64,000 nucleotides of DNA from Opitutia bacterium UBA7350 (GTDB taxonomy: Bacteria > Verrucomicrobiota > Verrucomicrobiia > Opitutales > Coraliomargaritaceae): assembly GCA_949524905.1 (NCBI GenBank), contig CATINC010000013.1, forward strand, positions 62,001-126,000, in the 5' to 3' direction. Each line of letters begins with the position of its first letter. Within the stretch, counting starts at the first letter, position 1. The notes under the pieces were generated by a model. It saw only the letters and a program-made list of their open reading frames with translations, was not told where the DNA came from and made no database searches. Below are positions 1 to 64,000 of the stretch, in pieces. The position numbers and the translations under genes were made by a program.

Positions 1-1258
1 AGTCCTCTGCTTGCGAAATGGCAGAGGCCGCGGCGTGGCGGCTCCCTAACCCACCCGGCAAACTGTGCGCATAGTTTGGCACATGAACCAAGCTACCGGC
101 AGAAGCCAAGACCCCCTTACCATTGATAACAAAAGCTCCATCAATTGAAGATAATTCCTTCACAGTTTCATCCATGAAGGGGCTTAAGATATTGCGCTCC
201 TCATCTTTGTAGCCGTGGAATGGATTCAAAATAAGCGGCTTAGTGTGTTCTAGAATACGCTTTGCATCCCCTAACACAAAGAGACAGCCTACCGGGTGCC
301 CCTCTCGACCTTCCACCGCCAACTCCGTCGCAATGGCCAGTACGCGCTCAATAACTTCTGGCTTAACTGAAGGCGGAAGCATCTCAGAATTGTGGAATAA
401 CATGGTGTGAAATTCACGCTCCACATCGACTACCGTGATACTGTCAAATTGATTGCTTTGAGGCATGCCCCCAACACAACAGAGGCGATCAGTACTAGCA
501 AAAATTCCACGCGTTAAGCCAATCAATACAGCACTCCGCAGTTGGGAAAATCGATGATTACTATAAGCCCGCAGTGGCAAGACCGCATCGATTTCCTCGT
601 GGTCACTGACGACCTCAGAAGTACCCTGCGCAATCAGTACAGTCTTGAAGCCCTTAAAAGTCTCGCCGATTTCTACTCGCCCCCCAAAAGTATCCCCAAA
701 AACTAAAACCGCACCACATTTGGCCCCGCGCGCAATTTTTGCAGCCTCTCTTAAAATTAGTTTGTTAAAACGATTGTGTTGTCGAGGTAAGCGTTTGCCT
801 TCGCCGCTAAAGACCGTCTTTAAAGTTGTTTGAAATGACCCCAGGCTATGAGCTACGTCCAATCGCTCCATCAGATCCTTATCCTGAAAAACCCGTGCCA
901 AAGAAGCTAAGCTATACAAATAATTTCGTGCCTTCTCGGAAGCCAACAAAAGAAACACATACCGAATTTCTCCGTACTCTTTTTGACCCTCGTAGTTCAG
1001 CCCCTCTGGGCAACGCCCCACTGCGAGCATATAACTTCGATTCATCTTTACCCTCGCGTGCGGAAGGGATATGCCGCCGCCTAAATAAGTCGTCATTTGC
1101 CGTTCCCCCTCTTGCAGCTTTTGAAGCAACCCTGCCTTACTGATTTTGCTTTCTTTGGAAAAGTCACAAACCTCGAGTAATTCCGCCAATGCACCTTTGA
1201 AATCCGTACTCTTCAAATCAATGACGCGACTACGGGAAATGTAACGGTCAATGCGCAT
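1..1258 (-). CDS. PTS EIIA / PK-C-like / diadenylate cyclase fusion (partial)
   Basis: The gene starts at the ATG at 1258 and runs off the left edge; 419 residues are visible. Residues 1-150 look like a fructose/nitrogen-type PTS EIIA domain, with the active-site histidine in GGISLPHARV (H67). Residues about 165-330 resemble the pyruvate-kinase C-terminal-like domain that precedes the cyclase in archaeal-type DacZ enzymes, including EGREGHPVGCLFVLGD. From about 370 the DAC domain begins, with the DGA motif (373-375) and GLGSRHAAASAI (RH at 407-408). DAC enzymes condense two ATP into cyclic di-AMP. The EIIA domain suggests control by PTS phosphorylation, which is my inference. It lies downstream of nuoA on the same strand. 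The C-terminal end is outside the window, so completeness of the active site cannot be judged. Confidence 0.85.
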   Translation of the reverse strand, partial: MRIDRYISRSRVIDLKSTDFKGALAELLEVCDFSKESKISKAGLLQKLQEGERQMTTYLGGGISLPHARVKMNRSYMLAVGRCPEGLNYEGQKEYGEIRYVFLLLASEKARNYLYSLASLARVFQDKDLMERLDVAHSLGSFQTTLKTVFSGEGKRLPRQHNRFNKLILREAAKIARGAKCGAVLVFGDTFGGRVEIGETFKGFKTVLIAQGTSEVVSDHEEIDAVLPLRAYSNHRFSQLRSAVLIGLTRGIFASTDRLCCVGGMPQSNQFDSITVVDVEREFHTMLFHNSEMLPPSVKPEVIERVLAIATELAVEGREGHPVGCLFVLGDAKRILEHTKPLILNPFHGYKDEERNILSPFMDETVKELSSIDGAFVINGKGVLASAGSLVHVPNYAHSLPGGLGSRHAAASAISQAED

Positions 1259-1284
1259 AAGGATGAAGATTTTTTAACAAGCTG

Positions 1285-1315
1285 TAAGGAATACGTATAT
1301 TACATACGTAAGAAA
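1285..1315 (-). promoter_or_regulatory. Candidate promoter/operator of the EIIA-DAC gene
   Basis: Two copies of the palindrome TACGTA (1292-1297 and 1305-1310) sit 13 bp apart, 48-18 bases upstream of the cyclase start, with a TAATAT-like -10 element between them on the minus strand. The arrangement could be an operator with two half sites on one helix face, but no known regulator motif is matched. Confidence 0.25.
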
Positions 1316-1381
1316 GGGGCAAGAAAGGTTCCGAGCTTCCAAAGGCAAAGCGCGGGTTAAATTTAAAACTCCAACTGCAGT

Positions 1382-1756
1382 CTATTTTTCCCACTCGATT
1401 GCACCTTTTCGCAATTCATAAACCAATCCTATCACCAAAACAAATAGGAAAAAGAATACCGGCAATAGAATTGGTAACTGTGCTAACATAAATTCACGGA
1501 AGACCATCACCCATGGAATCAAGAAAACAACTTCTATATCAAATAGGATAAATAGCATCGCGGTCACATAAAACTTAACTGCGAATCGTGCACTCCCAGA
1601 ACCTTGCGCCAACATCCCACATTCATAAGGAGAATTCTTGATAGCGGAACCCTGCGCACGTTGACCAAAAATATGCGAGGCGACCAAGATCGTAACCGCG
1701 ATTCCTAAAACAAGAACCACCTGAACTAAAATTGGGTAAAAGTCCGCTAATTGCAT
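1382..1756 (-). CDS. nuoA: NADH-quinone oxidoreductase subunit A
   Basis: A 124-residue membrane protein with three hydrophobic segments. It is the subunit A of respiratory complex I, which helps form the hinge between the quinone site and the proton-pumping arm in the inner membrane. The family signature is clear: NSPYECG (41-47), then ARFAVKFYVTAMLFILFDIE, where the acidic residues of the last part are highly conserved. Length is normal for the family. Complex I subunits are usually in one operon, but no nuoB or other subunit is seen on either side. The neighbours are an unrelated DUF362-like gene upstream and the EIIA-DAC gene downstream, so this copy is detached from its operon. Confidence 0.95.
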   Translation of the reverse strand: MQLADFYPILVQVVLVLGIAVTILVASHIFGQRAQGSAIKNSPYECGMLAQGSGSARFAVKFYVTAMLFILFDIEVVFLIPWVMVFREFMLAQLPILLPVFFFLFVLVIGLVYELRKGAIEWEK

Positions 1757-1819
1757 AACATAGTAAAGTATCGCTTTTAGTTTTTATTCAAGGCGTTTCT
1801 CTAAAAGGGGTGCATTTAT

Positions 1820-2887
1820 TCACTTTAACCTTACTACTCGTTGCTCGATTGCACTTCGCTCATAAGCTCCTAATCCTAGACTTGTGGCAAAGGGTAATTG
1901 TTGAGGAATCGATGAAATTTCAGGAAAACCTGCCAAGCGTCGCCTCTCGTTTATCGCATCATATAACAAGCGATCTAAAGCCACCGGATCAGCACTCATT
2001 CTCAAAACCTCCTCACGGTGTGTGTAGAGTGAATTGAAAAAAGGTCCTCCAATGAATTGATAGGAATCCATGGGCATAAAATGAAGTACCGCCTTATTAA
2101 CCAACTCAGGGATTGCAGCGATTTCAGCGACCGCTGCTGAGGCGGTTGCTTGGTTCACTAAAAAACGGCGACTATTGCTAACGTTCCAGAGCGTCATGTT
2201 GACCAAAGCACCATCTACTCCGAGCGCAGGATCGTCACAACCAACTGGTAGATTAATCCAGAAATCTACCTCAAATAGCAAGGGCAAGGGCAAAAAACTC
2301 CGACGAGCCACTCCCTCCGCTTCGGCAAGATCAGAATGGTTACTATTATAATAACGCATCGCAGGGGGCAAGGGACTGTCGTAATACCAATCCTCGTCAT
2401 AATAATCTCCCCTATCCAAAGCCAATACAGGGCAGCCCTCAAAACTTAGGTCCGGCTCTGCAAGCGACGGCAAAATACCCGCCTGCCGCAAATTATAGCT
2501 ATCCCTATCAACAATTAAGATATCCTTCCTCCCAAAACCTCGTCGCTCCAGCGAAGCAATCAAAGCCCGCAATAAAATTTTGGGCGTCGAAAGCCCTGAG
2601 CCACTACGCGTATTAACCTTCAAGCCTGCCTTACCCAGCGATCCAGGCTTAAGCTCCCGACCTACCGCCGATTCATATTCCTGGAGCAAAGACTCCACCG
2701 CCTGAGCGTAATTTGAACCTTCAGGTGTTGCCGCCTCCCAAACCAAACTAGATCCTAACAAACCCTTGGAGGCAAAAAGTAAAACAACCCAAAACATACA
2801 AAGTAAGCGGAATCTTCCACGCTTAGAGCTATCACCTTGACTCTTACAGACGCCGCACAAGTGTTCTTTGTAAACTTCTTTCCACAT
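1820..2887 (-). CDS. Exported DUF362-like protein
   Basis: A 355-residue protein with a basic N-terminus followed by a hydrophobic segment (about residues 29-46), read as a signal peptide or anchor. The body matches the general logic of DUF362 proteins: a segment on picking and numbering an item (KILLRALIASLERRGF), a middle stretch WINLPVGCDDPALGVDGA, and a C-terminal ADPVALDRLLYDAINERRR, which resembles the conserved end of that family. Function of the family is unsettled. I see no cysteine-rich ferredoxin part. An internal ATG at residue 31 is a possible alternative start. It is divergent from the TPR lipoprotein gene, with only 24 bases between the two starts. Confidence 0.55.
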   Translation of the reverse strand: MWKEVYKEHLCGVCKSQGDSSKRGRFRLLCMFWVVLLFASKGLLGSSLVWEAATPEGSNYAQAVESLLQEYESAVGRELKPGSLGKAGLKVNTRSGSGLSTPKILLRALIASLERRGFGRKDILIVDRDSYNLRQAGILPSLAEPDLSFEGCPVLALDRGDYYDEDWYYDSPLPPAMRYYNSNHSDLAEAEGVARRSFLPLPLLFEVDFWINLPVGCDDPALGVDGALVNMTLWNVSNSRRFLVNQATASAAVAEIAAIPELVNKAVLHFMPMDSYQFIGGPFFNSLYTHREEVLRMSADPVALDRLLYDAINERRRLAGFPEISSIPQQLPFATSLGLGAYERSAIEQRVVRLK

Positions 2888-2911
2888 CCTTATCTTTAAT
2901 ACAATACATAG

Positions 2912-4513
2912 ATGCAGACCATAAAAAATAAAAAAACCCGCATCCGAAGCAATTTTCCCGTCATTCTATTGACTGCTCTGCTAGCACTCAATGCCTGCAC
3001 AGACCCAGAAACCGCTCAGCGCAAACAACTTGAAGAAGCGATCACCCTTCAGGAAAACGGCCAAGATCATGAAGCCCTCATCATTTTTCAATCCCTGCTT
3101 ACGATTCGACCCGAGGATCCTGACCTCCTGCAAAGAATTGGCGAAATCTACCAAAATGCCAACGACCTCAATCTCGCAGCCTTTTATCTTGAACAGGCTG
3201 CTTTAAACAATCCAGAGGATGCCGAACTCCTCCATAAATCCTACCTTGCCCTAGAAGCCGCTGGCGAAAATACCCTTCCCGCTCTGCGCCAACTCGCAAG
3301 CCGAGCACCGGAAAACATGGCCCCAAAACTTTGGCTCAAACTCGGTTATCTCCTTGCCCTTAATAACGAAACTCAGCCCGCACTCTCTGCTTATTTAAAA
3401 GGCATCCCCCAAGACACAGCCCAAAGCTCCCCCGATACCGCTAACGCTATCGCCATCCTTTTTCTACAACTCAATAACACTGCCCCAGCAGAACGCTGGT
3501 TCAAAATTGCCGCTCAAGACAGTGGCCCCGAAGCCCTCACCGCACTTCTGGGACTCCTAGAGATAAAACTAAGCGCCGCCGAATGGTCCGCTGCCGAAGA
3601 CCTTATCCAAAAACTGGATCAACGCTTTCCGGGCGCAGTGGATGCTAGTAATTGGGCTACCGCACGCGGTGAACTCCAAAAATGGCGAAAAGCTCAGCAG
3701 GAGATGACGGAGACCTTAAAAACTACGGATGCTAAAATCACCAAGACTTCAGCTACTGCTGCATCAGACTCCAGAACCAAAACAGCTAATTCCAGTAAAA
3801 GTATTTCCGCCGATGAATTTGACCTCATGGAAACCCTCGCCAACAAACCGGCGGTCGAAACTGCGGAAACAAAGACTCAAACAATCGAATACAATCCAGG
3901 CATTCGCATTCAACCAGCCGACCCTGATTTGGGAGAAAACTCGGCCTCGCCACAGCCCACCCCAATTGATCCCTTAATCAATGCAAATAAACTTGAACCC
4001 ATCAAACCCGAAGTCCTTACCCAGACGGAAGCCCCTCCGATTGATCGCGATCAACTCCTTACGGAAGCAGAAAATTCCCTAATGCAGCGCAATTTCAAAA
4101 GCGCAATCCGGTTTTACTGGCAAGCCCTAGGCTTAGATAGCACCACCCCAGACGTTTGGAGTCTTCTCTCCCAAGCCTACACCCTCAACAGCGAAACTCG
4201 CAACGCCGAGACAACCGCCCTCGAAGCTGTCCGCCTTGCCCCCAAAGAAGTGGATTACACTCTAAAATACCTACGAATTGCCCAACGCAGTAAACCCCCC
4301 CAACTATTCCTGACAGAACTCAAAATCGCTTTTGATCGCTTCCCAAATAACCCTGAAATCATTATCTCACTTGCCCGTGCACGACAACGCATCAGCAAGG
4401 ATCGCCTTGCCGCTGCTGCGCTCTACCAGCAATTTATCACACAATTCCCTAGCCATCCCCTACGCCCAGAAGCTGAAACATCACTCAAAACTCTGACTGA
4501 GACAGCTCCCTAA
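2912..4513 (+). CDS. TPR-repeat lipoprotein
   Basis: A 533-residue predicted lipoprotein. Three basic blocks precede a hydrophobic stretch that ends in the lipobox LALNAC, so Cys29 would be lipidated after signal peptidase II cleavage. Residues 40-225 and 385-520 are alpha-helical TPR-like repeats (for example LEEAITLQENGQDHEALIIF and NSLMQRNFKSAIRFYWQALG). Between them lies a low-complexity linker of about 120 residues, rich in Thr, Ala, Lys and Pro. TPR arrays bind partner proteins, so a scaffold or assembly role in the periplasm or outer membrane is likely, with no specific partner visible. It is 31 bases upstream of dnaG and may be cotranscribed with it. Confidence 0.7.
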   Translation: MQTIKNKKTRIRSNFPVILLTALLALNACTDPETAQRKQLEEAITLQENGQDHEALIIFQSLLTIRPEDPDLLQRIGEIYQNANDLNLAAFYLEQAALNNPEDAELLHKSYLALEAAGENTLPALRQLASRAPENMAPKLWLKLGYLLALNNETQPALSAYLKGIPQDTAQSSPDTANAIAILFLQLNNTAPAERWFKIAAQDSGPEALTALLGLLEIKLSAAEWSAAEDLIQKLDQRFPGAVDASNWATARGELQKWRKAQQEMTETLKTTDAKITKTSATAASDSRTKTANSSKSISADEFDLMETLANKPAVETAETKTQTIEYNPGIRIQPADPDLGENSASPQPTPIDPLINANKLEPIKPEVLTQTEAPPIDRDQLLTEAENSLMQRNFKSAIRFYWQALGLDSTTPDVWSLLSQAYTLNSETRNAETTALEAVRLAPKEVDYTLKYLRIAQRSKPPQLFLTELKIAFDRFPNNPEIIISLARARQRISKDRLAAAALYQQFITQFPSHPLRPEAETSLKTLTETAP

Positions 4514-4544
4514 GCTCGCTCTTTTAATCCGCAACAATAAGCAC

Positions 4545-6377
4545 GTGCCGCGAGTCGCTCAAAGCTCCATCGACGCCATGAAACACCAAGTGAACTTGGT
4601 GGACGTCATCTCTCCGTATGTGCAGCTCAAACGAGCCGGGCGTTCCTGGAAAGGACTCAGCCCATTTACTCAGGAAAAAACCCCCTCCTTCTATGTCCAC
4701 CCTGACCGCGGATTCTTTAAATGCTTCAGTACTGGCGAAGGTGGCGACCTCTTTAGCTTCGTCATGAAGATGGAAAACCTCGAATTTATCGAGGCTGTCG
4801 AATTCCTCGCCCAAAAATTTAATATCAACCTAGAATACGAAGCCGGAGGACCTTCAAAAAATGACCTCTCTCTACGCAAGCAAATCTTTGCCGTTAATGA
4901 CCTCGCAGCTAATTGGTTTCATCATCAATTCATCCATAGCGACGAAGCAGCACCGGTCCGCCAGTATTGGAATGATCAACGCGGCTTTGATAACGCCACA
5001 GCCGAAACGTATAAAGTCGGCTATGCTCCAGCAGCGCTCAACGCGCTCGCACTCCTTTGCCAAAAAAAGGAGATCTCGACTGAGGCGATGCACCAATCCG
5101 GCCTCTTTTATGCCTACGATAACGAAAAAGACCACCAGCGATTTAAATCTCGTTTTCGCGGCCGCCTTATGATTCCCATTCGCGACGTCCAAGGTCGTGT
5201 TGTCGCCTTTACTGCTCGGCAACTTCCCCAAACTCCTAAAGACGATCCCGCCCGAGAAGCCAAGTACGTAAACTCCCCGGAAACCCCCATCTTCAACAAA
5301 GGTCGCATCCTCTTTGGCATGGATCACGCCCGAAAACACCTTAAAGAAGACAGTAGCTTTCTCCTTGTCGAAGGACAACTCGATGCTATCCGCTGCTGGT
5401 CCGTTGGCCTCCATACCGCCATTGCACCTCAAGGTACCGCCCTAACCGAGCAACAACTCCACCTCCTGAGGCGCTACGATCCAAAGTCCGTCGAATGCCT
5501 CCTCGACGGCGATCGCGCCGGACGCAAAGCCGCCCTCCGCTCAGTTCCCCTAGCCCTAAAAGCAGATCTCGATTTTCATTTTCTTCTATTACCTGAAAAA
5601 ATGGACCCCGATGACCTGCTACGGGAACACGGCGCCGAGGGCCTCGATTCACTTCGCAAAGATGCCCTCAACGGCATTGAGCTCACCCTCAAGGAAACGC
5701 TACCAACGGATCGAGCACCCTCTACTCACGAAAAAACCGCCGCATTGCGTCAAGTTTTTGAACTACTGCAGCACATCCCTTCATTGGTTGCTCGCGAAGA
5801 TTACCTGAGCCAAGCTGCCCGCCAACTGCGAGTTGATCCCGAAGCCGCTCTGCGCGACTTTCGGAAATTTATCCCCAAAACATTGGCGAGCACCCCTCAA
5901 CCTGCTCCCAATGCAGAATCAAATTCAAGCGACAGGCTATTGACACAAGCCACCTGGGAATTACTTTGGCTCGTTTACCATCACACCGAATATGCTCAAG
6001 CCGTTGCAAATGCCACTGATTTTGAATGGCTCGACACTCAATCTCCTGCCGGTCGCATTTTGGGCCGCATCCTTGCTGAAATACAAGAAGGTCTCCTTGA
6101 TAATAACCAAGCTATAGAAAGTCTCCTCGATACAAACGAAGACCGTCAAATCCTTGCCGAAATCAGCCTACGCGAACTGGAAGTGGAACAACCTGCTCGT
6201 CAAATACATGATTGCCTTAAAACTGTGTTTCGTAATCACTTACAAAAGTTAAAACAGGAATTGGAACAAAAAGTTGCCAACATTGACCTTTCAGAGGAAA
6301 ACCGCCTACAACTTATGCGCAAAGTGCGCACTATTCGAGAAACTCTGAGTAAACCGATAGATTTTCAAATTAAATAA
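4545..6377 (+). CDS. dnaG: DNA primase, with degenerate zinc-binding domain
   Basis: A 610-residue primase that makes RNA primers for DNA replication. A GTG codon at 4545 gives the family-typical N-terminus (MPRVAQSSIDAMKHQVNLVD). The N-terminal CHC2 fold is recognisable (KGLSPFTQEKTPSF, GEGGDLFSFVMKMENLEF), but three of the four Zn ligands are changed: the C-H-C-C positions 39, 42, 60 and 63 read Ser, Thr, Cys, Thr. The catalytic TOPRIM core is intact, with LLVEGQLDA around residue 273 and LLDGDRAGRKAA around 320. The C-terminal 160 residues are the helicase-binding type region. It is followed 23 bases later by rpoD, matching the conserved dnaG-rpoD arrangement. Confidence 0.95.
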   Translation: MPRVAQSSIDAMKHQVNLVDVISPYVQLKRAGRSWKGLSPFTQEKTPSFYVHPDRGFFKCFSTGEGGDLFSFVMKMENLEFIEAVEFLAQKFNINLEYEAGGPSKNDLSLRKQIFAVNDLAANWFHHQFIHSDEAAPVRQYWNDQRGFDNATAETYKVGYAPAALNALALLCQKKEISTEAMHQSGLFYAYDNEKDHQRFKSRFRGRLMIPIRDVQGRVVAFTARQLPQTPKDDPAREAKYVNSPETPIFNKGRILFGMDHARKHLKEDSSFLLVEGQLDAIRCWSVGLHTAIAPQGTALTEQQLHLLRRYDPKSVECLLDGDRAGRKAALRSVPLALKADLDFHFLLLPEKMDPDDLLREHGAEGLDSLRKDALNGIELTLKETLPTDRAPSTHEKTAALRQVFELLQHIPSLVAREDYLSQAARQLRVDPEAALRDFRKFIPKTLASTPQPAPNAESNSSDRLLTQATWELLWLVYHHTEYAQAVANATDFEWLDTQSPAGRILGRILAEIQEGLLDNNQAIESLLDTNEDRQILAEISLRELEVEQPARQIHDCLKTVFRNHLQKLKQELEQKVANIDLSEENRLQLMRKVRTIRETLSKPIDFQIK

Positions 6378-6400
6378 ATACTACCTGACTTGTTCACGCT

Positions 6401-8482
6401 ATGCCTGCCTCAAAAAAGAAAACAACTGCCAAGAAAACCCTCCGAAAGACTGTCAAAAAAACGGCTCGAAAGGTGACCCAAAAGGTAGCCCCTAAAAAAG
6501 CAGTTGCTCAGAAAAAAGCACCTGTGAAAAAAACTGCCAAAAAAGCCACTCCTGTAAAAGCAGTCGCTCAGAAAAAAGCACCTGTGAAAAAAACTGCCAA
6601 AAAAGCAGCCAACAAGAAAGTTTCCAAAAAAGCCACTCCTGTAAAAGCAGTCGCTCAGAAAAAGGCCCCCGCTAAAAAGGTCACTAAAAAGGCAGCCACG
6701 AAGAAGGCAGCCACAAAAAAAGCCTCTACAAAGGTGATTGAAGAAATCAGCGATGAGGCCATTGCCAGCATCAGCAAAAAACGCCGTCTCTCCCCCAAAG
6801 CTCAGGAAAAACTTAACGAACGCATACGCACCTTGATCCGGCTCTCCAAAGAACAAGGTTTTCTTACCTTCAAAGACATCAATAAATCACTGCCTGAAGG
6901 TGTGAATAATCCTGATGAAATTGAAAATGTCATCACCATTCTTCAAAACCTTGAAGTCGAAATCCTCGACGACAGCGAAGTTGAAAGTTTCAAAGCCCGC
7001 AAAGAGGAAACAGAAGAAAAAGAAGTTCGCAGCTCTCAGAATGACATTTTGGACGACCCTGTCCGCATGTACTTAAAACAAATGGGGCAAGTGCCTCTAC
7101 TCACCCGAGAAGAGGAAGTTGCTATCTCTAAACGCATTGAAAATGCCGAGCAACGCGCACAAGACGCTCTTTTTTCCACTGCCCTGACGCTAGAATTTCA
7201 AAACGATATTGTTCGGAAACTCCTCAATCGAGAGGAACGCTTTGATCGCGTTGTGCTTGATAAGAAAATTGATAGCCGCGAAACGTATTTCAACAGCTTA
7301 CCAAAACTGCTTGAACGCGCTCATGGACTGGGCGAGCGCATCTACTCCGCTTGGGACAGCCAAATAGAAGCCGCCAAGGCAAAGAAGGAAAGTAACCGCA
7401 AGCGTGCTTCCACCCGCATGAAGAAATATGAAAAGGAATTGCGCCTGACCCTTCGTAAATACTGCCTCAAATTAAAAATATTTGAAGATTTCCTTAAAGA
7501 CTTAAACCCCACCTACCGCGAACTCAAGGACCTCTATGATGACCTTGAAGCTGTCGGCAAAGTAACCACTCGCCGCCGCAAAAAAGTCAACGTTCCCGCT
7601 ATTGAAAAGAGACTCCAAGTAATCAAAACCGAGTTTAAAATAGAACCCCAAGAACTGATGGAGTTAATTCGCGAAGTGCGCCTAGGTATGCGGGAGGCAC
7701 ACAAGGCTAAAACCGAAATGGTCGAAGCAAATCTGCGCCTTGTTATTTCAATAGCAAAAAAATATACCAATCGTGGCCTCTCCTTCCTAGACCTTATCCA
7801 AGAAGGTAATATGGGTCTAATGAAAGCCGTTGAAAAATTTGAATATCGTCGCGGCTACAAGTTCTCGACCTATGCTACTTGGTGGATTCGCCAAGCAATT
7901 ACACGCTCCATTGCAGATCAAGCACGCACCATTCGAATTCCAGTGCACATGATCGAAACCCTAAACAAGGTCATGCAGGTTCAGAAACAACTCCTCCAAG
8001 AGTTGGGCCATGAACCCACTGCCGAGGAAGTTGCTGAAGAAATGAACCTGCCACTCGAGCGCGTTCAATCAATCATGAAGATGGCACAGCAACCCATTTC
8101 CCTACAAAGCCCTGTTGGCGATTCCGACGACACCAACTTTGGTGATTTTATAGAAGACAAAGGTGCAGAAAATCCATACGATATGACTGCTTACAGTCTT
8201 CTGAGAGAAAAAATTACCGATGTGCTCGACAGCCTTACGCCCCGTGAGCGCCGAGTGCTTTCACTTCGCTTCGGCTTAGTCGATGGTTACTCTCGCACCT
8301 TGGAAGAAGTGGGTCGTCAATTTAAAGTTACTCGAGAACGCATCCGCCAAATTGAAGCAAAAGCGCTTCGGAAAATGCGGCACCCTACTCGTATCCGTCA
8401 ACTGCACGGATTCTTTGAAGGCGATATCAATCTCGACAAACCCGGCATGGATAGTATTAAAAGAGATATCGGAAAAGAATAA
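6401..8482 (+). CDS. rpoD: Primary sigma factor RpoD with histone-like N-terminal tail
   Basis: A 693-residue housekeeping sigma-70. Residues 1-112 form a Lys/Ala/Pro tail resembling histone H1, with the segment VAQKKAP occurring three times (35, 55, 84). Region 1.1-like sequence follows (about 125-200), then region 1.2 ([20 protein letters not shown]), a non-conserved region with basic coiled coil (about 240-410), region 2 ([40 protein letters not shown]), region 3, and the region 4.2 helix-turn-helix ([20 protein letters not shown]). All promoter-contact regions look intact. Similar Lys/Ala-rich extensions are known on actinobacterial primary sigma factors such as HrdB; here it may add nonspecific DNA binding, which is an inference. 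Confidence 0.97.
6497..6700 (+). repeat. Direct repeats coding the RpoD lysine-rich tail
   Basis: Three copies of a DNA unit coding AVAQKKAP followed by Lys/Thr/Ala-rich spacer begin near 6500, 6560 and 6647. The first two are exactly 60 bases apart and nearly identical at the DNA level; the third is 87 bases further. The phase is kept at multiples of three, so copy-number change by slippage would not break the reading frame. Confidence 0.8.
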
Positions 8483-8503
8483 ACTAACCGTTTAGTAACA
8501 TAG

Positions 8504-8899
8504 ATGTATAAAAAAATTAACTTTTTTCTTCTGAGCACATGCTTGATTACAAGCATTGCTTGTAGTGAGTACAGCACCATTCCAGCTGGCGCTGAAGTAG
8601 AACTAGCCAATCCGGTTACTCCACTCTTTAAGGGTCCCACGATCGTCCATGCAGACATGATAGAGCGCATCGCAACCATTCGCTACGGGCATGAATTAGA
8701 AGAAGTATACTTAATCGTAAAAGATACGAACGGCGAGCAGGTGGCTCTTTTGAAAAGCCTTCCCCTTCGTCCCGGAAGTTTGCGCACCGCTGACATTCTT
8801 GAAGGTACGCCTAAGATCAACCAACGTGTTAGCTCTGCTACTACTGAGCAAAATGAAGCTTACCAAAAGATTTACCCTAACGTCACCGAAGATAATTAA
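8504..8899 (+). CDS. Small predicted lipoprotein of unknown function
   Basis: A 131-residue protein that starts with a lysine pair and a hydrophobic stretch ending in a lipobox, SIAC, so Cys20 would be the lipidated residue. The mature part of about 110 residues has a beta-rich look (IERIATIRYGHELEEVYLIV) and an acidic C-terminus. I do not recognise the family. It sits 21 bases after rpoD and 18 bases before tatA on the same strand, so it is probably read in the same transcript, though position alone says nothing about its role. Confidence 0.65.
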   Translation: MYKKINFFLLSTCLITSIACSEYSTIPAGAEVELANPVTPLFKGPTIVHADMIERIATIRYGHELEEVYLIVKDTNGEQVALLKSLPLRPGSLRTADILEGTPKINQRVSSATTEQNEAYQKIYPNVTEDN

Positions 8900-8917
8900 T
8901 TTACCATCCACCCTGCT

Positions 8918-9244
8918 ATGCATATCCCTACACTTGCCTTTTTGCAGAATCTCCGTGCGCCAGAGATCATTTTAATTTTCTTAGTCGTCTTGCTCCTATT
9001 TGGCGCCAAGCGATTACCTGAACTCTTTCGCTCATTCGGAAAGTCCATCCGAGAATTCAAAAAAGCCACCTCTGAAATAGAGGATGATATTAGGACCGCA
9101 ATGGATGAAGAACCCAACGTGCCCGCTAAACCACCTGCTGGGCAAGTTGCCGCAGAGAGCGAAAATAGCCCTACAAGTGCACCCCTACAAGCTGAAGAAA
9201 TTAGCTCAGAGTCTATTTCAGAAGCTTCTGATAAAAAAGACTAA
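8918..9244 (+). CDS. tatA: Sec-independent translocase subunit TatA
   Basis: A 108-residue TatA/E-type protein. The layout is the classical one: a short periplasmic N-terminus, one transmembrane helix (APEIILIFLVVLLLFG), the hinge FGAKRLPELFRSFGKSIREF, an amphipathic helix, then a charged, flexible tail with Glu and Ser. TatA oligomers form the pore through which folded proteins with twin-arginine signals cross the inner membrane. No tatC or tatB is nearby. The hinge sequence and single helix make the family sure; A versus B type is decided by the FGxKxLPEL hinge and short length. Confidence 0.93.
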   Translation: MHIPTLAFLQNLRAPEIILIFLVVLLLFGAKRLPELFRSFGKSIREFKKATSEIEDDIRTAMDEEPNVPAKPPAGQVAAESENSPTSAPLQAEEISSESISEASDKKD

Positions 9245-9262
9245 GCTTACCTTTACCAGAGG

Positions 9263-10852
9263 CTAAGCGCAGCCTTCACGGTCACGAAGCAGTTTATACT
9301 CAACTGCATCCACCAAAGCTTCCCATGTAGCTTCTATTATGTTGTCACTCGCGCCCACCGTTCCCCAAGTTTCTCCGGTGATGTTATCACGAGTTTCGAT
9401 CTGAACTCGGATGATAGCATCTGTACCATGCTGACTTTCAAGGATTCGCACCTTATAATCCACTAGCTCAATATCTGAAACAGCCGGGAAAACGGGCGAT
9501 AAAGCTTTGCTTAAGGAGTGTGCCAGCGCATCCACTGGGCCACTCGCCTCACTGACGGTATGGTGATCTTCGCCGTTGATACGTAAGTGTACCGTTGCCT
9601 CAGAACAAGCGTCGCGATCACCTTGGTGGTGACTCACCATTACGCGATAGCCTACCAAATCAAAGTCGGTACGTTTACCTTTTAAGAACCGGGCAAGCAG
9701 TAATTTAAAGGAAGCATCCGCAGCCTCATACTCATAGCCTTTGTACTCCAGATCCTTTAACTGCGCGAGAAAGTCTTTCATTTCCGGAGCACGTGGATCT
9801 ACTTCAACCCCAATCTCCTTAGCTTTCATCATGATGCTACTGCGTCCGGACATATCTGAAACAAGTATACGGGTGCGATTACCAACAAGCTCCGGCTCAA
9901 TATGTTCATAACTCCGCTTAACCTTTGCGGCAGCATCCGCGTGCACGCCTCCCTTGTGCGCAAAGGCACTTGACCCAACAAACGGTGCTTTTGTATCGGA
10001 AGAACGATTCGCCATGGCATCTACAAAAAGGGATAAATCGCGCAATTTTTCCAATTGTGAACCACAGTTGAGCTCGCAATTCATCTTGAGCGTAAGGTTT
10101 GGTATGATCGTCGTTAGATTTGCATTTCCATTGCGCTCTCCAACGCCATTGATCGTTCCCTGCACCAAGCTTGCGCCAGCCTCAATCCCCGCAAGAGAGA
10201 CCGCCACTCCAAGACCCGAGTCATTATGGCAATGCACACCTATGGCTGTGCCGGGGAAATGTGCTTTCACCGCTGTTACGGCTGCCTTAAGATCTCCTAC
10301 AAGTTTACCGCCGTTAGTGTCACAAAGTGTAAGATTCACAGCACCGCCCCGTTGCGCAGCCTCCAGTGTTTGAAGTGCATACTCAGGATTGTCCGCATAA
10401 CCATCAAAGAAATGCTCGGCATCATAAATGACTTCGCGTCCATGATCCGTTAAAAATCGAACGGATGCTTCAATCATTCGAAGATTTTCCTCAGCAGTTG
10501 TTCGGATCACCTCGATGACATGTAGGAGCCAAGACTTTCCAAAAATAGTGACCACAGGGGTCTGGGCTTCGAGTAATAGCTTTAATTGCGGATCTTCAGC
10601 TGCCTCCACCTTGGCGCGGCAAGTAGAACCAAAAGCTGCAATTTTGGCATGCTCAAGCTTGAGGGCCCGAGCTTCCTCAAAAAAAGCCATATCACGCGGA
10701 TTTGATCCAGGCCAACCGCCCTCAATGTAATCAACACCGAATTGATCCAGTTTCTCGGCCACCCGCAGTTTCGCCGCCACTGTGAAGGAAACCCCTTCAC
10801 CCTGGGTGCCGTCACGCAAAGTGGTATCATAGATTTTGATTGCCTGAGCCAT
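9263..10852 (-). CDS. cimA: (R)-citramalate synthase
   Basis: A 529-residue enzyme of the LeuA/CimA family, long enough for the CimA group that condenses pyruvate and acetyl-CoA into citramalate, the threonine-independent entry to isoleucine. The TIM-barrel start KIYDTTLRDGTQGEGVSFTV carries the metal-binding Asp and catalytic Arg. Further motifs are LCDTNGGKL, GVHCHNDSGLGVA (metal-binding His pair) and QGTINGVGERNGNANL. The C-terminal third (from about 400) is the allosteric LeuA dimer domain, usually the site of isoleucine feedback. The closest alternative is a 2-isopropylmalate or homocitrate synthase, but IEGGWPGSNPRD near residue 44 fits the CimA group. It converges on tatA with an 18-base gap. 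Confidence 0.88.
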   Translation of the reverse strand: MAQAIKIYDTTLRDGTQGEGVSFTVAAKLRVAEKLDQFGVDYIEGGWPGSNPRDMAFFEEARALKLEHAKIAAFGSTCRAKVEAAEDPQLKLLLEAQTPVVTIFGKSWLLHVIEVIRTTAEENLRMIEASVRFLTDHGREVIYDAEHFFDGYADNPEYALQTLEAAQRGGAVNLTLCDTNGGKLVGDLKAAVTAVKAHFPGTAIGVHCHNDSGLGVAVSLAGIEAGASLVQGTINGVGERNGNANLTTIIPNLTLKMNCELNCGSQLEKLRDLSLFVDAMANRSSDTKAPFVGSSAFAHKGGVHADAAAKVKRSYEHIEPELVGNRTRILVSDMSGRSSIMMKAKEIGVEVDPRAPEMKDFLAQLKDLEYKGYEYEAADASFKLLLARFLKGKRTDFDLVGYRVMVSHHQGDRDACSEATVHLRINGEDHHTVSEASGPVDALAHSLSKALSPVFPAVSDIELVDYKVRILESQHGTDAIIRVQIETRDNITGETWGTVGASDNIIEATWEALVDAVEYKLLRDREGCA

Positions 10853-10867
10853 GCTTAAAAGTACTTA

Positions 10868-10905
10868 GTTTGCCAGCAGAAAGCCTGTTGGCGATGGGGG
10901 CAAAC
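10868..10905 (-). promoter_or_regulatory. Stem-loop in the cimA leader
   Basis: Just upstream of the cimA start the sequence can fold: GTTTGCC (10868-10874) pairs with GGCAAAC (10899-10905), and inside it GCCAGCA (10872-10878) can pair with TGTTGGC (10886-10892) with one G-U pair. The two helices share three bases, so they may be partly alternative. No T-run follows, so a simple terminator is unlikely. A regulatory leader for isoleucine synthesis is possible but unproven. Confidence 0.35.
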
Positions 10906-11074
10906 CAAAAGCACTCAACAAATTTTACCTTTATAAATCGGAAATCTATCATTTTACGGACTTGCAGAATTCAAAATCTGCCCTAATCTCCGCCTCTTTT
11001 TGCAAACCAAACCATTAAGGAACTTCAACTTGGGAGACTCTCAAACCTTTTATCATCCAACCGAATAACGCACT

Positions 11075-13189
11075 ATGAGCGACCTATCCACATACAGAAA
11101 TATTGGCATCTTTGCCCACGTTGACGCAGGTAAGACCACCACAACCGAGCGCTTTCTTAAACTCACCGGTAAAATCCATAAACTTGGCGAAGTACACGAC
11201 GGTGCCGCCACCACCGATTTCATGGAGCAGGAGCAAGAGCGTGGTATCACCATTCAATCGGCGGCTACGACTTGCTTCTGGCCCGGTAGCGAGCAACAGC
11301 ACACCACCCCCTATCGTTTTAATATCATCGATACCCCCGGTCACGTGGACTTCACCGTAGAAGTCTATCGCTCTCTCAAAGTGCTTGATGGTGGCGTTGG
11401 TGTTTTCTGTGGCTCCGGAGGTGTTGAACCTCAATCCGAAACCAATTGGCGCTATGCTAATGATTCCAAAGTCGCCCGCCTCATTTATGTCAACAAGCTC
11501 GACCGCATTGGTGCAGACTTCTACAAAGTCGTAGAACAGGTCAAAGACGTCCTTGGTGCCATACCCCTTGTCATGGTGTTACCGATTGGTAGTGAAAGTG
11601 ACCTGAAAGGGATTGTTGATCTTCTTACCCGTAAAGCTTGGGTTTGGGATGAGAGCGGTGACCCCCTCAATTATGAAATCCAGGAAGTTCCAGCTGACAT
11701 GGCTGACAAAGTTGAAGCATACCGCTCGCAACTCATCGAAACTGCAGTCGAGCAGGACGATGACGCCATGGAGGCCTATCTCGAAGGCAATGAGCCCGAT
11801 ATTGATACCCTCAAAAAATGTATCCGCAAAGGCACCATTAAGTTGGACTTCTTCCCAACCTATTGCGGTTCATCATTTAAAAACAAAGGCGTTCAACTCA
11901 TCCTCGATGCGGTTGTCGACTATTTGCCCAACCCGACCGATGTAACCCCTCAACCTGAGGTTGATGCCGATGGCAACGAAACAGGTGAGCAGGCTGTTGT
12001 TGATGCTGGCCGACCACTACGAGCGCTGGCTTTTAAAATCATGGACGATAAATATGGTGCCCTCACCTTTACTCGAATTTATTCAGGTAAGATATCCAAG
12101 GGTATGAACGTGCTCAATACCACTACCGGGAAAACAGAACGGATTGGTCGCATTATTGAAATGCATGCAGACGAGCGCAACGAGGTCGACCGTGCTCAGG
12201 CAGGTGATATCGTCGCACTCCTCGGAATGAAGTCTGTGCAAACTGGCCACACGCTTTGCGATCCCGACCACCCGGCAACCCTTGAGCCAATGGTCTTCCC
12301 AGAGCCTGTTATTTCTATCGCCGTCAAACCCAAAGATAAAGGTCAGGCTGAAAAACTAGGCACCGCTATTGGTAAAATGGTTGCTGAGGATCCTTCTTTT
12401 CAGGTTGAAACCGATGAGGATTCCGGCGAAACCATCCTTAAAGGAATGGGTGAGCTACACCTCGATATTAAGGTCGATATCCTTAAACGCACCTATGGTG
12501 TTGAGGCTGAGATCGGCAAGCCGCAAGTGGCTTATCGTGAAACCATCACGGCACCCGTAAATGATAGCTACACCCACAAGAAGCAATCCGGCGGTTCAGG
12601 TCAGTTTGCTAAAATTGACTTCACCATCGAGCCAAACGAACCGGGCGAAGGATTTGCATTTGAATCCAAGGTTGTTGGCGGTAACGTCCCCCGCGAGTTC
12701 TGGCCTGCCGTTGAAAAAGGCTTTAAAAAGTCGATCGAGAAGGGCCCACAGGCTGGCTACCCGGTAGTTGATGTTAAATTTACCCTCAATGACGGCGCGT
12801 TCCACGCAGTTGATTCATCTGCCGTTGCCTACGAGATCGCCGCTAAAGCCGCATACCGTCAATCCATGCCAAAAGGTCGCCCTGAAATCCTAGAACCCAT
12901 TATGAAACTCGATGTCTTCTGTGGAGAAGAAAATATGGGTGATGTCATCGGTGACCTCAACCGTCGTCGCGGCATGATCAAATCACAAGAGCCCGCAAAT
13001 ACTGGAACTCGCATTAAGGCAGATGCCCCTCTTTCCGAAATGTTCGGCTATATCGGTTCACTCCGCACGATGACCTCTGGGCGTGGACAATTCTCCATGG
13101 AATTCTCGCATTATTCCGCTACCCCAAAGAATGTAGCGGAAACCGTTATCAAAGAAGCCGAGGAACGCGAAGCTGCCAGACGCAAATAG
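11075..13189 (+). CDS. fusA: Translation elongation factor G
   Basis: A 704-residue EF-G, the GTPase that moves tRNA and mRNA through the ribosome. The G motifs are intact: [14 protein letters not shown] (G1), [11 protein letters not shown] (G2), DTPGHVDFT (G3), [11 protein letters not shown] (G4). Domains II to V follow, with [14 protein letters not shown] in domain III, and the C-terminal [17 protein letters not shown]. The gene stands alone, not next to rpsL, rpsG or tuf of the str operon, so it could be a second EF-G copy; this cannot be settled from the window. It is divergent from cimA, with a 222-base spacer that must hold both promoters, and is followed by two terminator-like hairpins. 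Confidence 0.95.
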
Positions 13190-13220
13190 ACTCAAGTTCT
13201 GCAGCTAGCAGTTTTCTTTT

Positions 13221-13258
13221 AAGAGCCCACGACTTTATATCAGCGGGGGCTTCTTTTT
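13221..13258 (+). terminator. Terminator after fusA
   Basis: AAGAGCCC (13221-13228) pairs with GGGC (13247-13250) plus TTCTT with one bulged T, and the run TTCTTTTT follows at once. It lies 32 bases beyond the fusA stop and reads as a moderately strong intrinsic terminator. Confidence 0.5.
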
Positions 13259-13276
13259 GTAGCATTTACCAGAGAC

Positions 13277-13307
13277 AAAAAAAGGAGCCCACGAAGGACT
13301 CCTTTTT
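13277..13307. terminator. Bidirectional terminator between fusA and the RRM gene
   Basis: A perfect nine-base-pair stem joins AAAAAGGAG (13279-13287) and CTCCTTTTT (13299-13307) over an 11-base loop. The A-run on one side and T-run on the other let it work for both the fusA transcript and the convergent RNA-binding protein gene. Confidence 0.75.
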
Positions 13308-13336
13308 GAAAGCTATTTTAAACAAACAGGTGCTTA

Positions 13337-13702
13337 CTAGTAATCTCGTCCACCTTGGCCACGGTCACGACCGCCTCCAAAGTTACGACCACCACCACCG
13401 CGGCGATCCCCTCCGAAATTACGACCGCCGCCACCGCCACGTTCAGGACGCTCCTCACGGGGACGCGCCTCATTGATCACGATTGGGCGACCCATAAATT
13501 CTTCCCCATTGAGAGCGTTGATTGCTGCTTCCATGGACTCCTTGGTGTCCATAGTCACAAAGGCAAACCCACGTGGACGACCCGATTCTCGATCTTTCGC
13601 GATGTAGACATCTTCTACGCCACCATGGGACTCAAACAGGCTTTTAATATCTTCAAACCCCGCATCAAATGAGAGGTTTCCTACATACATTTTGGTATTC
13701 AT
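13337..13702 (-). CDS. RRM-domain RNA-binding protein with glycine-rich tail
   Basis: A 121-residue protein with one RNA recognition motif and a Gly/Arg-rich tail. RNP2 is MYVGNLSF (5-12) and RNP1 is RGFAFVTM (44-51), both with the aromatic residues that stack on RNA bases. Residues 85-121 are RGG-like repeats ([10 protein letters not shown]). This is the layout of the cyanobacterial Rbp family and of similar cold-inducible proteins in many bacteria. It likely binds single-stranded RNA in the cytoplasm and may help in cold adaptation, which is inference from the family. The 250 bases upstream, before tRNA-Val, hold no gene and could include a long leader. Confidence 0.9.
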
Positions 13703-13952
13703 ACTTAACTTTGTCTTTTATTCTATCGGCCTGCTCCCATGCCCTGAGCGTTCAGAATTGAACGAAATCTAACCTATTTTTGTTTTAAGGAAGACCCTAC
13801 CCACGCATTGAATTTGTACAGTTGATAAGGACAAAGTAAAAGTGAGAAATTTAAAAATAGCAAGCCGTCATTTCCTTGTTAAAAAACAATGACAAACCTT
13901 AAATCTTATTAAAAATATAAAGACTTGGCAAAGTACCCGGATTTCGCCGAAA

Positions 13953-14029
<77 letters not shown>

Positions 14030-14108
14030 ATTTCAGATTGGTCGGTTAACATTGAGCTAAGCAAGATAACTGCAAGCCTATTTTATGGCACACGCCCTTA
14101 AACGTTTG

Positions 14109-15473
14109 CTAGACCGTGCGCGAATAGCGGCCTTCACTTGCAGACTCAAGATAGGCATCAAAACACATCGCCAAATTTCGTATGAAAAGACGTCCGTGCC
14201 CTGTCACCTTGCAGCCAGCTGCTGTCCACACTAGCAATCCATCTTCAACAAAAGTCTCCAGTTGCATGAGCGCTGCTGAAAAATGACTGCGGAAGTCAAT
14301 CGACCACTTCTCACCGGTTGCATCAAAATCCAGCGCCATGTCGCACATCAAACGCATAATGACATCCGCTCGTAGTTTATCCTCTTTCGTCAATTCATAG
14401 CCTTTAGCTATCGGTATAGTCCCTGCCTCAATACGCATGCGATAGCTTTCTAAATCTTTCACATTTTGCCGAAATCCATTAGCACCTTGGGAAATACTAG
14501 AAATGCCAAAACCGCAAATCTCAACTCCAGCCCGCGTGCTGTAGCCCTGGAAATTGCGCTGCAAACTACCCTCTTGCTGAGCGATCACCAGCTCGTCACT
14601 GGGCAAGGCGAAATGATCCATCCCGATATAAACATAACCCGCATCTGTCAGACGTTCGATACATAACTTTAATAGTTGCAACTTTGTTTCTGCATCTGGC
14701 AAACCTATGCGTTCCAGTATCTTCTGCGCCGGAGCCATCCAAGGGACGTGCGCATAATTAAAGACCGCAAAGCGCTCTGGCTTGAGCACCAATACATCAT
14801 CCATAGTACGGTGAAAGCTCTCTGGAGTTTGTTTTGGCAAGCCATATATAAGATCGAGATTGATGGAATTAAAACCATTACCACGCAGCAACTCCATGGC
14901 TTTAATATTATCGGATTGAGGCTGAATGCGATGAATGGCTTTTTGCACTTCTGGGTCACAATCCTGCACCCCAAAGGACGCTCGTGTAATACCCATACGA
15001 GCAAAAGCTTCTACCTGCCCCGCAGTCAATCGGCGTGGATCCAGCTCCACAGATTTTTCCGCATCTGCACTAAATTGAAAATGTTGGTCAATAAGAGCAG
15101 CCAGTCGATCGATCTGATCCGCTCCAAAAAAATTAGGCGTACCACCCCCAAAGTGCAATTGCTCCGCAACTCGATTTGGGGCGATGTGTCCTTTGTACAG
15201 TGCTAATTCTTTTTCAAGCAAATCAAGATAGTCATCGGCTCGTCCTTTGTCTAAGCTCGTGATCATATTACAGCCGCAAAACCAGCAGAGGGTCTCGCAA
15301 AAAGGAAGGTGGAAATACAGTGAGAGAGGATCTGCTGCCTCCGTAAGAGATCGGATTAAGCTAGAGGCATCCTTATATTCCGTAAAGTGGTTGGCGGGCG
15401 GGTAACTGGTATAACGAGGCCCAGGCCGGTTATATTTTTCAATTAATGTTAAATCTTGGGCGGTAAGTTGCAT
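14109..15473 (-). CDS. hemN: Oxygen-independent coproporphyrinogen III oxidase
   Basis: About 454 residues from the ATG at 15473; a longer frame starts at 15530 but lacks homology, and MQLTAQDLTLIEKYNRPGPR is the usual family start. The radical SAM cluster motif is CETLCWFCGC, with CxxxCxxC ligands. The next family marks are YTSYPPANHFTEY near the start, HFGGGTPNFF, SVELDPRR, and the C-terminal HemN domain. The enzyme decarboxylates two propionates of coproporphyrinogen III to give protoporphyrinogen IX without oxygen. Length and the GGGTP and YTSYP motifs separate true HemN from HemW. It lies between tRNA-Val and tRNA-Gly genes and has no haem gene next to it. Confidence 0.93.
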   Translation of the reverse strand: MQLTAQDLTLIEKYNRPGPRYTSYPPANHFTEYKDASSLIRSLTEAADPLSLYFHLPFCETLCWFCGCNMITSLDKGRADDYLDLLEKELALYKGHIAPNRVAEQLHFGGGTPNFFGADQIDRLAALIDQHFQFSADAEKSVELDPRRLTAGQVEAFARMGITRASFGVQDCDPEVQKAIHRIQPQSDNIKAMELLRGNGFNSINLDLIYGLPKQTPESFHRTMDDVLVLKPERFAVFNYAHVPWMAPAQKILERIGLPDAETKLQLLKLCIERLTDAGYVYIGMDHFALPSDELVIAQQEGSLQRNFQGYSTRAGVEICGFGISSISQGANGFRQNVKDLESYRMRIEAGTIPIAKGYELTKEDKLRADVIMRLMCDMALDFDATGEKWSIDFRSHFSAALMQLETFVEDGLLVWTAAGCKVTGHGRLFIRNLAMCFDAYLESASEGRYSRTV

Positions 15474-15600
15474 CGTTACTGAATAGCTTAGCTTGCTGGA
15501 TACGGTCGGATTGCCAAGTCGTAAGCACAAAAACCTAGACTTAGATAAAAATCAAACGCCGGTATGATAAAAAAGCCCCCGGGAATAATCCACGGAGGCT

Positions 15601-15682
<82 letters not shown>

Positions 15683-15740
15683 AAAAGCGCATACCATGCG
15701 TTGCCTGAAATTAGCTGTCAACGCGATTTTTTACCGCCCT

Positions 15741-16619
15741 TTACTCGCTTCGCGTCATGTTTAACTCAAAGGAAAGCTGACTTCGCACCGTGTCCGGTAA
15801 GGCATAAAAATTATCCTGATCCAGTACCTGTGAACAATTTTCACTCAACAGATAACTTAGAATGGGCTTTATTCGCTCTGTGTTCGATTTTTCGAAAACA
15901 ACGTAAAACGGCAAGCGGAATGGGTAATCGCCATAATGAACATTATCAACCGATGGTCCATATGCAGGCATGTCATCATCCACAGACACCATTAAAGTTT
16001 TTACTTGGCTGGATTTGGCGGCCCGGGAAACTAAGCAAATGCAGGTCACGTCATTTGCAATGACTCTATCTGCATTTTCAGTATCAGTGTTATTGATCGA
16101 ACTCTTAAAGGTCTTTGAACCTAGCGCGGTGTATTTAAAAATTTCACTGGAAATACTAGGCTTCGTTTCTACTACCATAGCTTTGATGCTGCGTCCTGTC
16201 CAACCGCTAAGTCCTAAATCACCCCAGTATTTGTAATCTTGTGTCTCGTTTTTGCCAAATATTCCTCCCAGCTGAGGGATGCTAATCTCACCCAATGGAT
16301 TGTCTACATTCACCGTTAAAACCGCTAGATCATATGCCAAAGGAATGACGGAATACCGCTCTGAATCCGGTCTAAGGTATCCATCAGGGATTGCTATAAT
16401 AGCAATATCGAGTTCATCTGAGGTCATACGCTCCATTGCCGGCAAACTACCTTCCTTATAGAAGTCAAATTCCATTGAGTTTTGCTCCGCAAAATCAGCG
16501 ATCGCTGACTCAATCGTATCGGCTAGCAAATCTGAAACCGCAATGCGGACTTTTTCAGCCTTAAGAACCGATAAAACCAGACTAAACCCTAAAAAATAAA
16601 CCAGAGGGAGGCACTTCAT
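15741..16619 (-). CDS. PstS-like periplasmic substrate-binding protein
   Basis: A 292-residue exported protein; residues 1-21 are a signal peptide ending before AEKVRIAV. The body has the two-lobe binding-protein look: a first strand IAVSDLLADTIESAIADF, a middle hinge and LDIAIIAIPDGYLRP, PLAYDLAVLTVNVDNPLGEI (the family's typical anion-pocket neighbourhood), and YPFRLPFYVVFEKS near the C-terminus, which is a common mark of phosphate-binding PstS relatives. Such proteins feed ABC transporters with phosphate or a related anion. No pstC, pstA, pstB or phoU gene is near, so its permease is elsewhere or it has a sensing role. Confidence 0.65.
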   Translation of the reverse strand: MKCLPLVYFLGFSLVLSVLKAEKVRIAVSDLLADTIESAIADFAEQNSMEFDFYKEGSLPAMERMTSDELDIAIIAIPDGYLRPDSERYSVIPLAYDLAVLTVNVDNPLGEISIPQLGGIFGKNETQDYKYWGDLGLSGWTGRSIKAMVVETKPSISSEIFKYTALGSKTFKSSINNTDTENADRVIANDVTCICLVSRAAKSSQVKTLMVSVDDDMPAYGPSVDNVHYGDYPFRLPFYVVFEKSNTERIKPILSYLLSENCSQVLDQDNFYALPDTVRSQLSFELNMTRSE

Positions 16620-16714
16620 GATCAGCTACATTTTTTGATTGTCGCGAACAATATAATCCTCAACAGACTCTTAACTGTGAGTCAAACATCTTTAAGGATT
16701 TTAAAGACGCCCTT

Positions 16715-18094
16715 TTAAGGATCCAGTTCAGGCCATTGTGTTAGTTTTCGATGCAGAGTACGCCGACTGATCCCCATTAACTCGGCTGCTTTTGTGCGAT
16801 TGCCATTGGCCTTTATTAAGGCATTTCGCAGCAGTTGCTTTTCATTTTCTTCTTTACTCAAACTAGCACTTGAAAAATTTTTAACGATTGGGCTTTCAAC
16901 ACTCGCATCGTCTTTTATTTGATGGTACTTTTCCTCCAGATCATATTCATTCACCTTACTGCCACGCTTTAGTATAACAATATTTTCGCAGAAATTACGT
17001 AACTCACGAATATTACCGGGCCATGGGTAGGACTTCAATAATTTGAGTGCACCTTCGCTGATCTCAACCACTTCAACTCCGTTTTCTTGACTGAACTGCT
17101 GAGTATAGTGCTGCAATAGCGTCATAAGATCATCAACGCGCTCCCTCAGTGGTGGTAGCGGGATCGTCACCACATTCAAACGATACAGTAAATCTTCTCG
17201 AAACTCTCCAGTCTTTACCATTTCAGATAAATTCCGATTGGTAGCACACACCAGACGAACATTGACGTCTATTGGTTTTGAGCTCCCTAAACGCTCAAAA
17301 CGACGCGTTTCTAAAAAACGAAGGAGTTTAACCTGAGTAGCGGCATCGATCTCTCCAATTTCATCTAAGAAAAGCGTGCCACCATCGGCAGCCTCAAAAC
17401 GACCGATACGACGCTCGCTTGCGCCTGTAAACGCCCCTTTTTCATGTCCAAAAAGTTCACTTTCTAACAAGTTGACCGCCAATGCCGCGCAATGCACCGG
17501 TACGAAAGGTTTGCGCACACGGTTACTGTTTTGGTGTATCGCTTGTGCGATGAGCTCCTTGCCCGTCCCTGTCTCCCCTTCCAATAAGACCGTTGCTCGT
17601 GAAGGTGCTACAAGCTTGACGGTTTCTAATACCTGCTTCAATCCCGCCGAATTTCCAACGATACCATTAAAACTATATTTCTGGTCTAGGCGCTCATGCA
17701 GGACCGAATTCTCCTGTTCTAATTTTCGAGATTGTAGAGCCCGCTTGATCAAGATCTCCAGCTTTTCGAGGTTTACTGGCTTCGTTAAAAAATCAAAAGC
17801 ACCTCGACGCATCGCTTCCACCGCAGTTTCAACATTGCCGTAAGCCGTCATCATAATCGCAATTGGACGGTTAGATTGCTCTAAACAATGGTCAATCACC
17901 TTTAAACCTGATTTGCCCGCCATGCGCAAATCCGTCAAGACTACCTCAAATGATTGCGCCCCCATTAAATTAAAAGCCTCGTCCGCACTGGCGGCTAAAA
18001 AGACATCATAGTCCCCCTCCAGAGCAGCGCTCAAACCCTCACGCGTGTTCCTTTCATCGTCAACTATGAGTATAGTTGCTGGCATGAGTGACAT
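16715..18094 (-). CDS. Sigma-54-dependent response regulator (NtrC family)
   Basis: About 459 residues from the ATG at 18094 (a longer frame starts at 18142; a third ATG at 18085 also fits). The receiver domain starts with TILIVDDERNTREGL, and the phosphoacceptor Asp is in LTDLRMAGKSG. The AAA+ domain has Walker A GETGTGKELIA, the sigma-54 contact GAFTGA, Walker B GGTLFLDEIGE and the arginine finger region. A Fis-type helix-turn-helix ends it (NGNRTKAAELMGISRRTLHR). It activates transcription with RNA polymerase carrying sigma-54 when phosphorylated. No histidine kinase gene is adjacent, so it is an orphan here, and its target promoters cannot be read from the window. Confidence 0.93.
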   Translation of the reverse strand: MSLMPATILIVDDERNTREGLSAALEGDYDVFLAASADEAFNLMGAQSFEVVLTDLRMAGKSGLKVIDHCLEQSNRPIAIMMTAYGNVETAVEAMRRGAFDFLTKPVNLEKLEILIKRALQSRKLEQENSVLHERLDQKYSFNGIVGNSAGLKQVLETVKLVAPSRATVLLEGETGTGKELIAQAIHQNSNRVRKPFVPVHCAALAVNLLESELFGHEKGAFTGASERRIGRFEAADGGTLFLDEIGEIDAATQVKLLRFLETRRFERLGSSKPIDVNVRLVCATNRNLSEMVKTGEFREDLLYRLNVVTIPLPPLRERVDDLMTLLQHYTQQFSQENGVEVVEISEGALKLLKSYPWPGNIRELRNFCENIVILKRGSKVNEYDLEEKYHQIKDDASVESPIVKNFSSASLSKEENEKQLLRNALIKANGNRTKAAELMGISRRTLHRKLTQWPELDP

Positions 18095-18234
18095 AAAGGC
18101 ACAGTTTTTCGCGACTGCAAGGCTATTTTTGAGGCGAAACATTTTGTCCCATCTTTACCACTACCTACCCTTGATTTTTTCAGATCCATTCGCTATCTTA
18201 TTAAGTTCTGAATTTTTCACGTCACATCTAAATC

Positions 18235-20112
18235 ATGAAAACAAGCCAACCTGAACGCCACGAATTTCAAGCAGAGGTTAAACAAGTCCTCGATATAGTA
18301 GTTCACTCTCTCTATACCGATAAAGAGATCTTTGTTCGTGAATTGATTTCCAACGCCTCAGACGCCAGCGAAAAATTACGTCACACTCAAATCACCGAAA
18401 AGGAAATTTTCGACGCAGATCTCGACCTAGAGATTCAAGTTACCAGCGATGAAGCGGCGGGTCAGATTACCCTACAGGATTTTGGTATCGGCATGACGCG
18501 CGAAGAATTAGTCGAGAATCTGGGCACAATCGCACACTCCGGCTCAAAAGCATTTCTCAATGCCCTCAAGGAAAGCGGTGAACGCAATGAAAATCTCATT
18601 GGTCAATTTGGGGTTGGATTTTACTCTGCCTTTATGGTCGCAGAAAAAGTGGAGGTCTACACACGCACTTGGCGCCAGGAAGGTGAATGCCTTTGCTGGT
18701 CGAGTGATGGTTCCGGCGCCTATGAAATCCATGCGGCTAAGGGCGAGCGCCGTGGCACCCGCATCGTGCTCAGTCTGAAGGATGAGTACAAAGAATTTGC
18801 CAAAAAAGACCGCCTAGAAGGCATCATTAAAAACTACTCCGCTTTCGTGCAATTCCCCATCAAAGTTGATGGCGAAGAACTCAAAACAGTACAAGCCCTC
18901 TGGCTGAAGAATAAAAACGACATCACCGAAGAAGCGTACAAAGATTTCTACAAATTTCAGGCCAAAGCCTTTGACGAACCGCGCTTTTGGCTTCACTTCT
19001 CTGCCGATGCTCCGCTTGAAATCCACAGCCTTCTTTTTGCACCCACTGAAAATATGGAAGGCTTCGGCTTTGGCCGTATGGAGCCAGGCGTCGCCCTCTA
19101 CTGCCGCAAAGTTCTCATCGACAGCGAGCCAAAAAACCTTCTCCCCGACTGGCTGCGCTTTGTGCGAGGTGTCGTTGATAGCGCCGACCTGCCACTCAAC
19201 ATCTCTCGTGAGTCCATGCAAGACTCCTCCCTTATTCAAAAACTCAACAAGGTTATCACCAAACGCTTCCTGAATTTATTAGAAGATAAGGCCAGCAAGG
19301 AACCCGAAACCTATGAAGACTTTTGGGCTAAATTTGGTCTCTTCCTAAAAGAAGGCGTAACCACAGATTTCACTCACCGTGACCAACTCCTAAAACTCCT
19401 TCGCTACGAGTCCTCCTACACCGAAAACGGCAAAACGACCAGTCTTGCAAATTACCTCAGTCGCGCACCTGAGAACCAAAAAGAAATTTTCTTCCTATCC
19501 GGCTCAAGCCGAGAGGCCATCGGAAACGGCCCGTACCTTGAAGCCTTCAAGGCCCGCAACATCGAAGTCCTCTTTATGCTCGAGCCCGTCGACGAATTCG
19601 TGACCAACCATGCTCGCAGCTTCGAAGAAAAGAATTTTGTCTCTGCTGACAGTGATGCTATCGACCTCGATGCCATCGCCTCGGTAACCGAGACCAACAA
19701 GGCAGAAGCCCTTGCCAGCGATGAAAGTGAAGCCCTTTGCAAATTCATCAAAGAATCACTGGGTGAAAGCGTAAGTGAAGTCTCCGCGAGTGACCGCCTC
19801 GTCGGAAGCCCCGCAATGGTCGTCAACAGCGATAAGATGATGACTACGCAAATGCGAAAAATGATGAAGGCTATGCAACAGGATGGCGGCATGATGGACA
19901 ATGAACCCCCAGCTAAACTTCAAGTCAACCCGCGCCACCCCCTTGTCAAAAACCTTGCAAGCCTACACGAAAGCGACGCCAGCTTAGCTGAACTCATCAG
20001 CCATCAAATTTTTGATAACGCCAGAATGGCTGCCGGACTCCTTGAAGACCCTGCCTCGATGCTCCAAAGAAACTACCAACTCTTGGAGAAACTCAGTACC
20101 AAAAAAGTCTGA
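18235..20112 (+). CDS. htpG: Molecular chaperone HtpG (Hsp90)
   Basis: A 625-residue bacterial Hsp90. The N-terminal ATPase has the Bergerat-fold motifs [27 protein letters not shown] and [14 protein letters not shown]. The middle domain includes the conserved catalytic-loop region [10 protein letters not shown] with its Arg, and the C-terminal part is a dimer domain. Length agrees with the family (about 620-630). It folds and remodels client proteins in the cytoplasm with ATP. The gene is divergent from the sigma-54 regulator, with 140 bases between starts; no CIRCE or clear heat-shock element could be read there. Confidence 0.97.
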
Positions 20113-20217
20113 CCTTACATCCGCTTGCTAGCTCCAGAGGAGTTGCTCCCTTAGATTTTACTTATTTAAGCACTAGGATCAAAAAGTAGCTCATCAAACA
20201 ATTGCTTCCACCCAAAC

Positions 20218-22371
20218 ATGCTTAAGTCAAACAAGAGCACCCCCTTTCGCTACTTTAATCGCGAGCTCTCTTGGCTAGCATTTAATCGGCGCGTTTTAGA
20301 GCAGGCCGAATCAATAGAATACCCGCTACTCGAGCGGATGAAATTTTTAGCCTTCGTCAGTTTAAACCTAGACGAATTTTTTGAAATCCGCGTTGCCGGT
20401 ATCCTGCAACAAATAAAGTCCGGCAGTCACGAATGCGGACCAGATGGACTCAGCCCGAAGGAACAACTCGAGCAAATCCAAAAGAAAGTGAGTCAACTCG
20501 TCGCCGATCAAAGCGAATGCTGGCGTTCGCAAATTGTTCCGGGACTAGATAAATCCGGAATCAAGTTTTGCGACTACGATGCCCTGACACGCCCTGAAAA
20601 AGAATGGGTACAGAATTATTTCATCAAGCAAGTCTATCCCATACTCACCCCGCTTGCCATCGACCCAGCGCACCCCTTTCCGACCCTAGTCAACAAATCG
20701 CTCTACCTTCTCGCCTCTATTGATGACCCTAAAACCCGAGCCATAGAGCGCCTTATGGCCATTATACCCGTCCCACGGATTCTGCCCCGTATCGTTCGCG
20801 TCGAAACCCCTAGGCGCGGTAATCCTGAAGTATACATCGCCCTCAGCGATATTATTAAACGTCACATAAATTCCCTCTTTCCGGGTTATCGTGTGCGCTC
20901 CGCAGTTCCTTTTCGCATCACTCGCAACAGCGATCTTTATTTTGATGAAGAAGAAGTTGAAAACCTCCTCAATAAAATTGAAGAGGAACTCCATAAACGC
21001 GAGAAAGGTGCGGCCGTACGACTCGAAATTGCTAAAGGTGCCGACTCCATCCTGCTCAAACAACTCCTGAAGGCAATCGAGTTAGCCCCTGAAAATGTGT
21101 ACCCAATCGACGAAACACTCAACATGGCTCGTCTGATGAGTGCTTACGACCTCATCGATCGACCCGACCTCAAATTTAAACCTTTCACCCCTTTCGTTCA
21201 TCCAGATCTGGAAAGCCATCAACCTCTCTTTGAGAAAATCGCCAAGCGAGATTACCTACTCCATCAACCTTACGACAGCTTTCAGCCTTTTATTGATTTC
21301 ATCAGCCAAGCCGCTCAAGACCCGGCAGTCTTTGCCATCAAACAAACCCTTTACCGAACTTCCGGCGATTCTCCCATCGTGCAAGCGCTGATTGATGCAT
21401 CCAGAAATGGCAAGCAAGTCACTGTTTTAGTTGAGCTTAAAGCACGTTTTGATGAAGCCAATAATATCAAGTGGGCGCGTCAACTTGAAGAGGAAGGCGT
21501 TCACGTTGTTTATGGACTGGTTGGACTTAAAACGCACTGCAAAACCTGCATGGTTGTCCGCCGTGAAAATGGTCGCCTCCGGCGTTACGCTCACCTCGGT
21601 ACCGGAAACTATAACCCTAAAACCGCCCGCCTGTACACCGACCTCAGCTTATTCACTGCTAGACGCAAGATCACCAACGAGGTCGCTGATCTATTTAATT
21701 CTCTGACCGGATTTTGCATAAGCCCCAACTTCAAAAAACTACTGGTTGCTCCCTTTAACCTAGAGGCTTCGATCCAGCGCTACATTAAGACAGAAACCCG
21801 CAATGCCCTCGGAGGAAAACCTGCTAATATCATCATCCAAGCCAATAGCATCGTCGACCAGACGACTATAGATAATCTATATCGAGCATCGCAAGCTGGC
21901 GTCAAGATTGAGCTCATTATTCGAGGCATCTGCAACCTCGTCCCAAATGTCAAAGGCCTCAGCGAAAACATTCGCGTTCGAAGTATACTCGGGCGATATC
22001 TTGAACACAGTAGGATCTTTTATTTTGAAAATCACCAGGGACAGGAACCCCATCTCTTCACGGGAAGCGCTGACTGGATGCCCAGAAATTTTTACCGACG
22101 CATCGAATGTGTCTTTCCGGTCCAAGATCCTGAAATCCGCAAACGAGTCCTCGGCATCATAAAAGTGTACTTAAGCGATACTCATAATGTCCGACACTTA
22201 AAACCCGACGGCAGCTACCACTCTAAAAAACCCCGTAAAGGGAAACTCCCCTTCTGCGCACAATCATCACTTGCTGAAGCGGCGAAGCTTCGCCAAAAGT
22301 CACTCTATAAAAAAGCCAAGCGCTCGTCAGAAATAACTAAAGATGAAAATATTAAACCGGATTTAAATTAA
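20218..22371 (+). CDS. ppk1: Polyphosphate kinase 1
   Basis: A 717-residue PPK1, which reversibly makes polyphosphate from ATP. The N-terminal domain begins [18 protein letters not shown], typical of the family. The two PLD-like catalytic domains carry [15 protein letters not shown], the catalytic His context [16 protein letters not shown] with [20 protein letters not shown], and later [10 protein letters not shown] followed by [15 protein letters not shown], matching the second catalytic His region. Length is about 30 residues above the E. coli enzyme, from a charged C-terminal tail. No ppx gene is near. It follows htpG on the same strand after 105 bases. Confidence 0.95.
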
Positions 22372-22525
22372 CCGCTCGCCCGGGTTAATCCTCACGAAGC
22401 GTGCGAATCATCTTCTACCAACTCTACTCACCCACTTTTTTGATAAACTCAAACGTACCAGAAGACCCTACAATTGTTCACTTGCCAAAAGTAGGAGACT
22501 TCAAACCATAAAATGCTGGAAATTT

Positions 22526-22601
22526 GCCGAAATAGCTCAGTTGGTAGAGCAACTCATTCGTAATGAGTAGGTCGTCGGTTCAAATCCGACTTTCGGCTCC
22601 A
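22526..22601 (+). tRNA. tRNA-Thr (anticodon CGT)
   Basis: A 76-base cloverleaf: acceptor GCCGAAA/TTTCGGC, D arm GCTCAGTTGGTAGAGC, anticodon stem ACTCA/TGAGT with loop TTCGTAA (CGT), T loop TTCAAAT, and an encoded CCA end. Confidence 0.96.
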
Positions 22602-22665
22602 GTGCATCCCCCGAGTCCTTTCCTGATGTCATATTTTAAGCTCAACCAATCTTTATCCCGTAGCA

Positions 22666-23727
22666 ATGATGTCCTCCTTTAAACAGACTAAAGACGGTAC
22701 AGCCGTAAAAAATTTTATTCTGAAAAATGCCGCCGGAATGGAGGTAGAGATTTCCAGCTATGGGGGTATTATAACGCGTCTCCTCGTACCTGATCGCCAC
22801 GGAAAACTTGCCGATGTTGTTCTCGGGTTCTCCAGTTTAGCGGAATACGAAGATGATAAGGCTTTTCACGGAGCACTCATCGGGCGCTACGGCAACCGTA
22901 TCGCCAAAGGTCAATTTTCACTCAATGAAAAACACTACACCTTACCACTCAACAGTACCACTCATGCTATTGATTGCCATCTGCACGGTGGCCCAGACGG
23001 TTTTCATCAAAAAGTCTGGCAAGTGAATCCAGTTGGCAAAGATGATTACGATGGCCTCAAACTCAGCCTCCAAAGCCCAGACGGTGAAGCCGGTTACCCC
23101 GGGAACCTATCTGTTACGGTGCACTACTGGCTTTGCCCAGATAATGCCCTAAAAATTGAATACCATGCTACAACTGACCAAGCTACCCCAGTTAGCCTCA
23201 CCAATCACAGTTATTTCAATCTCGGCGGCGAAGGTTCCGGAGATGTTCTGATGCATCAACTCCAACTAAAGGCGTCACATTTTACTCCTGTCGCACCCGG
23301 TATGATTCCTACCGGCGAACAGGCAGAAACTGAAAATACCCCTTTTGATTTCAAGAATCCAAAACCAATTGGAAGCTGTATTGATAAACCACATCCACAA
23401 CTCCAAAGTGCTGGCGGGTACGACCACAATTTCGTTTTAGAAACACAACCAGGCAAACCTAGCGCTATCGCCCAAGTCATCGAACCTAATAGCGGACGCA
23501 GTATGCACGTCTATACCGATGCTCCGGGAGTTCAGTTTTATTCCGGCAATTTTCTCGATGGCAGTACAACCGGAAAGTCAGGAAACCCATACAATCAACA
23601 TAGTGGCTTCTGCCTTGAAACTCAGCACTTCCCAGATGCGCCCAATCAGCCAACTTTCCCCACAACCGTCCTTGAACCCGGCACAAACTACCAAACGACT
23701 ACGATTTATAAATTTGGCACTATTTAA
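22666..23727 (+). CDS. galM: Aldose 1-epimerase (galactose mutarotase)
   Basis: A 353-residue GalM that interconverts alpha and beta anomers of D-galactose and D-glucose. The fold signatures are YGGIITRLLVPDRHGK near residue 35, FHGALIGRYGNRIAKGQF, and the catalytic His in VSLTNHSYFNLGGEGSG; the catalytic Glu lies in the C-terminal GFCLETQHFPDAPN. Length is normal. There is no clear signal peptide, so cytoplasmic. Two ATG codons lie side by side at the start. galK is 15 kb away on the other strand, so the Leloir genes are not in one operon. tRNA-Thr lies 64 bases upstream. Confidence 0.92.
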   Translation: MMSSFKQTKDGTAVKNFILKNAAGMEVEISSYGGIITRLLVPDRHGKLADVVLGFSSLAEYEDDKAFHGALIGRYGNRIAKGQFSLNEKHYTLPLNSTTHAIDCHLHGGPDGFHQKVWQVNPVGKDDYDGLKLSLQSPDGEAGYPGNLSVTVHYWLCPDNALKIEYHATTDQATPVSLTNHSYFNLGGEGSGDVLMHQLQLKASHFTPVAPGMIPTGEQAETENTPFDFKNPKPIGSCIDKPHPQLQSAGGYDHNFVLETQPGKPSAIAQVIEPNSGRSMHVYTDAPGVQFYSGNFLDGSTTGKSGNPYNQHSGFCLETQHFPDAPNQPTFPTTVLEPGTNYQTTTIYKFGTI

Positions 23728-23759
23728 TCCCGCTGTTTGCCTTACTACATCACCTGCTT

Positions 23760-23993
23760 ATGATGTTTGAATTACAAATGAAAGCGCGCAAAATAAAAGT
23801 CTATCCAGCCCACAAAATCGGAGAGACCGCTCATCAGATAACTTATGAATGGGGCGACAGTCGACGCACCATTAACACAGGCAAAAAAATGGCAAACCGT
23901 GAATCTCCACCCCACGGAGCAGGATCCTTCCACGACCCCCAACAACATTTTGAACTGCTCGATCGAGTTGAAAATCTTCTGCGTTCATCTTAA
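23760..23993 (+). CDS. Small hypothetical protein
   Basis: A 77-residue open frame that begins 32 bases after galM on the same strand. The sequence is basic and hydrophilic (KARKIKVYPAHKIGE), with a short C-terminal helix (FELLDRVENLL) and no signal peptide or membrane segment. Another possible start is the ATG at residue 7. It reaches to one base before the end of the convergent DUF2062 gene, so the two stops touch. Nothing similar is recognised. Composition is protein-like and the frame fits the space, but it may not be a gene. Confidence 0.45.
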   Translation: MMFELQMKARKIKVYPAHKIGETAHQITYEWGDSRRTINTGKKMANRESPPHGAGSFHDPQQHFELLDRVENLLRSS

Positions 23994-23994
23994 C

Positions 23995-24495
23995 TTAAGA
24001 CTCAGCTTGTGACGCTTGCATGCTTTTTTGATAAGCTGCCTTAGTACTTAAGATCAAGGGCTTAGAGATCCAAAAGAAGCCAAAATACAAAAGAGGAGCA
24101 CACACTAACCAACCCACGGTAGCGTGCATAAATGACGCGCTGAATTCAATTAACATCTCACGCCAATCTGTGGCAAAACGCTCCGTTAATTCATAAAGAC
24201 TGAGGCTCAGCGGTTCAGCCTTAAAGATCCATTCACCAAAACGCAAAAAAGGGTAGATCATCGCCAACTTTAAAGGCCCAGTAGTAAAATTTATCGCCAA
24301 CACTACCGGCTGATTGAGTCGAAGCAGATACGCCGCACCCGTATTTACCGGTGTTGAAATCCCTAAAATCGGAAAAATACTGATGGTCAGCGCCATCCCA
24401 GTAGCACGCTGGCAATCGTGAACTCCAAGCCCTTGAGTCAGTTGTTTTCCCAATGTTTGTTTCAGTTGTCTCAGCACCTTTATAAATCTGTGCAC
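23995..24495 (-). CDS. DUF2062 membrane protein
   Basis: A 166-residue protein of the DUF2062 type. After a basic N-terminus (FIKVLRQLKQTLGKQL) comes the family mark GMALTISIFPILGISTPVNT, then RLNQPVVLAINFTTGPLKLAMIYP, and a long hydrophobic hairpin near the C-terminus. Two to three membrane helices are likely. The family is widespread and its function is unknown. The start lies 24 bases after the Fpg gene, so the two are probably cotranscribed, which is an odd partner for a DNA repair enzyme and probably of no functional meaning. Confidence 0.8.
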   Translation of the reverse strand: MHRFIKVLRQLKQTLGKQLTQGLGVHDCQRATGMALTISIFPILGISTPVNTGAAYLLRLNQPVVLAINFTTGPLKLAMIYPFLRFGEWIFKAEPLSLSLYELTERFATDWREMLIEFSASFMHATVGWLVCAPLLYFGFFWISKPLILSTKAAYQKSMQASQAES

Positions 24496-24519
24496 ACAAG
24501 CGACTCCTTACAAGGCTCC

Positions 24520-25371
24520 TTACCGTGAAACCTGACAACTCGAGCACCAAGCGGTTGTACGCGTCGCTACCACGCCACGATCTAGCACTCTGCTGCATTT
24601 TGGACAGGCACCGCCAGCTTTCCAACGATGCCTAAAAAGCCAATCTGCCGGCGGCGTTCGCTTTACATAATTTCCCGGACTAAATCCTACCTCCTCTTGA
24701 TACTGCTCCGTGTTTCCATCCGCAATATGCTTCATGGCACCGCGACAAACCATACGACTGACCCGACGCACCGATGCAGCCTCAAATTGACCTAGGGGAA
24801 CGGCCGGGTGATACCCTAATCGCCAGCAAATTTCATCTGCCATCCAATTACCCACTCCCGGGAAAAATGCTTGGTCCAACAAGACCGCCTTCAGCGCACG
24901 CTTACTCCGTCGCTCCTGAATAGCCTTCATATGAGCTAAGCTAAACCCTTTTGAAAGCACCTCCATGGGCAGCCCTACAACTGGATTAAAACCCTCCGCA
25001 TGCAAAAACAAACGACCAAATTGACGGTAATCATTAAAAGCCAGATTCCATTCCCGCGTCTTTAAAACAAAGTGATCGTGTTTATGCGCTCTGCTACTCG
25101 TACGGCTTCGTGTTAAACGACCGGTCATCCCAAGGTGTAATTCCAAGCAACGACCCTTCCCGGTTATCCCTCCCTTAAATTCAAAAAACATTCGCTTGCC
25201 GTGGGTGCGACTGCCTACCAATACCGCTCCTCGTAAACCTCGTTTTAAAGTTGCGAGACTACAATCCCGATAAATCCGCGTCAGAGCATTACCAGACATT
25301 CCTCTTAGCGTGAGCCCCTCCGCAATCGTCCATACACGACGCGATAATTCGACTTCAGCTAGTTCAGGCAT
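24520..25371 (-). CDS. mutM: Formamidopyrimidine-DNA glycosylase / Nei family enzyme
   Basis: A 283-residue base-excision repair glycosylase. The N-terminus MPELAEVELSRR gives the catalytic proline (P2) and Glu3; family consensus is MPELPEVE, so one residue differs. GSRTHGKRMFFEF holds the conserved Lys in the strand that contacts phosphate. The helix-two-turn-helix region is FFPGVGNWMADEICWRLGYH, and the C-terminal zinc finger is CPKC, 16 residues, then CSSC. The enzyme removes oxidised purines such as 8-oxoguanine and cuts the strand. MutM versus Nei cannot be settled by eye. It is 9 bases downstream of the NTF2-like lipoprotein gene. Confidence 0.88.
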   Translation of the reverse strand: MPELAEVELSRRVWTIAEGLTLRGMSGNALTRIYRDCSLATLKRGLRGAVLVGSRTHGKRMFFEFKGGITGKGRCLELHLGMTGRLTRSRTSSRAHKHDHFVLKTREWNLAFNDYRQFGRLFLHAEGFNPVVGLPMEVLSKGFSLAHMKAIQERRSKRALKAVLLDQAFFPGVGNWMADEICWRLGYHPAVPLGQFEAASVRRVSRMVCRGAMKHIADGNTEQYQEEVGFSPGNYVKRTPPADWLFRHRWKAGGACPKCSRVLDRGVVATRTTAWCSSCQVSR

Positions 25372-25380
25372 TCCAAGCGT

Positions 25381-25983
25381 TTAAAGCTTCCGTTTCACGT
25401 AAGCAATCAACTGTTTCACGATCGGTATACGTTTATATACAATATCGGTAGGATCCCAGTAGTCTTGATGAAAAATGACCCGCCCTTCGCTGTTAAAGCG
25501 AAAATGCGATACCCCCATTGATGCTTCCCAAGTACCTGGAGGGGTCTTCTTGAAATCAATCGCCATGGTCCAATCCACATAAAAATCCCCACCGCTGCGC
25601 ACGATACGATTGAATAAAAAACGGACTCCGCTGACGGGCTCCAATCCGTGTAATAAATAGTCTCTCACAGCTTCCGCCCGGTCATATTGCTTAAAAGCAT
25701 CCCTAAAATAAATCTGCTCAGCATAAACTCTGGTCACATTGGCTTCTAAATTATCGTAAGTATAATCGGTAAACAAATCCTCCAAAGCTTTGAGCATGGC
25801 AGCCTCCTCCACTGATCCCTCTGCAGGAAGATCATAGTTTGCAGGATCACTCGCTGCTAAAGCAGCACGATAGCGAGCATCGGGTACAGTTTGAGTGTGC
25901 ATCGGTTCTTTATTAAAACAGCCTGAAGTTAGCAGCAGAAGCATCAGGCAGCATTTGAGGTTTATTAGCTTCAACATGGACAA
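25381..25983 (-). CDS. NTF2/SnoaL-like lipoprotein
   Basis: A 200-residue predicted lipoprotein: signal peptide LKCCLMLLLLTSGC with lipobox TSGC, so Cys22 is the likely lipid site. The mature part contains a SnoaL/NTF2-like fold, with FTDYTYDNLEANVTRVYAE, IYFRDAFKQY, DFYVDWTMAIDFKK and VSHFRFNSEGRVIFHQDYWD. The last string is the typical end strand of these alpha+beta barrels. Catalytic residues cannot be assigned. It faces away from the CFA-like methyltransferase, FAD oxidoreductase and DUF1365 genes with an 80-base gap, an arrangement like clusters in proteobacteria where a SnoaL-like protein accompanies these three. Confidence 0.7.
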   Translation of the reverse strand: MSMLKLINLKCCLMLLLLTSGCFNKEPMHTQTVPDARYRAALAASDPANYDLPAEGSVEEAAMLKALEDLFTDYTYDNLEANVTRVYAEQIYFRDAFKQYDRAEAVRDYLLHGLEPVSGVRFLFNRIVRSGGDFYVDWTMAIDFKKTPPGTWEASMGVSHFRFNSEGRVIFHQDYWDPTDIVYKRIPIVKQLIAYVKRKL

Positions 25984-26063
25984 TCTTAATCTATCGTTTA
26001 GCTTAATGCTTCCTTACTGGGAGTTCGCACCCTGCCTCCCCAAACTTAAAACCACTACCCATC

Positions 26064-27092
26064 ATGCCAAATTTTGGCATTCTACTCGCTGAAAAAGGTC
26101 TCTTACCCGACTGCCTTATACGCTTTGGCATCCGCCAACGCTTGCGACGTAAACTGAATCATTTGCAGACCGCTCCCAGATCCGAGCACGATTGGATCAA
26201 AATACTTGCCTCTACTCCGCTTGCAACCGAAACCGCTGCCGCAAACGAGCAACACTACGAAGTCCCCACCGATTATTTTCTGCAGGCACTAGGGCCTCAC
26301 CTAAAATATAGCTCCGCTTACTGGGATGAAGATTGCGATTCCCTTGAACAAGCGGAGACTGATATGCTAGCCCTCACGTGCGAACGCGCTGAATTAAAGG
26401 ACGGCCAAGAGATCCTCGAACTTGGGTGCGGCTGGGGCTCGCTCAGTCTTTTTATGGCGGCTCGCTACCCCAAGGCTCTAATAACCACCGTTTCAAATTC
26501 CTATACCCAGCGCTTACACATTGAAGAGCAGGCTCATTTGCGTGGACTGCCCAACCTCAAAGTCATCACCTGCGACATCAATCACTTCCAACCCGAGCAG
26601 CAATTTGACCGCCTTGTCTCAGTCGAGATGTTTGAGCACGTCCGCAACCATCGCCGCCTCTTCACTCAAATCGCAACTTGGCTTAAACCCGAGGCTAAAG
26701 TCTTTATCCATATTTTTGCACACCACACTCATGCCTTTCTTTACGAAGCAGAGCACGAAGACGACTGGATGGCGCGCTACTTCTTTTCTGGAGGAATCAT
26801 GCCGTCTGCAAACCTACTCCCGCTAGCCGCCAACGATTCATTTAAGGAAGAGCACCGCTGGAACGTCAATGGGTGCCATTACCAAAAAACCCTAGATGCT
26901 TGGCTTGCGCTGCATGATGCCGAAGGCGAAAGCGTCATGAAAAGTCTCCGCCCCTGCTATGGCAATGAAACCAAGCGCTGGTTTCACCGCTGGCGCCTCT
27001 TCTACCTCGCTTGCTCCGAGCTCTTTGGTTATAATCGCGGAAAAGAGTGGAGCGTCATGCACTATCGCTTTGAGCTAAAACCAAAAGCATGA
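26064..27092 (+). CDS. Cyclopropane-fatty-acid-synthase-like methyltransferase
   Basis: A 342-residue SAM-dependent methyltransferase of the CFA synthase family. The SAM site is ILELGCGWGSLSLFMA; the following part has YPKALITTVSNSYTQ, and VSVEMFEHVRNHRRLF corresponds to the family's catalytic-site loop, with FIHIFAHHTHAFLY giving the conserved His. N-terminal 110 residues include YFLQALGPHLKYSSAYW, typical of the lipid-binding region. It would add a methyl group to an unsaturated phospholipid chain at the inner membrane. It overlaps the next gene by 4 bases (ATGA). Metabolic supply of SAM is close by in metK, 4 kb away, but this is not an operon. Confidence 0.8.
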   Translation: MPNFGILLAEKGLLPDCLIRFGIRQRLRRKLNHLQTAPRSEHDWIKILASTPLATETAAANEQHYEVPTDYFLQALGPHLKYSSAYWDEDCDSLEQAETDMLALTCERAELKDGQEILELGCGWGSLSLFMAARYPKALITTVSNSYTQRLHIEEQAHLRGLPNLKVITCDINHFQPEQQFDRLVSVEMFEHVRNHRRLFTQIATWLKPEAKVFIHIFAHHTHAFLYEAEHEDDWMARYFFSGGIMPSANLLPLAANDSFKEEHRWNVNGCHYQKTLDAWLALHDAEGESVMKSLRPCYGNETKRWFHRWRLFYLACSELFGYNRGKEWSVMHYRFELKPKA

Positions 27093-28375
27093 GCCACAGC
27101 CTCCCAAAACAAAGGATTGCCGTCATTGGTAGCGGGGTGGCTGGTTCAACCGCAGCCTGGCTCCTAAACCGCCACCATGATGTCCAACTATTTGAAAAAA
27201 ACGAAACCCTTGGCGGTCATACCCGAACCTTGACCCTGGAGACTGGTCCAGATGCTGGCACCCCAGTTGATACCGGATACATTGTGATGAATCATCGCAA
27301 TTACCCCAATTTCACAGAAGTCCTACGCGAGTTAGAAGTTGAACTCGCCGATAGCGTCATGTCTTTCAGTTACTATGATCGCTCGAGCCATTACGGATAT
27401 TGCGGTAAGGGCATCAGCGGACTTTTCCCAAACCCAAGCTACTTAGCGAAACCGCAACACCTTGCCCTGCTTCGCGACCTTTGGCGATTTGCTCGCATTG
27501 GATATACTGATCTCCAATCCGGATTTCTCGACGGCAAAACACTTCATCACTATTGCCTCGAGCGCAAATTCAGCGAGAGCTTCCGTGAACGCTACCTGTA
27601 CCCCATGGGTGCCGCCATCTGGTCTTCTCCAATAGCCCAACTTCGCCGATTTCCCGCCCAACCCTATCTTCATTTTCTTGAAAATCATGGGCTCCTCCGC
27701 CTCCACAATCGTCCTCAGTGGAAATACATCCCCGGAGGTTCTCGGACTTATATTGATCGCATGCGTGCACAGCTAAAAAAAGCCCCGCACACTCAAGCTT
27801 CGGTTCAACGGATTGCGCGCACTCAACAAGATTCTGTTTCCATTCTACTCGCCGATGGCGCTCGCCAAGAATTCGATCAGGTCGTTATTGCGACCCACGC
27901 CGATCAAGCCTTAGCCCTCATCCAAAACCCAACGCCCGAAGAAAGCCGTTGTCTCGGTCCATGGCGATACCAAGCCAACCACGTTACACTCCATACCGAT
28001 GCTGCCCAACTCCCCAAAAATAAAAAACTTTGGTCCGCTTGGAATTTTGTCCGCTCCCCGGGTGAATCTGACACCCGTCCAGTTGCCGTTACCTACCACA
28101 TGAATCAACTGCAGCGGATCGCCAGTGAAACTCCCTATCTCGTTACTTTAAATCAAGATGGCTCCATTGATCCTCAAAAAATTATAAATAACACCACGCT
28201 TGCCCATCCCCTATATGATTTTGATTCCCTCGCCACTCAACCAGGACTGACTGCCATGAATGGGAGTGATCGCCTTTATTTTTGTGGTAGTTATTTTGGT
28301 TACGGTTTTCACGAAGATGCGGTCCGCTCCGCCATTGCAGTCGCTCGTCAACTCGGGATCGAATGGACTCCTTAA
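27089..28375 (+). CDS. FAD/NAD(P)-binding amine-oxidase-like oxidoreductase
   Basis: A 428-residue flavoprotein. The FAD-binding Rossmann fingerprint is RIAVIGSGVAGSTAAWLL followed by the acidic ribose ligand in VQLFEKNETLGGHTRT, and a C-terminal FAD loop is DRLYFCGSYFGYGFHEDAVR. This is the NAD(P)-binding/amine-oxidase-like group often paired with DUF1365 and CFA-like genes, believed to act on unsaturated fatty acyl chains. It overlaps the methyltransferase by 4 bases and the DUF1365 gene by 13 bases, so the three are translationally coupled. The reaction is unknown; desaturation or oxidation of a methylated acyl chain is a possibility. Confidence 0.8.
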   Translation: MSHSLPKQRIAVIGSGVAGSTAAWLLNRHHDVQLFEKNETLGGHTRTLTLETGPDAGTPVDTGYIVMNHRNYPNFTEVLRELEVELADSVMSFSYYDRSSHYGYCGKGISGLFPNPSYLAKPQHLALLRDLWRFARIGYTDLQSGFLDGKTLHHYCLERKFSESFRERYLYPMGAAIWSSPIAQLRRFPAQPYLHFLENHGLLRLHNRPQWKYIPGGSRTYIDRMRAQLKKAPHTQASVQRIARTQQDSVSILLADGARQEFDQVVIATHADQALALIQNPTPEESRCLGPWRYQANHVTLHTDAAQLPKNKKLWSAWNFVRSPGESDTRPVAVTYHMNQLQRIASETPYLVTLNQDGSIDPQKIINNTTLAHPLYDFDSLATQPGLTAMNGSDRLYFCGSYFGYGFHEDAVRSAIAVARQLGIEWTP

Positions 28376-29160
28376 ACTCCAGAGTCTTCCGAGGCGAAGT
28401 CTATCACGAGCGACTCAGCCCGCAAGGGCATGCTTTCACATACCCTGTGACCTTTTTTGCCTTTGATTTAGCAGAGATCCCTGCTCTTGCCCAAAACTCT
28501 CTTCTTTTCAGTCACAATAATTTTGGCCCCTTGAGCCTATATGACGCCGACTACCTTAAGGGGCAGCACCAACCCATCGCAAAACAACTCAATGATTTCA
28601 TTCCGCCAGAAGAAACGGGGGCAACTACCCTCGTCATCACTTCCCCACGTTACCTCGGACTCGCCTTTAATCCCGTTAACTTTCACTTCCGGATGCAGGG
28701 TTCTCGACTTTGTGCCGCCGTGGCTGAGGTCAATAACACCTTCCGAGACCGACACGTCTATCCTTTGCTAAATCTGGAAAACCCAGCTCCGCATCAGTGG
28801 CAGGCTCACCACCCTAAAGAATTTCATGTCTCACCCTTCAATAATATGGAAGGGCATTACCAATTTAGCTTTGAAATCCGCCCGGACACCCTCGACCTTC
28901 GTGTTGATCTACACCGGGAGGGGCACTGCGTCATGAAAACTGCCCTCCGTGGTCAGGGACATCCAATCACCGCCGCCAATCTCTGGAAGCACGTACTTCT
29001 GCATCCTGCCGATACCGCCCTCAACAGCTTTCCCCGCATCGTTTGGCAAGCCGCTAAACTTACCTACCGCAAAAAGCTACAGGTTTTTCGGCGTCCGGTT
29101 CCAAGCCATCCCAACACGCTCCATCGCCGCGAAGATCGCGAGCAACCGCCTAGCTGTTGA
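28363..29160 (+). CDS. DUF1365 family protein
   Basis: A 265-residue protein of the DUF1365 family. Its start is SRVFRGEVYHERLSPQGHAF, whose pattern of Y/H followed by YPVTFFAFDL is the family hallmark. Other marks are ITSPRYLGLAFNPVNFHFR, CAAVAEVNNTFRDRHVY and SPFNNMEGHYQFSF. No membrane segments. The family has no proven function but travels with CFA-like methyltransferases and FAD oxidoreductases, as here, where it overlaps the oxidoreductase by 13 bases. It ends 31 bases from the convergent ahcY. Its role in the same lipid-modifying pathway is inferred from this conserved company. Confidence 0.85.
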   Translation: MDSLNSRVFRGEVYHERLSPQGHAFTYPVTFFAFDLAEIPALAQNSLLFSHNNFGPLSLYDADYLKGQHQPIAKQLNDFIPPEETGATTLVITSPRYLGLAFNPVNFHFRMQGSRLCAAVAEVNNTFRDRHVYPLLNLENPAPHQWQAHHPKEFHVSPFNNMEGHYQFSFEIRPDTLDLRVDLHREGHCVMKTALRGQGHPITAANLWKHVLLHPADTALNSFPRIVWQAAKLTYRKKLQVFRRPVPSHPNTLHRREDREQPPSC

Positions 29161-29191
29161 GAGGGGCGCGTATTCTTAAAATACCCCAGCC

Positions 29192-30637
29192 CTAATACCG
29201 ATAATGCTCTGATTTAAAGGGTCCCTCAGGTTTTACGCCAATGTATTCCGCCTGACTTTCCGAGAGTTGGGTCAACTTACAGCCGATTTTTTCTAAGTGC
29301 AAGCGTGCTACTTCTTCATCAATATGTTTCGGTAAAATATAAACTCCGGGGGTGTATTTTTCTAACTGCTTCCACAACTCAATTTGAGCAAGTGCCTGAT
29401 TAGTGAAGCTATTGGACATGACAAAAGAAGGATGTCCCGTTGCACATCCGAGATTCACGAGGCGACCTTTTGCAAGAAGGTAAATACTTCGTCCGTCTGA
29501 AAAAGTGTATTTATCGACTGCCCCTTCGTAGTCGGGTTTGATTTCTTCCATCTCAACTCCAGGGCTGTCATTAAGCTTATCCACCTCAATTTCATTATCG
29601 AAGTGACCGATATTACAGACAATCGCCTGATCCTTCATCTTCGACATATGATCCGCCGTAATGATGCTGTAATTACCCGTTGTGGTGACATAGATATCAC
29701 CCCATCCTAGAGTATCCTCAATCGTGAGCACACGATAACCCTCCATCGCAGCTTGCAACGCGCAAATCGGGTCAATCTCAGTAACGACAACCTGTGCACC
29801 CATGCCCTTAAGGGCTGCGGCACAACCTTTACCGACATCACCATAACCACAAACCACGCCGACTTTTCCGGCAATCATGACATCGGTCGCACGCTTGATG
29901 CCATCCAGCAATGACTCACGACAGCCATAGAGATTATCAAATTTCGCCTTGGTCACGGAATCATTTACGTTGATTGCAGGTACGAGCAACTTGCCCGCAT
30001 TGTGCATTTCATATAGACGATGAACGCCCGTAGTCGTTTCTTCAGAGACCCCCTTCCAATCCTGCAACACTTCGTGCCAGCGATTGGGTTTATCCGCATG
30101 GATCTTTTTGAGTAAATTTTTAATGACGGCCTCTTCCATACTTCCAGAATCGGACTCGATCCAGTCGCTGCCGTCCTCGAGTTCATACCCCTTATGAATT
30201 AGAAGCGTGGCATCTCCCCCATCATCCACAATGAGTTGCGGACCGGAACCATCGGGCCAGGTCAAGGCTTGATCTGTGCACCACCAATATTCCTCCAGCG
30301 TTTCTCCCTTCCAGGCAAACACCGGCACGCCAAGATGCTTGGCCACATAAGCAGCGGCGTGATCCTGAGTTGAAAAAATATTACAAGAACACCAGCGCAC
30401 ATCTGCACCCAATGCCTGCAAAGTCTCAATCAAGACCGCCGTTTGGATGGTCATATGCAAAGAGCCCATGATTCGAACACCTTTAAGCGGTTGCTCCCCT
30501 GCGTATTTCTCGCGGGTCGCCATGAGACCCGGCATTTCGTGTTGCGCGATCTCGATTTCCTTGCGGCCAAAGTCGGCAAGATTAATGTCTTTAACTTTGT
30601 AGTCGGTCGTTGTGGTTGTGAGGGTATCAGTGCTCAT
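29192..30637 (-). CDS. ahcY: Adenosylhomocysteinase
   Basis: A 481-residue S-adenosylhomocysteine hydrolase, which splits SAH into adenosine and homocysteine and thus removes the product inhibitor of methyltransferases. The NAD site is [20 protein letters not shown] followed by [14 protein letters not shown]. Substrate-site marks include [26 protein letters not shown] and the C-terminal [12 protein letters not shown], the Lys-x-x-x-Tyr-Arg-Tyr end that contacts the NAD of the partner subunit. It contains the insertion typical of the larger bacterial form. It lies 18 bases after metK, so the two make an operon for the activated-methyl cycle. Confidence 0.97.
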
Positions 30638-30655
30638 GTTGTTCTTATTAAATAA

Positions 30656-31819
30656 TTAAAGTGCGGCTTTCAGTTCATCCGCCTTGGCGGTGGATTCCCA
30701 AGGCAGATTGTCCTTAGCGAAGTGACCATAGTTGGTGGACTCACGATAGATCGGACGCAGAAGATCCAACTGGCTAACGATGTCAGCAGGTTTAAAACTG
30801 AACACCTTCTGGGCTGCTTGAGAAATTTCAGTATCTGAGGCAACGCCCGTGCCAAAGGTGTCGACATGGATACTGGTCGGATAGGGATGCCCGATGGCAT
30901 AGGCCACTTCCAGCTCGCAGGTTTCTGCAAGCCCTGCCGCAACGATATTTTTAGCGACCCAACGAGTAAAATATGCCGCCGAGCGATCGACCTTAGAAGG
31001 ATCTTTACCCGAAAAAGCACCACCCCCGTGACGCGCGTACCCGCCATAGGTGTCCACAATAATCTTACGACCGGTCAATCCAGCATCCCCTTGAGGGCCA
31101 CCAATCACAAACTTACCCGTGGGATTAATCAAAAATTCGGTGCTCTCAGTAAGCAGTTCTGCTGGAAGGGTTTTACGAATGACCTCCTCGATGCAGAATT
31201 CCTTAATGGTAGCGTGGCTCACATCAGCTGCATGTTGAGTCGAAATGACGACGTTCTTAATTCCAACTGGTTGACCATCTACATACTCAAGTGCGACCTG
31301 ACTTTTAACATCGGGACGAAGCCAGGGAATCCCCACATCTTTACGTTGATGCGCCATCTCGCGCAGTAAACGATGAGCAAACATAACGGGTGCCGGCATG
31401 AGTTCGGGAGTCTGTTTGCAAGCGAAGCCAAACATGATCCCTTGGTCGCCTGCGCCTTGTTCGGCAGTGTCCTTTCCCTCCGCTTTGCGCTCGTCTACTC
31501 CTTGGGCAATATCAGCAGACTGCGCCGTCAAAATATTGGAAACAAAAACCTTATCAGCATGAAAGACGTCGTCATCGTTAACATAACCAATTTCACGGAT
31601 GGCATTGCGAACAATGGCCTCATAATTCAGCTCGGCAGCAGTGGTAATTTCGCCTGCTAGAAAGACACAATTGCTCTTTACCAAGGTTTCACATGCTACC
31701 CGACTACTTGGATCCTGTTCAAGGCAGGCATCTAAAACGCTGTCTGATATATAATCCGATACTTTATCAGGGTGACCTTCGCCCACTGATTCAGATGAAA
31801 AAATGAAATTTTTGCTCAT
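30656..31819 (-). CDS. metK: S-adenosylmethionine synthetase
   Basis: A 387-residue MetK that makes SAM from methionine and ATP. The start [20 protein letters not shown] contains the ATP-binding motif with its catalytic His. The [16 protein letters not shown] motif and the P-loop-like [19 protein letters not shown] follow, and the C-terminal [12 protein letters not shown] is the family end. Length is normal. It precedes ahcY on the minus strand with an 18-base gap. The 74 bases upstream are too short to hold a standard SAM riboswitch and no such pattern is seen. The gene product serves every SAM-dependent enzyme in the window, including the CFA-like protein and HemN. Confidence 0.97.
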
Positions 31820-31893
31820 GACGAGCCTTACAGAAATCTATTGCCCGCAAAATGGCAAGCTTTACATCAATATATCAGGATACTTTGATACGT

Positions 31894-32721
31894 TTAATTA
31901 GATTGGGCATAAAAAGGATTCCAGCAGAGCTCATGAGCCACGGTGGTGAGCGGTCCATGACCCGGGCAAAGGATCGTTTCTGGGGGCAAGCTCAGCAACT
32001 TCGCTCGATTCATCTCCAGCGCTAGGGCGTAATGTGCCGCAGGGACGCCTCCTTGAGAGCCTGCAAAAAGCGCGTCTCCGACAAAGGCGGCTCCTTTGAT
32101 CTGATAACTGGTACCGCCCTTAGAGTGTCCCTTGGTCAAACGCGCTTCAATCTTTAGACTGCCATACTCAAAGCAATCCCCCTCGCCAACACCCATAGCG
32201 CCTGCAAAGGGTTCACTCCTTGGGCTGTATACAACTGCTTTGGGGAATGCCTGCTTCAGAGTCGGTACCGCTGCCACATGATCGCGATGGGTATGAGTCA
32301 TGAAGATTGCCCGCAAATCGAGGCATTCAGCGGCAAGCTGCTCTAGCATAGCAATGGCATCTGTCCCGGTATCAAAAGCCACCGCGATGTTACGCTCCAT
32401 ACAAACCGCTAGGTAACTATTCACGGTCATCTCCGCATAACCAGGAATCGGGAAAGGGGTATTAAAGACATATATTCCCGGAACCTGGATTTGCTCTGGC
32501 GCAGACTCACCCCGTGCCAGCGCTTCAAGGGCAGGACCATCGAGTTGGAGTACTGATGCCACCTGGCGCAGAGCCTGTGGCTCAAAGCGTCCCCGCAAAA
32601 GTGCGGTCACTTCTGCTACGGATCGCCCCGCCGCCGCCGCCAGCTTTGATTTACTCAAACCGAGTCCGGTAGCGGCCTTCATCAGGACATCCTCAAAATT
32701 GTCTTCAAGCGGAATCAACAT
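31894..32721 (-). CDS. HTH-metallo-beta-lactamase fusion protein
   Basis: A 275-residue protein in two parts. Residues 8-70 form an XRE-like helix-turn-helix (LGLSKSKLAAAAGRSVAEVT, then ALRQVASVLQLDGPALEALA). Residues 78-270 are a metallo-beta-lactamase hydrolase with metal ligands in FMTHTHRDHVAAVP, KGHSKGG, FVGDALF and CPGHGPLTTV. The pattern is glyoxalase II-like, so a thioester or other small ester could be the substrate. The fusion of a DNA-binding type domain with this hydrolase fold is unusual; the HTH may serve another purpose. It overlaps the upstream antiporter gene by 17 bases, so it is translated from the same mRNA. Confidence 0.8.
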   Translation of the reverse strand: MLIPLEDNFEDVLMKAATGLGLSKSKLAAAAGRSVAEVTALLRGRFEPQALRQVASVLQLDGPALEALARGESAPEQIQVPGIYVFNTPFPIPGYAEMTVNSYLAVCMERNIAVAFDTGTDAIAMLEQLAAECLDLRAIFMTHTHRDHVAAVPTLKQAFPKAVVYSPRSEPFAGAMGVGEGDCFEYGSLKIEARLTKGHSKGGTSYQIKGAAFVGDALFAGSQGGVPAAHYALALEMNRAKLLSLPPETILCPGHGPLTTVAHELCWNPFYAQSN

Positions 32722-34354
32722 GCGCCTTCGTATAAAGAAGCGGAAGGAATAGAAGGCAAGCCAAGCCGCTCACAAAACAAAACGCGGGCGAAAGGCCAAA
32801 GCCAAGCGGGAAGAACCCACAAAAGAGTGCCACTAACCCCGTAAGAACCGCAAAAGGCAATTGTGTACGAAAGTGCTCCAGTGGTTCTACTCCCGCTGCA
32901 ATGGATGCCACGATGGTGGTATCGCTGAACGGACTACAATGATCCCCAAAAACCGCCCCGCTGAAAACAGCCCCGATTGCTGCTAGAACAAAAGACTCTA
33001 TCTCCACCGCAGGCATCTCACCAGCTATCCCAAAAACAAGCGGAATTGCCAGTGGCATAAGTACTGCCATAGTGCCCCAAGAAGTACCCGTAGAAAATGA
33101 TATCATAGCCCCTGATAAAAAAATGAGCGCGGGTATCAAAGCGATAGAAACGCGATCGGCTAAAACATTTGAAAGAAAATTCGAGGCCCCCAGTTCTGAA
33201 ATTGCAGCGCCCAACATCCATGCGGCTAGAAGAACTGCCAGAGGCCCCAGCAAGCCGCCCACCCCGCCCAAAAAAACTCGTCCCACCGAGGCAGGTGGTT
33301 CCCCAACGCTTGACTTACCAAAAAAAAGCCAAACTCCGGCCACTAAGGAAGCAAGCAAACCTGATCCCACCAAGATCGCCGGAACATGATTCTCAGAAAC
33401 GGCATAGGCATTTGCAAACTTCGATAAGCTAAAGGGCCAGAACTTTTCTGCACCCAACCAATAAGTAAACACGGGCACTGAAAGCACCAAAACTAGAATG
33501 GGGAACAAGGCTCCAAAACAGGCCACCTTTGATGGCAAAGCACTGACCTTCAATGAATTGATGTTCGACTTCGTATTACGTGCGGATTGCTCAAAGCCTG
33601 CCATTGGACCCGGATTGAAGCCGCGAAATACTGAAAGGAGTGCCATTGCCAAAGCAAACCAGCAATAGAAATTCATCGGTAAGGATTTAAAGAAAAGAGC
33701 GTAGGCGTTCACTTCCATGCCAAGCGCGGCATAACCTTCGCGGATCATCGCTAGTTGAAAGGCAATCCATGTCGAGATAAACGCCAAGCAAGCAACCGCC
33801 GATCCCGTAGTGTCCGCTAAATAAGCCAGCTTTACCCGCGAGACTCCCGAACAATCCGCAGCACTGCGCAGAAGCCTACCGATTAACATGGTATTTGCTA
33901 AGCCATCAAAAAAGACCAAAAGACCAAAACCAAAAACCGTAGACTGCATGCGCCGCGCACCAGCATTTCCCGAACCGATCAAGGCTCGTATTAAGGCCTG
34001 CAAGCCTCCGCCCGCTTCCACTAGCGCCACGAAGCCTCCCAAAACCAAAGTAAACAGCAAGGCACCCACCTTCCACGGAGCGCTGAATATCGGTAAAAAT
34101 TGTTGCCCCCACAAATGCCCCAGCGCAGACAAAAAGTTTCCACCTGCTAGCAAAATGGCACCACACAACGATCCAACTAACAAACCTAAAAATGCACGCC
34201 TAGATGAAAGCACCACGCCAAGGGCCACGATACTGGGCCACAAAGCAACCCAATCACCCACACTCACTGCGGCGATTAAAAAGCTGAGCAAAAGCAGACT
34301 AAAAATCAACGAGCCCTGAAACCAATACCTCGATCTTTTATCTTTTAAAACCAT
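32705..34354 (-). CDS. NhaC-type Na+/H+ antiporter family protein
   Basis: A 549-residue integral membrane protein with about 12 predicted hydrophobic segments. The family marks are GDWVALWPSIVALGVVLSSR near the N-terminus, VALVEAGGGLQALIRAL, LLVFFDGLANTMLIGRLLRS, LAYLADTTGSAVACLAFIST, MISFSTGTSWGTMAVLMPLA, and AVFGDHCSPFSDTTIVASIA, which is the best-known NhaC-family signature. It probably exchanges sodium for protons, or an organic acid pair, at the inner membrane. Substrate cannot be read. It overlaps the HTH-metallo-beta-lactamase gene that follows it. Confidence 0.85.
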   Translation of the reverse strand: MVLKDKRSRYWFQGSLIFSLLLLSFLIAAVSVGDWVALWPSIVALGVVLSSRRAFLGLLVGSLCGAILLAGGNFLSALGHLWGQQFLPIFSAPWKVGALLFTLVLGGFVALVEAGGGLQALIRALIGSGNAGARRMQSTVFGFGLLVFFDGLANTMLIGRLLRSAADCSGVSRVKLAYLADTTGSAVACLAFISTWIAFQLAMIREGYAALGMEVNAYALFFKSLPMNFYCWFALAMALLSVFRGFNPGPMAGFEQSARNTKSNINSLKVSALPSKVACFGALFPILVLVLSVPVFTYWLGAEKFWPFSLSKFANAYAVSENHVPAILVGSGLLASLVAGVWLFFGKSSVGEPPASVGRVFLGGVGGLLGPLAVLLAAWMLGAAISELGASNFLSNVLADRVSIALIPALIFLSGAMISFSTGTSWGTMAVLMPLAIPLVFGIAGEMPAVEIESFVLAAIGAVFSGAVFGDHCSPFSDTTIVASIAAGVEPLEHFRTQLPFAVLTGLVALFCGFFPLGFGLSPAFCFVSGLACLLFLPLLYTKAHVDSA

Positions 34355-34464
34355 GGTTCTTATCCTTTAAGACCATTCCCCTCTCAAAGACAAACCGCAA
34401 CTTATACCGATCGAAATGCACTTGCTTTAAAGGAGGGTCCTTGCATAAGTTTACATTTTCACCT

Positions 34465-34549
34465 GCCCAGGTGGCGGAATTGGCAGACGCGCCGGATTCA
34501 AAATCCGGTTCCTTCGGGAGTGTGGGTTCGAGGCCCACCCTGGGTACCA
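34465..34549 (+). tRNA. tRNA-Leu (anticodon CAA)
   Basis: An 85-base class II cloverleaf: acceptor GCCCAGG/CCTGGGT with G-U as the first pair, anticodon stem CCGGA/TCCGG with loop TTCAAAA (CAA), a long variable arm (TTCCTTCGGGAG), T loop TTCGAGG, and an encoded CCA end. It is the only plus-strand gene in this minus-strand stretch. Confidence 0.94.
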
Positions 34550-34601
34550 AGCGTACCGCACAGGCAATCTAAAGAGAAGCGGCCTACCCTGCCCCGATGG
34601 T

Positions 34602-35774
34602 CTAAAATTTGGCGTTTATTTCGAGGGTCTTGCCCGGTTGAAGGGTGTGTTTACCGCTTGTATCGGGATCCTCATCGTTTCGGTAGATTTGTAGCTCAAT
34701 GGGGGCGTCTAAATTTTCGGGGGGCGTCCAGCGCCATTTGCCGATGGCTTCAAATTCCATTACAAGACCCCTTTCCCAACTAAGACCGCCGGCGCTTCCG
34801 CGCACGTAGGGTTTGTTACCAATCCCAATCAAACTATTAACGATACAGTGAGCCTCGTTCTTTTTTGAGCGGGTCTTTGCAGGGGTAACCGGGACGGCAT
34901 CTGCAGTAAATAAAGTGGCGGCAGGCTCGGGTGCAGCGAGTGGTTTGTCGGTCGGTGTTTTAAGCGGCTCGGGTTGTTCAACTGGCTCTGCCGGCTCGAT
35001 TGGTTCGGTTTTTTGAGGCTCGGGCTTTTTGTCTTGAGGTTTTGGCGTAGGGTGCGCTTGAGCGGTCTCCATGGACTTGGACTCAATGATGCGGTCGACT
35101 GCTTGCGTGGCTTGATCCTGTTTCTCGTGAATGGCGCGTTTGAGCAATTGACCGTGGGTTTTTTTAGCAGCACGAGGATCGGCTTTGGTCTTGGGTTTTA
35201 CTTCGAGTTTTGCTTCAGATGGGGGCCTAATCTCAGATTTTGGGGTAGTTTTTGTTTCTGGTTTAGCAGTAACTTTATTTTTAGGGGTTTCGGTTGTATC
35301 GTTTACCCGAGCGCGGCGCAATTGATCGAGGGTTTCCTCGATGGTTTTGAGTTGGGAGGCCTGCTGATCGAGGCGCGCTTCGAGGTTTTCCAAAACGGCG
35401 GCATCCAAAGCGCGGGGTTTTTGTTCTTTGGGTGCGACCTCTTGGGCTTGATCCAGGCGGGTAATTTGATCCGTCATGACGGCACAGCGGGCCTCCAGTG
35501 CTTTTACGTGATTTGCCAGCACGGTGGTGCGGTGGTCTGTCACGCTGCTGTTTTCCTGCTGGCGGGCGAAGTACTCTACCATAAAGGGCAGCACAAAGAG
35601 AGCCGCGCCAAGGGCGACCGCTAGAACACAGGCGACGACCTGCCAGTCGGTGAGTTGCCAGTTGCCCAAGATAGCAATGGCTAAGGCAATGGCGACGAGG
35701 AGAAGGTCGCCCAAAATAAAGGGCCACTTTGTGAGCCTTAGCTCAGGTATTTCATCGGAATGCTTTCGAAACAT
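34602..35774 (-). CDS. Membrane-anchored coiled-coil protein with C-terminal beta domain
   Basis: A 390-residue protein. Residues 18-66 hold two transmembrane helices, residues 80-155 a coiled coil (VLANHVKALEARCAVMTDQI, LENLEARLDQQASQLKTIEE), and 155-300 a Lys/Pro/Glu-rich disordered linker (PKPQDKKPEPQKTEPIEP). The last 85 residues are a compact, conserved-looking domain (IGIGNKPYVRGSAGGLSWER, AIGKWRWTPPENLDAPIELQ, IYRNDEDPDTSGKH). I do not recognise a function. The topology suggests a membrane tether that carries an ordered domain on a flexible arm. It stands between trpS and the tRNA-Leu gene. Confidence 0.7.
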   Translation of the reverse strand: MFRKHSDEIPELRLTKWPFILGDLLLVAIALAIAILGNWQLTDWQVVACVLAVALGAALFVLPFMVEYFARQQENSSVTDHRTTVLANHVKALEARCAVMTDQITRLDQAQEVAPKEQKPRALDAAVLENLEARLDQQASQLKTIEETLDQLRRARVNDTTETPKNKVTAKPETKTTPKSEIRPPSEAKLEVKPKTKADPRAAKKTHGQLLKRAIHEKQDQATQAVDRIIESKSMETAQAHPTPKPQDKKPEPQKTEPIEPAEPVEQPEPLKTPTDKPLAAPEPAATLFTADAVPVTPAKTRSKKNEAHCIVNSLIGIGNKPYVRGSAGGLSWERGLVMEFEAIGKWRWTPPENLDAPIELQIYRNDEDPDTSGKHTLQPGKTLEINAKF

Positions 35775-35829
35775 CTGAATGGTTAAAATTTTATGGTGTT
35801 CGGTTTAGCTTCTGCAATATCTTTCCTCC

Positions 35830-36900
35830 TTAGCGCGGGCGCTCAACGAATCCAGCTTTACGATAAACTTTGGCGAGCATTTTATAAGCGCGTTTCTGAG
35901 CGGTGATAGCGCCCTCACGCAGGACGGATTCGAGGTGAGCTTTATCCGCGATGAGTTCTTGGTAGCGCGTGCGGACGGGTTCGAGGGCAGAGATGACTAC
36001 TTCCGTAACTTCCTTTTTGAGGTCACCATAGCCTTTCCCGGCAAAATGTGTTTCTAGATTTGCGATGGTATCGCCACTCAGTGCACTGTGGATCTGCAGG
36101 AGATTGCATACGCCGGGTTTGTCCTCATGGGCGACAATCTCGCTCCCAGAATCGGTAACTGCGCTCATGATCTTTTTGCGGAGTTGATCAGGGGTATCGA
36201 GGATATAAAGGGTAGCACTTTGGTTGTCATCACTCTTAGACATTTTGCGGGTAGGATCCTGGAGAGACATGATGCGAGCGCCCGCCGCAGCGATGTAAGG
36301 TTCGGGGATATTGAAGGTCTCGGAATAGAGATGATTGAACCTTTGGGCGAGGTCTCGGCAGAGCTCAAGGTGTTGCCGCTGGTCGTTTCCTACCGGGACC
36401 GCATCAGCATTGTAAAGCAGGATATCGGCCGCCATGAGTACGGGATACATTAATAAGCCCGCATTTATTGAAGCTCCGGCACGCGACCCTTCGTGGGTAA
36501 ATTTTAGGGCGTTGCCGTCTTCGCCCTCCGCAATATTAAAGCCGAGCTTAGCGGCTTTTTCTTTAAATTGGGTCATTCGTTGCAGTTCCCCAATGGGAGT
36601 CATACAACTGAGCAACCAAGCGAGCTCGGTATGGCCGGTCACGTGTGATTGAATAAAGACAGAACTGCGCTGAGGATCGAGCCCACAAGCGAGGTACTGC
36701 GCAACACAGGAAAGGGTGTTTTTGCGCAACTCTGCGGGGGTATATTTTACTGTAATGGCGTGCTGATCTACTACACCAAAGTAACATTCACAGTCGTCCT
36801 GCATCTTGGCCCAATTTTTTACTGCGCCAAGGTAGTTGCCCATCGTGAGCACCCCGGTTGGTTGGGCACAGGTCAAAATGACTTTTTTAGCGTCGCTCAT
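35830..36900 (-). CDS. trpS: Tryptophanyl-tRNA synthetase
   Basis: About 356 residues from the ATG at 36900 (a longer frame starts at 36942, but MSDAKKVILTCAQPTG is the normal start). It charges tRNA-Trp in the cytoplasm. The HIGH-type motif is TMGN in PTGVLTMGNYLGAVKNW, the same as the TIGN of E. coli, so it is not a defect. The KMSKS motif is RKMSKSDDN. PVGNDQRQHLELCRDLAQRF is the family mark for tRNA and tryptophan binding. Length is normal. It lies 65 bases downstream of galK on the same strand. Confidence 0.95.
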   Translation of the reverse strand: MSDAKKVILTCAQPTGVLTMGNYLGAVKNWAKMQDDCECYFGVVDQHAITVKYTPAELRKNTLSCVAQYLACGLDPQRSSVFIQSHVTGHTELAWLLSCMTPIGELQRMTQFKEKAAKLGFNIAEGEDGNALKFTHEGSRAGASINAGLLMYPVLMAADILLYNADAVPVGNDQRQHLELCRDLAQRFNHLYSETFNIPEPYIAAAGARIMSLQDPTRKMSKSDDNQSATLYILDTPDQLRKKIMSAVTDSGSEIVAHEDKPGVCNLLQIHSALSGDTIANLETHFAGKGYGDLKKEVTEVVISALEPVRTRYQELIADKAHLESVLREGAITAQKRAYKMLAKVYRKAGFVERPR

Positions 36901-36965
36901 TGGTAGCATTGACGTTTGCGAGGAGAAATTTGTCAACGTCACATCTAGCGAGGCATAGCTTAGGC

Positions 36966-38117
<1,152 letters not shown>

Positions 38118-38129
38118 AATGCTTCAGTC

Positions 38130-39794
38130 TTAATTTTTCTTAGCCCATGTATCACGTAAACTTACGGTACTGTTAAAGACCGGCTTGCCGGGGTCAGATA
38201 AAACGCTGTCCGCACAGAAATACCCCACCCGCTCAAACTGGCATGTTTCGCCTGATGGGATTTCGGCAAGGCTGGGTTCGCAATACGCAAGGGTCTCTTT
38301 CAGAGAGTCGGGGTTTAGGAATTCCGTAAATTCTACTGCTTTGTTGGATTCAGGTTTTTCTTCATAAAACAAGCGGTCAAAAAGTCGCACCGGCGTCTTG
38401 AGGGCGTGCTGCGAACTGACCCAATGGATAACTCCCTTCACTTTGCGATCTTCTGGGTTCTTATTTAAGGTATCTAAATCAACACTGCATAGCAGTTTGC
38501 TTACCTTGCCGGTCGCATCTTTTTCTACGGAATCACATTTTATAATATAGGCTCCGCGAAGTCGTACCTCTCCACCCAGCTTGAGGCGGAAGAACTTGCG
38601 GTTGGCTTCTTCTCGAAAATCTTCCTGCTCAATGTAAAGATGCTTTCCAAATGGAATCTTGCGCGTACCTGCCTTAGGATCTTCGGGATTGTTGATCCCT
38701 TCAACCTCGAGCACTTCTCCGTCTGCCCAATTTGTGAGTTCTACTTCAAGCGGATCTAGTACAGCCATGCGGCGAATGGCGGTGCGGTTAAGCACTTCAC
38801 GCACGGCGTGTTCCAGAAGTGCCACGTCAATCGTTGAAGGCACTTTGGTCACCCCGACGGTTGCGCAAAAATTTCGAATAGCTTCGGCGGGATACCCTCG
38901 GCGGCGCATTCCGCGCAAAGTTGGCAAGCGAGGGTCATCCCAAGCACTGACGTAGTTGCCCTCAACGAGGATGCGCAATTTGCGTTTACTCACGACGGTG
39001 TAACTGAGGTTTAGCCGAGCAAATTCAGTTTGTTTAGATGGAAAAATATCAAGCTTTTCAATGAACCAGTCGTACAAGAGGCGGTGGTCTTCAAACTCTA
39101 ACGAGCAGAGTGAGTGCGTGACGCCTTCAATAGAATCACTTTGCCCATGAGTGAAATCGTAGCTTGGATAAATACACCAAGCATCGCCTACACGATGATG
39201 GTGCATGCGCTTAATGCGATACATGACGGGGTCGCGCATATTCATATTGGGATGCGACATATCGATTTTTGCACGCAGGACTTTTTCTCCATCCTCAAAT
39301 TCTCCGGCTCGCATTCGTTTAAAGAGATCCAAACTTTCCTCGGCCGGACGTTCGCGGAAAGGACTGTCCTTGCCCGGCGTTGTGATGGTCCCGCGATATT
39401 CCCGCATCTTTTCAAAACTTAAATCGTCTACATAGGCATCGCCGGATTCGATCAATTGGCAGGCCCACTCAAAGAGTTGCTCAAAGTAATCACTGGCAAA
39501 ACATAGCTTAGCCCATTCAAAACCAAGCCATCGGATATCCGCTTCAATCGCCTGGACAAATTCATCGCTCTCTTTTTCAGGATTGGTGTCGTCAAACCGT
39601 AGATTGCACAAACCTCCAAACTCACGGGCGATTTCAAAATTCAGGCAAATCGCCTTAGCATGTCCTATTTGTAAATAGCCGTTCGGCTCTGGCGGAAAAC
39701 GCGTCTGCACCTGCCCATCATGCTTACCAGCGGCTACCTCAGCAGCCACCATTTGGCGGATGAAATCAACGGGTTTTTCTTTGGATTCAGACAT
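38130..39794 (-). CDS. glnS: Glutaminyl-tRNA synthetase
   Basis: A 554-residue GlnRS of the class I family. HIGH is [20 protein letters not shown], the KMSKS equivalent is [12 protein letters not shown], and [20 protein letters not shown] is the acceptor-binding mark. The C-terminal anticodon-binding beta barrels ([40 protein letters not shown]) match. GlnRS charges tRNA-Gln directly, which is less widespread than the GatCAB route; a glnS gene beside gltX means direct charging is available. galK follows 12 bases later and gltX lies upstream on the same strand. Confidence 0.97.
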
Positions 39795-39869
39795 ATGTGT
39801 TTATAGAAAACAGGAGCGGCGATCTGCGCCAGATAAAAACATTCTCTACGGCAATGCGATACGCTGGAT

Positions 39870-41234
39870 TCAGGCAATAAAAGCTTGGATGCGGGCGAGA
39901 ACGCGATCGCTTCCCAAGACGGCTAACAAGGGTAATAAATCCGGACCACCCGCTCGTCCGCTCACGGCGTAGCGGAGCGCGGGAAAATAAGCGAAGATTT
40001 TTTGTTCTTTTACAACGGCATGTGCCTCAAGCATCGATTGCAGGCTACCCGCATCGAAGGAATCCAACGCCTCCAGCAGCGGCAGGATTTCCCCTAGCAA
40101 AGCTTTCGGGTCACCCTTTTTTTCAAGTTTCTCACCCTGCTTCGCATCCATTGTGTAAGTATCGCTGAAGAAATAATCACAAAGCTCGGCTAAATCATCA
40201 AGGGAACGCGCTTTGGGTTGGCAGAGTCGAAGCACAGCCTGCAAGTAATCCTCGTCAACATCTTCCGCGACCAATCCAGCGAGGTGGAGACGGGGACGCA
40301 CGAGAAAAGCGAAGCTTTCGAGATTTAACTCGCGCAGGTATTCCGCATTGAGGGCGGAAAGCTTGCGTTCATCGAAGCGAGCATTGCCTTTGTTAATCCC
40401 TGGAAAATCAAATAAATCGATGATTTCATCAATATCCAGCTTCTCGCGGTCGTCCTTCGGATTCCATCCAAGCAGGGCAATATAATTACGCACCGCGGCG
40501 GGTAAGAACCCGCGCTCCTCGTAGTTATCAATCAGAGCACCCGCATCACGCTTACTCATCTTACCAGGGCCCGACTCTTTCAGGATGAGCGGAATGTGCG
40601 CAAAGATCGGCGGTTCAACCTCTAAGGCTCTAAAGAGCTCCACGTGCTTGCTGGTATTGGAAAGGTGATCCTCACCGCGAATGACATGGGTAATACCCAT
40701 CGCGATATCGTCCACCACGTTCACAAAATGAAAAACGGGGCTCCCATCGGCGCGAACTAAAACAAAGTCGCGCTCCTCCGCTCGCTCCACGCGTCCGCGC
40801 ACCGCATCGTCTATAACGACTGGCGCGGCACGCACTTTCTCAATTTCAGCTTTCTTATAGTCGTCGTACTCAGTGTAACGTTCGCCTTCGAGCTGAAACC
40901 AGATCGCCCCATCCTTTTCATAGGTGCGCCCAGCGCCCACAAGGCGTTGCAAATATTCATCATAGATCTTCTGGCGCTCGCTCTGGAAATACGGCCCGTA
41001 ATCACCGCCCACTTCCGGCCCCTCATCCCAGTCAAGGCCCAGCCAGCGCATTCCATCGATCAAAACTCGTAATGCTTCCTCGGTGTTGCGCTCTTTATCG
41101 GTGTCTTCAATCCGCAAAATAAAACGGCCGCCTGTATGCCGCGCGTAGAGCCAATTAAAAAGCGCCGTACGGGCGCTGCCTATGTGGAAAAACCCAGTCG
41201 GACTGGGTGCAAATCGTACGCGAACTTCACTCAT
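39870..41234 (-). CDS. gltX: Glutamyl-tRNA synthetase
   Basis: A 454-residue GluRS charging tRNA-Glu. The start [20 protein letters not shown] carries the HIGH motif; [20 protein letters not shown] is the conserved substrate-recognition region, [20 protein letters not shown] the KMSKS motif, and the C-terminal helical domain binds the anticodon. Length is a little short of the 470-500 typical. It lies upstream of glnS by 75 bases on the same strand, so glutamate and glutamine charging genes form a pair. Whether it is discriminating for tRNA-Glu cannot be read. Confidence 0.95.
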
Positions 41235-41360
41235 GGTAAAGATTCAAAACATACAGGCCTACGAGGCGAGTCAATGTTGATAAAGGCATCCTAGAATTTA
41301 CTCAGACGAGCCTAAAAAATCTCTTTTTTCATAAATACCACTTTACTTCTTCATTACTAA

Positions 41361-41404
41361 TTGCTGCTTTAGTCTTCATACGCCTGTATAATGTGAGTTC
41401 ACAC
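41361..41404 (+). promoter_or_regulatory. Candidate promoter and operator of the TonB-dependent receptor
   Basis: A perfect TATAAT lies at 41387-41392, with TTGCTG 20 bases upstream (41361-41366), a wider spacing than ideal. Overlapping its last base is TGTGAGTTCACA (41392-41403), an inverted repeat with TGTGA/TCACA arms, of the kind that LacI-type repressors bind. Its position at the transcription start would suit repression. Confidence 0.4.
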
Positions 41405-41436
41405 TTTAACAAAGTAATAAACCCATTTCTTTCCCC

Positions 41437-44400
41437 ATGCCAAACTTATCCCTTCATCGCGCTAGCAAACTTCTCGTTTGCGGCAGCCTATTTCTTTGTT
41501 TGTTGTCCTTAAAGCTCTTTGCTCAGGAAAGCGATACCGCCGAAGCAGGCAAGTCGCCTCAAGTTAAGAAAATCGAAAGCAGCGAAACTGCGGTCGTCGT
41601 TCCAGATACCGATAGCGATACCGAAGAAGACGAAATGCTTTTCTTAATGGACGACTTCGTGGTCTCTGCCGAAGACGACCAGGGCTATTACTCCGCCAAT
41701 ACCCTCGCCGGTACTCGTACCAACGAACTCACCAAAAACATCCCCATGACCATCTCAACCATCAATCAGGAGTTGATCGAGGACTTTGGCATGCAAACCC
41801 TTGCCGACATGGGGAATTATGTTCCCAGTATCGAATCTGAGGGCAGCGCTTATAATAATAGTGAGATTCGCTTTCGTGGTTTTGTGTCACGAAATTCCCT
41901 CTTTGAGTTCATGCCCCGCTACTCACCCCTCGACTATTACATCGTCGAGCGCGCAGACATTATTCGCGGCGCAAACAGCCTAATCTATGGGCAGGCAGAT
42001 CCAGGCGGCAAGGTCAACATAATCTCCAAAGTTGCTAATCTCTCCAAGGACGAAACCCGACTTGGTTTTGAAATTGGCGACCACGAACACGTCAAAAAAA
42101 CCCTGGATTCCAACATCGTACTGAGTGACAAAGCGGCGATCCGTGTCATGGCAACTGATAGCTACAAAGAATTTACCCAAGACTATCGCTTTCAAGAATT
42201 TACTGGCGTTGCGCTCGAGGCGAGTTACCTCCCCACCAAAAACACGCGCCTGCGCTTCCACATCGATGGCGGTAAAGCGACTCGCTCCCTCATTTCCAGC
42301 ACTTTCACCATGCAAGGAGGACCGACTGGTCTGCCCCGTGGAATCGTAGCCGATCCCAAACTGGCGAATCTCATTGAAGACGATTTTCTCGATTATATCA
42401 TCAATTACAACGACGGTACCCTCCGCGCGAACAACCCCACCCTAACCGATGACTCTAGCCCTCAAAACGGACAAGGTGGTCCGCTGGTGCCGGATTATAT
42501 CACCGACCGGGATAGCCTTCGTGCGCTCTTTGAGGGCATCACGCCCCAAAATACCGGCACCGCCTTTGGTCCCGATGCCATCAATATCAAAGACTCTTTC
42601 TTCACCCTCGGCGAAATCTCTCACCGTTTTAGCGATGATCTAGAGCTCAAGCTCGCGCTCGCGTATGAAAACGTGGACGGCGAAACCCTGACGCCCGGCG
42701 GTTCCACCAACCAAATCCAGCATTCCCTAAGCACCAACATCAATTACAAAATCCCCAATCTGGACTACGACAGCACCGAGTTTAGCGCGATTACCACGCA
42801 GGATATGTATGATCTCACCTATGCGCCGGAGATTCTAGCAGCATTTAATGGTTTCACGGATGAGGAAATCAAAGCTGCCATTCTTTCTGGTGTTGAAGCA
42901 TGGAGAGTTGGCGCAACCCAAACTTGGAGAGCCGGTCGCCTGAATAACGTCTGGGGTACTACTGACGATGCCACTGAAAATACTCAAATTACAGATATTA
43001 TTTTTAATGAGTTTGTTACCAATGGAGGCAGTATCGAGGGGATCGGTCAGGCACATGGCGCCATACAAAATATACTCAAATATTTAAGCCCGAATCCAGA
43101 CCATGATCTCAGTAATGATGTCTGGGCTGTTGGCGGTTCTAATGGGCCTAGCTCACTTGATACCTATGTCTACGATGCCTTTGATCTTCTGGATGATAAC
43201 GATGCCAGCAACAATAGCATTGAACGCCCCCGCAACACCCTCGGACGCCAAGCTTGGGCCTTGGAGCAATTTATTGACCTTGAAGCATTGAATAACCAAA
43301 TCGTCAGCCTTGGAGCAGCTGGTATTACCGCGATCTTTGATACCAACGCGGTGATACCGACTTGGATGCTCAATTACAATGGCGGACAGATTGCCTATGA
43401 GGGCGTCGACACGAACGGAAATAAACTTGCAGACTTAAATAGCGAAAGGGATGCACAGCGGGATGAGCTTTCGGCTGAAATAGCTGACTTATTGGTTGCT
43501 GGAGCAGGCGGCACCAGTGACGACCTCTGGCAGGCTCTGCGCAACGTAGAAGATCTCTTCCAATTTTATCTACACCCCGAAGACAACATTAAATGGATGT
43601 GGGATAGCAACATCTTTCCGGCTCTCATCGGTGACTTGGGTGCACTCACGACCAATCCCACAAACTCAAACGGTGAATTGAATCCCTCGCTTTATAATTC
43701 CAACAACGAAATCCTCGTACCTTTTACTCGTTCGCTATGGCAACGCTCCTTTAGTCGGGATGAAAATATGTCCGCGCGTTTGACCCTAAATTATACCCCC
43801 AAGGATTTCTTCCTGCCGGGCAAACAACAATTCCTTTTCGGTCTCGATCTCGACAAGCGCGAGGCCACCCAACGGCGTGAGGAGCAATTTCAGGAGGGCA
43901 GCTTAGTATATGATAATGGCGTGGTCCTCAATCGCGACACCGCATATAATTATAACCTTCTAAGCGAGATCCTCAATGCCAACTTTGTGCAACGTTTCGA
44001 CATGAACCAATCGGGCTATGATTTGCCGGGCGGCGCGCAGAATGTCCTCGCTACCTTACGCAATCTACCGGTTAACCCTAACAATCAGGCAGTCTTTTAC
44101 GAAACCTACTCCGCGCAAACTGATGTAGATACCACCGGTCTATGGACCGCGGTATCCAGTTCATACTTTGATGGACGCTTCCGCACGCTCATTGGAGGCC
44201 GGGTCGATACCATTGATATCAAAAGCAATTTCAAGGACTACAAAATCCGAGAACTGCCACGCGGTCTCGATGAAAACGGTGACCCGGTACAGGCACAGCC
44301 CAACACCGCAGATACTGATGGAATCAGCTACAACGACTGGAATCTGGGAATCGGTGACCGAGAAGACGGAAGCACTGATGTCTTTTTCACGCCTTCTATT

Positions 44401-45330
44401 GGAGCGCTCTTCTGGATCACGGATCAACTGGGGGTTTTTGGTAACTATTCCAAATCCGTGATATCACCGACTGGATTCCAATACGATATTTTCGGCGCGC
44501 TCACCCCGCCCGAAACCGGCGAAGGGCAAGAAGTCGGATTCAAATTTGCCTCACAAGACGGCCGTATCAATGCCCAGTTGATGGCTTTCCGCATTGATAA
44601 GAAGAATGATCAGCGCTCCAACCTTAGCTGGCCACAAATGCAGGCCGCCTTCCCTTCTAGTGATCCAGCTAATTCCGCAATCTGGGATGTTGAAATCGTG
44701 CGCGACAATGATGGCACACCCATTTTGGATGAAAATGGCAATGTTCGTACCCGCGAAAGCTTTGATCCACTGGGATTTCGCGTGGCGAATGAGGAAATAC
44801 GGAGTCAGGGCGTGGAGTTTGACCTCTATTTCAATCCCACAAACCAACTCTCCTTATTTCTCGGTTACGCTTTTCTCGATACCGAGATTTTAAAATCATC
44901 CCTCCCTATTTTGGAAGGTCTGGAATTACCGGGCACTTCCGCCCATAACATCAACCTCACCGCGCGCTATAACTTCCCGAGTTCCAGTAAACTCAGAGGT
45001 TGCTTTTTTTCGGTAAACCAAAAATTTCGCTCCGGTGCCCTGCTTGATAATTACTTTACCGACCTCGACTACGACGGTGACCAAGATTTCTTCGTGACCA
45101 ATGGAAATGATCCCAAATATTACAGCCTCCGCTTGGAAGAACAACATATCACCGACTTGTCTTTAGGATGGGGTGGTAGGCTAGGAGATGCACGCGACGC
45201 ACCCCGTGCCCGCTTCCAGTTGACGATCAATAATCTTTTCAATGCCCTTGACCTCTTCAGTACCGGGACCAATCGCGCCCGCTATACTGATGAAAGATCC
45301 TATCGCGTCTCCGCTAATTTTACTTTCTAA
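41437..45330 (+). CDS. Large TonB-dependent receptor
   Basis: A 1297-residue outer-membrane receptor. It starts with a signal peptide that ends at LFAQES. From about residue 72 come DDFVVSAEDDQGY and the plug domain, with TLAGTRTNELTKNIPMTIST, NNSEIRFRGFVSRNSLFEF and RADIIRGANSLIYGQADPGG, all typical plug motifs. The rest is a beta-barrel, ending in SANFTF with a terminal aromatic residue. It is longer than the usual 700-1000 residues, with extra extracellular stretches around residues 320-760. It imports a nutrient (metal complex or saccharide), unknown here. The next gene overlaps its stop codon by one base. A decayed copy of a similar C-terminus lies 0.9 kb downstream. Confidence 0.93.
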   Translation: MPNLSLHRASKLLVCGSLFLCLLSLKLFAQESDTAEAGKSPQVKKIESSETAVVVPDTDSDTEEDEMLFLMDDFVVSAEDDQGYYSANTLAGTRTNELTKNIPMTISTINQELIEDFGMQTLADMGNYVPSIESEGSAYNNSEIRFRGFVSRNSLFEFMPRYSPLDYYIVERADIIRGANSLIYGQADPGGKVNIISKVANLSKDETRLGFEIGDHEHVKKTLDSNIVLSDKAAIRVMATDSYKEFTQDYRFQEFTGVALEASYLPTKNTRLRFHIDGGKATRSLISSTFTMQGGPTGLPRGIVADPKLANLIEDDFLDYIINYNDGTLRANNPTLTDDSSPQNGQGGPLVPDYITDRDSLRALFEGITPQNTGTAFGPDAINIKDSFFTLGEISHRFSDDLELKLALAYENVDGETLTPGGSTNQIQHSLSTNINYKIPNLDYDSTEFSAITTQDMYDLTYAPEILAAFNGFTDEEIKAAILSGVEAWRVGATQTWRAGRLNNVWGTTDDATENTQITDIIFNEFVTNGGSIEGIGQAHGAIQNILKYLSPNPDHDLSNDVWAVGGSNGPSSLDTYVYDAFDLLDDNDASNNSIERPRNTLGRQAWALEQFIDLEALNNQIVSLGAAGITAIFDTNAVIPTWMLNYNGGQIAYEGVDTNGNKLADLNSERDAQRDELSAEIADLLVAGAGGTSDDLWQALRNVEDLFQFYLHPEDNIKWMWDSNIFPALIGDLGALTTNPTNSNGELNPSLYNSNNEILVPFTRSLWQRSFSRDENMSARLTLNYTPKDFFLPGKQQFLFGLDLDKREATQRREEQFQEGSLVYDNGVVLNRDTAYNYNLLSEILNANFVQRFDMNQSGYDLPGGAQNVLATLRNLPVNPNNQAVFYETYSAQTDVDTTGLWTAVSSSYFDGRFRTLIGGRVDTIDIKSNFKDYKIRELPRGLDENGDPVQAQPNTADTDGISYNDWNLGIGDREDGSTDVFFTPSIGALFWITDQLGVFGNYSKSVISPTGFQYDIFGALTPPETGEGQEVGFKFASQDGRINAQLMAFRIDKKNDQRSNLSWPQMQAAFPSSDPANSAIWDVEIVRDNDGTPILDENGNVRTRESFDPLGFRVANEEIRSQGVEFDLYFNPTNQLSLFLGYAFLDTEILKSSLPILEGLELPGTSAHNINLTARYNFPSSSKLRGCFFSVNQKFRSGALLDNYFTDLDYDGDQDFFVTNGNDPKYYSLRLEEQHITDLSLGWGGRLGDARDAPRARFQLTINNLFNALDLFSTGTNRARYTDERSYRVSANFTF

Positions 45331-46139
45331 TGTTGCTACGTCTCCTGTTCAGTGCCGCCGCCTTACTCGGCACGCTAGCAAACGTCCATGCCGCCGAAAT
45401 ACTCGTCCGCTCATGGGCGCAGGACAACTACGAGCGCAGCAAAAGCGAAGATGGTACACCCCTAAAGGAAAGCTACATTTTCTTTAAAGGCCAACACCAC
45501 CCAGGCAGTCATCTCAATGACCCTGAAGAAGGCATCTCCTTCAAGGAAGTCACCACCATCCTTAATCAACATCTAGCTACAAGAAACTACAGCCTCACTT
45601 CCAGTCCCGCAGTCGCCGACCTCATTCTGGTTGTGCATTGGGGCGAGTTGACCCCCGAGGGTGATGATTTTGAAGATGGAATAGAAGCAAGCATGGATGA
45701 TGGAATGAGTGACGACCCCAATGCCTTCAACATGAGCGGAGTCTCAGAAGCTAAACAGCGTTCCAACGCCCAGATTATAGGCACCACTCGCATGTATGAA
45801 ATGCATAAATACTCCCTGACCCGCCAACTCCTTGAGCAGGCAGTCAAAGAAGATCGCTATTTCATCAACGTCATTGCCTTTGACCGCCTGGAACTAACCC
45901 AACGCAAAAAAAACGCACCCCTTCCTGAGCCTAAATGGACGACCCAACTCAGCGTCCCGAGCAGCCGTAAATTGATGGATAGGGATGCTTTTGGCATCCT
46001 TGCCAAAGCTGGCAGCTCTTACTTTGGCGAAAATGTCAAAGACCTTAATTTTATGCGCCAAGACGAGAAACGCGGCGTGGTCAAAGTCGGCGAGCTAGAA
46101 TTCATCGAGTCTATTCCGATCGAAGAATACTCAGACTAG
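45330..46139 (+). CDS. Secreted hypothetical protein coupled to the receptor
   Basis: A 269-residue protein with a signal peptide (LLRLLFSAAALLGTLANVHA). The mature part is globular, with LNQHLATRNYSLTSSPAVAD, LILVVHWGELTPEGDDFED and YFINVIAFDRLELTQRKK. The alternation of a helix and a strand in residues 70-125 recalls small periplasmic or outer-membrane lipoprotein domains, but I cannot name a family. Its ATG shares its A with the last base of the receptor stop codon (TAATG), so the two are translationally coupled and likely act together. Confidence is high that it is a gene, low for function. Confidence 0.7.
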   Translation: MLLRLLFSAAALLGTLANVHAAEILVRSWAQDNYERSKSEDGTPLKESYIFFKGQHHPGSHLNDPEEGISFKEVTTILNQHLATRNYSLTSSPAVADLILVVHWGELTPEGDDFEDGIEASMDDGMSDDPNAFNMSGVSEAKQRSNAQIIGTTRMYEMHKYSLTRQLLEQAVKEDRYFINVIAFDRLELTQRKKNAPLPEPKWTTQLSVPSSRKLMDRDAFGILAKAGSSYFGENVKDLNFMRQDEKRGVVKVGELEFIESIPIEEYSD

Positions 46140-46229
46140 AGCTGGGGCAAGACTCCCTTTTAGAGCAAGTGTTCCAAAAATCCCTATTTTGTCTCCATAA
46201 GTATAGGTTGCGGCCGAATTCGTCTTAAT

Positions 46230-46427
46230 ATAAATATCAATGTCATCTCATTTAGTCGTAATAACGCTAGTTTTCTAGTTTATAGTAATCCAAATGCACC
46301 CCGCGCACGATTCCAAGTTTCCGTTAATAGTATCTTTGATTGTATCAACCTAATCAGCACTGGATAAAATCAAGCACGATATACCAACTCCAGAAGCATC
46401 ATAGCCTCTGCTCGTTTCACTTTCTAG
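46230..46427 (+). pseudogene. Relic of a TonB-dependent receptor C-terminus
   Basis: From 46293 to 46427 the plus strand reads APRARFQVSVNSIF, then a stretch with the sequence INLISTG, an internal stop (TAA), NQARYTNSRS and ASARFTF before a TAG. Against the intact receptor's last 43 residues, 25 match by my own alignment. The stretch upstream to about 46230 stays open in this frame but has no clear similarity to the receptor. No start or plug domain is near, so this is the eroded 3' end of a second receptor gene. Confidence 0.85.
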
Positions 46428-46488
46428 CGCTCTGGTAAGCTGCCTGAGTTCCCCTTATTCCCAACTCTAGAGCCTTGGTATAATAACC

Positions 46489-46518
46489 AAAAAAAGGGAG
46501 CCCCTTTCAGAGACTCCC
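46489..46518 (-). terminator. Terminator of the small membrane protein operon
   Basis: Read on the minus strand, GGGAG (46518-46514) pairs with CTCCC (46500-46496) over a 13-base loop, and seven T residues follow (46495-46489). This is a textbook intrinsic terminator, 32 bases after the stop of the last small gene. Confidence 0.8.
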
Positions 46519-46549
46519 AGTTCTAAACTTCAAGTAGCGAACTTGTTGT

Positions 46550-46777
46550 TTAACGTTTGGAGAGCACGCCCATTATAAGGACGAGCGTCACTACACTGGC
46601 GAGGCTTGCGCCATTACCAATAAAGCTTTCAACCAGATTAGTAAGATTGCCAATGACATCGAGGTTACCCGCGGTGCCAAATACAACTTGCACCACAACA
46701 AGCAGGCCAATTGCAGCAATGAGAATATCGGAGAGATTACCGATAAGGGTTTTTAGTTTGTTGGATATATCTTCCAT
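46550..46777 (-). CDS. Small two-helix membrane protein A
   Basis: A 75-residue protein with two hydrophobic segments (LIAAIGLLVVVQVVFG, SLASVVTLVLIMGVL), an amphipathic N-terminus (MEDISNKLKTLIGNLSD) and a basic end (LSKR). It is a paralogue of the next gene upstream: both share MExI, VVFG or IVFG, and VIGNL or VVGNL at the same positions. No signal peptide processing site is obvious. The size and two-helix plan fit a holin-like, coat-like or pilin-like membrane protein, but no family is recognised. It lies 47 bases downstream of its paralogue in the same strand, and a terminator follows. Confidence 0.7.
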   Translation of the reverse strand: MEDISNKLKTLIGNLSDILIAAIGLLVVVQVVFGTAGNLDVIGNLTNLVESFIGNGASLASVVTLVLIMGVLSKR

Positions 46778-46824
46778 AGTAGTAGTTGGTTTACGTTAGT
46801 TTTGCTTATGTTTTCAGAGTTCTG

Positions 46825-47058
46825 CTAGGCGCGATTGCGAAGCAGAGCGAAGATAATGATTATGGCGACGAGGCCAATAAAACCGTTTTCACCGCCAAGG
46901 GCGGCCACGATTGAGGATAAGTTTCCGACCACGCTGGCACCAAATATGGCGCCTTGGCCGAAAACAATTTCAGCAATGATTCCAAGCGCAATAAGGCCAA
47001 TTCCGAGTTCGGATATGCCCTTAATGACACCAGTCAGCTGTGAGGTTATTTTTTCCAT
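46825..47058 (-). CDS. Small two-helix membrane protein B
   Basis: A 77-residue paralogue of the gene that follows it. Hydrophobic segments are ISELGIGLIALGIIAEIVFG and GLVAIIIIFALL, and the C-terminus is basic (RNRA). A good ribosome binding site AAGGAG lies five bases before the ATG, stronger than that of the second gene, so this is probably the first cistron and the better translated one. Two strong hairpins lie in its leader, 80-140 bases upstream. Function unknown; two-helix small membrane proteins include holins, VirB2-like pilins and phage coat proteins. Confidence 0.72.
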   Translation of the reverse strand: MEKITSQLTGVIKGISELGIGLIALGIIAEIVFGQGAIFGASVVGNLSSIVAALGGENGFIGLVAIIIIFALLRNRA

Positions 47059-47137
47059 TTATCTCCTTTGTTGGGGTTAACCGACAGCATTAAGCCAACA
47101 TTCAAATACGAATGTAGCACTGCCGGGAAAACAAAGC

Positions 47138-47195
47138 GGTTCCACGCGGAACCTAAAGCGGTGAAGCTGAGGGACTCCGAGGCAACGCTGCCTCG
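47138..47195 (-). repeat. Paired hairpins with identical four-base loops
   Basis: Two perfect hairpins lie 24 bases apart. The first pairs GGTTCC with GGAACC around loop ACGC (47138-47153); the second pairs CGAGGCA with TGCCTCG around the same ACGC loop (47178-47195). On the minus strand they fall inside the leader of the small membrane genes. The matching loop suggests a repeated REP-like or RNA element rather than a chance pair. Confidence 0.5.
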
Positions 47196-47238
47196 TAAAA
47201 TTCCAGATTGCATATCAATACGCTTCACTGAAGATCTA

Positions 47239-47266
47239 ATATTATCTAATTTGACATCTTTGTGAA
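47239..47266 (-). promoter_or_regulatory. Candidate promoter of the small membrane gene pair
   Basis: On the minus strand, TTCACA (47266-47261) and TAATAT (47244-47239) are 16 bases apart, a rough match to the -35 and -10 consensus. Transcription from here would give a leader of about 175 bases that includes both hairpins. Confidence 0.35.
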
Positions 47267-47592
47267 GGAAAAATTACATTTTTTTACAAAATTAACACTT
47301 TTTAGCGTAAATTACATGCACCGAGTAAATACACCTACCCCAGATATTTACGGTAAGTAAGCAAGTTTTAGCCTACGATCCATCAAAGAAATTAAAAAAC
47401 CGTATCCAAAGTCAAAAAAAACCAAAATACGGATTTTTTAAATAAGAATCGATGCATTAAGGGTTTTGAGCACCTTGAGGGCTAAGGACGCAGTTCGTGT
47501 GCGAGCTGCCAGACTGCGAGCTACCTGCGATGACGACTTCCCAGCATGGCCCAGCTCTTGCAAGGCAAGAAATTACCGATCATTTCGAAGAA

Positions 47593-47666
<74 letters not shown>

Positions 47667-48118
47667 TAATAAATTTTAACCTTTGCTGATTATGACTTTG
47701 TGAAACGGCAAGAGAAGGACATAAAATTTTATGCTTCCCAAATTTTCCCAACGTATTAGCCGAGCCTATATGAAATAAGGCTCCCCACACTTGGGACGTA
47801 TCAAAAAAAGAATCTGCAAGGAACAAGTCTAAGTCTTTTTGTTTTAAACACGCAGGCCGCAATGACAAGTATTTTCGCACGTATGCCTAGAACAATGATT
47901 TATATTTGTAATTAATGTTGTGATTCATTACAGCATATAAATGTGTGGCATCGAAACTCAAACCAAAGAATCAAGTGGATAAAGTCCGAGTTAAAAAATC
48001 CGAGCAAGTTATTGATAAATACGAAAGTCAGCCATCACGGTGAGTATAGTTTCATTTGTAGCAAACTTGGTAAATATTTTGACGGTCGCATAAATTAGAG
48101 CCGATTCATATAAGCTGC
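47667..48118. other. Intergenic region between tRNA-Cys and glgP
   Basis: 452 bases with no gene that I can support. A six-base hairpin (GAGCCT at 47762-47767 with AGGCTC at 47778-47783) has no T-run. An open frame that crosses the tRNA on the minus strand is rejected. The rest is AT-rich and featureless. Confidence 0.5.
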
Positions 48119-50647
48119 TTAAGCTTTTATGGTCACAGGTTTGAGTTTCCAAATTTGCTTGGCGTATTCACTGATGGTGCGGTCTGAAGAAAATTTACCA
48201 ACTCGAGCGGTGTTCAGAATCGCCATACGAGCCCACTTACTGGGGTCTCGGTAAGCACGGTCCACCGCTTCCTGTGCCTTGATGTAACTATCGTAGTCCG
48301 CTAAGCATAAATAAGGATCGCCTTCTGTTAAGAGGCTTTGGCAAAGCGGTGCGAATGCGCCCGGCTCGCCCCGAGTGAAGTAGTCGGAATGAAGCCAATC
48401 AATGACTGCTTTAAGTTCCCAGTTGGCGTTATAAAGATCATAAGGATTATAGGAACGAGCTCGCAGGGCTTCCACCTCTTCAACGGTATTACCAAAAATA
48501 AAGATATTATCTTGGCCCACTTCTTCTTGGATTTCGACGTTAGCACCGTCAAGTGTGCCAATCGTCAAAGCACCATTTAGGGCGAGTTTCATATTACCGG
48601 TACCTGAGGCTTCTTTACCAGCAGTAGAGATTTGCTCCGAAAGGTCCGCCGCTGGTATAATGCGCTCCGCCATCGTGATGCGGTAATTTTGCGGGAAGAT
48701 AATTTTGATTTTACCTTCGATACGGGGATCATGATTGACCACCTCAGCGACCTTGTTGATGGCGCGGATGATATTTTTGGCGAGGGCATAGCCCGGTGCG
48801 GCTTTTGCGCCAAAGATAAAGACGCGCGGTTGCATCGGGTGATCCGGATTTTGAAGAATGCGTCGATATAAGGTTAGAATATGAAGCAGATTGAGGTGCT
48901 GGCGCTTGTATTCATGTAGGCGCTTGATCTGTACATCAAAGATGGCGTTGGGATTGATTTCGACCCCGCAGTGCTCGAGAGCATATTCCGCAAAGGCGAC
49001 CTTATTGGCTCGTTTGACTGCCATGAATTTTTTCTGGAAATCCGGATCGTCAGCGTAGTCAGCTAGTTTCTGGAGTTTATTAAGATCTCGAGGCCAATCA
49101 CAGCCGACTTTTTGAGATACTAGCTCGCTGAGACCTGGATTGCATGCAAGTAACCAGCGGCGTGGAGTAATTCCGTTAGTCATATTGATGAGTTTATCTG
49201 GATACAGGTCGTGGAAATCTGCAAAGAGATTTTTTTTTAGGAGTTCCGTATGCAAAGCTGCGACTCCGTTAACTTTGGTCGAACCAACCACAGAAAGGTA
49301 AGCCATGCGGATCATTTTGGGTTGTCCTTCCTCTACTAGTGACAGGGCAATTTTTTTAGCGGAGTCCCCTGGCCATTTAGCCTCTACTTCGTCCTCCAAG
49401 AAACGCCGGTTGATTTCAAAAATAATCTCTAAATGGCGCGGCAAAACACGGTTAAACAAATCCACACTCCATTTCTCAAGGGCTTCTGGAAGCAAGGTAT
49501 GATTGGTATAATTACAAGTAGTGCGGGTGATTTTCCATGCGGCATCCCAATCCAATTCGTATTGATCCACGAGCAGGCGCATCAGCTCTACAATTGTAAT
49601 GGCTGGGTGGGTATCGTTCAGTTGGATCGCGTTAAATTTTGGAAATTCCTGCCAATCATCATGGTTTTCAAAGAAGCGACGAATGATGTCCTGCAGGGAA
49701 CAACTCACAAAAAAGTATTGCTGCACAAGACGCAGTTCCTTGCCGTTCTCAGTGGAGTCATTTGGGTAAAGTACTTTGGATATAGTCTCCCCTACCGCCT
49801 TCTCGCGAACCGCTTCTACGTATCCGCCCGCATTAAATACTTCTAGGTCAAATTCCTGAGAAGCTCTGGAATCCCATAGGCGCAAAAAGTTAACCGTGTT
49901 TCCACCGTAACCGACAATCCCAATATCATAGGGAACTCCTTCAACGGTTTTATAATCGACCCATTGAGGCTGGAAATCACCTTGGTCATCCATGCGATGC
50001 TCGATGCGACCATAGAGTTTTACTTCTTGGGCGAAGTTGGGGCGCATAACTTCCCACGGACAACCTTTCTCCTGCCAGACATCCGGGTGTTCGATTTGGT
50101 GACCATCGCGAAATTCTTGCCTAAAGAGCCCGAACTCGTAGTGGATGCCGTAACCGATAGCGGGCAAATCTAGAGTCGCAAGAGAATCCAAAAAACAAGA
50201 TGCCAGACGTCCAAGACCGCCATTTCCCAAGCCCATGTCAGCTTCCTCTGAAGCAATTTCTTCGAGGTCTTGACCTAGTTCACCTAGAGCGCTCTGGGTG
50301 GCTTCGTAGAGACCAGAATTATGTAAATTATTAATGAGAAGCCGCCCCATTAAATATTCCAGGCTCAAGTAATAAGCACGGCGCACTTTCTTTTTATTAT
50401 GCGTCTCCTGGGTGGTCATAAAACGATCCAGAAGACGATCGCGCACGGCAAAACAGGTGGCTGTCCACCATTCTTGTGCAGTGGCGTTTTCTGCATGCCG
50501 CGCGAGCGTAAAACGCAGATGGTTTAAGATGGATACCTTGAGTGAAGCCGCATCAGAATCGATCTGAAATTTAAAGCCGTTGCGTGGGCTTTTAGCGGAC
50601 TTCGCCTGCGTGGCAGGCGCCTTTTGGGTGGTGGTTTTCTTTGGCAT
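48119..50647 (-). CDS. glgP: Glycogen phosphorylase
   Basis: An 842-residue glycosyltransferase family 35 enzyme releasing glucose-1-phosphate from glycogen or maltodextrin. Marks are [54 protein letters not shown], and near the C-terminus the pyridoxal-phosphate Lys in [20 protein letters not shown]. Length is normal. Its N-terminus is extended by a Lys/Ala/Thr-rich 22 residues. No other glycogen gene is nearby. It follows the ATP-grasp gene by 132 bases on the same strand. Confidence 0.96.
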
Positions 50648-50779
50648 AAAAGTTATTTCTATCAGTCTGGATAATTCAGACAGATTGTCTAAAAATACCG
50701 CAGGTGGATGTTGTATGGAAGCATTTAAAGCAGATTAAAAGCCAGTTCTTATTAAACCGTCACGCAGAGTTCATGAAAT

Positions 50780-52213
50780 TCAAGGACGCTCAAAGCAGGG
50801 CAAGAGCGCGGCGTCTTTCATGCCGTGAATAATCTTTTTATCGGCAGGGCAAAGGGTGGCAAGCACGCCTTGCAAGTCAGCAGTTTGCTGTTTTTCATTA
50901 ACAAAATAATAAGGACAAAGACGGACGCGTCCGTTCATAGAATAAACCGACCCATTTGGATCGTAAACTGGATGGCTTACCCGCTGGGGTTTTTTGTAGT
51001 CTTGTAATACATGGAGAGAGTTTTCTGCCATCGTGACGGCCTGCCATATTGCGTCTTCCCATTCGTGCCGAGAGCAGTCGCTCCCGAGGGTGACACTGCG
51101 CGCACCCCATGCGGTCTCGTGATAACCACTAATTTTGATGATGAGGTTACGCTCCTTCTTACCTGCTTCGATTAATTGCTGCCATTGTGAAATGGGCTTA
51201 CCGTCAACTAAAGGTGCATCCAGCACGGCATTCGGAGGTAATTGCACTGGATCCATGACCCAAGTCATTGGAATGACTGCCTGTAACACTCGAAAGGAAT
51301 CTTTGGGTAGATTCTCCCGCCAAAAGTCCTCTAATATGTGGTGGTGAAAAAGCGCAAGATTTAGTTTCTCTTCCTGAAAATGGCGCATCGGTGGAGTTAG
51401 GTTTCGCAAAGCGACCTGATCACCAGCAAGAAGATACTCGGCGATGGGCACATTGGCGAGGTCAAAGAGTTCCCAAAAACGATAAATCACATCTACTTCT
51501 TGCGGGTCTCCGTCAATTCCAACACAAATAGAGTCTCCCAATGGCATAACATCATTGGGGTGGTAGACGTGAACTCGGCGACCTTGTTGACGCAATTGAG
51601 AAGCTAGCCATTCCATTTCCGGTCGATAAGTTGCAGCCTCGTCGCTTACGAGGATGGCAATGTACGGAGCAGTTATTTGGGGGGCACGACTGGCGAGTAC
51701 TTGATAAAATGCTTCCAGCATATTCTCAGAACCAGCACCGATGAGCTGGCCGCCATGCTGCTCTGCGTAGAGTTGATTTAAAAAAGCAGTGAGCCCTATG
51801 CCGCCAGGAACAGAATCGATCTCCGTAAGAGCAAAACCTTCCTCGGTTATGATGAGGTCGGGTCGTAATACCATCGGCTGAGTACCACGCACTGCTGACG
51901 AGCGGGCATGACGAATCAAGGCTTCTGGTTTTCCACGGTCGAGGTATTCCGCCACCCAAGGAGCCAAGAGCTCACGGTTTCGCAGAAGATTTTTACCGTT
52001 AGCAGAGCGTAAATAGAGTAACTCTTGAGCGCGGTAAAAATCATAACAAGCCTGCCCAATTTTACGAATGCTGACCACCTGATCGGATGAAAGAGGAAAT
52101 GCCGAAGGAGCGTAGCGCCAAGTCTTATTCTCAAAGAGATCGTGTTCCGCAAATGCGGCCTTCGCTTCAGCGTAGCTAAGTCCTTCTATGTTGCTTTCTG
52201 TTTTATGCATCAT
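50780..52213 (-). CDS. ATP-grasp-like protein coupled to prfB
   Basis: About 477 residues from the ATG pair at 52213/52210, which overlaps the prfB stop by up to 11 bases (ATGATGCATAA); a longer upstream frame lies inside prfB and is not used. The sequence suggests an ATP-grasp fold of the circularly permuted kind: [29 protein letters not shown], then in the C-terminal half [20 protein letters not shown] and [11 protein letters not shown]. Such enzymes join a carboxylate to an amine with ATP. Substrate is unknown and the assignment is tentative. Strong coupling with release factor 2 hints at stoichiometric expression. Confidence 0.6.
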
Positions 52214-53361
52214 TGGCATCTCGCTCGCTAGCGGTTTGGCGTGAAGTAGGGCCTCCAGCTCGAAGCCATGCATGAATAAAGGGGTCGAGTTCACCGTCCA
52301 TGACGGCTTGGACGTTTCCAGTTTCCGCACCCGTGCGCAAATCTTTCACCAATTGATAGGGCTGAAAGACGTAGGAACGTATTTGGTTACCCCAGGCAAT
52401 TTCACCTTTCTCACCATAGAATTTTTCCTGCTCAGTGCGTTTTTCGTCTTCTATTTTTTCTAAAAGCCGGGATTTGAGAGTCCGCATAGCGGTAGCCTTG
52501 TTCTTGATCTGAGAACGCTCGTTTTGACAGGTCACCACAATATTTGTAGGCAAGTGTGTAAGCCGTACGGCAGACTCTGTGCGGTTGACGTGCTGCCCAC
52601 CCTTTCCACTCGCACGATACACATCGGTGCGGATATCAGCTTCGTTGACTTCGATATCAACATCGTCCTCAACCTCAGCAACGACATCGACCGAACAAAA
52701 AGAGGTATGACGACGTGCATTAGAATCAAATGGACTGATTCGCACTAAGCGGTGAACGCCACGTTCAGCTTTAGCGTACCCAAAAGCATGTGGGCCGCCT
52801 ATTCGAATAGTCGCAGATGATATTCCGGCCTCTTCGCCCGGCATGAGATCCAAGGTCTCGACCTCAAATCCTGCGCGCTCTCCCCAGCGAGAATACATAC
52901 GTAGGAGCATATCTGCCCAGTCACAGCTTTCCGTGCCGCCTGCTCCAGCATGAATCGTTAGGAGGGCATTGGAAGCATCGCGCGGACCGGTTAAAAAAGA
53001 GGACAATTCTAAGGCATCAAGACGTGGAAGGAGCGCGCTGACTGTAGCAACTATTTCGGTGGCATATTCGACCGCATCCTCGACATCTGATTCGTCCACT
53101 AATTCCAACATCGCTTGAAGATCGGCAACTCCAGCGCGGTAATCATTAACTGGACCCACTAGTGCTTTTAGGCGATTGGCTTTAGAAATAACTTTTTGGG
53201 CGGCGGTCTGATCCTCCCAAAAGTTTGGATCAGCCATCTTCGTTTCAAGATCGGCAATCACATTCAGCTTGGTATCTCCGTCAAAGATACCTCCATATAT
53301 GTCCTGTGCGACGCACAATATCCTCAATTTGTCCCCGAACTTCCGGTGTTAGCTGTTCCAT
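52203..53361 (-). CDS. prfB: Peptide chain release factor 2 (programmed +1 frameshift)
   Basis: Release factor 2, terminating at UAA and UGA. Translation starts at the ATG at 53361 ([16 protein letters not shown]...), reaches an in-frame TGA at codon 27 (53283-53281), and must shift +1 at CTT TGA C to continue with [14 protein letters not shown] (53294-53290) precedes the slippery CTT, as in E. coli. The body has the codon-recognition SPF motif in [12 protein letters not shown], the GGQ peptidyl-hydrolase motif in [18 protein letters not shown] and [13 protein letters not shown]. Total length of about 385 residues after the shift is in range. The next gene starts within its last codons. Confidence 0.97.
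53280..53294 (-). other. Programmed +1 frameshift site in prfB
   Basis: On the minus strand the order is GGAGG, TAT, CTT, TGA, C: an internal Shine-Dalgarno-like sequence three bases before the slippery codon, then the UGA stop with a following C. It is the known autoregulatory switch: little RF2 lets the ribosome pause and slip. Confidence 0.95.
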
Positions 53362-53673
53362 TAAGACAAGATCACATTAGCAGGCAGTTATAATAAAGCA
53401 AAAAGTGAAGTAACTGCAAAAATCCGTCTTCTTTATCTTGGGACAACCTCAATGCGATAGAACTTTTTCAGTTCGGAAGCATCCACTGGAATGGTGATCT
53501 CTACTTTTTCAATATTAATATTTATACCCTATTTTAAATAAGGTATAATGTCTATAATATTTTATTAAAATAACTATACCTTACATTACGTCCAAATTTG
53601 CTCTCCGAATTTAATCCCTCCGATGCATTCGCTAGGGTTGTCCACCCGATGCGTAGTTCCTGCATTATCCGAA
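53362..53673. other. Intergenic region between prfB and the GlcD-like gene
   Basis: 312 bases without an intact gene. It holds the gene relic (53434-53517), a 27-base quasi-palindrome (53522-53548) of arms TTATACC/GGTATAA and TATTT/AAATA with one mismatch, and its outer arm repeated inverted at 53575-53583 (TATACCTTA). Confidence 0.5.
53434..53517 (-). pseudogene. Short 3' relic of a secreted-protein gene
   Basis: On the minus strand the frame ending at the TAA at 53434-53436 reads IEKVEITIPVDASELKKF then YRIEVVPR. Upstream the same frame meets a stop after about seven more codons. The string ending in FYRIEVVP is like the last residues of many verrucomicrobial exported proteins, so this seems to be the eroded end of such a gene. 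Identification is by resemblance only. Confidence 0.45.
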
Positions 53674-55122
53674 TCAACGATGATCCCAAGGAAATTTAAC
53701 CTCGACGGGTTCGTGATTCCAAACTTCGAAGGGCTCAAAAATTTTTCCGGGATTGAGAATCCCTTTAGGATCTAGTGCCTGTTTGACTGCCTGCATTGCC
53801 GCAATTTCCGCCCTGCTGTGTTGAAGTTTCATAAAGGGAGCCTTAGCGAGACCAATCCCATGCTCTCCTGTGATCACTCCCCCCAATGAGACGACTTTCT
53901 GCATCAACTTTTTTATTCCGCGCTTTGCCTGTCTTGCCTGTGTAGCGTCCCCACGATTATACATAATGTGGACGTGTAAATTCCCATCCCCAGCATGACC
54001 GTAGGTCGGCGTCGGCAAACCTATCTCTTTTTTTAAGGCGATACTATAACGAATCAACTCGGCTTGGCGTTCAATGGGCACTACCACATCTTCATTCAAT
54101 TTAGTATCCCCCAGTGAATACATCGACTGGGAACAGATCCGGCGCACTTCCAGAAGCGCATCCGCTTGGTGCTCGTCGCGAGCCTCTCGTTGGGCGACTA
54201 CCTTCTTTTTCATAAAGGCGCGCAGTGTTGTCTGTTGCTGACGCAACTCGCTCCATTTACCGTCTAATTCAATCAATAAAATTGCAGCTCCAGATGCCTC
54301 CGAGATAAGCGCTTTACCAATATAAGCCTCTGCACAGGCCACGCTTTGCCGATCGAGAAATTCCAAAATCGAAGGCTCAATTCCTGCCTTCAATAAATCA
54401 CGTACTGCTCGTAAAGCATCCGCCTCGTGCTTAAATGCGTACAAAGCAAGGGCACGCTTCTCCGGCTTTTTAATGAGCCGCAAATGCGCCTCGGTGACCA
54501 CCCCCAGGGTACCTTCAGAACCAATCCATAAATCCCTTAAATTATACCCTGATACATATTTCTTCAGCGGCAACCCCCACTGCACTGGACTTCCATCTGC
54601 AAGGAAACCACCTAAACCAAGGACATAGTCTCTCGTCACGCCATATTTAACACAGCGCATGCCACCAGAATTGCAGGCAATATTACCGCCAATGGTAGAG
54701 TATTTCTTTGAGGACGGATCCGGTGGGTAAAACAAGCCCATACCTTCCACCCGCGCCTGCAAGTCGGCGGTCACCATACCCGCACCTACGGTTGCGATTC
54801 GTGAAACCGGATCAATTTTTACGGTGTTTAAAGCACTTAAATCCAGCGCCCAACCTCCCTTGACCGGTACCGCCGAACCAGTCACCGAGGAACCAGCTCC
54901 GCGCGAGGTCACGGGGATACCATGTCGCTGCGCCAGTTTTAAAACAACCCCAACTTCTGATGCCGCCTTTACCTTTACCACGGCATCCGGCAAAAACGAC
55001 AACTTCAAATTATCCACCGAAGCCTCAAAACGCACCGCTTGAGTAGACAAAACGCGTTCCGGTAATTTTCTTCGCAAAGCCCGCAAGGCATTTGCCGACG
55101 GAGTGGATTTTTTTAATGCCAT
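53674..55122 (-). CDS. FAD-linked oxidase, GlcD / D-lactate dehydrogenase type
   Basis: A 482-residue flavoenzyme of the PCMH-FAD family. The FAD region is PVTSRGAGSSVTGSAVPVKG and ATVGAGMVTADLQARVEG, with STIGGNIACNSGGMRCVKYG, the hallmark of GlcD-type enzymes. The C-terminal part includes ITGEHGIGLAKAPF and PTYGHAGDGNLHVHIMYNRG, whose His are flavin- and substrate-linked. It oxidises glycolate or D-lactate, or another 2-hydroxy acid, with electrons passed to a membrane acceptor. No glcE or glcF is adjacent, so substrate is open. Confidence 0.85.
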   Translation of the reverse strand: MALKKSTPSANALRALRRKLPERVLSTQAVRFEASVDNLKLSFLPDAVVKVKAASEVGVVLKLAQRHGIPVTSRGAGSSVTGSAVPVKGGWALDLSALNTVKIDPVSRIATVGAGMVTADLQARVEGMGLFYPPDPSSKKYSTIGGNIACNSGGMRCVKYGVTRDYVLGLGGFLADGSPVQWGLPLKKYVSGYNLRDLWIGSEGTLGVVTEAHLRLIKKPEKRALALYAFKHEADALRAVRDLLKAGIEPSILEFLDRQSVACAEAYIGKALISEASGAAILLIELDGKWSELRQQQTTLRAFMKKKVVAQREARDEHQADALLEVRRICSQSMYSLGDTKLNEDVVVPIERQAELIRYSIALKKEIGLPTPTYGHAGDGNLHVHIMYNRGDATQARQAKRGIKKLMQKVVSLGGVITGEHGIGLAKAPFMKLQHSRAEIAAMQAVKQALDPKGILNPGKIFEPFEVWNHEPVEVKFPWDHR

Positions 55123-55222
55123 GTTTGCAACATACCAAAAGCCCTCTTACAGGCAAGCCTCGCCGTAGGATCTTGGTTTTAACATTGCCCCAGCCATCTA
55201 TAAAGCACACTTTCGCACCCTT

Positions 55223-56326
55223 ATGTTACAAGCTGGAATCGTAGGTTTACCTAACGTTGGGAAGAGTACCCTTTTCAACGCCCTCACCCGTACCCGAAAA
55301 GCCGAGTCCGCAAACTACCCCTTCTGCACCATAGACCCAAATGTTGGGGTGGTGCAGGTGCCCGATGGCCGCCTCAAACCACTACGTCAAATCGCCAAAA
55401 CCAACCGCGTTATCCCTGCCGCCATCGAATTCGTCGATATCGCTGGACTGGTCGCAGGTGCCAGTAAAGGCGAAGGTCTTGGAAATAAATTTCTCGCCAA
55501 CATCCGTGAGGTTGATGCCGTCGTTCACGTCGTTCGTTGTTTTGAAGATGAAGACATCATCCACAATATGGGCTCTATTGATCCTCTCCGAGACATCGAG
55601 GTCATTAATACCGAACTCATCCTCGCTGACCTCGCCTCCCTCGACAGCCAAAAAGAAAAGAGTACCAAAAAAGCTCGGGGAGGTGACAAGGAAGCCGCAG
55701 AAAATATCGAACTCATCGATCGCCTCCTGCCCCACCTCAACGAAAACAAGCCTGCAATCACCCTCGACATCAGTGACGATGAACACCTCATTCTCAAACG
55801 CCTCTGCCTCCTCAGCGCCAAGCCAGTACTCTACGCCTGCAATGTCGCAGAAAACGGCCTCGTCGACCCCAGCCAAAACCCCTTTGTTCAAAAAGTAGAA
55901 ACTCATGCCCGCGAAAATCATGGCGCCGGCATCTGCATCGTTTCAGCTGCCGTTGAGGCGGAACTCATTGACTTCGACGAGGCGGAAGCCGCTGAATATC
56001 TTGAATCCCTCGGTATCACCGACTCCGGAGTCTCCCTCCTTATTCGCGCCGCTTACGATCTTCTCGGCCTCGCTTCATACTTCACCGCAGGCGAACAAGA
56101 AGTCCGTGCATGGACTTTTAAAAAGGGCATGAAAGCGCCCCAGTGCGCCGGTGTCATACACACCGATTTTGAAAAAGGATTTATTAAGGCCGAAGTTGTC
56201 AGCTACGACGACCTCATCCAAGCCGGCAGTACCGCCGGAGCTCGCGAGGCCGGGAAATACCGCCTCGAGGGCAAAGATTATCTATTTAAAGACGGCGATG
56301 TCGCCCTCTTTCGTTTCAACAACTAA
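55223..56326 (+). CDS. ychF: Ribosome-binding ATPase YchF
   Basis: A 367-residue Obg-family ATPase. Motifs are G1 [21 protein letters not shown]2 and G3 in [20 protein letters not shown], and the non-classical NVAE in place of NKxD, which shifts nucleotide choice to ATP. The C-terminal TGS domain has [20 protein letters not shown] and [20 protein letters not shown], the usual family end. It binds ribosomes and has a role in stress response. It is divergent from the GlcD-like gene by 100 bases and 65 bases upstream of the cytochrome maturation genes. Confidence 0.97.
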
Positions 56327-56391
56327 ACCTCCGTAAAACACCATTGCGGCTCAAAAGTTGACTTCGCCGAAGTCCATACTCCTTTAAGTTT

Positions 56392-57045
56392 ATGTTGATT
56401 CCATACAGACAACTGTTCTTCAAACGACTGGCGCTGTTAGTCGGTCTCGTATTCCTGTCAGCCTGCGACCGCGCCAAATCACAGAGCTATACTATCCCTA
56501 AGGAAGAACGACCCAGCGTTACCATCTCTGACAACAGCACAACTAAGGCACCTGCCGAAGCCGCAAAACCGGCAACCACTGGAAATATGCAAATCCTCCC
56601 CGGAATGGCCGAAGCCGCCCAAGCAGCCGGAGACCTGCAATTTGTCACCCCGATCGGTTGGGAAAAACTAGCCCCATCTGGAATTCGTAAAGCCGAACTC
56701 AGTTATACTGGCTCAGACGGAGATGCTACCATCACCGTCACCGTCTTCCCTGGCGATGTTGGCGGACTCCTCGCCAACGTAAACCGCTGGCGCGGCCAAG
56801 TAGGACTCCCCGCCCTCAACGACGCCACTTTGACCGAAGCCACCGAGCCACGTATCATTTCCAATCATCGCGGCACCTACGTTCGCCTTATGGGAGCATC
56901 CAAATCCATCCTTGGCGGTCTCCTTCCTTTTCACGGAAAAACTTGGTTCTTTAAAATGATGGGAGACAGCGCCGCTATAAATGCGCAAGAAACAGCCCTC
57001 CAGCAATTCCTAGATTCCGTCCGTATCGAAGATCCGCATCACTAA
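56392..57045 (+). CDS. Lipoprotein linked to cytochrome c maturation
   Basis: A 217-residue predicted lipoprotein: signal peptide with hydrophobic FKRLALLVGLVFLSAC and lipobox FLSAC (Cys25). The N-terminal half of the mature chain is Ala/Pro-rich linker; the rest is a compact domain beginning FVTPIGWEKLAPSGIRKAEL and containing GDATITVTVFPGDVGGLLAN and RGTYVRLMGASKSI. I know no function. It is 5 bases before resB on the same strand, so it is part of the system II cytochrome c operon. Confidence 0.7.
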   Translation: MLIPYRQLFFKRLALLVGLVFLSACDRAKSQSYTIPKEERPSVTISDNSTTKAPAEAAKPATTGNMQILPGMAEAAQAAGDLQFVTPIGWEKLAPSGIRKAELSYTGSDGDATITVTVFPGDVGGLLANVNRWRGQVGLPALNDATLTEATEPRIISNHRGTYVRLMGASKSILGGLLPFHGKTWFFKMMGDSAAINAQETALQQFLDSVRIEDPHH

Positions 57046-57049
57046 AACC

Positions 57050-58222
57050 ATGCTTACGGCCCTCCTCCAGATCTTTGGCTCTCTCAGGCTGACTGTCATT
57101 TTGCTCAGCGCCTCCATGGTGCTCATCTTCTTTGGCACCATTGATCAAGTCGAGTACGGCATCTGGCATACCCAAAAACTCTACTTCGAAAGCTTCGTCG
57201 TCGCTTGGCAATACCCTGCCCTATGGCCTGCGGGGGATCAACTCACTTGGTTACGCATCCCCATGTTTGGTGGTTACACCATCGGAAGCCTTATGCTCAT
57301 CAACCTCACCGTTGCCTACACCCGCCGCTTCTCTCTAAAAGCCGCCAAAATCGGCCTCTACGCTATTCACTCTGGACTCATGCTCCTGATTGTTAGCGAA
57401 CTCCTAACCGACCTCCTCGCCGTCGAAAGCCAAATGACCGTTCCAGAAAACGGCCGCGCTAATTACTCTCAAACAGTACGCGAGAATGAACTCGTCCTCA
57501 TAGACCGTTCTCATCCTGACCACGATCAGGTGCACGCCATCCCTGCAGAAATTTTAAAACCCGGTCACACCCTCGATATTCCCGACACCTCACTCCGTGC
57601 CCGAGTTCTTCATTTCTACCCCAACGCCCAACTTGTACGCACCAGCGATGCTAGCTCTCCTGCCAATCGTGGTGTCGCCACCAAAATGGGCGTCACCGCT
57701 ATCCCCCGCGCACCCGACTATTCCGAAAAAGCTATCAATACTGCCACCGCTTATATTGAAATACTCGATGGAGATGCCTCCCTCGGAACTTGGCTTCTTG
57801 CCAATGTCCTTGATGAACGTTTTCCGCCGCAAACAGTTCAAACATACGAGCGCGACTACGAAATCGCTCTCCGATTCCAACGCCACTACTACCCCTTCGA
57901 GATCGAACTTCTCGACTTTGCCCACGACAAATACCCCGGCACCGATATCCCCTTTAACTTCTCTAGCAAGGTCATCACCCATCATCCCGAGCCCGCCAAA
58001 AATCAACAGGCACTCATTTATATGAATCACCCCCTTCGCTACGAAGGGCTCACTTTCTACCAAGCCTCCTTCTCCCCAGACGAAACTGCCACCATTCTTC
58101 AAGTCGTCCGGAATCCGGGTTGGCTCCTCCCCTACTTCAGCGTCCTCCTCATGGGCCTCGGCATGACCTACCAATTCGGACTCCACTTCATTAAATACCT
58201 TAACAAAAGGAAGCCCGCGTGA
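57050..58222 (+). CDS. resB: Cytochrome c maturation protein ResB
   Basis: A 390-residue membrane protein with three N-terminal helices (SLRLTVILLSASMVLIFFGT, GGYTIGSLMLINLTVAYTR, KIGLYAIHSGLMLLIVSELL), a long periplasmic domain (about 130-345) and a last helix at 357-380. ResB/Ccs1 binds haem with CcsA in system II and helps deliver it to apocytochrome c outside the membrane. PLRYEGLTFYQASF near the C-terminal helix is the usual ResB mark. It overlaps ccsA by 4 bases (GTGA), so the pair is translationally coupled. Confidence 0.9.
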   Translation: MLTALLQIFGSLRLTVILLSASMVLIFFGTIDQVEYGIWHTQKLYFESFVVAWQYPALWPAGDQLTWLRIPMFGGYTIGSLMLINLTVAYTRRFSLKAAKIGLYAIHSGLMLLIVSELLTDLLAVESQMTVPENGRANYSQTVRENELVLIDRSHPDHDQVHAIPAEILKPGHTLDIPDTSLRARVLHFYPNAQLVRTSDASSPANRGVATKMGVTAIPRAPDYSEKAINTATAYIEILDGDASLGTWLLANVLDERFPPQTVQTYERDYEIALRFQRHYYPFEIELLDFAHDKYPGTDIPFNFSSKVITHHPEPAKNQQALIYMNHPLRYEGLTFYQASFSPDETATILQVVRNPGWLLPYFSVLLMGLGMTYQFGLHFIKYLNKRKPA

Positions 58223-60075
58223 AGAAAATAATCTACAGTCTCGCCGCGCTCCTCGTCCTTTTAGTCCTCGGTCGTTATATGCGCCCCGCCACGCAGGAAT
58301 CGGGCTATGACCTCGCGGGTTTTGCGGAACTCCCCGTACAGGTCGGCGGCCGCATCAAGCCCCTCGATTCCGTCGCACGCAATACCCTCCTCGTCCTCGC
58401 CGCCCGTCAAAAAGTTGAAACCCTCGACGGACAAATCCTCAGCCCGATCGAATGGTTCCTCGACCTCACCATGCGCCCCGAGCGCGCCGACACCCACCCC
58501 GTCTTCAAAATTGAATTCCCAGACGATCTCGGACTCGACGGTCTTTACCAACCAGGCAAACGCCACTACTCCTTCAACGACCTGCGCCCTCACTTCGAGA
58601 CGATCAACCAACGGTTTCGTGAGATTGATCCCGAGCCAAAAAAACGAGACGCCTATCAGCGCCAAATCGCCGAACTCAACAACGGTCTCAGCCTTTATCA
58701 CCGAGTCATGCATTCTCTGCACCCGATCGGTGAACCACAACGCCTCGATCAACTCGCCGACGAATACCGCAGCTACCTCAGCCTCCTGCAACCCGCCATG
58801 GCGGAACTGCGCAAACAAAAAGACGGCGAAAATTATGATGCCGAACTTGTCAAAACCTTCCTCGGTTTCGGTGAAGATTACATTCGCCTTTCTCAAACGG
58901 CTCAGCTTCGCATCATTCCCCCGCCTGCTCCCATCGATCCCATGGAAGATTGGTTTAACCTAGGTGACGAACTCCTCAACGTCATTCAAACAGGACAACT
59001 GAGCCCTTACGCCATGAGCTACGCCGGCCTCACCATGGCCTATCGCGCTGGAGATGCCACCACCTTTAACCAAACCCTAAGCGAACTTCTTCAACGCGTC
59101 ACGGCTGACTTCCCCGACGACATTGGGCGTGTCCACTTCGAGCGCCTCTTTAACGCCAGTCAACCTTTTGCCATCGCCATCGAGCTCTACGTCCTCGTCT
59201 TCATTTTCATTTGTATTTCATGGCTTCGCTGGCCTGCCACCCTTGGCAAAGCCGCCTTCTGGATTCTATGCCTCGCCTTTGCCCTCCACACCTTTGGACT
59301 CGCGGCACGCATGTATATTCAGGAGCGCCCGCCCGTCACCAACCTCTACTCATCAGCGGTATTTGTGGGCTGGGGCGCCGTCCTCCTCGGTGCCTTCCTT
59401 GAAAAATTTCACCGCAACGGCATCGGTGGCGCCATGGCAGCCCTTGTTGGCTTTTCAACCCTCATCATAGCCCACCACCTCGCTATGACAGGCGATACCC
59501 TCGAAATGATGCGCGCCGTTCTTGATTCCAATTTTTGGCTGGCGACCCATGTCATCATTATCACCCTTGGCTATTCCGCCATGTTTTTTGCCGGAGCACT
59601 AGCGATCGCCTTCATTTTTCTAGGGCTCCTTCGGCGCAGCTTCGACAAATCCGCTGCCCGTTCCCTCACCGGCATGGTTTATGGTATCACTTGCTTTGCC
59701 GCCCTCTTCAGCCTCGTCGGCACCATTCTTGGCGGCATCTGGGCCGACCAAAGCTGGGGACGCTTCTGGGGCTGGGACCCCAAAGAAAACGGCGCCCTCA
59801 TGATCGTCATCATGTGCGCCATCACCCTCCACGCCCGCTGGGGCGGTATCGCCCGTGAGCGCGGCATCATGGCCCTCGCCATCCTCGGCAACATCGTTAC
59901 CGCCTGGTCCTGGTTTGGCACCAACCTCCTCGGAGTCGGACTCCATTCCTACGGCTTCACCGACAGCGGCTTCCTCTGGATGTGCGCCTTCGCCCTCAGC
60001 CAACTCCTATGCATCGCCTTTGCCTACATTCCGAGTCGTTACTGGCGCAGTGAATTCGGGCAATCACAACCGTAA
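58219..60075 (+). CDS. ccsA: Cytochrome c haem-attachment protein CcsA/ResC
   Basis: A 618-residue protein of the HemY/CcsA haem-handling family; the start is GTG at 58219. A membrane anchor near residue 10 and a large periplasmic region (30-320) precede the eight-helix core, beginning YVLVFIFICISWLRWPATLG. The WWD-type signature is SWGRFWGWDPKENGALMIVI, and conserved His residues lie in TLIIAHHLAMTG and LGVGLHSYGF. The long N-terminal periplasmic part resembles that of fused ResB/CcsA proteins. It joins haem to Cys-x-x-Cys-His sites. Confidence 0.92.
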   Translation: MKKIIYSLAALLVLLVLGRYMRPATQESGYDLAGFAELPVQVGGRIKPLDSVARNTLLVLAARQKVETLDGQILSPIEWFLDLTMRPERADTHPVFKIEFPDDLGLDGLYQPGKRHYSFNDLRPHFETINQRFREIDPEPKKRDAYQRQIAELNNGLSLYHRVMHSLHPIGEPQRLDQLADEYRSYLSLLQPAMAELRKQKDGENYDAELVKTFLGFGEDYIRLSQTAQLRIIPPPAPIDPMEDWFNLGDELLNVIQTGQLSPYAMSYAGLTMAYRAGDATTFNQTLSELLQRVTADFPDDIGRVHFERLFNASQPFAIAIELYVLVFIFICISWLRWPATLGKAAFWILCLAFALHTFGLAARMYIQERPPVTNLYSSAVFVGWGAVLLGAFLEKFHRNGIGGAMAALVGFSTLIIAHHLAMTGDTLEMMRAVLDSNFWLATHVIIITLGYSAMFFAGALAIAFIFLGLLRRSFDKSAARSLTGMVYGITCFAALFSLVGTILGGIWADQSWGRFWGWDPKENGALMIVIMCAITLHARWGGIARERGIMALAILGNIVTAWSWFGTNLLGVGLHSYGFTDSGFLWMCAFALSQLLCIAFAYIPSRYWRSEFGQSQP

Positions 60076-60118
60076 TGCCGCAATACTGCGACTGAAACAC
60101 TTCAACCATCCCCACAGT

Positions 60119-61042
60119 CTAAGCCCTTGGGTGCGCCTGCCGGTGCGCTTCTTTTAAGCGGGCCACCGAAACATGGGTATACACCTGTGTGGTTGAAAGA
60201 CTTGCATGACCCAGGAGTTCCTGCACGGAGCGCAGGTCCGCACCGTGGTCGAGCAAGTGCGTCGCGAAACTGTGCCGTAATTTATGCGGTGTCATATCAA
60301 GCGGGAGCCCCGCCGCACACAAATGCGTCTTTAGCATTTGCTGAACCTGCGTTGGTTGTAAACGTTTACCCTGCAGCGTAAAAACCGCCGGCGCAGACGC
60401 GCTCGTATCGGCACCACTTAATTCCAAAAACCGCTTTAAGCACTTCAAGGCAACTTGACCCAACGGGCAAAGCCGTTCCTTTCCACCCTTACCCAATACG
60501 CGTGCGACTCCTTGATCCATATCAATTTGCCCAAGACTCAAAGCACATAATTCACTGACCCGCAAACCGCCACCATACAACAACTCTAAAATGACGGAAT
60601 CGCGCAAGGCCGTAAAATCATCCATCTCCCCTGCTTGATATAGTTTTGCCGGCGCTTCCAAGAGTGCCCACATTTGTGCCTCCGTCAAAAATTTCGGCAG
60701 GGGTTTTTCCAACTTAGGCAAACTCACTCCCATGAAAGGATTTGAGCTTACCTTACCTTGCTGGCGCAAATATCGATACAACCCTCGTAAACCGGAGACG
60801 TGGTTATGAATCGTGCGCCGGCCCAATCCACGCCGCAAATCCACTAGGTACGAACGTACCACCCGGGGCGTCACTGAAGCAAAATCTCCACCCCAACTTG
60901 CTTCGGCACACAGCCATTTAATAAAGCGTTCTCCTGACTTACGATAATTTCGCAAGGTGTAATCCGAGACCCGCCGTTCCAATTTCAAATGAGCACAGAA
61001 ACCCACCAAATCGGGATGCTCTGCTGCGCTGGTCTTTGCCAT
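60119..61042 (-). CDS. Tyrosine recombinase XerC/XerD-like
   Basis: A 307-residue tyrosine recombinase. The N-terminal SAM-like domain includes SDYTLRNYRKSGERFIKWLC. The catalytic residues of the C-terminal domain are visible: first Arg in LLYGGGLRVSELCALSLGQI, Lys in VLGKGGKERLCPL, HKLRHSFATHLLDHGADLRS (His and Arg), LLGHASLSTTQVYTHVSVAR (His and Tyr). It resolves chromosome dimers at dif in the Xer role. It lies 6 bases after parA on the same strand. Confidence 0.9.
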   Translation of the reverse strand: MAKTSAAEHPDLVGFCAHLKLERRVSDYTLRNYRKSGERFIKWLCAEASWGGDFASVTPRVVRSYLVDLRRGLGRRTIHNHVSGLRGLYRYLRQQGKVSSNPFMGVSLPKLEKPLPKFLTEAQMWALLEAPAKLYQAGEMDDFTALRDSVILELLYGGGLRVSELCALSLGQIDMDQGVARVLGKGGKERLCPLGQVALKCLKRFLELSGADTSASAPAVFTLQGKRLQPTQVQQMLKTHLCAAGLPLDMTPHKLRHSFATHLLDHGADLRSVQELLGHASLSTTQVYTHVSVARLKEAHRQAHPRA

Positions 61043-61048
61043 CCCTGG

Positions 61049-61834
61049 TTACCGCTTGAGTTTGAACCGTTCGACGACCTCATCCGCAAAATAACCGTAA
61101 GCATGCGCTCCATTACAATCCGGATCATATTCAAAAATCGATTGCCCAAAACTCGGCGCCTCACTTAAACGAATCGAGCGCGGTATCATACTGCGAAAAA
61201 CCAGTTCATCAAAATGTTTCCGCACTTCACCCACCACCTGGTGTGCTAGGTTCGTGCGTTGGTCAAACATCGTCATCAAAATACCACCCAACTCGATCCC
61301 TTCGTTGACTCCAGCATCCCTTAACTTATCGACTACTTTAAGAATCTGACCCAGACCTTCCATGGCGAGGTATTCGCATTGTAATGCGATCAATAAATAG
61401 TCCGCCGCGGCTAAACTGTTCATCGAAAGCATCCCCAGCGCAGGCGGGCAGTCCAAAACCACCGCATCATAATCGCCTGAAGCACGCAAGGGCGCCAACA
61501 CTTCACGTAATTGCAAAAGGTAATTTTCCCGTTGCACCAATTCAATTTCTATCGCGGCCATATCCACCTCTGATGGTATCAAAAACAAATTTCCACTCGC
61601 ACCAACCGGTTGTACTTTCTGAAGCGCAGTTCCCTCGCCACACAGCGGCCCATACAAACTCGCCCCTTCATGTTTTTCCAAGCCCAGCCCACTTGTGGCA
61701 TTTGCCTGCGGATCTAAATCCACCAGCACCGTCCGCACCCCCCGTTCCGCTAGCGCATAGCAAAGATTGATCGCAGTCGTGGTCTTACCGACCCCGCCCT
61801 TTTGATTCGCAATTGTAAATACAGTAGCAGACAT
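61049..61834 (-). CDS. parA: ParA/Soj-type partition ATPase
   Basis: A 261-residue ParA ATPase for chromosome partition. The deviant Walker A is ANQKGGVGKTTTAINLCYAL, with VLVDLDPQANATSGLGLEKH (Walker A prime), VVLDCPPALGMLSMNSLAAA (Walker B), and IPRSIRLSEAPSFGQSIFEY, the family end. These proteins bind DNA nonspecifically when bound to ATP and move ParB-parS complexes. parB normally follows; here a Xer recombinase gene follows instead. Confidence 0.95.
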   Translation of the reverse strand: MSATVFTIANQKGGVGKTTTAINLCYALAERGVRTVLVDLDPQANATSGLGLEKHEGASLYGPLCGEGTALQKVQPVGASGNLFLIPSEVDMAAIEIELVQRENYLLQLREVLAPLRASGDYDAVVLDCPPALGMLSMNSLAAADYLLIALQCEYLAMEGLGQILKVVDKLRDAGVNEGIELGGILMTMFDQRTNLAHQVVGEVRKHFDELVFRSMIPRSIRLSEAPSFGQSIFEYDPDCNGAHAYGYFADEVVERFKLKR

Positions 61835-61955
61835 GCCACAAATCTAGCCCGCCCTTCACGGGCGTAAAGCAGAAAGGGATCTGCATTCTAAATCACATCG
61901 CAACTTTTAAGGTTGAACTCCATCATCTGCCTTACTTAATTATAAGACTTGGCAT

Positions 61956-62046
<91 letters not shown>

Positions 62047-62091
62047 TTTGTTAACCGATTTCCTTCGATCCCACTAAGCGCGATTATTTAC

Positions 62092-63663
62092 ATGCGCAAC
62101 TTGCTCCTGATTCTTTACTCACTCGGCCTTACGGTGAGCTTCTCGTCCTCCGTAGATGCGGCAGATGATTCACGACTCAAGATGTATTACGGACTCGCAG
62201 AAGGTCATTATTCAAGTGGTAATTTTCCAGCAGCTGATAAAGTCATCCAAGAGATTCTCCGTCTCGACCCCAAGCATACGGGTGCACTTGAGCTCGAAAC
62301 TCGCATCCTTTTAGAGCGTGACTCGGACATAAGAAATTCCGCACGCACAGAGGTCACCCTTCGTGCGATTGATGAGAGTCTTTCGCAAGCAGCAGACCTA
62401 AGTTCCCTCGATACCGTAAAACTCCGCTTAGCGCGCGCGCGACTCCTGACCAGCTCCGGCGAAACTGAGGCGGCTATCCAAGAGCTCCAACAACTGACTC
62501 GCCAATACCCTGACTACCTCGAGGCCACCCTCACCCTCGTCGCCCTTTACTCCGTCGCTAACCGTTGGCAATCCGTAGAGCAACTCATACCCACCATTGC
62601 CGCACAACCTGCCCTATTAGACGTGGCACTCTATCTAGAAGGCCGCAGCGCTTTTGCGCGAGGTCGCATCGGTCGCGCTCGAGCAAAGTTTGAAGCCGCC
62701 CTACAAAAACAACCCGCCCAGGCTAATCGCTTGAGCCCTTCGCTTTATTTTTACCGCAGTCAATGTCTCGATGCACTCAAACGGCCTGATGAAGCCCACG
62801 CTGATCTTTTAAAAGCAATCGATTCCGACTACCGCCCCGAAAGCACCGAGGAAGCACTCACCGCCGCCCGCGCCCTCCTGAGGCACGGCGAACCCGCCCG
62901 CGCCATCACCCTCCTAGAAGCCCTTACCCTTAACCAACTGAATACCAGCACCGATGCCTGGAACCTTCTGGGGCGCGCCCACCGGCAAGAAAACGCCATC
63001 GCTCTTGCCATCAGCGCCTTCAATGAATCTCTTCGCCTGCAGCCTGAACAAGCGGTCACGCTCGCGCTTCGTGCCGGTCTCCTTCGTCAAATAAATGACC
63101 TAGATGGGGCTCTGACCGATTACCAAAAAGCCATTCTCTTGGATGCTCAAAACCCTGCCCTTCGCTACGCCTACGGGCTCACTCTTCTGCAATACGGGCA
63201 AATTCCTGCCGCTGCTCAAGCACTCGATTTCGCCGCAGAGCTGCTACCAAAAGAAAGCGAGATTCGTCTCCTGTCCGCCCTCTTGCGGTTTACCCAAAAA
63301 GAGCATTCTCAGGCACGCCACTCCCTTGAACAATATTTCCTGCAGGAATCTCAACCCGCCACCACCGCCCATCAACTCGCTTACCTCCTTGAACTAAAAA
63401 CCGCCATCGGCGGAACCAGTGATTTTACTCGCTATTGCGAGGGTGAACTCAGCCGCAAGGAATTGCTCGACCTCGCTGGTCGCGCCTCTTCACCCCGCAC
63501 CGCCCGTCAACAAATTGCTGCCATCGCCTTCTTTATGGCCCACAGCCAACACACGCTCAAAGATCCAAGTGATCAAACTGAACTCCTAAAAATCGCAGCT
63601 GATAATGGTTCTCTATATCAACCCGAGGCACTCTGTGCCCGTTGGCTACTCGGTTTACCTTAA
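62092..63663 (+). CDS. Exported TPR-repeat protein
   Basis: About 523 residues from the ATG at 62092, 45 bases after tRNA-Ser. A longer open frame through the tRNA is not a real start. Residues 1-24 are a signal peptide (LLLILYSLGLTVSFSSS) ending near VDAADDS. The rest is a series of TPR-like helices (for example HYSSGNFPAADKVIQEILRL, DGALTDYQKAILLDAQNPAL). It resembles periplasmic scaffolds; no catalytic domain is seen. The second TPR protein of the window (2912-4513) is not closely related by eye. Confidence 0.75.
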   Translation: MRNLLLILYSLGLTVSFSSSVDAADDSRLKMYYGLAEGHYSSGNFPAADKVIQEILRLDPKHTGALELETRILLERDSDIRNSARTEVTLRAIDESLSQAADLSSLDTVKLRLARARLLTSSGETEAAIQELQQLTRQYPDYLEATLTLVALYSVANRWQSVEQLIPTIAAQPALLDVALYLEGRSAFARGRIGRARAKFEAALQKQPAQANRLSPSLYFYRSQCLDALKRPDEAHADLLKAIDSDYRPESTEEALTAARALLRHGEPARAITLLEALTLNQLNTSTDAWNLLGRAHRQENAIALAISAFNESLRLQPEQAVTLALRAGLLRQINDLDGALTDYQKAILLDAQNPALRYAYGLTLLQYGQIPAAAQALDFAAELLPKESEIRLLSALLRFTQKEHSQARHSLEQYFLQESQPATTAHQLAYLLELKTAIGGTSDFTRYCEGELSRKELLDLAGRASSPRTARQQIAAIAFFMAHSQHTLKDPSDQTELLKIAADNGSLYQPEALCARWLLGLP

Positions 63664-63762
63664 ATATAAGTCTCCCTTTTTACTTGCCCTACACCCTACA
63701 ATTGTATTCTTTCTCACACTTAGCGTAAGAGTGCGTGTTGTGAAGCGCTCACTCCTCAACTT

Positions 63763-63845
63763 CCTGCTATAGGCAGGTTCAACGGTTCCAGTGGCCTCTA
63801 GGCGACTGGATCGACCCCGAAAGCTCGGCGTCCAAAGTTGTGAAC
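63763..63845 (+). promoter_or_regulatory. Structured leader of rpsO
   Basis: Three hairpins are seen: CCTGC/GCAGG (63763-63777), CCAGT with inner CCT paired to AGG and ACTGG (63788-63809), and GAC-CCGA with TCGG-GTC (63813-63832). GTTCAAC (63778-63784) can also pair with GTTGTGAAC (63837-63845), closing a multi-branch fold just before the start codon. S15 is known to regulate its own mRNA through such leaders. Confidence 0.45.
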
Positions 63846-63859
63846 TAACATCCCATCAT

Positions 63860-64000
63860 ATGTCAGAAGATACTACTGTAGATAAAGAAGCCATCATTAA
63901 GGAATTCGGTGAAAATGAAAACGACACCGGCTCCTGTGAAGTTCAAATCGCGCTCCTAACGGCGCGTGTTAAACACCTCACCGAGCATTTGCGCACCCAC
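63860..64000 (+). CDS. rpsO: Ribosomal protein S15 (partial)
   Basis: The first 47 residues of S15 are visible, from the ATG at 63860 to the right edge. [20 protein letters not shown], then [16 protein letters not shown], are the helix 1 and 2 region of the family, where TGS-x-E-VQ is strongly conserved and contacts 16S rRNA. S15 is a primary binder of the 30S central domain. The C-terminal half, with the LVxxRRxLL motif, is outside the window. No good Shine-Dalgarno precedes the ATG; the leader structure may control entry. Confidence 0.93.

Follow-up and report, generated by a model that had tools for sequence, protein, structure and literature searches.

The DNA primase (DnaG) encoded in the window, a 64,000-nucleotide stretch of contig CATINC010000013.1 from Opitutia bacterium UBA7350, lacks three of the four zinc ligands of its N-terminal CHC2 domain. 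Judged from alignments, this ligand loss is all-or-nothing and concerted, and is repeated in independent lineages. It is best explained, at a probability of roughly 0.75, by a working zinc-free template-recognition domain that would be stabilised by a polar Ser/Thr/Cys-or-Asp cluster at the former metal site.

The features of the gene are collected in Table 1. The window protein scored 392.3 bits with the replicative primase model TIGR01391 (cut-off 283.6), and CHC2, DNAG_N and Toprim domains as well as a weak DnaB-binding region were identified by using Pfam; a C-terminal RecA-like helicase domain was not found by Pfam, which gave DnaB_bind only. The catalytic acids E276, D280, D321 and D323 are invariant across the alignment, and the core superimposes on solved DnaG cores with Z scores of 31–35. 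The positions of the Cys-His-Cys-Cys ligands are occupied by S39, T42, C60 and T63; the codons AGC, ACT, TGC and ACT were read at the spacing C-x2-H-x17-C-x2-C, exactly as the initial annotation had described, and the motifs EKTPSF and GGDLFSFVM, which it listed as kept, are both in place. An alternative Cys/His set is absent from the domain, which supports the loss of the site, and no replacement Cys/His ligands are conserved within the zinc-less domain. By its sequence the protein is a DnaG in every respect but zinc binding. The downstream ORF, from its sequence, is presumably an rpoD-like sigma-70 factor gene; the dnaG-rpoD order is that of the classical macromolecular-synthesis operon.

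Table 1. Features of the dnaG region, in window coordinates.
Feature	Position	Strand	Evidence or remark
dnaG, DNA primase, 610 aa, GTG start	4545..6377	+	TIGR01391 392 bits; Pfam PF01807, PF08275, Toprim, DnaB_bind
N-terminal domain, residues 1-100, zinc-binding-domain fold (predicted) without zinc ligands	4545..4844	+	PF01807 111.8 bits; AlphaFold
Ser39 (AGC), replaces Cys ligand 1	4659..4661	+	
Thr42 (ACT), replaces His ligand 2	4668..4670	+	
EKTPSF, residues 44-49, conserved domain core	4674..4691	+	near-invariant in zinc-less and zinc-binding DnaG
Cys60 (TGC), sole retained ligand residue	4722..4724	+	Asp in some relatives
Ser62 (AGT), fourth co-switching site	4728..4730	+	Gly in nearly all zinc-binding DnaGs
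Thr63 (ACT), replaces Cys ligand 4	4731..4733	+	
Catalytic core, residues 109-430, RNA polymerase domain with Toprim, intact	4869..5834	+	
Gene taken to be an rpoD-like sigma-70 factor, directly downstream of dnaG	6401..8482	+	ORF translation

A sequencing or assembly artefact, or contamination, could be suspected in a source genome that is held in 17 contigs, but as an explanation of the ligand loss its probability is negligible, and it is already refuted by the DnaG of relatives. Sequencing error is excluded because the two other genomes of the genus carry the same four residues at the ligand positions, and the ligands are likewise gone in 82 Opitutales DnaGs from 27 families. A second, intact dnaG, which would have undone the initial annotation, was looked for and not found; the source genome (1.67 Mb, 17 contigs, 99.97 % complete) contains no second CHC2 protein.

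Alignment across Verrucomicrobiota, proposed initially as a check, placed the loss well beyond the source genome. The pattern S-T-C-S/T is present in both congeners and in the whole family of the source genome. Among the Opitutales families sampled only one, f13, is Cys-His-Cys-Cys, and all others are zinc-less; elsewhere in the class nine further families are zinc-less (f32, f35, f37, f39, f42, f46, f47, f56 and f59), and for one genome of f35 the match is to a named Candidatus Methylacidiphilaceae record (L268). The remaining families of the class are intact, as are 40 of the 40 DnaGs sampled from the phylum outside it. The ligand loss, first taken for a local oddity, is instead order-wide, and it recurs across phyla.

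This recurrence was followed by a DNA-pattern scan of GTDB contigs with the signature SPF-x-x-EKTPSF ... C-F-S-S/T, which returned at least 117 loci, most of them zinc-less with the same signature. The pattern requires C60 and S/T/C at positions 62-63 and misses Asp60 forms; frequencies were therefore taken solely from unpatterned draws. Among the matches listed, the signature occurs in Pelagibacteraceae, Rhizobiales, Flavobacteriales, Cytophagales, Chlorobi and Corynebacterium; by name they include Pelagibacteraceae, Ancylobacter, Methylobacterium, Microvirga, Bradyrhizobium, Parvibaculum, Chryseobacterium, Crocinitomix, Reichenbachiella, Chlorobium and several Corynebacterium, together with a Patescibacteria MAG and a contig labelled Marinimicrobia. 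All 17 named zinc-less genomes that were searched whole gave one full CHC2 match each. The unbiased draws yielded 9 zinc-less sequences from 73 hits in Alphaproteobacteria, 9 from about 48 in Bacteroidia and, Corynebacterium aside, none from about 47 in Actinobacteria.

The DnaG of the contig labelled Candidatus Marinimicrobia (L210, CANKHC010000185.1) groups with alphaproteobacterial sequences in the tree, which suggests a binning error in the MAG and a label that is perhaps wrong. Two actinobacterial dnaG genes (L463 in G419; L462 in G389) carry an intein-like insert with a LAGLIDADG match immediately before the zinc ligand Cys60 (context ...HCLAGE ... TGN|CFGC), so that the zinc cysteine serves at the extein junction; the reading frame continues through the insert in L463, and L462 ends at a contig edge.

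Zinc-less CHC2 proteins are not confined to replicative DnaG. Long mobile-type primases with open frames of roughly 800–1060 aa and the same signature (SPFT...HCMSSG) were found in four Opitutales genomes (L187, L189, L190 and L191, in G011, G017, G026 and G091), with up to seven near-identical copies in G091; G011 also has CHC2 proteins that are intact (L188, L194). Two short CHC2-type proteins (L193 in G058; L199 in G004) have a different zinc-less motif, SPFRxDxxPSF ... KDFATGESG(D/N), and none of the four ligands. Of 59 pattern-matching viral contigs from IMG/VR (L490-L548), 49 encode CHC2 primases of the zinc-less kind, many of them in frames of 1000 aa; by sequence, phage or prophage DNA also commonly carries the zinc-free form.

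The mode of loss was examined in 301 DnaGs drawn without regard to ligand state. All four ligands are kept in 188, one in 101 and none in 12, and in these 12 no more than a lone residue, if any, is left of the former thiol ligands; two or three ligands were found in none of the 301. In the patterned scan, two Lactobacillales sequences lack the His alone (L225, CQCC; L290, CVCC). The 113 zinc-less DnaGs of the unbiased draws have Ser at position 39 in all but one case (112/113), Ser or Thr at position 63 without exception (113/113) and Cys (100) or Asp (13) at position 60. The non-ligand position 62 is Ser in 111 of these 113 and Gly in 186 of the 188 intact sequences. The replacement set is thus C39S, H42T/N/S/K, G62S and C63S/T, with C60 retained or changed to Asp, whereas P40, F41, E44, S48, F49 and G67 are fixed in zinc-less DnaGs, and P47 in all but one. 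These four sites switch jointly in sister pairs on well-supported branches, of which about ten are independent (position 62 in nine of ten), and no other position of the domain comes close to switching comparably in these pairs. The residue pattern at 39, 60, 62 and 63, as aligned, is more than chance. In families f8 (L139, L140) and f20 (L143-L145) and in several Bacteroidia the last cysteine has also become Asp (SNDS/STDS), which leaves the former zinc site without a thiol.

In a tree inferred by a quick search from just the catalytic cores of 138 DnaGs there are at least 25 changes of zinc state, a count made inexact by the long branches of SAR11-like rows and by the quick search; the strongly supported branches alone force at least ten. 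Corynebacterium is nested within intact Actinobacteria with full support. The Ser39 codon is AGY in nearly all Opitutales versus mostly TCN in Alphaproteobacteria, and this codon use agrees with separate origins of the zinc-less forms. The direction of change was considered for Opitutales, in which LG trees nest the zinc-binding family f13 among zinc-free families. Under a mixture model the tree with a single loss exceeded the result of a short free search by 17 log units (p-AU 0.74); under LG+F+G4 it fell short by 35 log units (p-AU 0.07), with searches that had not converged. From the sequences, f13 may either have regained the site or have retained it, with one or several losses in the remainder of the order. 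The bolder proposal, that bacterial primase toggles between zinc-binding and zinc-free states through a four-site all-or-nothing switch with steps that can each be a single-base change, dozens of times and reversibly, with f13 as a regain, is offered tentatively and is rather doubtful.

The N-terminal CHC2 domain of the window protein is predicted to keep its four-stranded fold. The AlphaFold model has a mean pLDDT of 93 (91–97 over most of the domain) and matches the zinc domain of Bacillus stearothermophilus primase (1d0q) to 1.2 Å over 93 residues with Foldseek; a VIA superposition on the same domain gave Z 15.6 and 2.2 Å over 100. The alignment used for modelling contained zinc-binding relatives and may impose the zinc fold on the model, so the structural match is supportive and not decisive. 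At matched core divergence (core identity about 0.41, ligand sites excluded) the domain identity is 0.508 for zinc-less Opitutales and 0.511 for intact class members; relaxed constraint on the zinc-less domain was looked for and not seen in this comparison.

The metal of zinc-binding DnaGs joins the loop of residues 39-42 to that of residues 60-63. The zinc-free domain would close the same two knuckles by hydrogen bonds within a polar cluster, Ser39-x42-Cys/Asp60-Ser62-Ser/Thr63, in place of the metal; the replacing residues, for the most part small polar ones (Ser, Thr, Asn) around the retained Cys or an Asp, are those that such bonding would lead one to expect. So built, the domain would still hold single-stranded template in place at the RNA polymerase domain and contribute to the choice of start sites, and the driver would be relief from zinc dependence. 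An unchanged job is the simpler assumption, since the predicted fold, the invariant core PF-x-x-E-x-x-PSF and the constraint are unchanged. The loss of zinc may instead have altered template recognition, as the initial annotation suggested; the domain would then remain folded but accept another, or a less strict, start trinucleotide. The ligand loops of T7 and plant primases adjoin the template-contacting region, and point changes near them shift recognition of cryptic bases (PMC10557236); positions 42, 50, 62 and 63 do change with zinc loss. Against this stand the unchanged PF-x-x-E-x-x-PSF and G67, a constraint on the domain that is no weaker, and the free exchange of T, N, S and K at position 42, which is unlike a new base-specific contact; altered recognition thus seems unlikely, though it deserves serious weight.

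Other readings depart further from a working domain. Metal might still be bound through Cys60 (or Asp) with residues from elsewhere or from a partner, as just one ligand position keeps its residue, and this is one of two possible ligands (100 Cys and 13 Asp, n=113); the lack of any further conserved Cys or His in the domain, and the poor quality of Ser and Thr as zinc ligands, make this improbable. A vestigial domain, with priming that bypasses it, is more improbable again: three of four ligands are lost, and T7 primase without its domain still makes template-independent dinucleotides (review PMC6163395), but conservation equals that of intact domains over deep divergence, and the fold is predicted with confidence. 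Displacement of DnaG as main primase by another enzyme, for which TWINKLE is a precedent, is hard to credit when the catalytic residues are intact, the core is strongly constrained and the dnaG-rpoD order is retained, and when small SAR11-like genomes (1.3 Mb) that give one CHC2 match share the zinc-less state.

Zinc sparing may have driven the ligand loss. Ribosomal proteins L31 and L36 of the source genome are of the zinc-free type B, encoded by adjacent genes (G000:C17:87378-87756; L488, L489), and no other copies of either were found in this genome; RecR retains its Cys4. Type B L31/L36 together with an unchanged RecR fit selective sparing, as in the C+/C- ribosomal proteins (PMC3087516); sparing is not general here, because RecR keeps Cys4. 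As a hypothesis, zinc sparing leaves the wide habitat range of the zinc-less lineages unaccounted for.

A 2018 review describes high conservation of the DnaG zinc ligands and assigns template recognition to the zinc domain (PMC6163395), a picture that was drawn from zinc-binding enzymes. A literature search of partial coverage returned no description of a zinc-less DnaG, which is weak evidence. Zinc-free primases that occur naturally, in whole orders as well as in SAR11 relatives and Corynebacterium, supply matched pairs by which the role of the metal in the choice of priming sites could be isolated; they also bear on inhibitor designs aimed at the zinc domain, and set a replication protein beside the ribosomal proteins in bacterial zinc economy.

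The window DnaG shares domain order, fold, catalytic residues and gene neighbourhood with CHC2 DnaG (1d0q, 2au3; PF01807, TIGR01391), and differs in S39, T42 and T63 for ligands and in the co-switching G62S. The C+/C- ribosomal proteins L31, L36 and S4 (PMC3087516) are likewise zinc ribbons that have repeatedly lost a ligand set while fold and job were kept; joint loss is matched here by the absence of two- and three-ligand forms (0/301) and by the predicted fold. C+/C- proteins often exist as two paralogues or reflect horizontal gene transfer (PMC3087516), whereas zinc-less DnaG is a single replication gene: the source genome has one CHC2 gene, and no zinc-binding second copy was found in the genomes searched. 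The putative zinc-binding domain of bacterial glutamyl-tRNA synthetase is reported to be kept in many bacteria without the zinc motif, but belongs to another fold and another pathway (PMC4381286). Metazoan mitochondrial TWINKLE is also without three of the four CHC2-type zinc cysteines, and there the loss accompanies lost primase activity (PMC7231222), which weighs against a working zinc-free domain; unlike TWINKLE, the window DnaG has its catalytic residues intact and no other CHC2 primase beside it in the genome.
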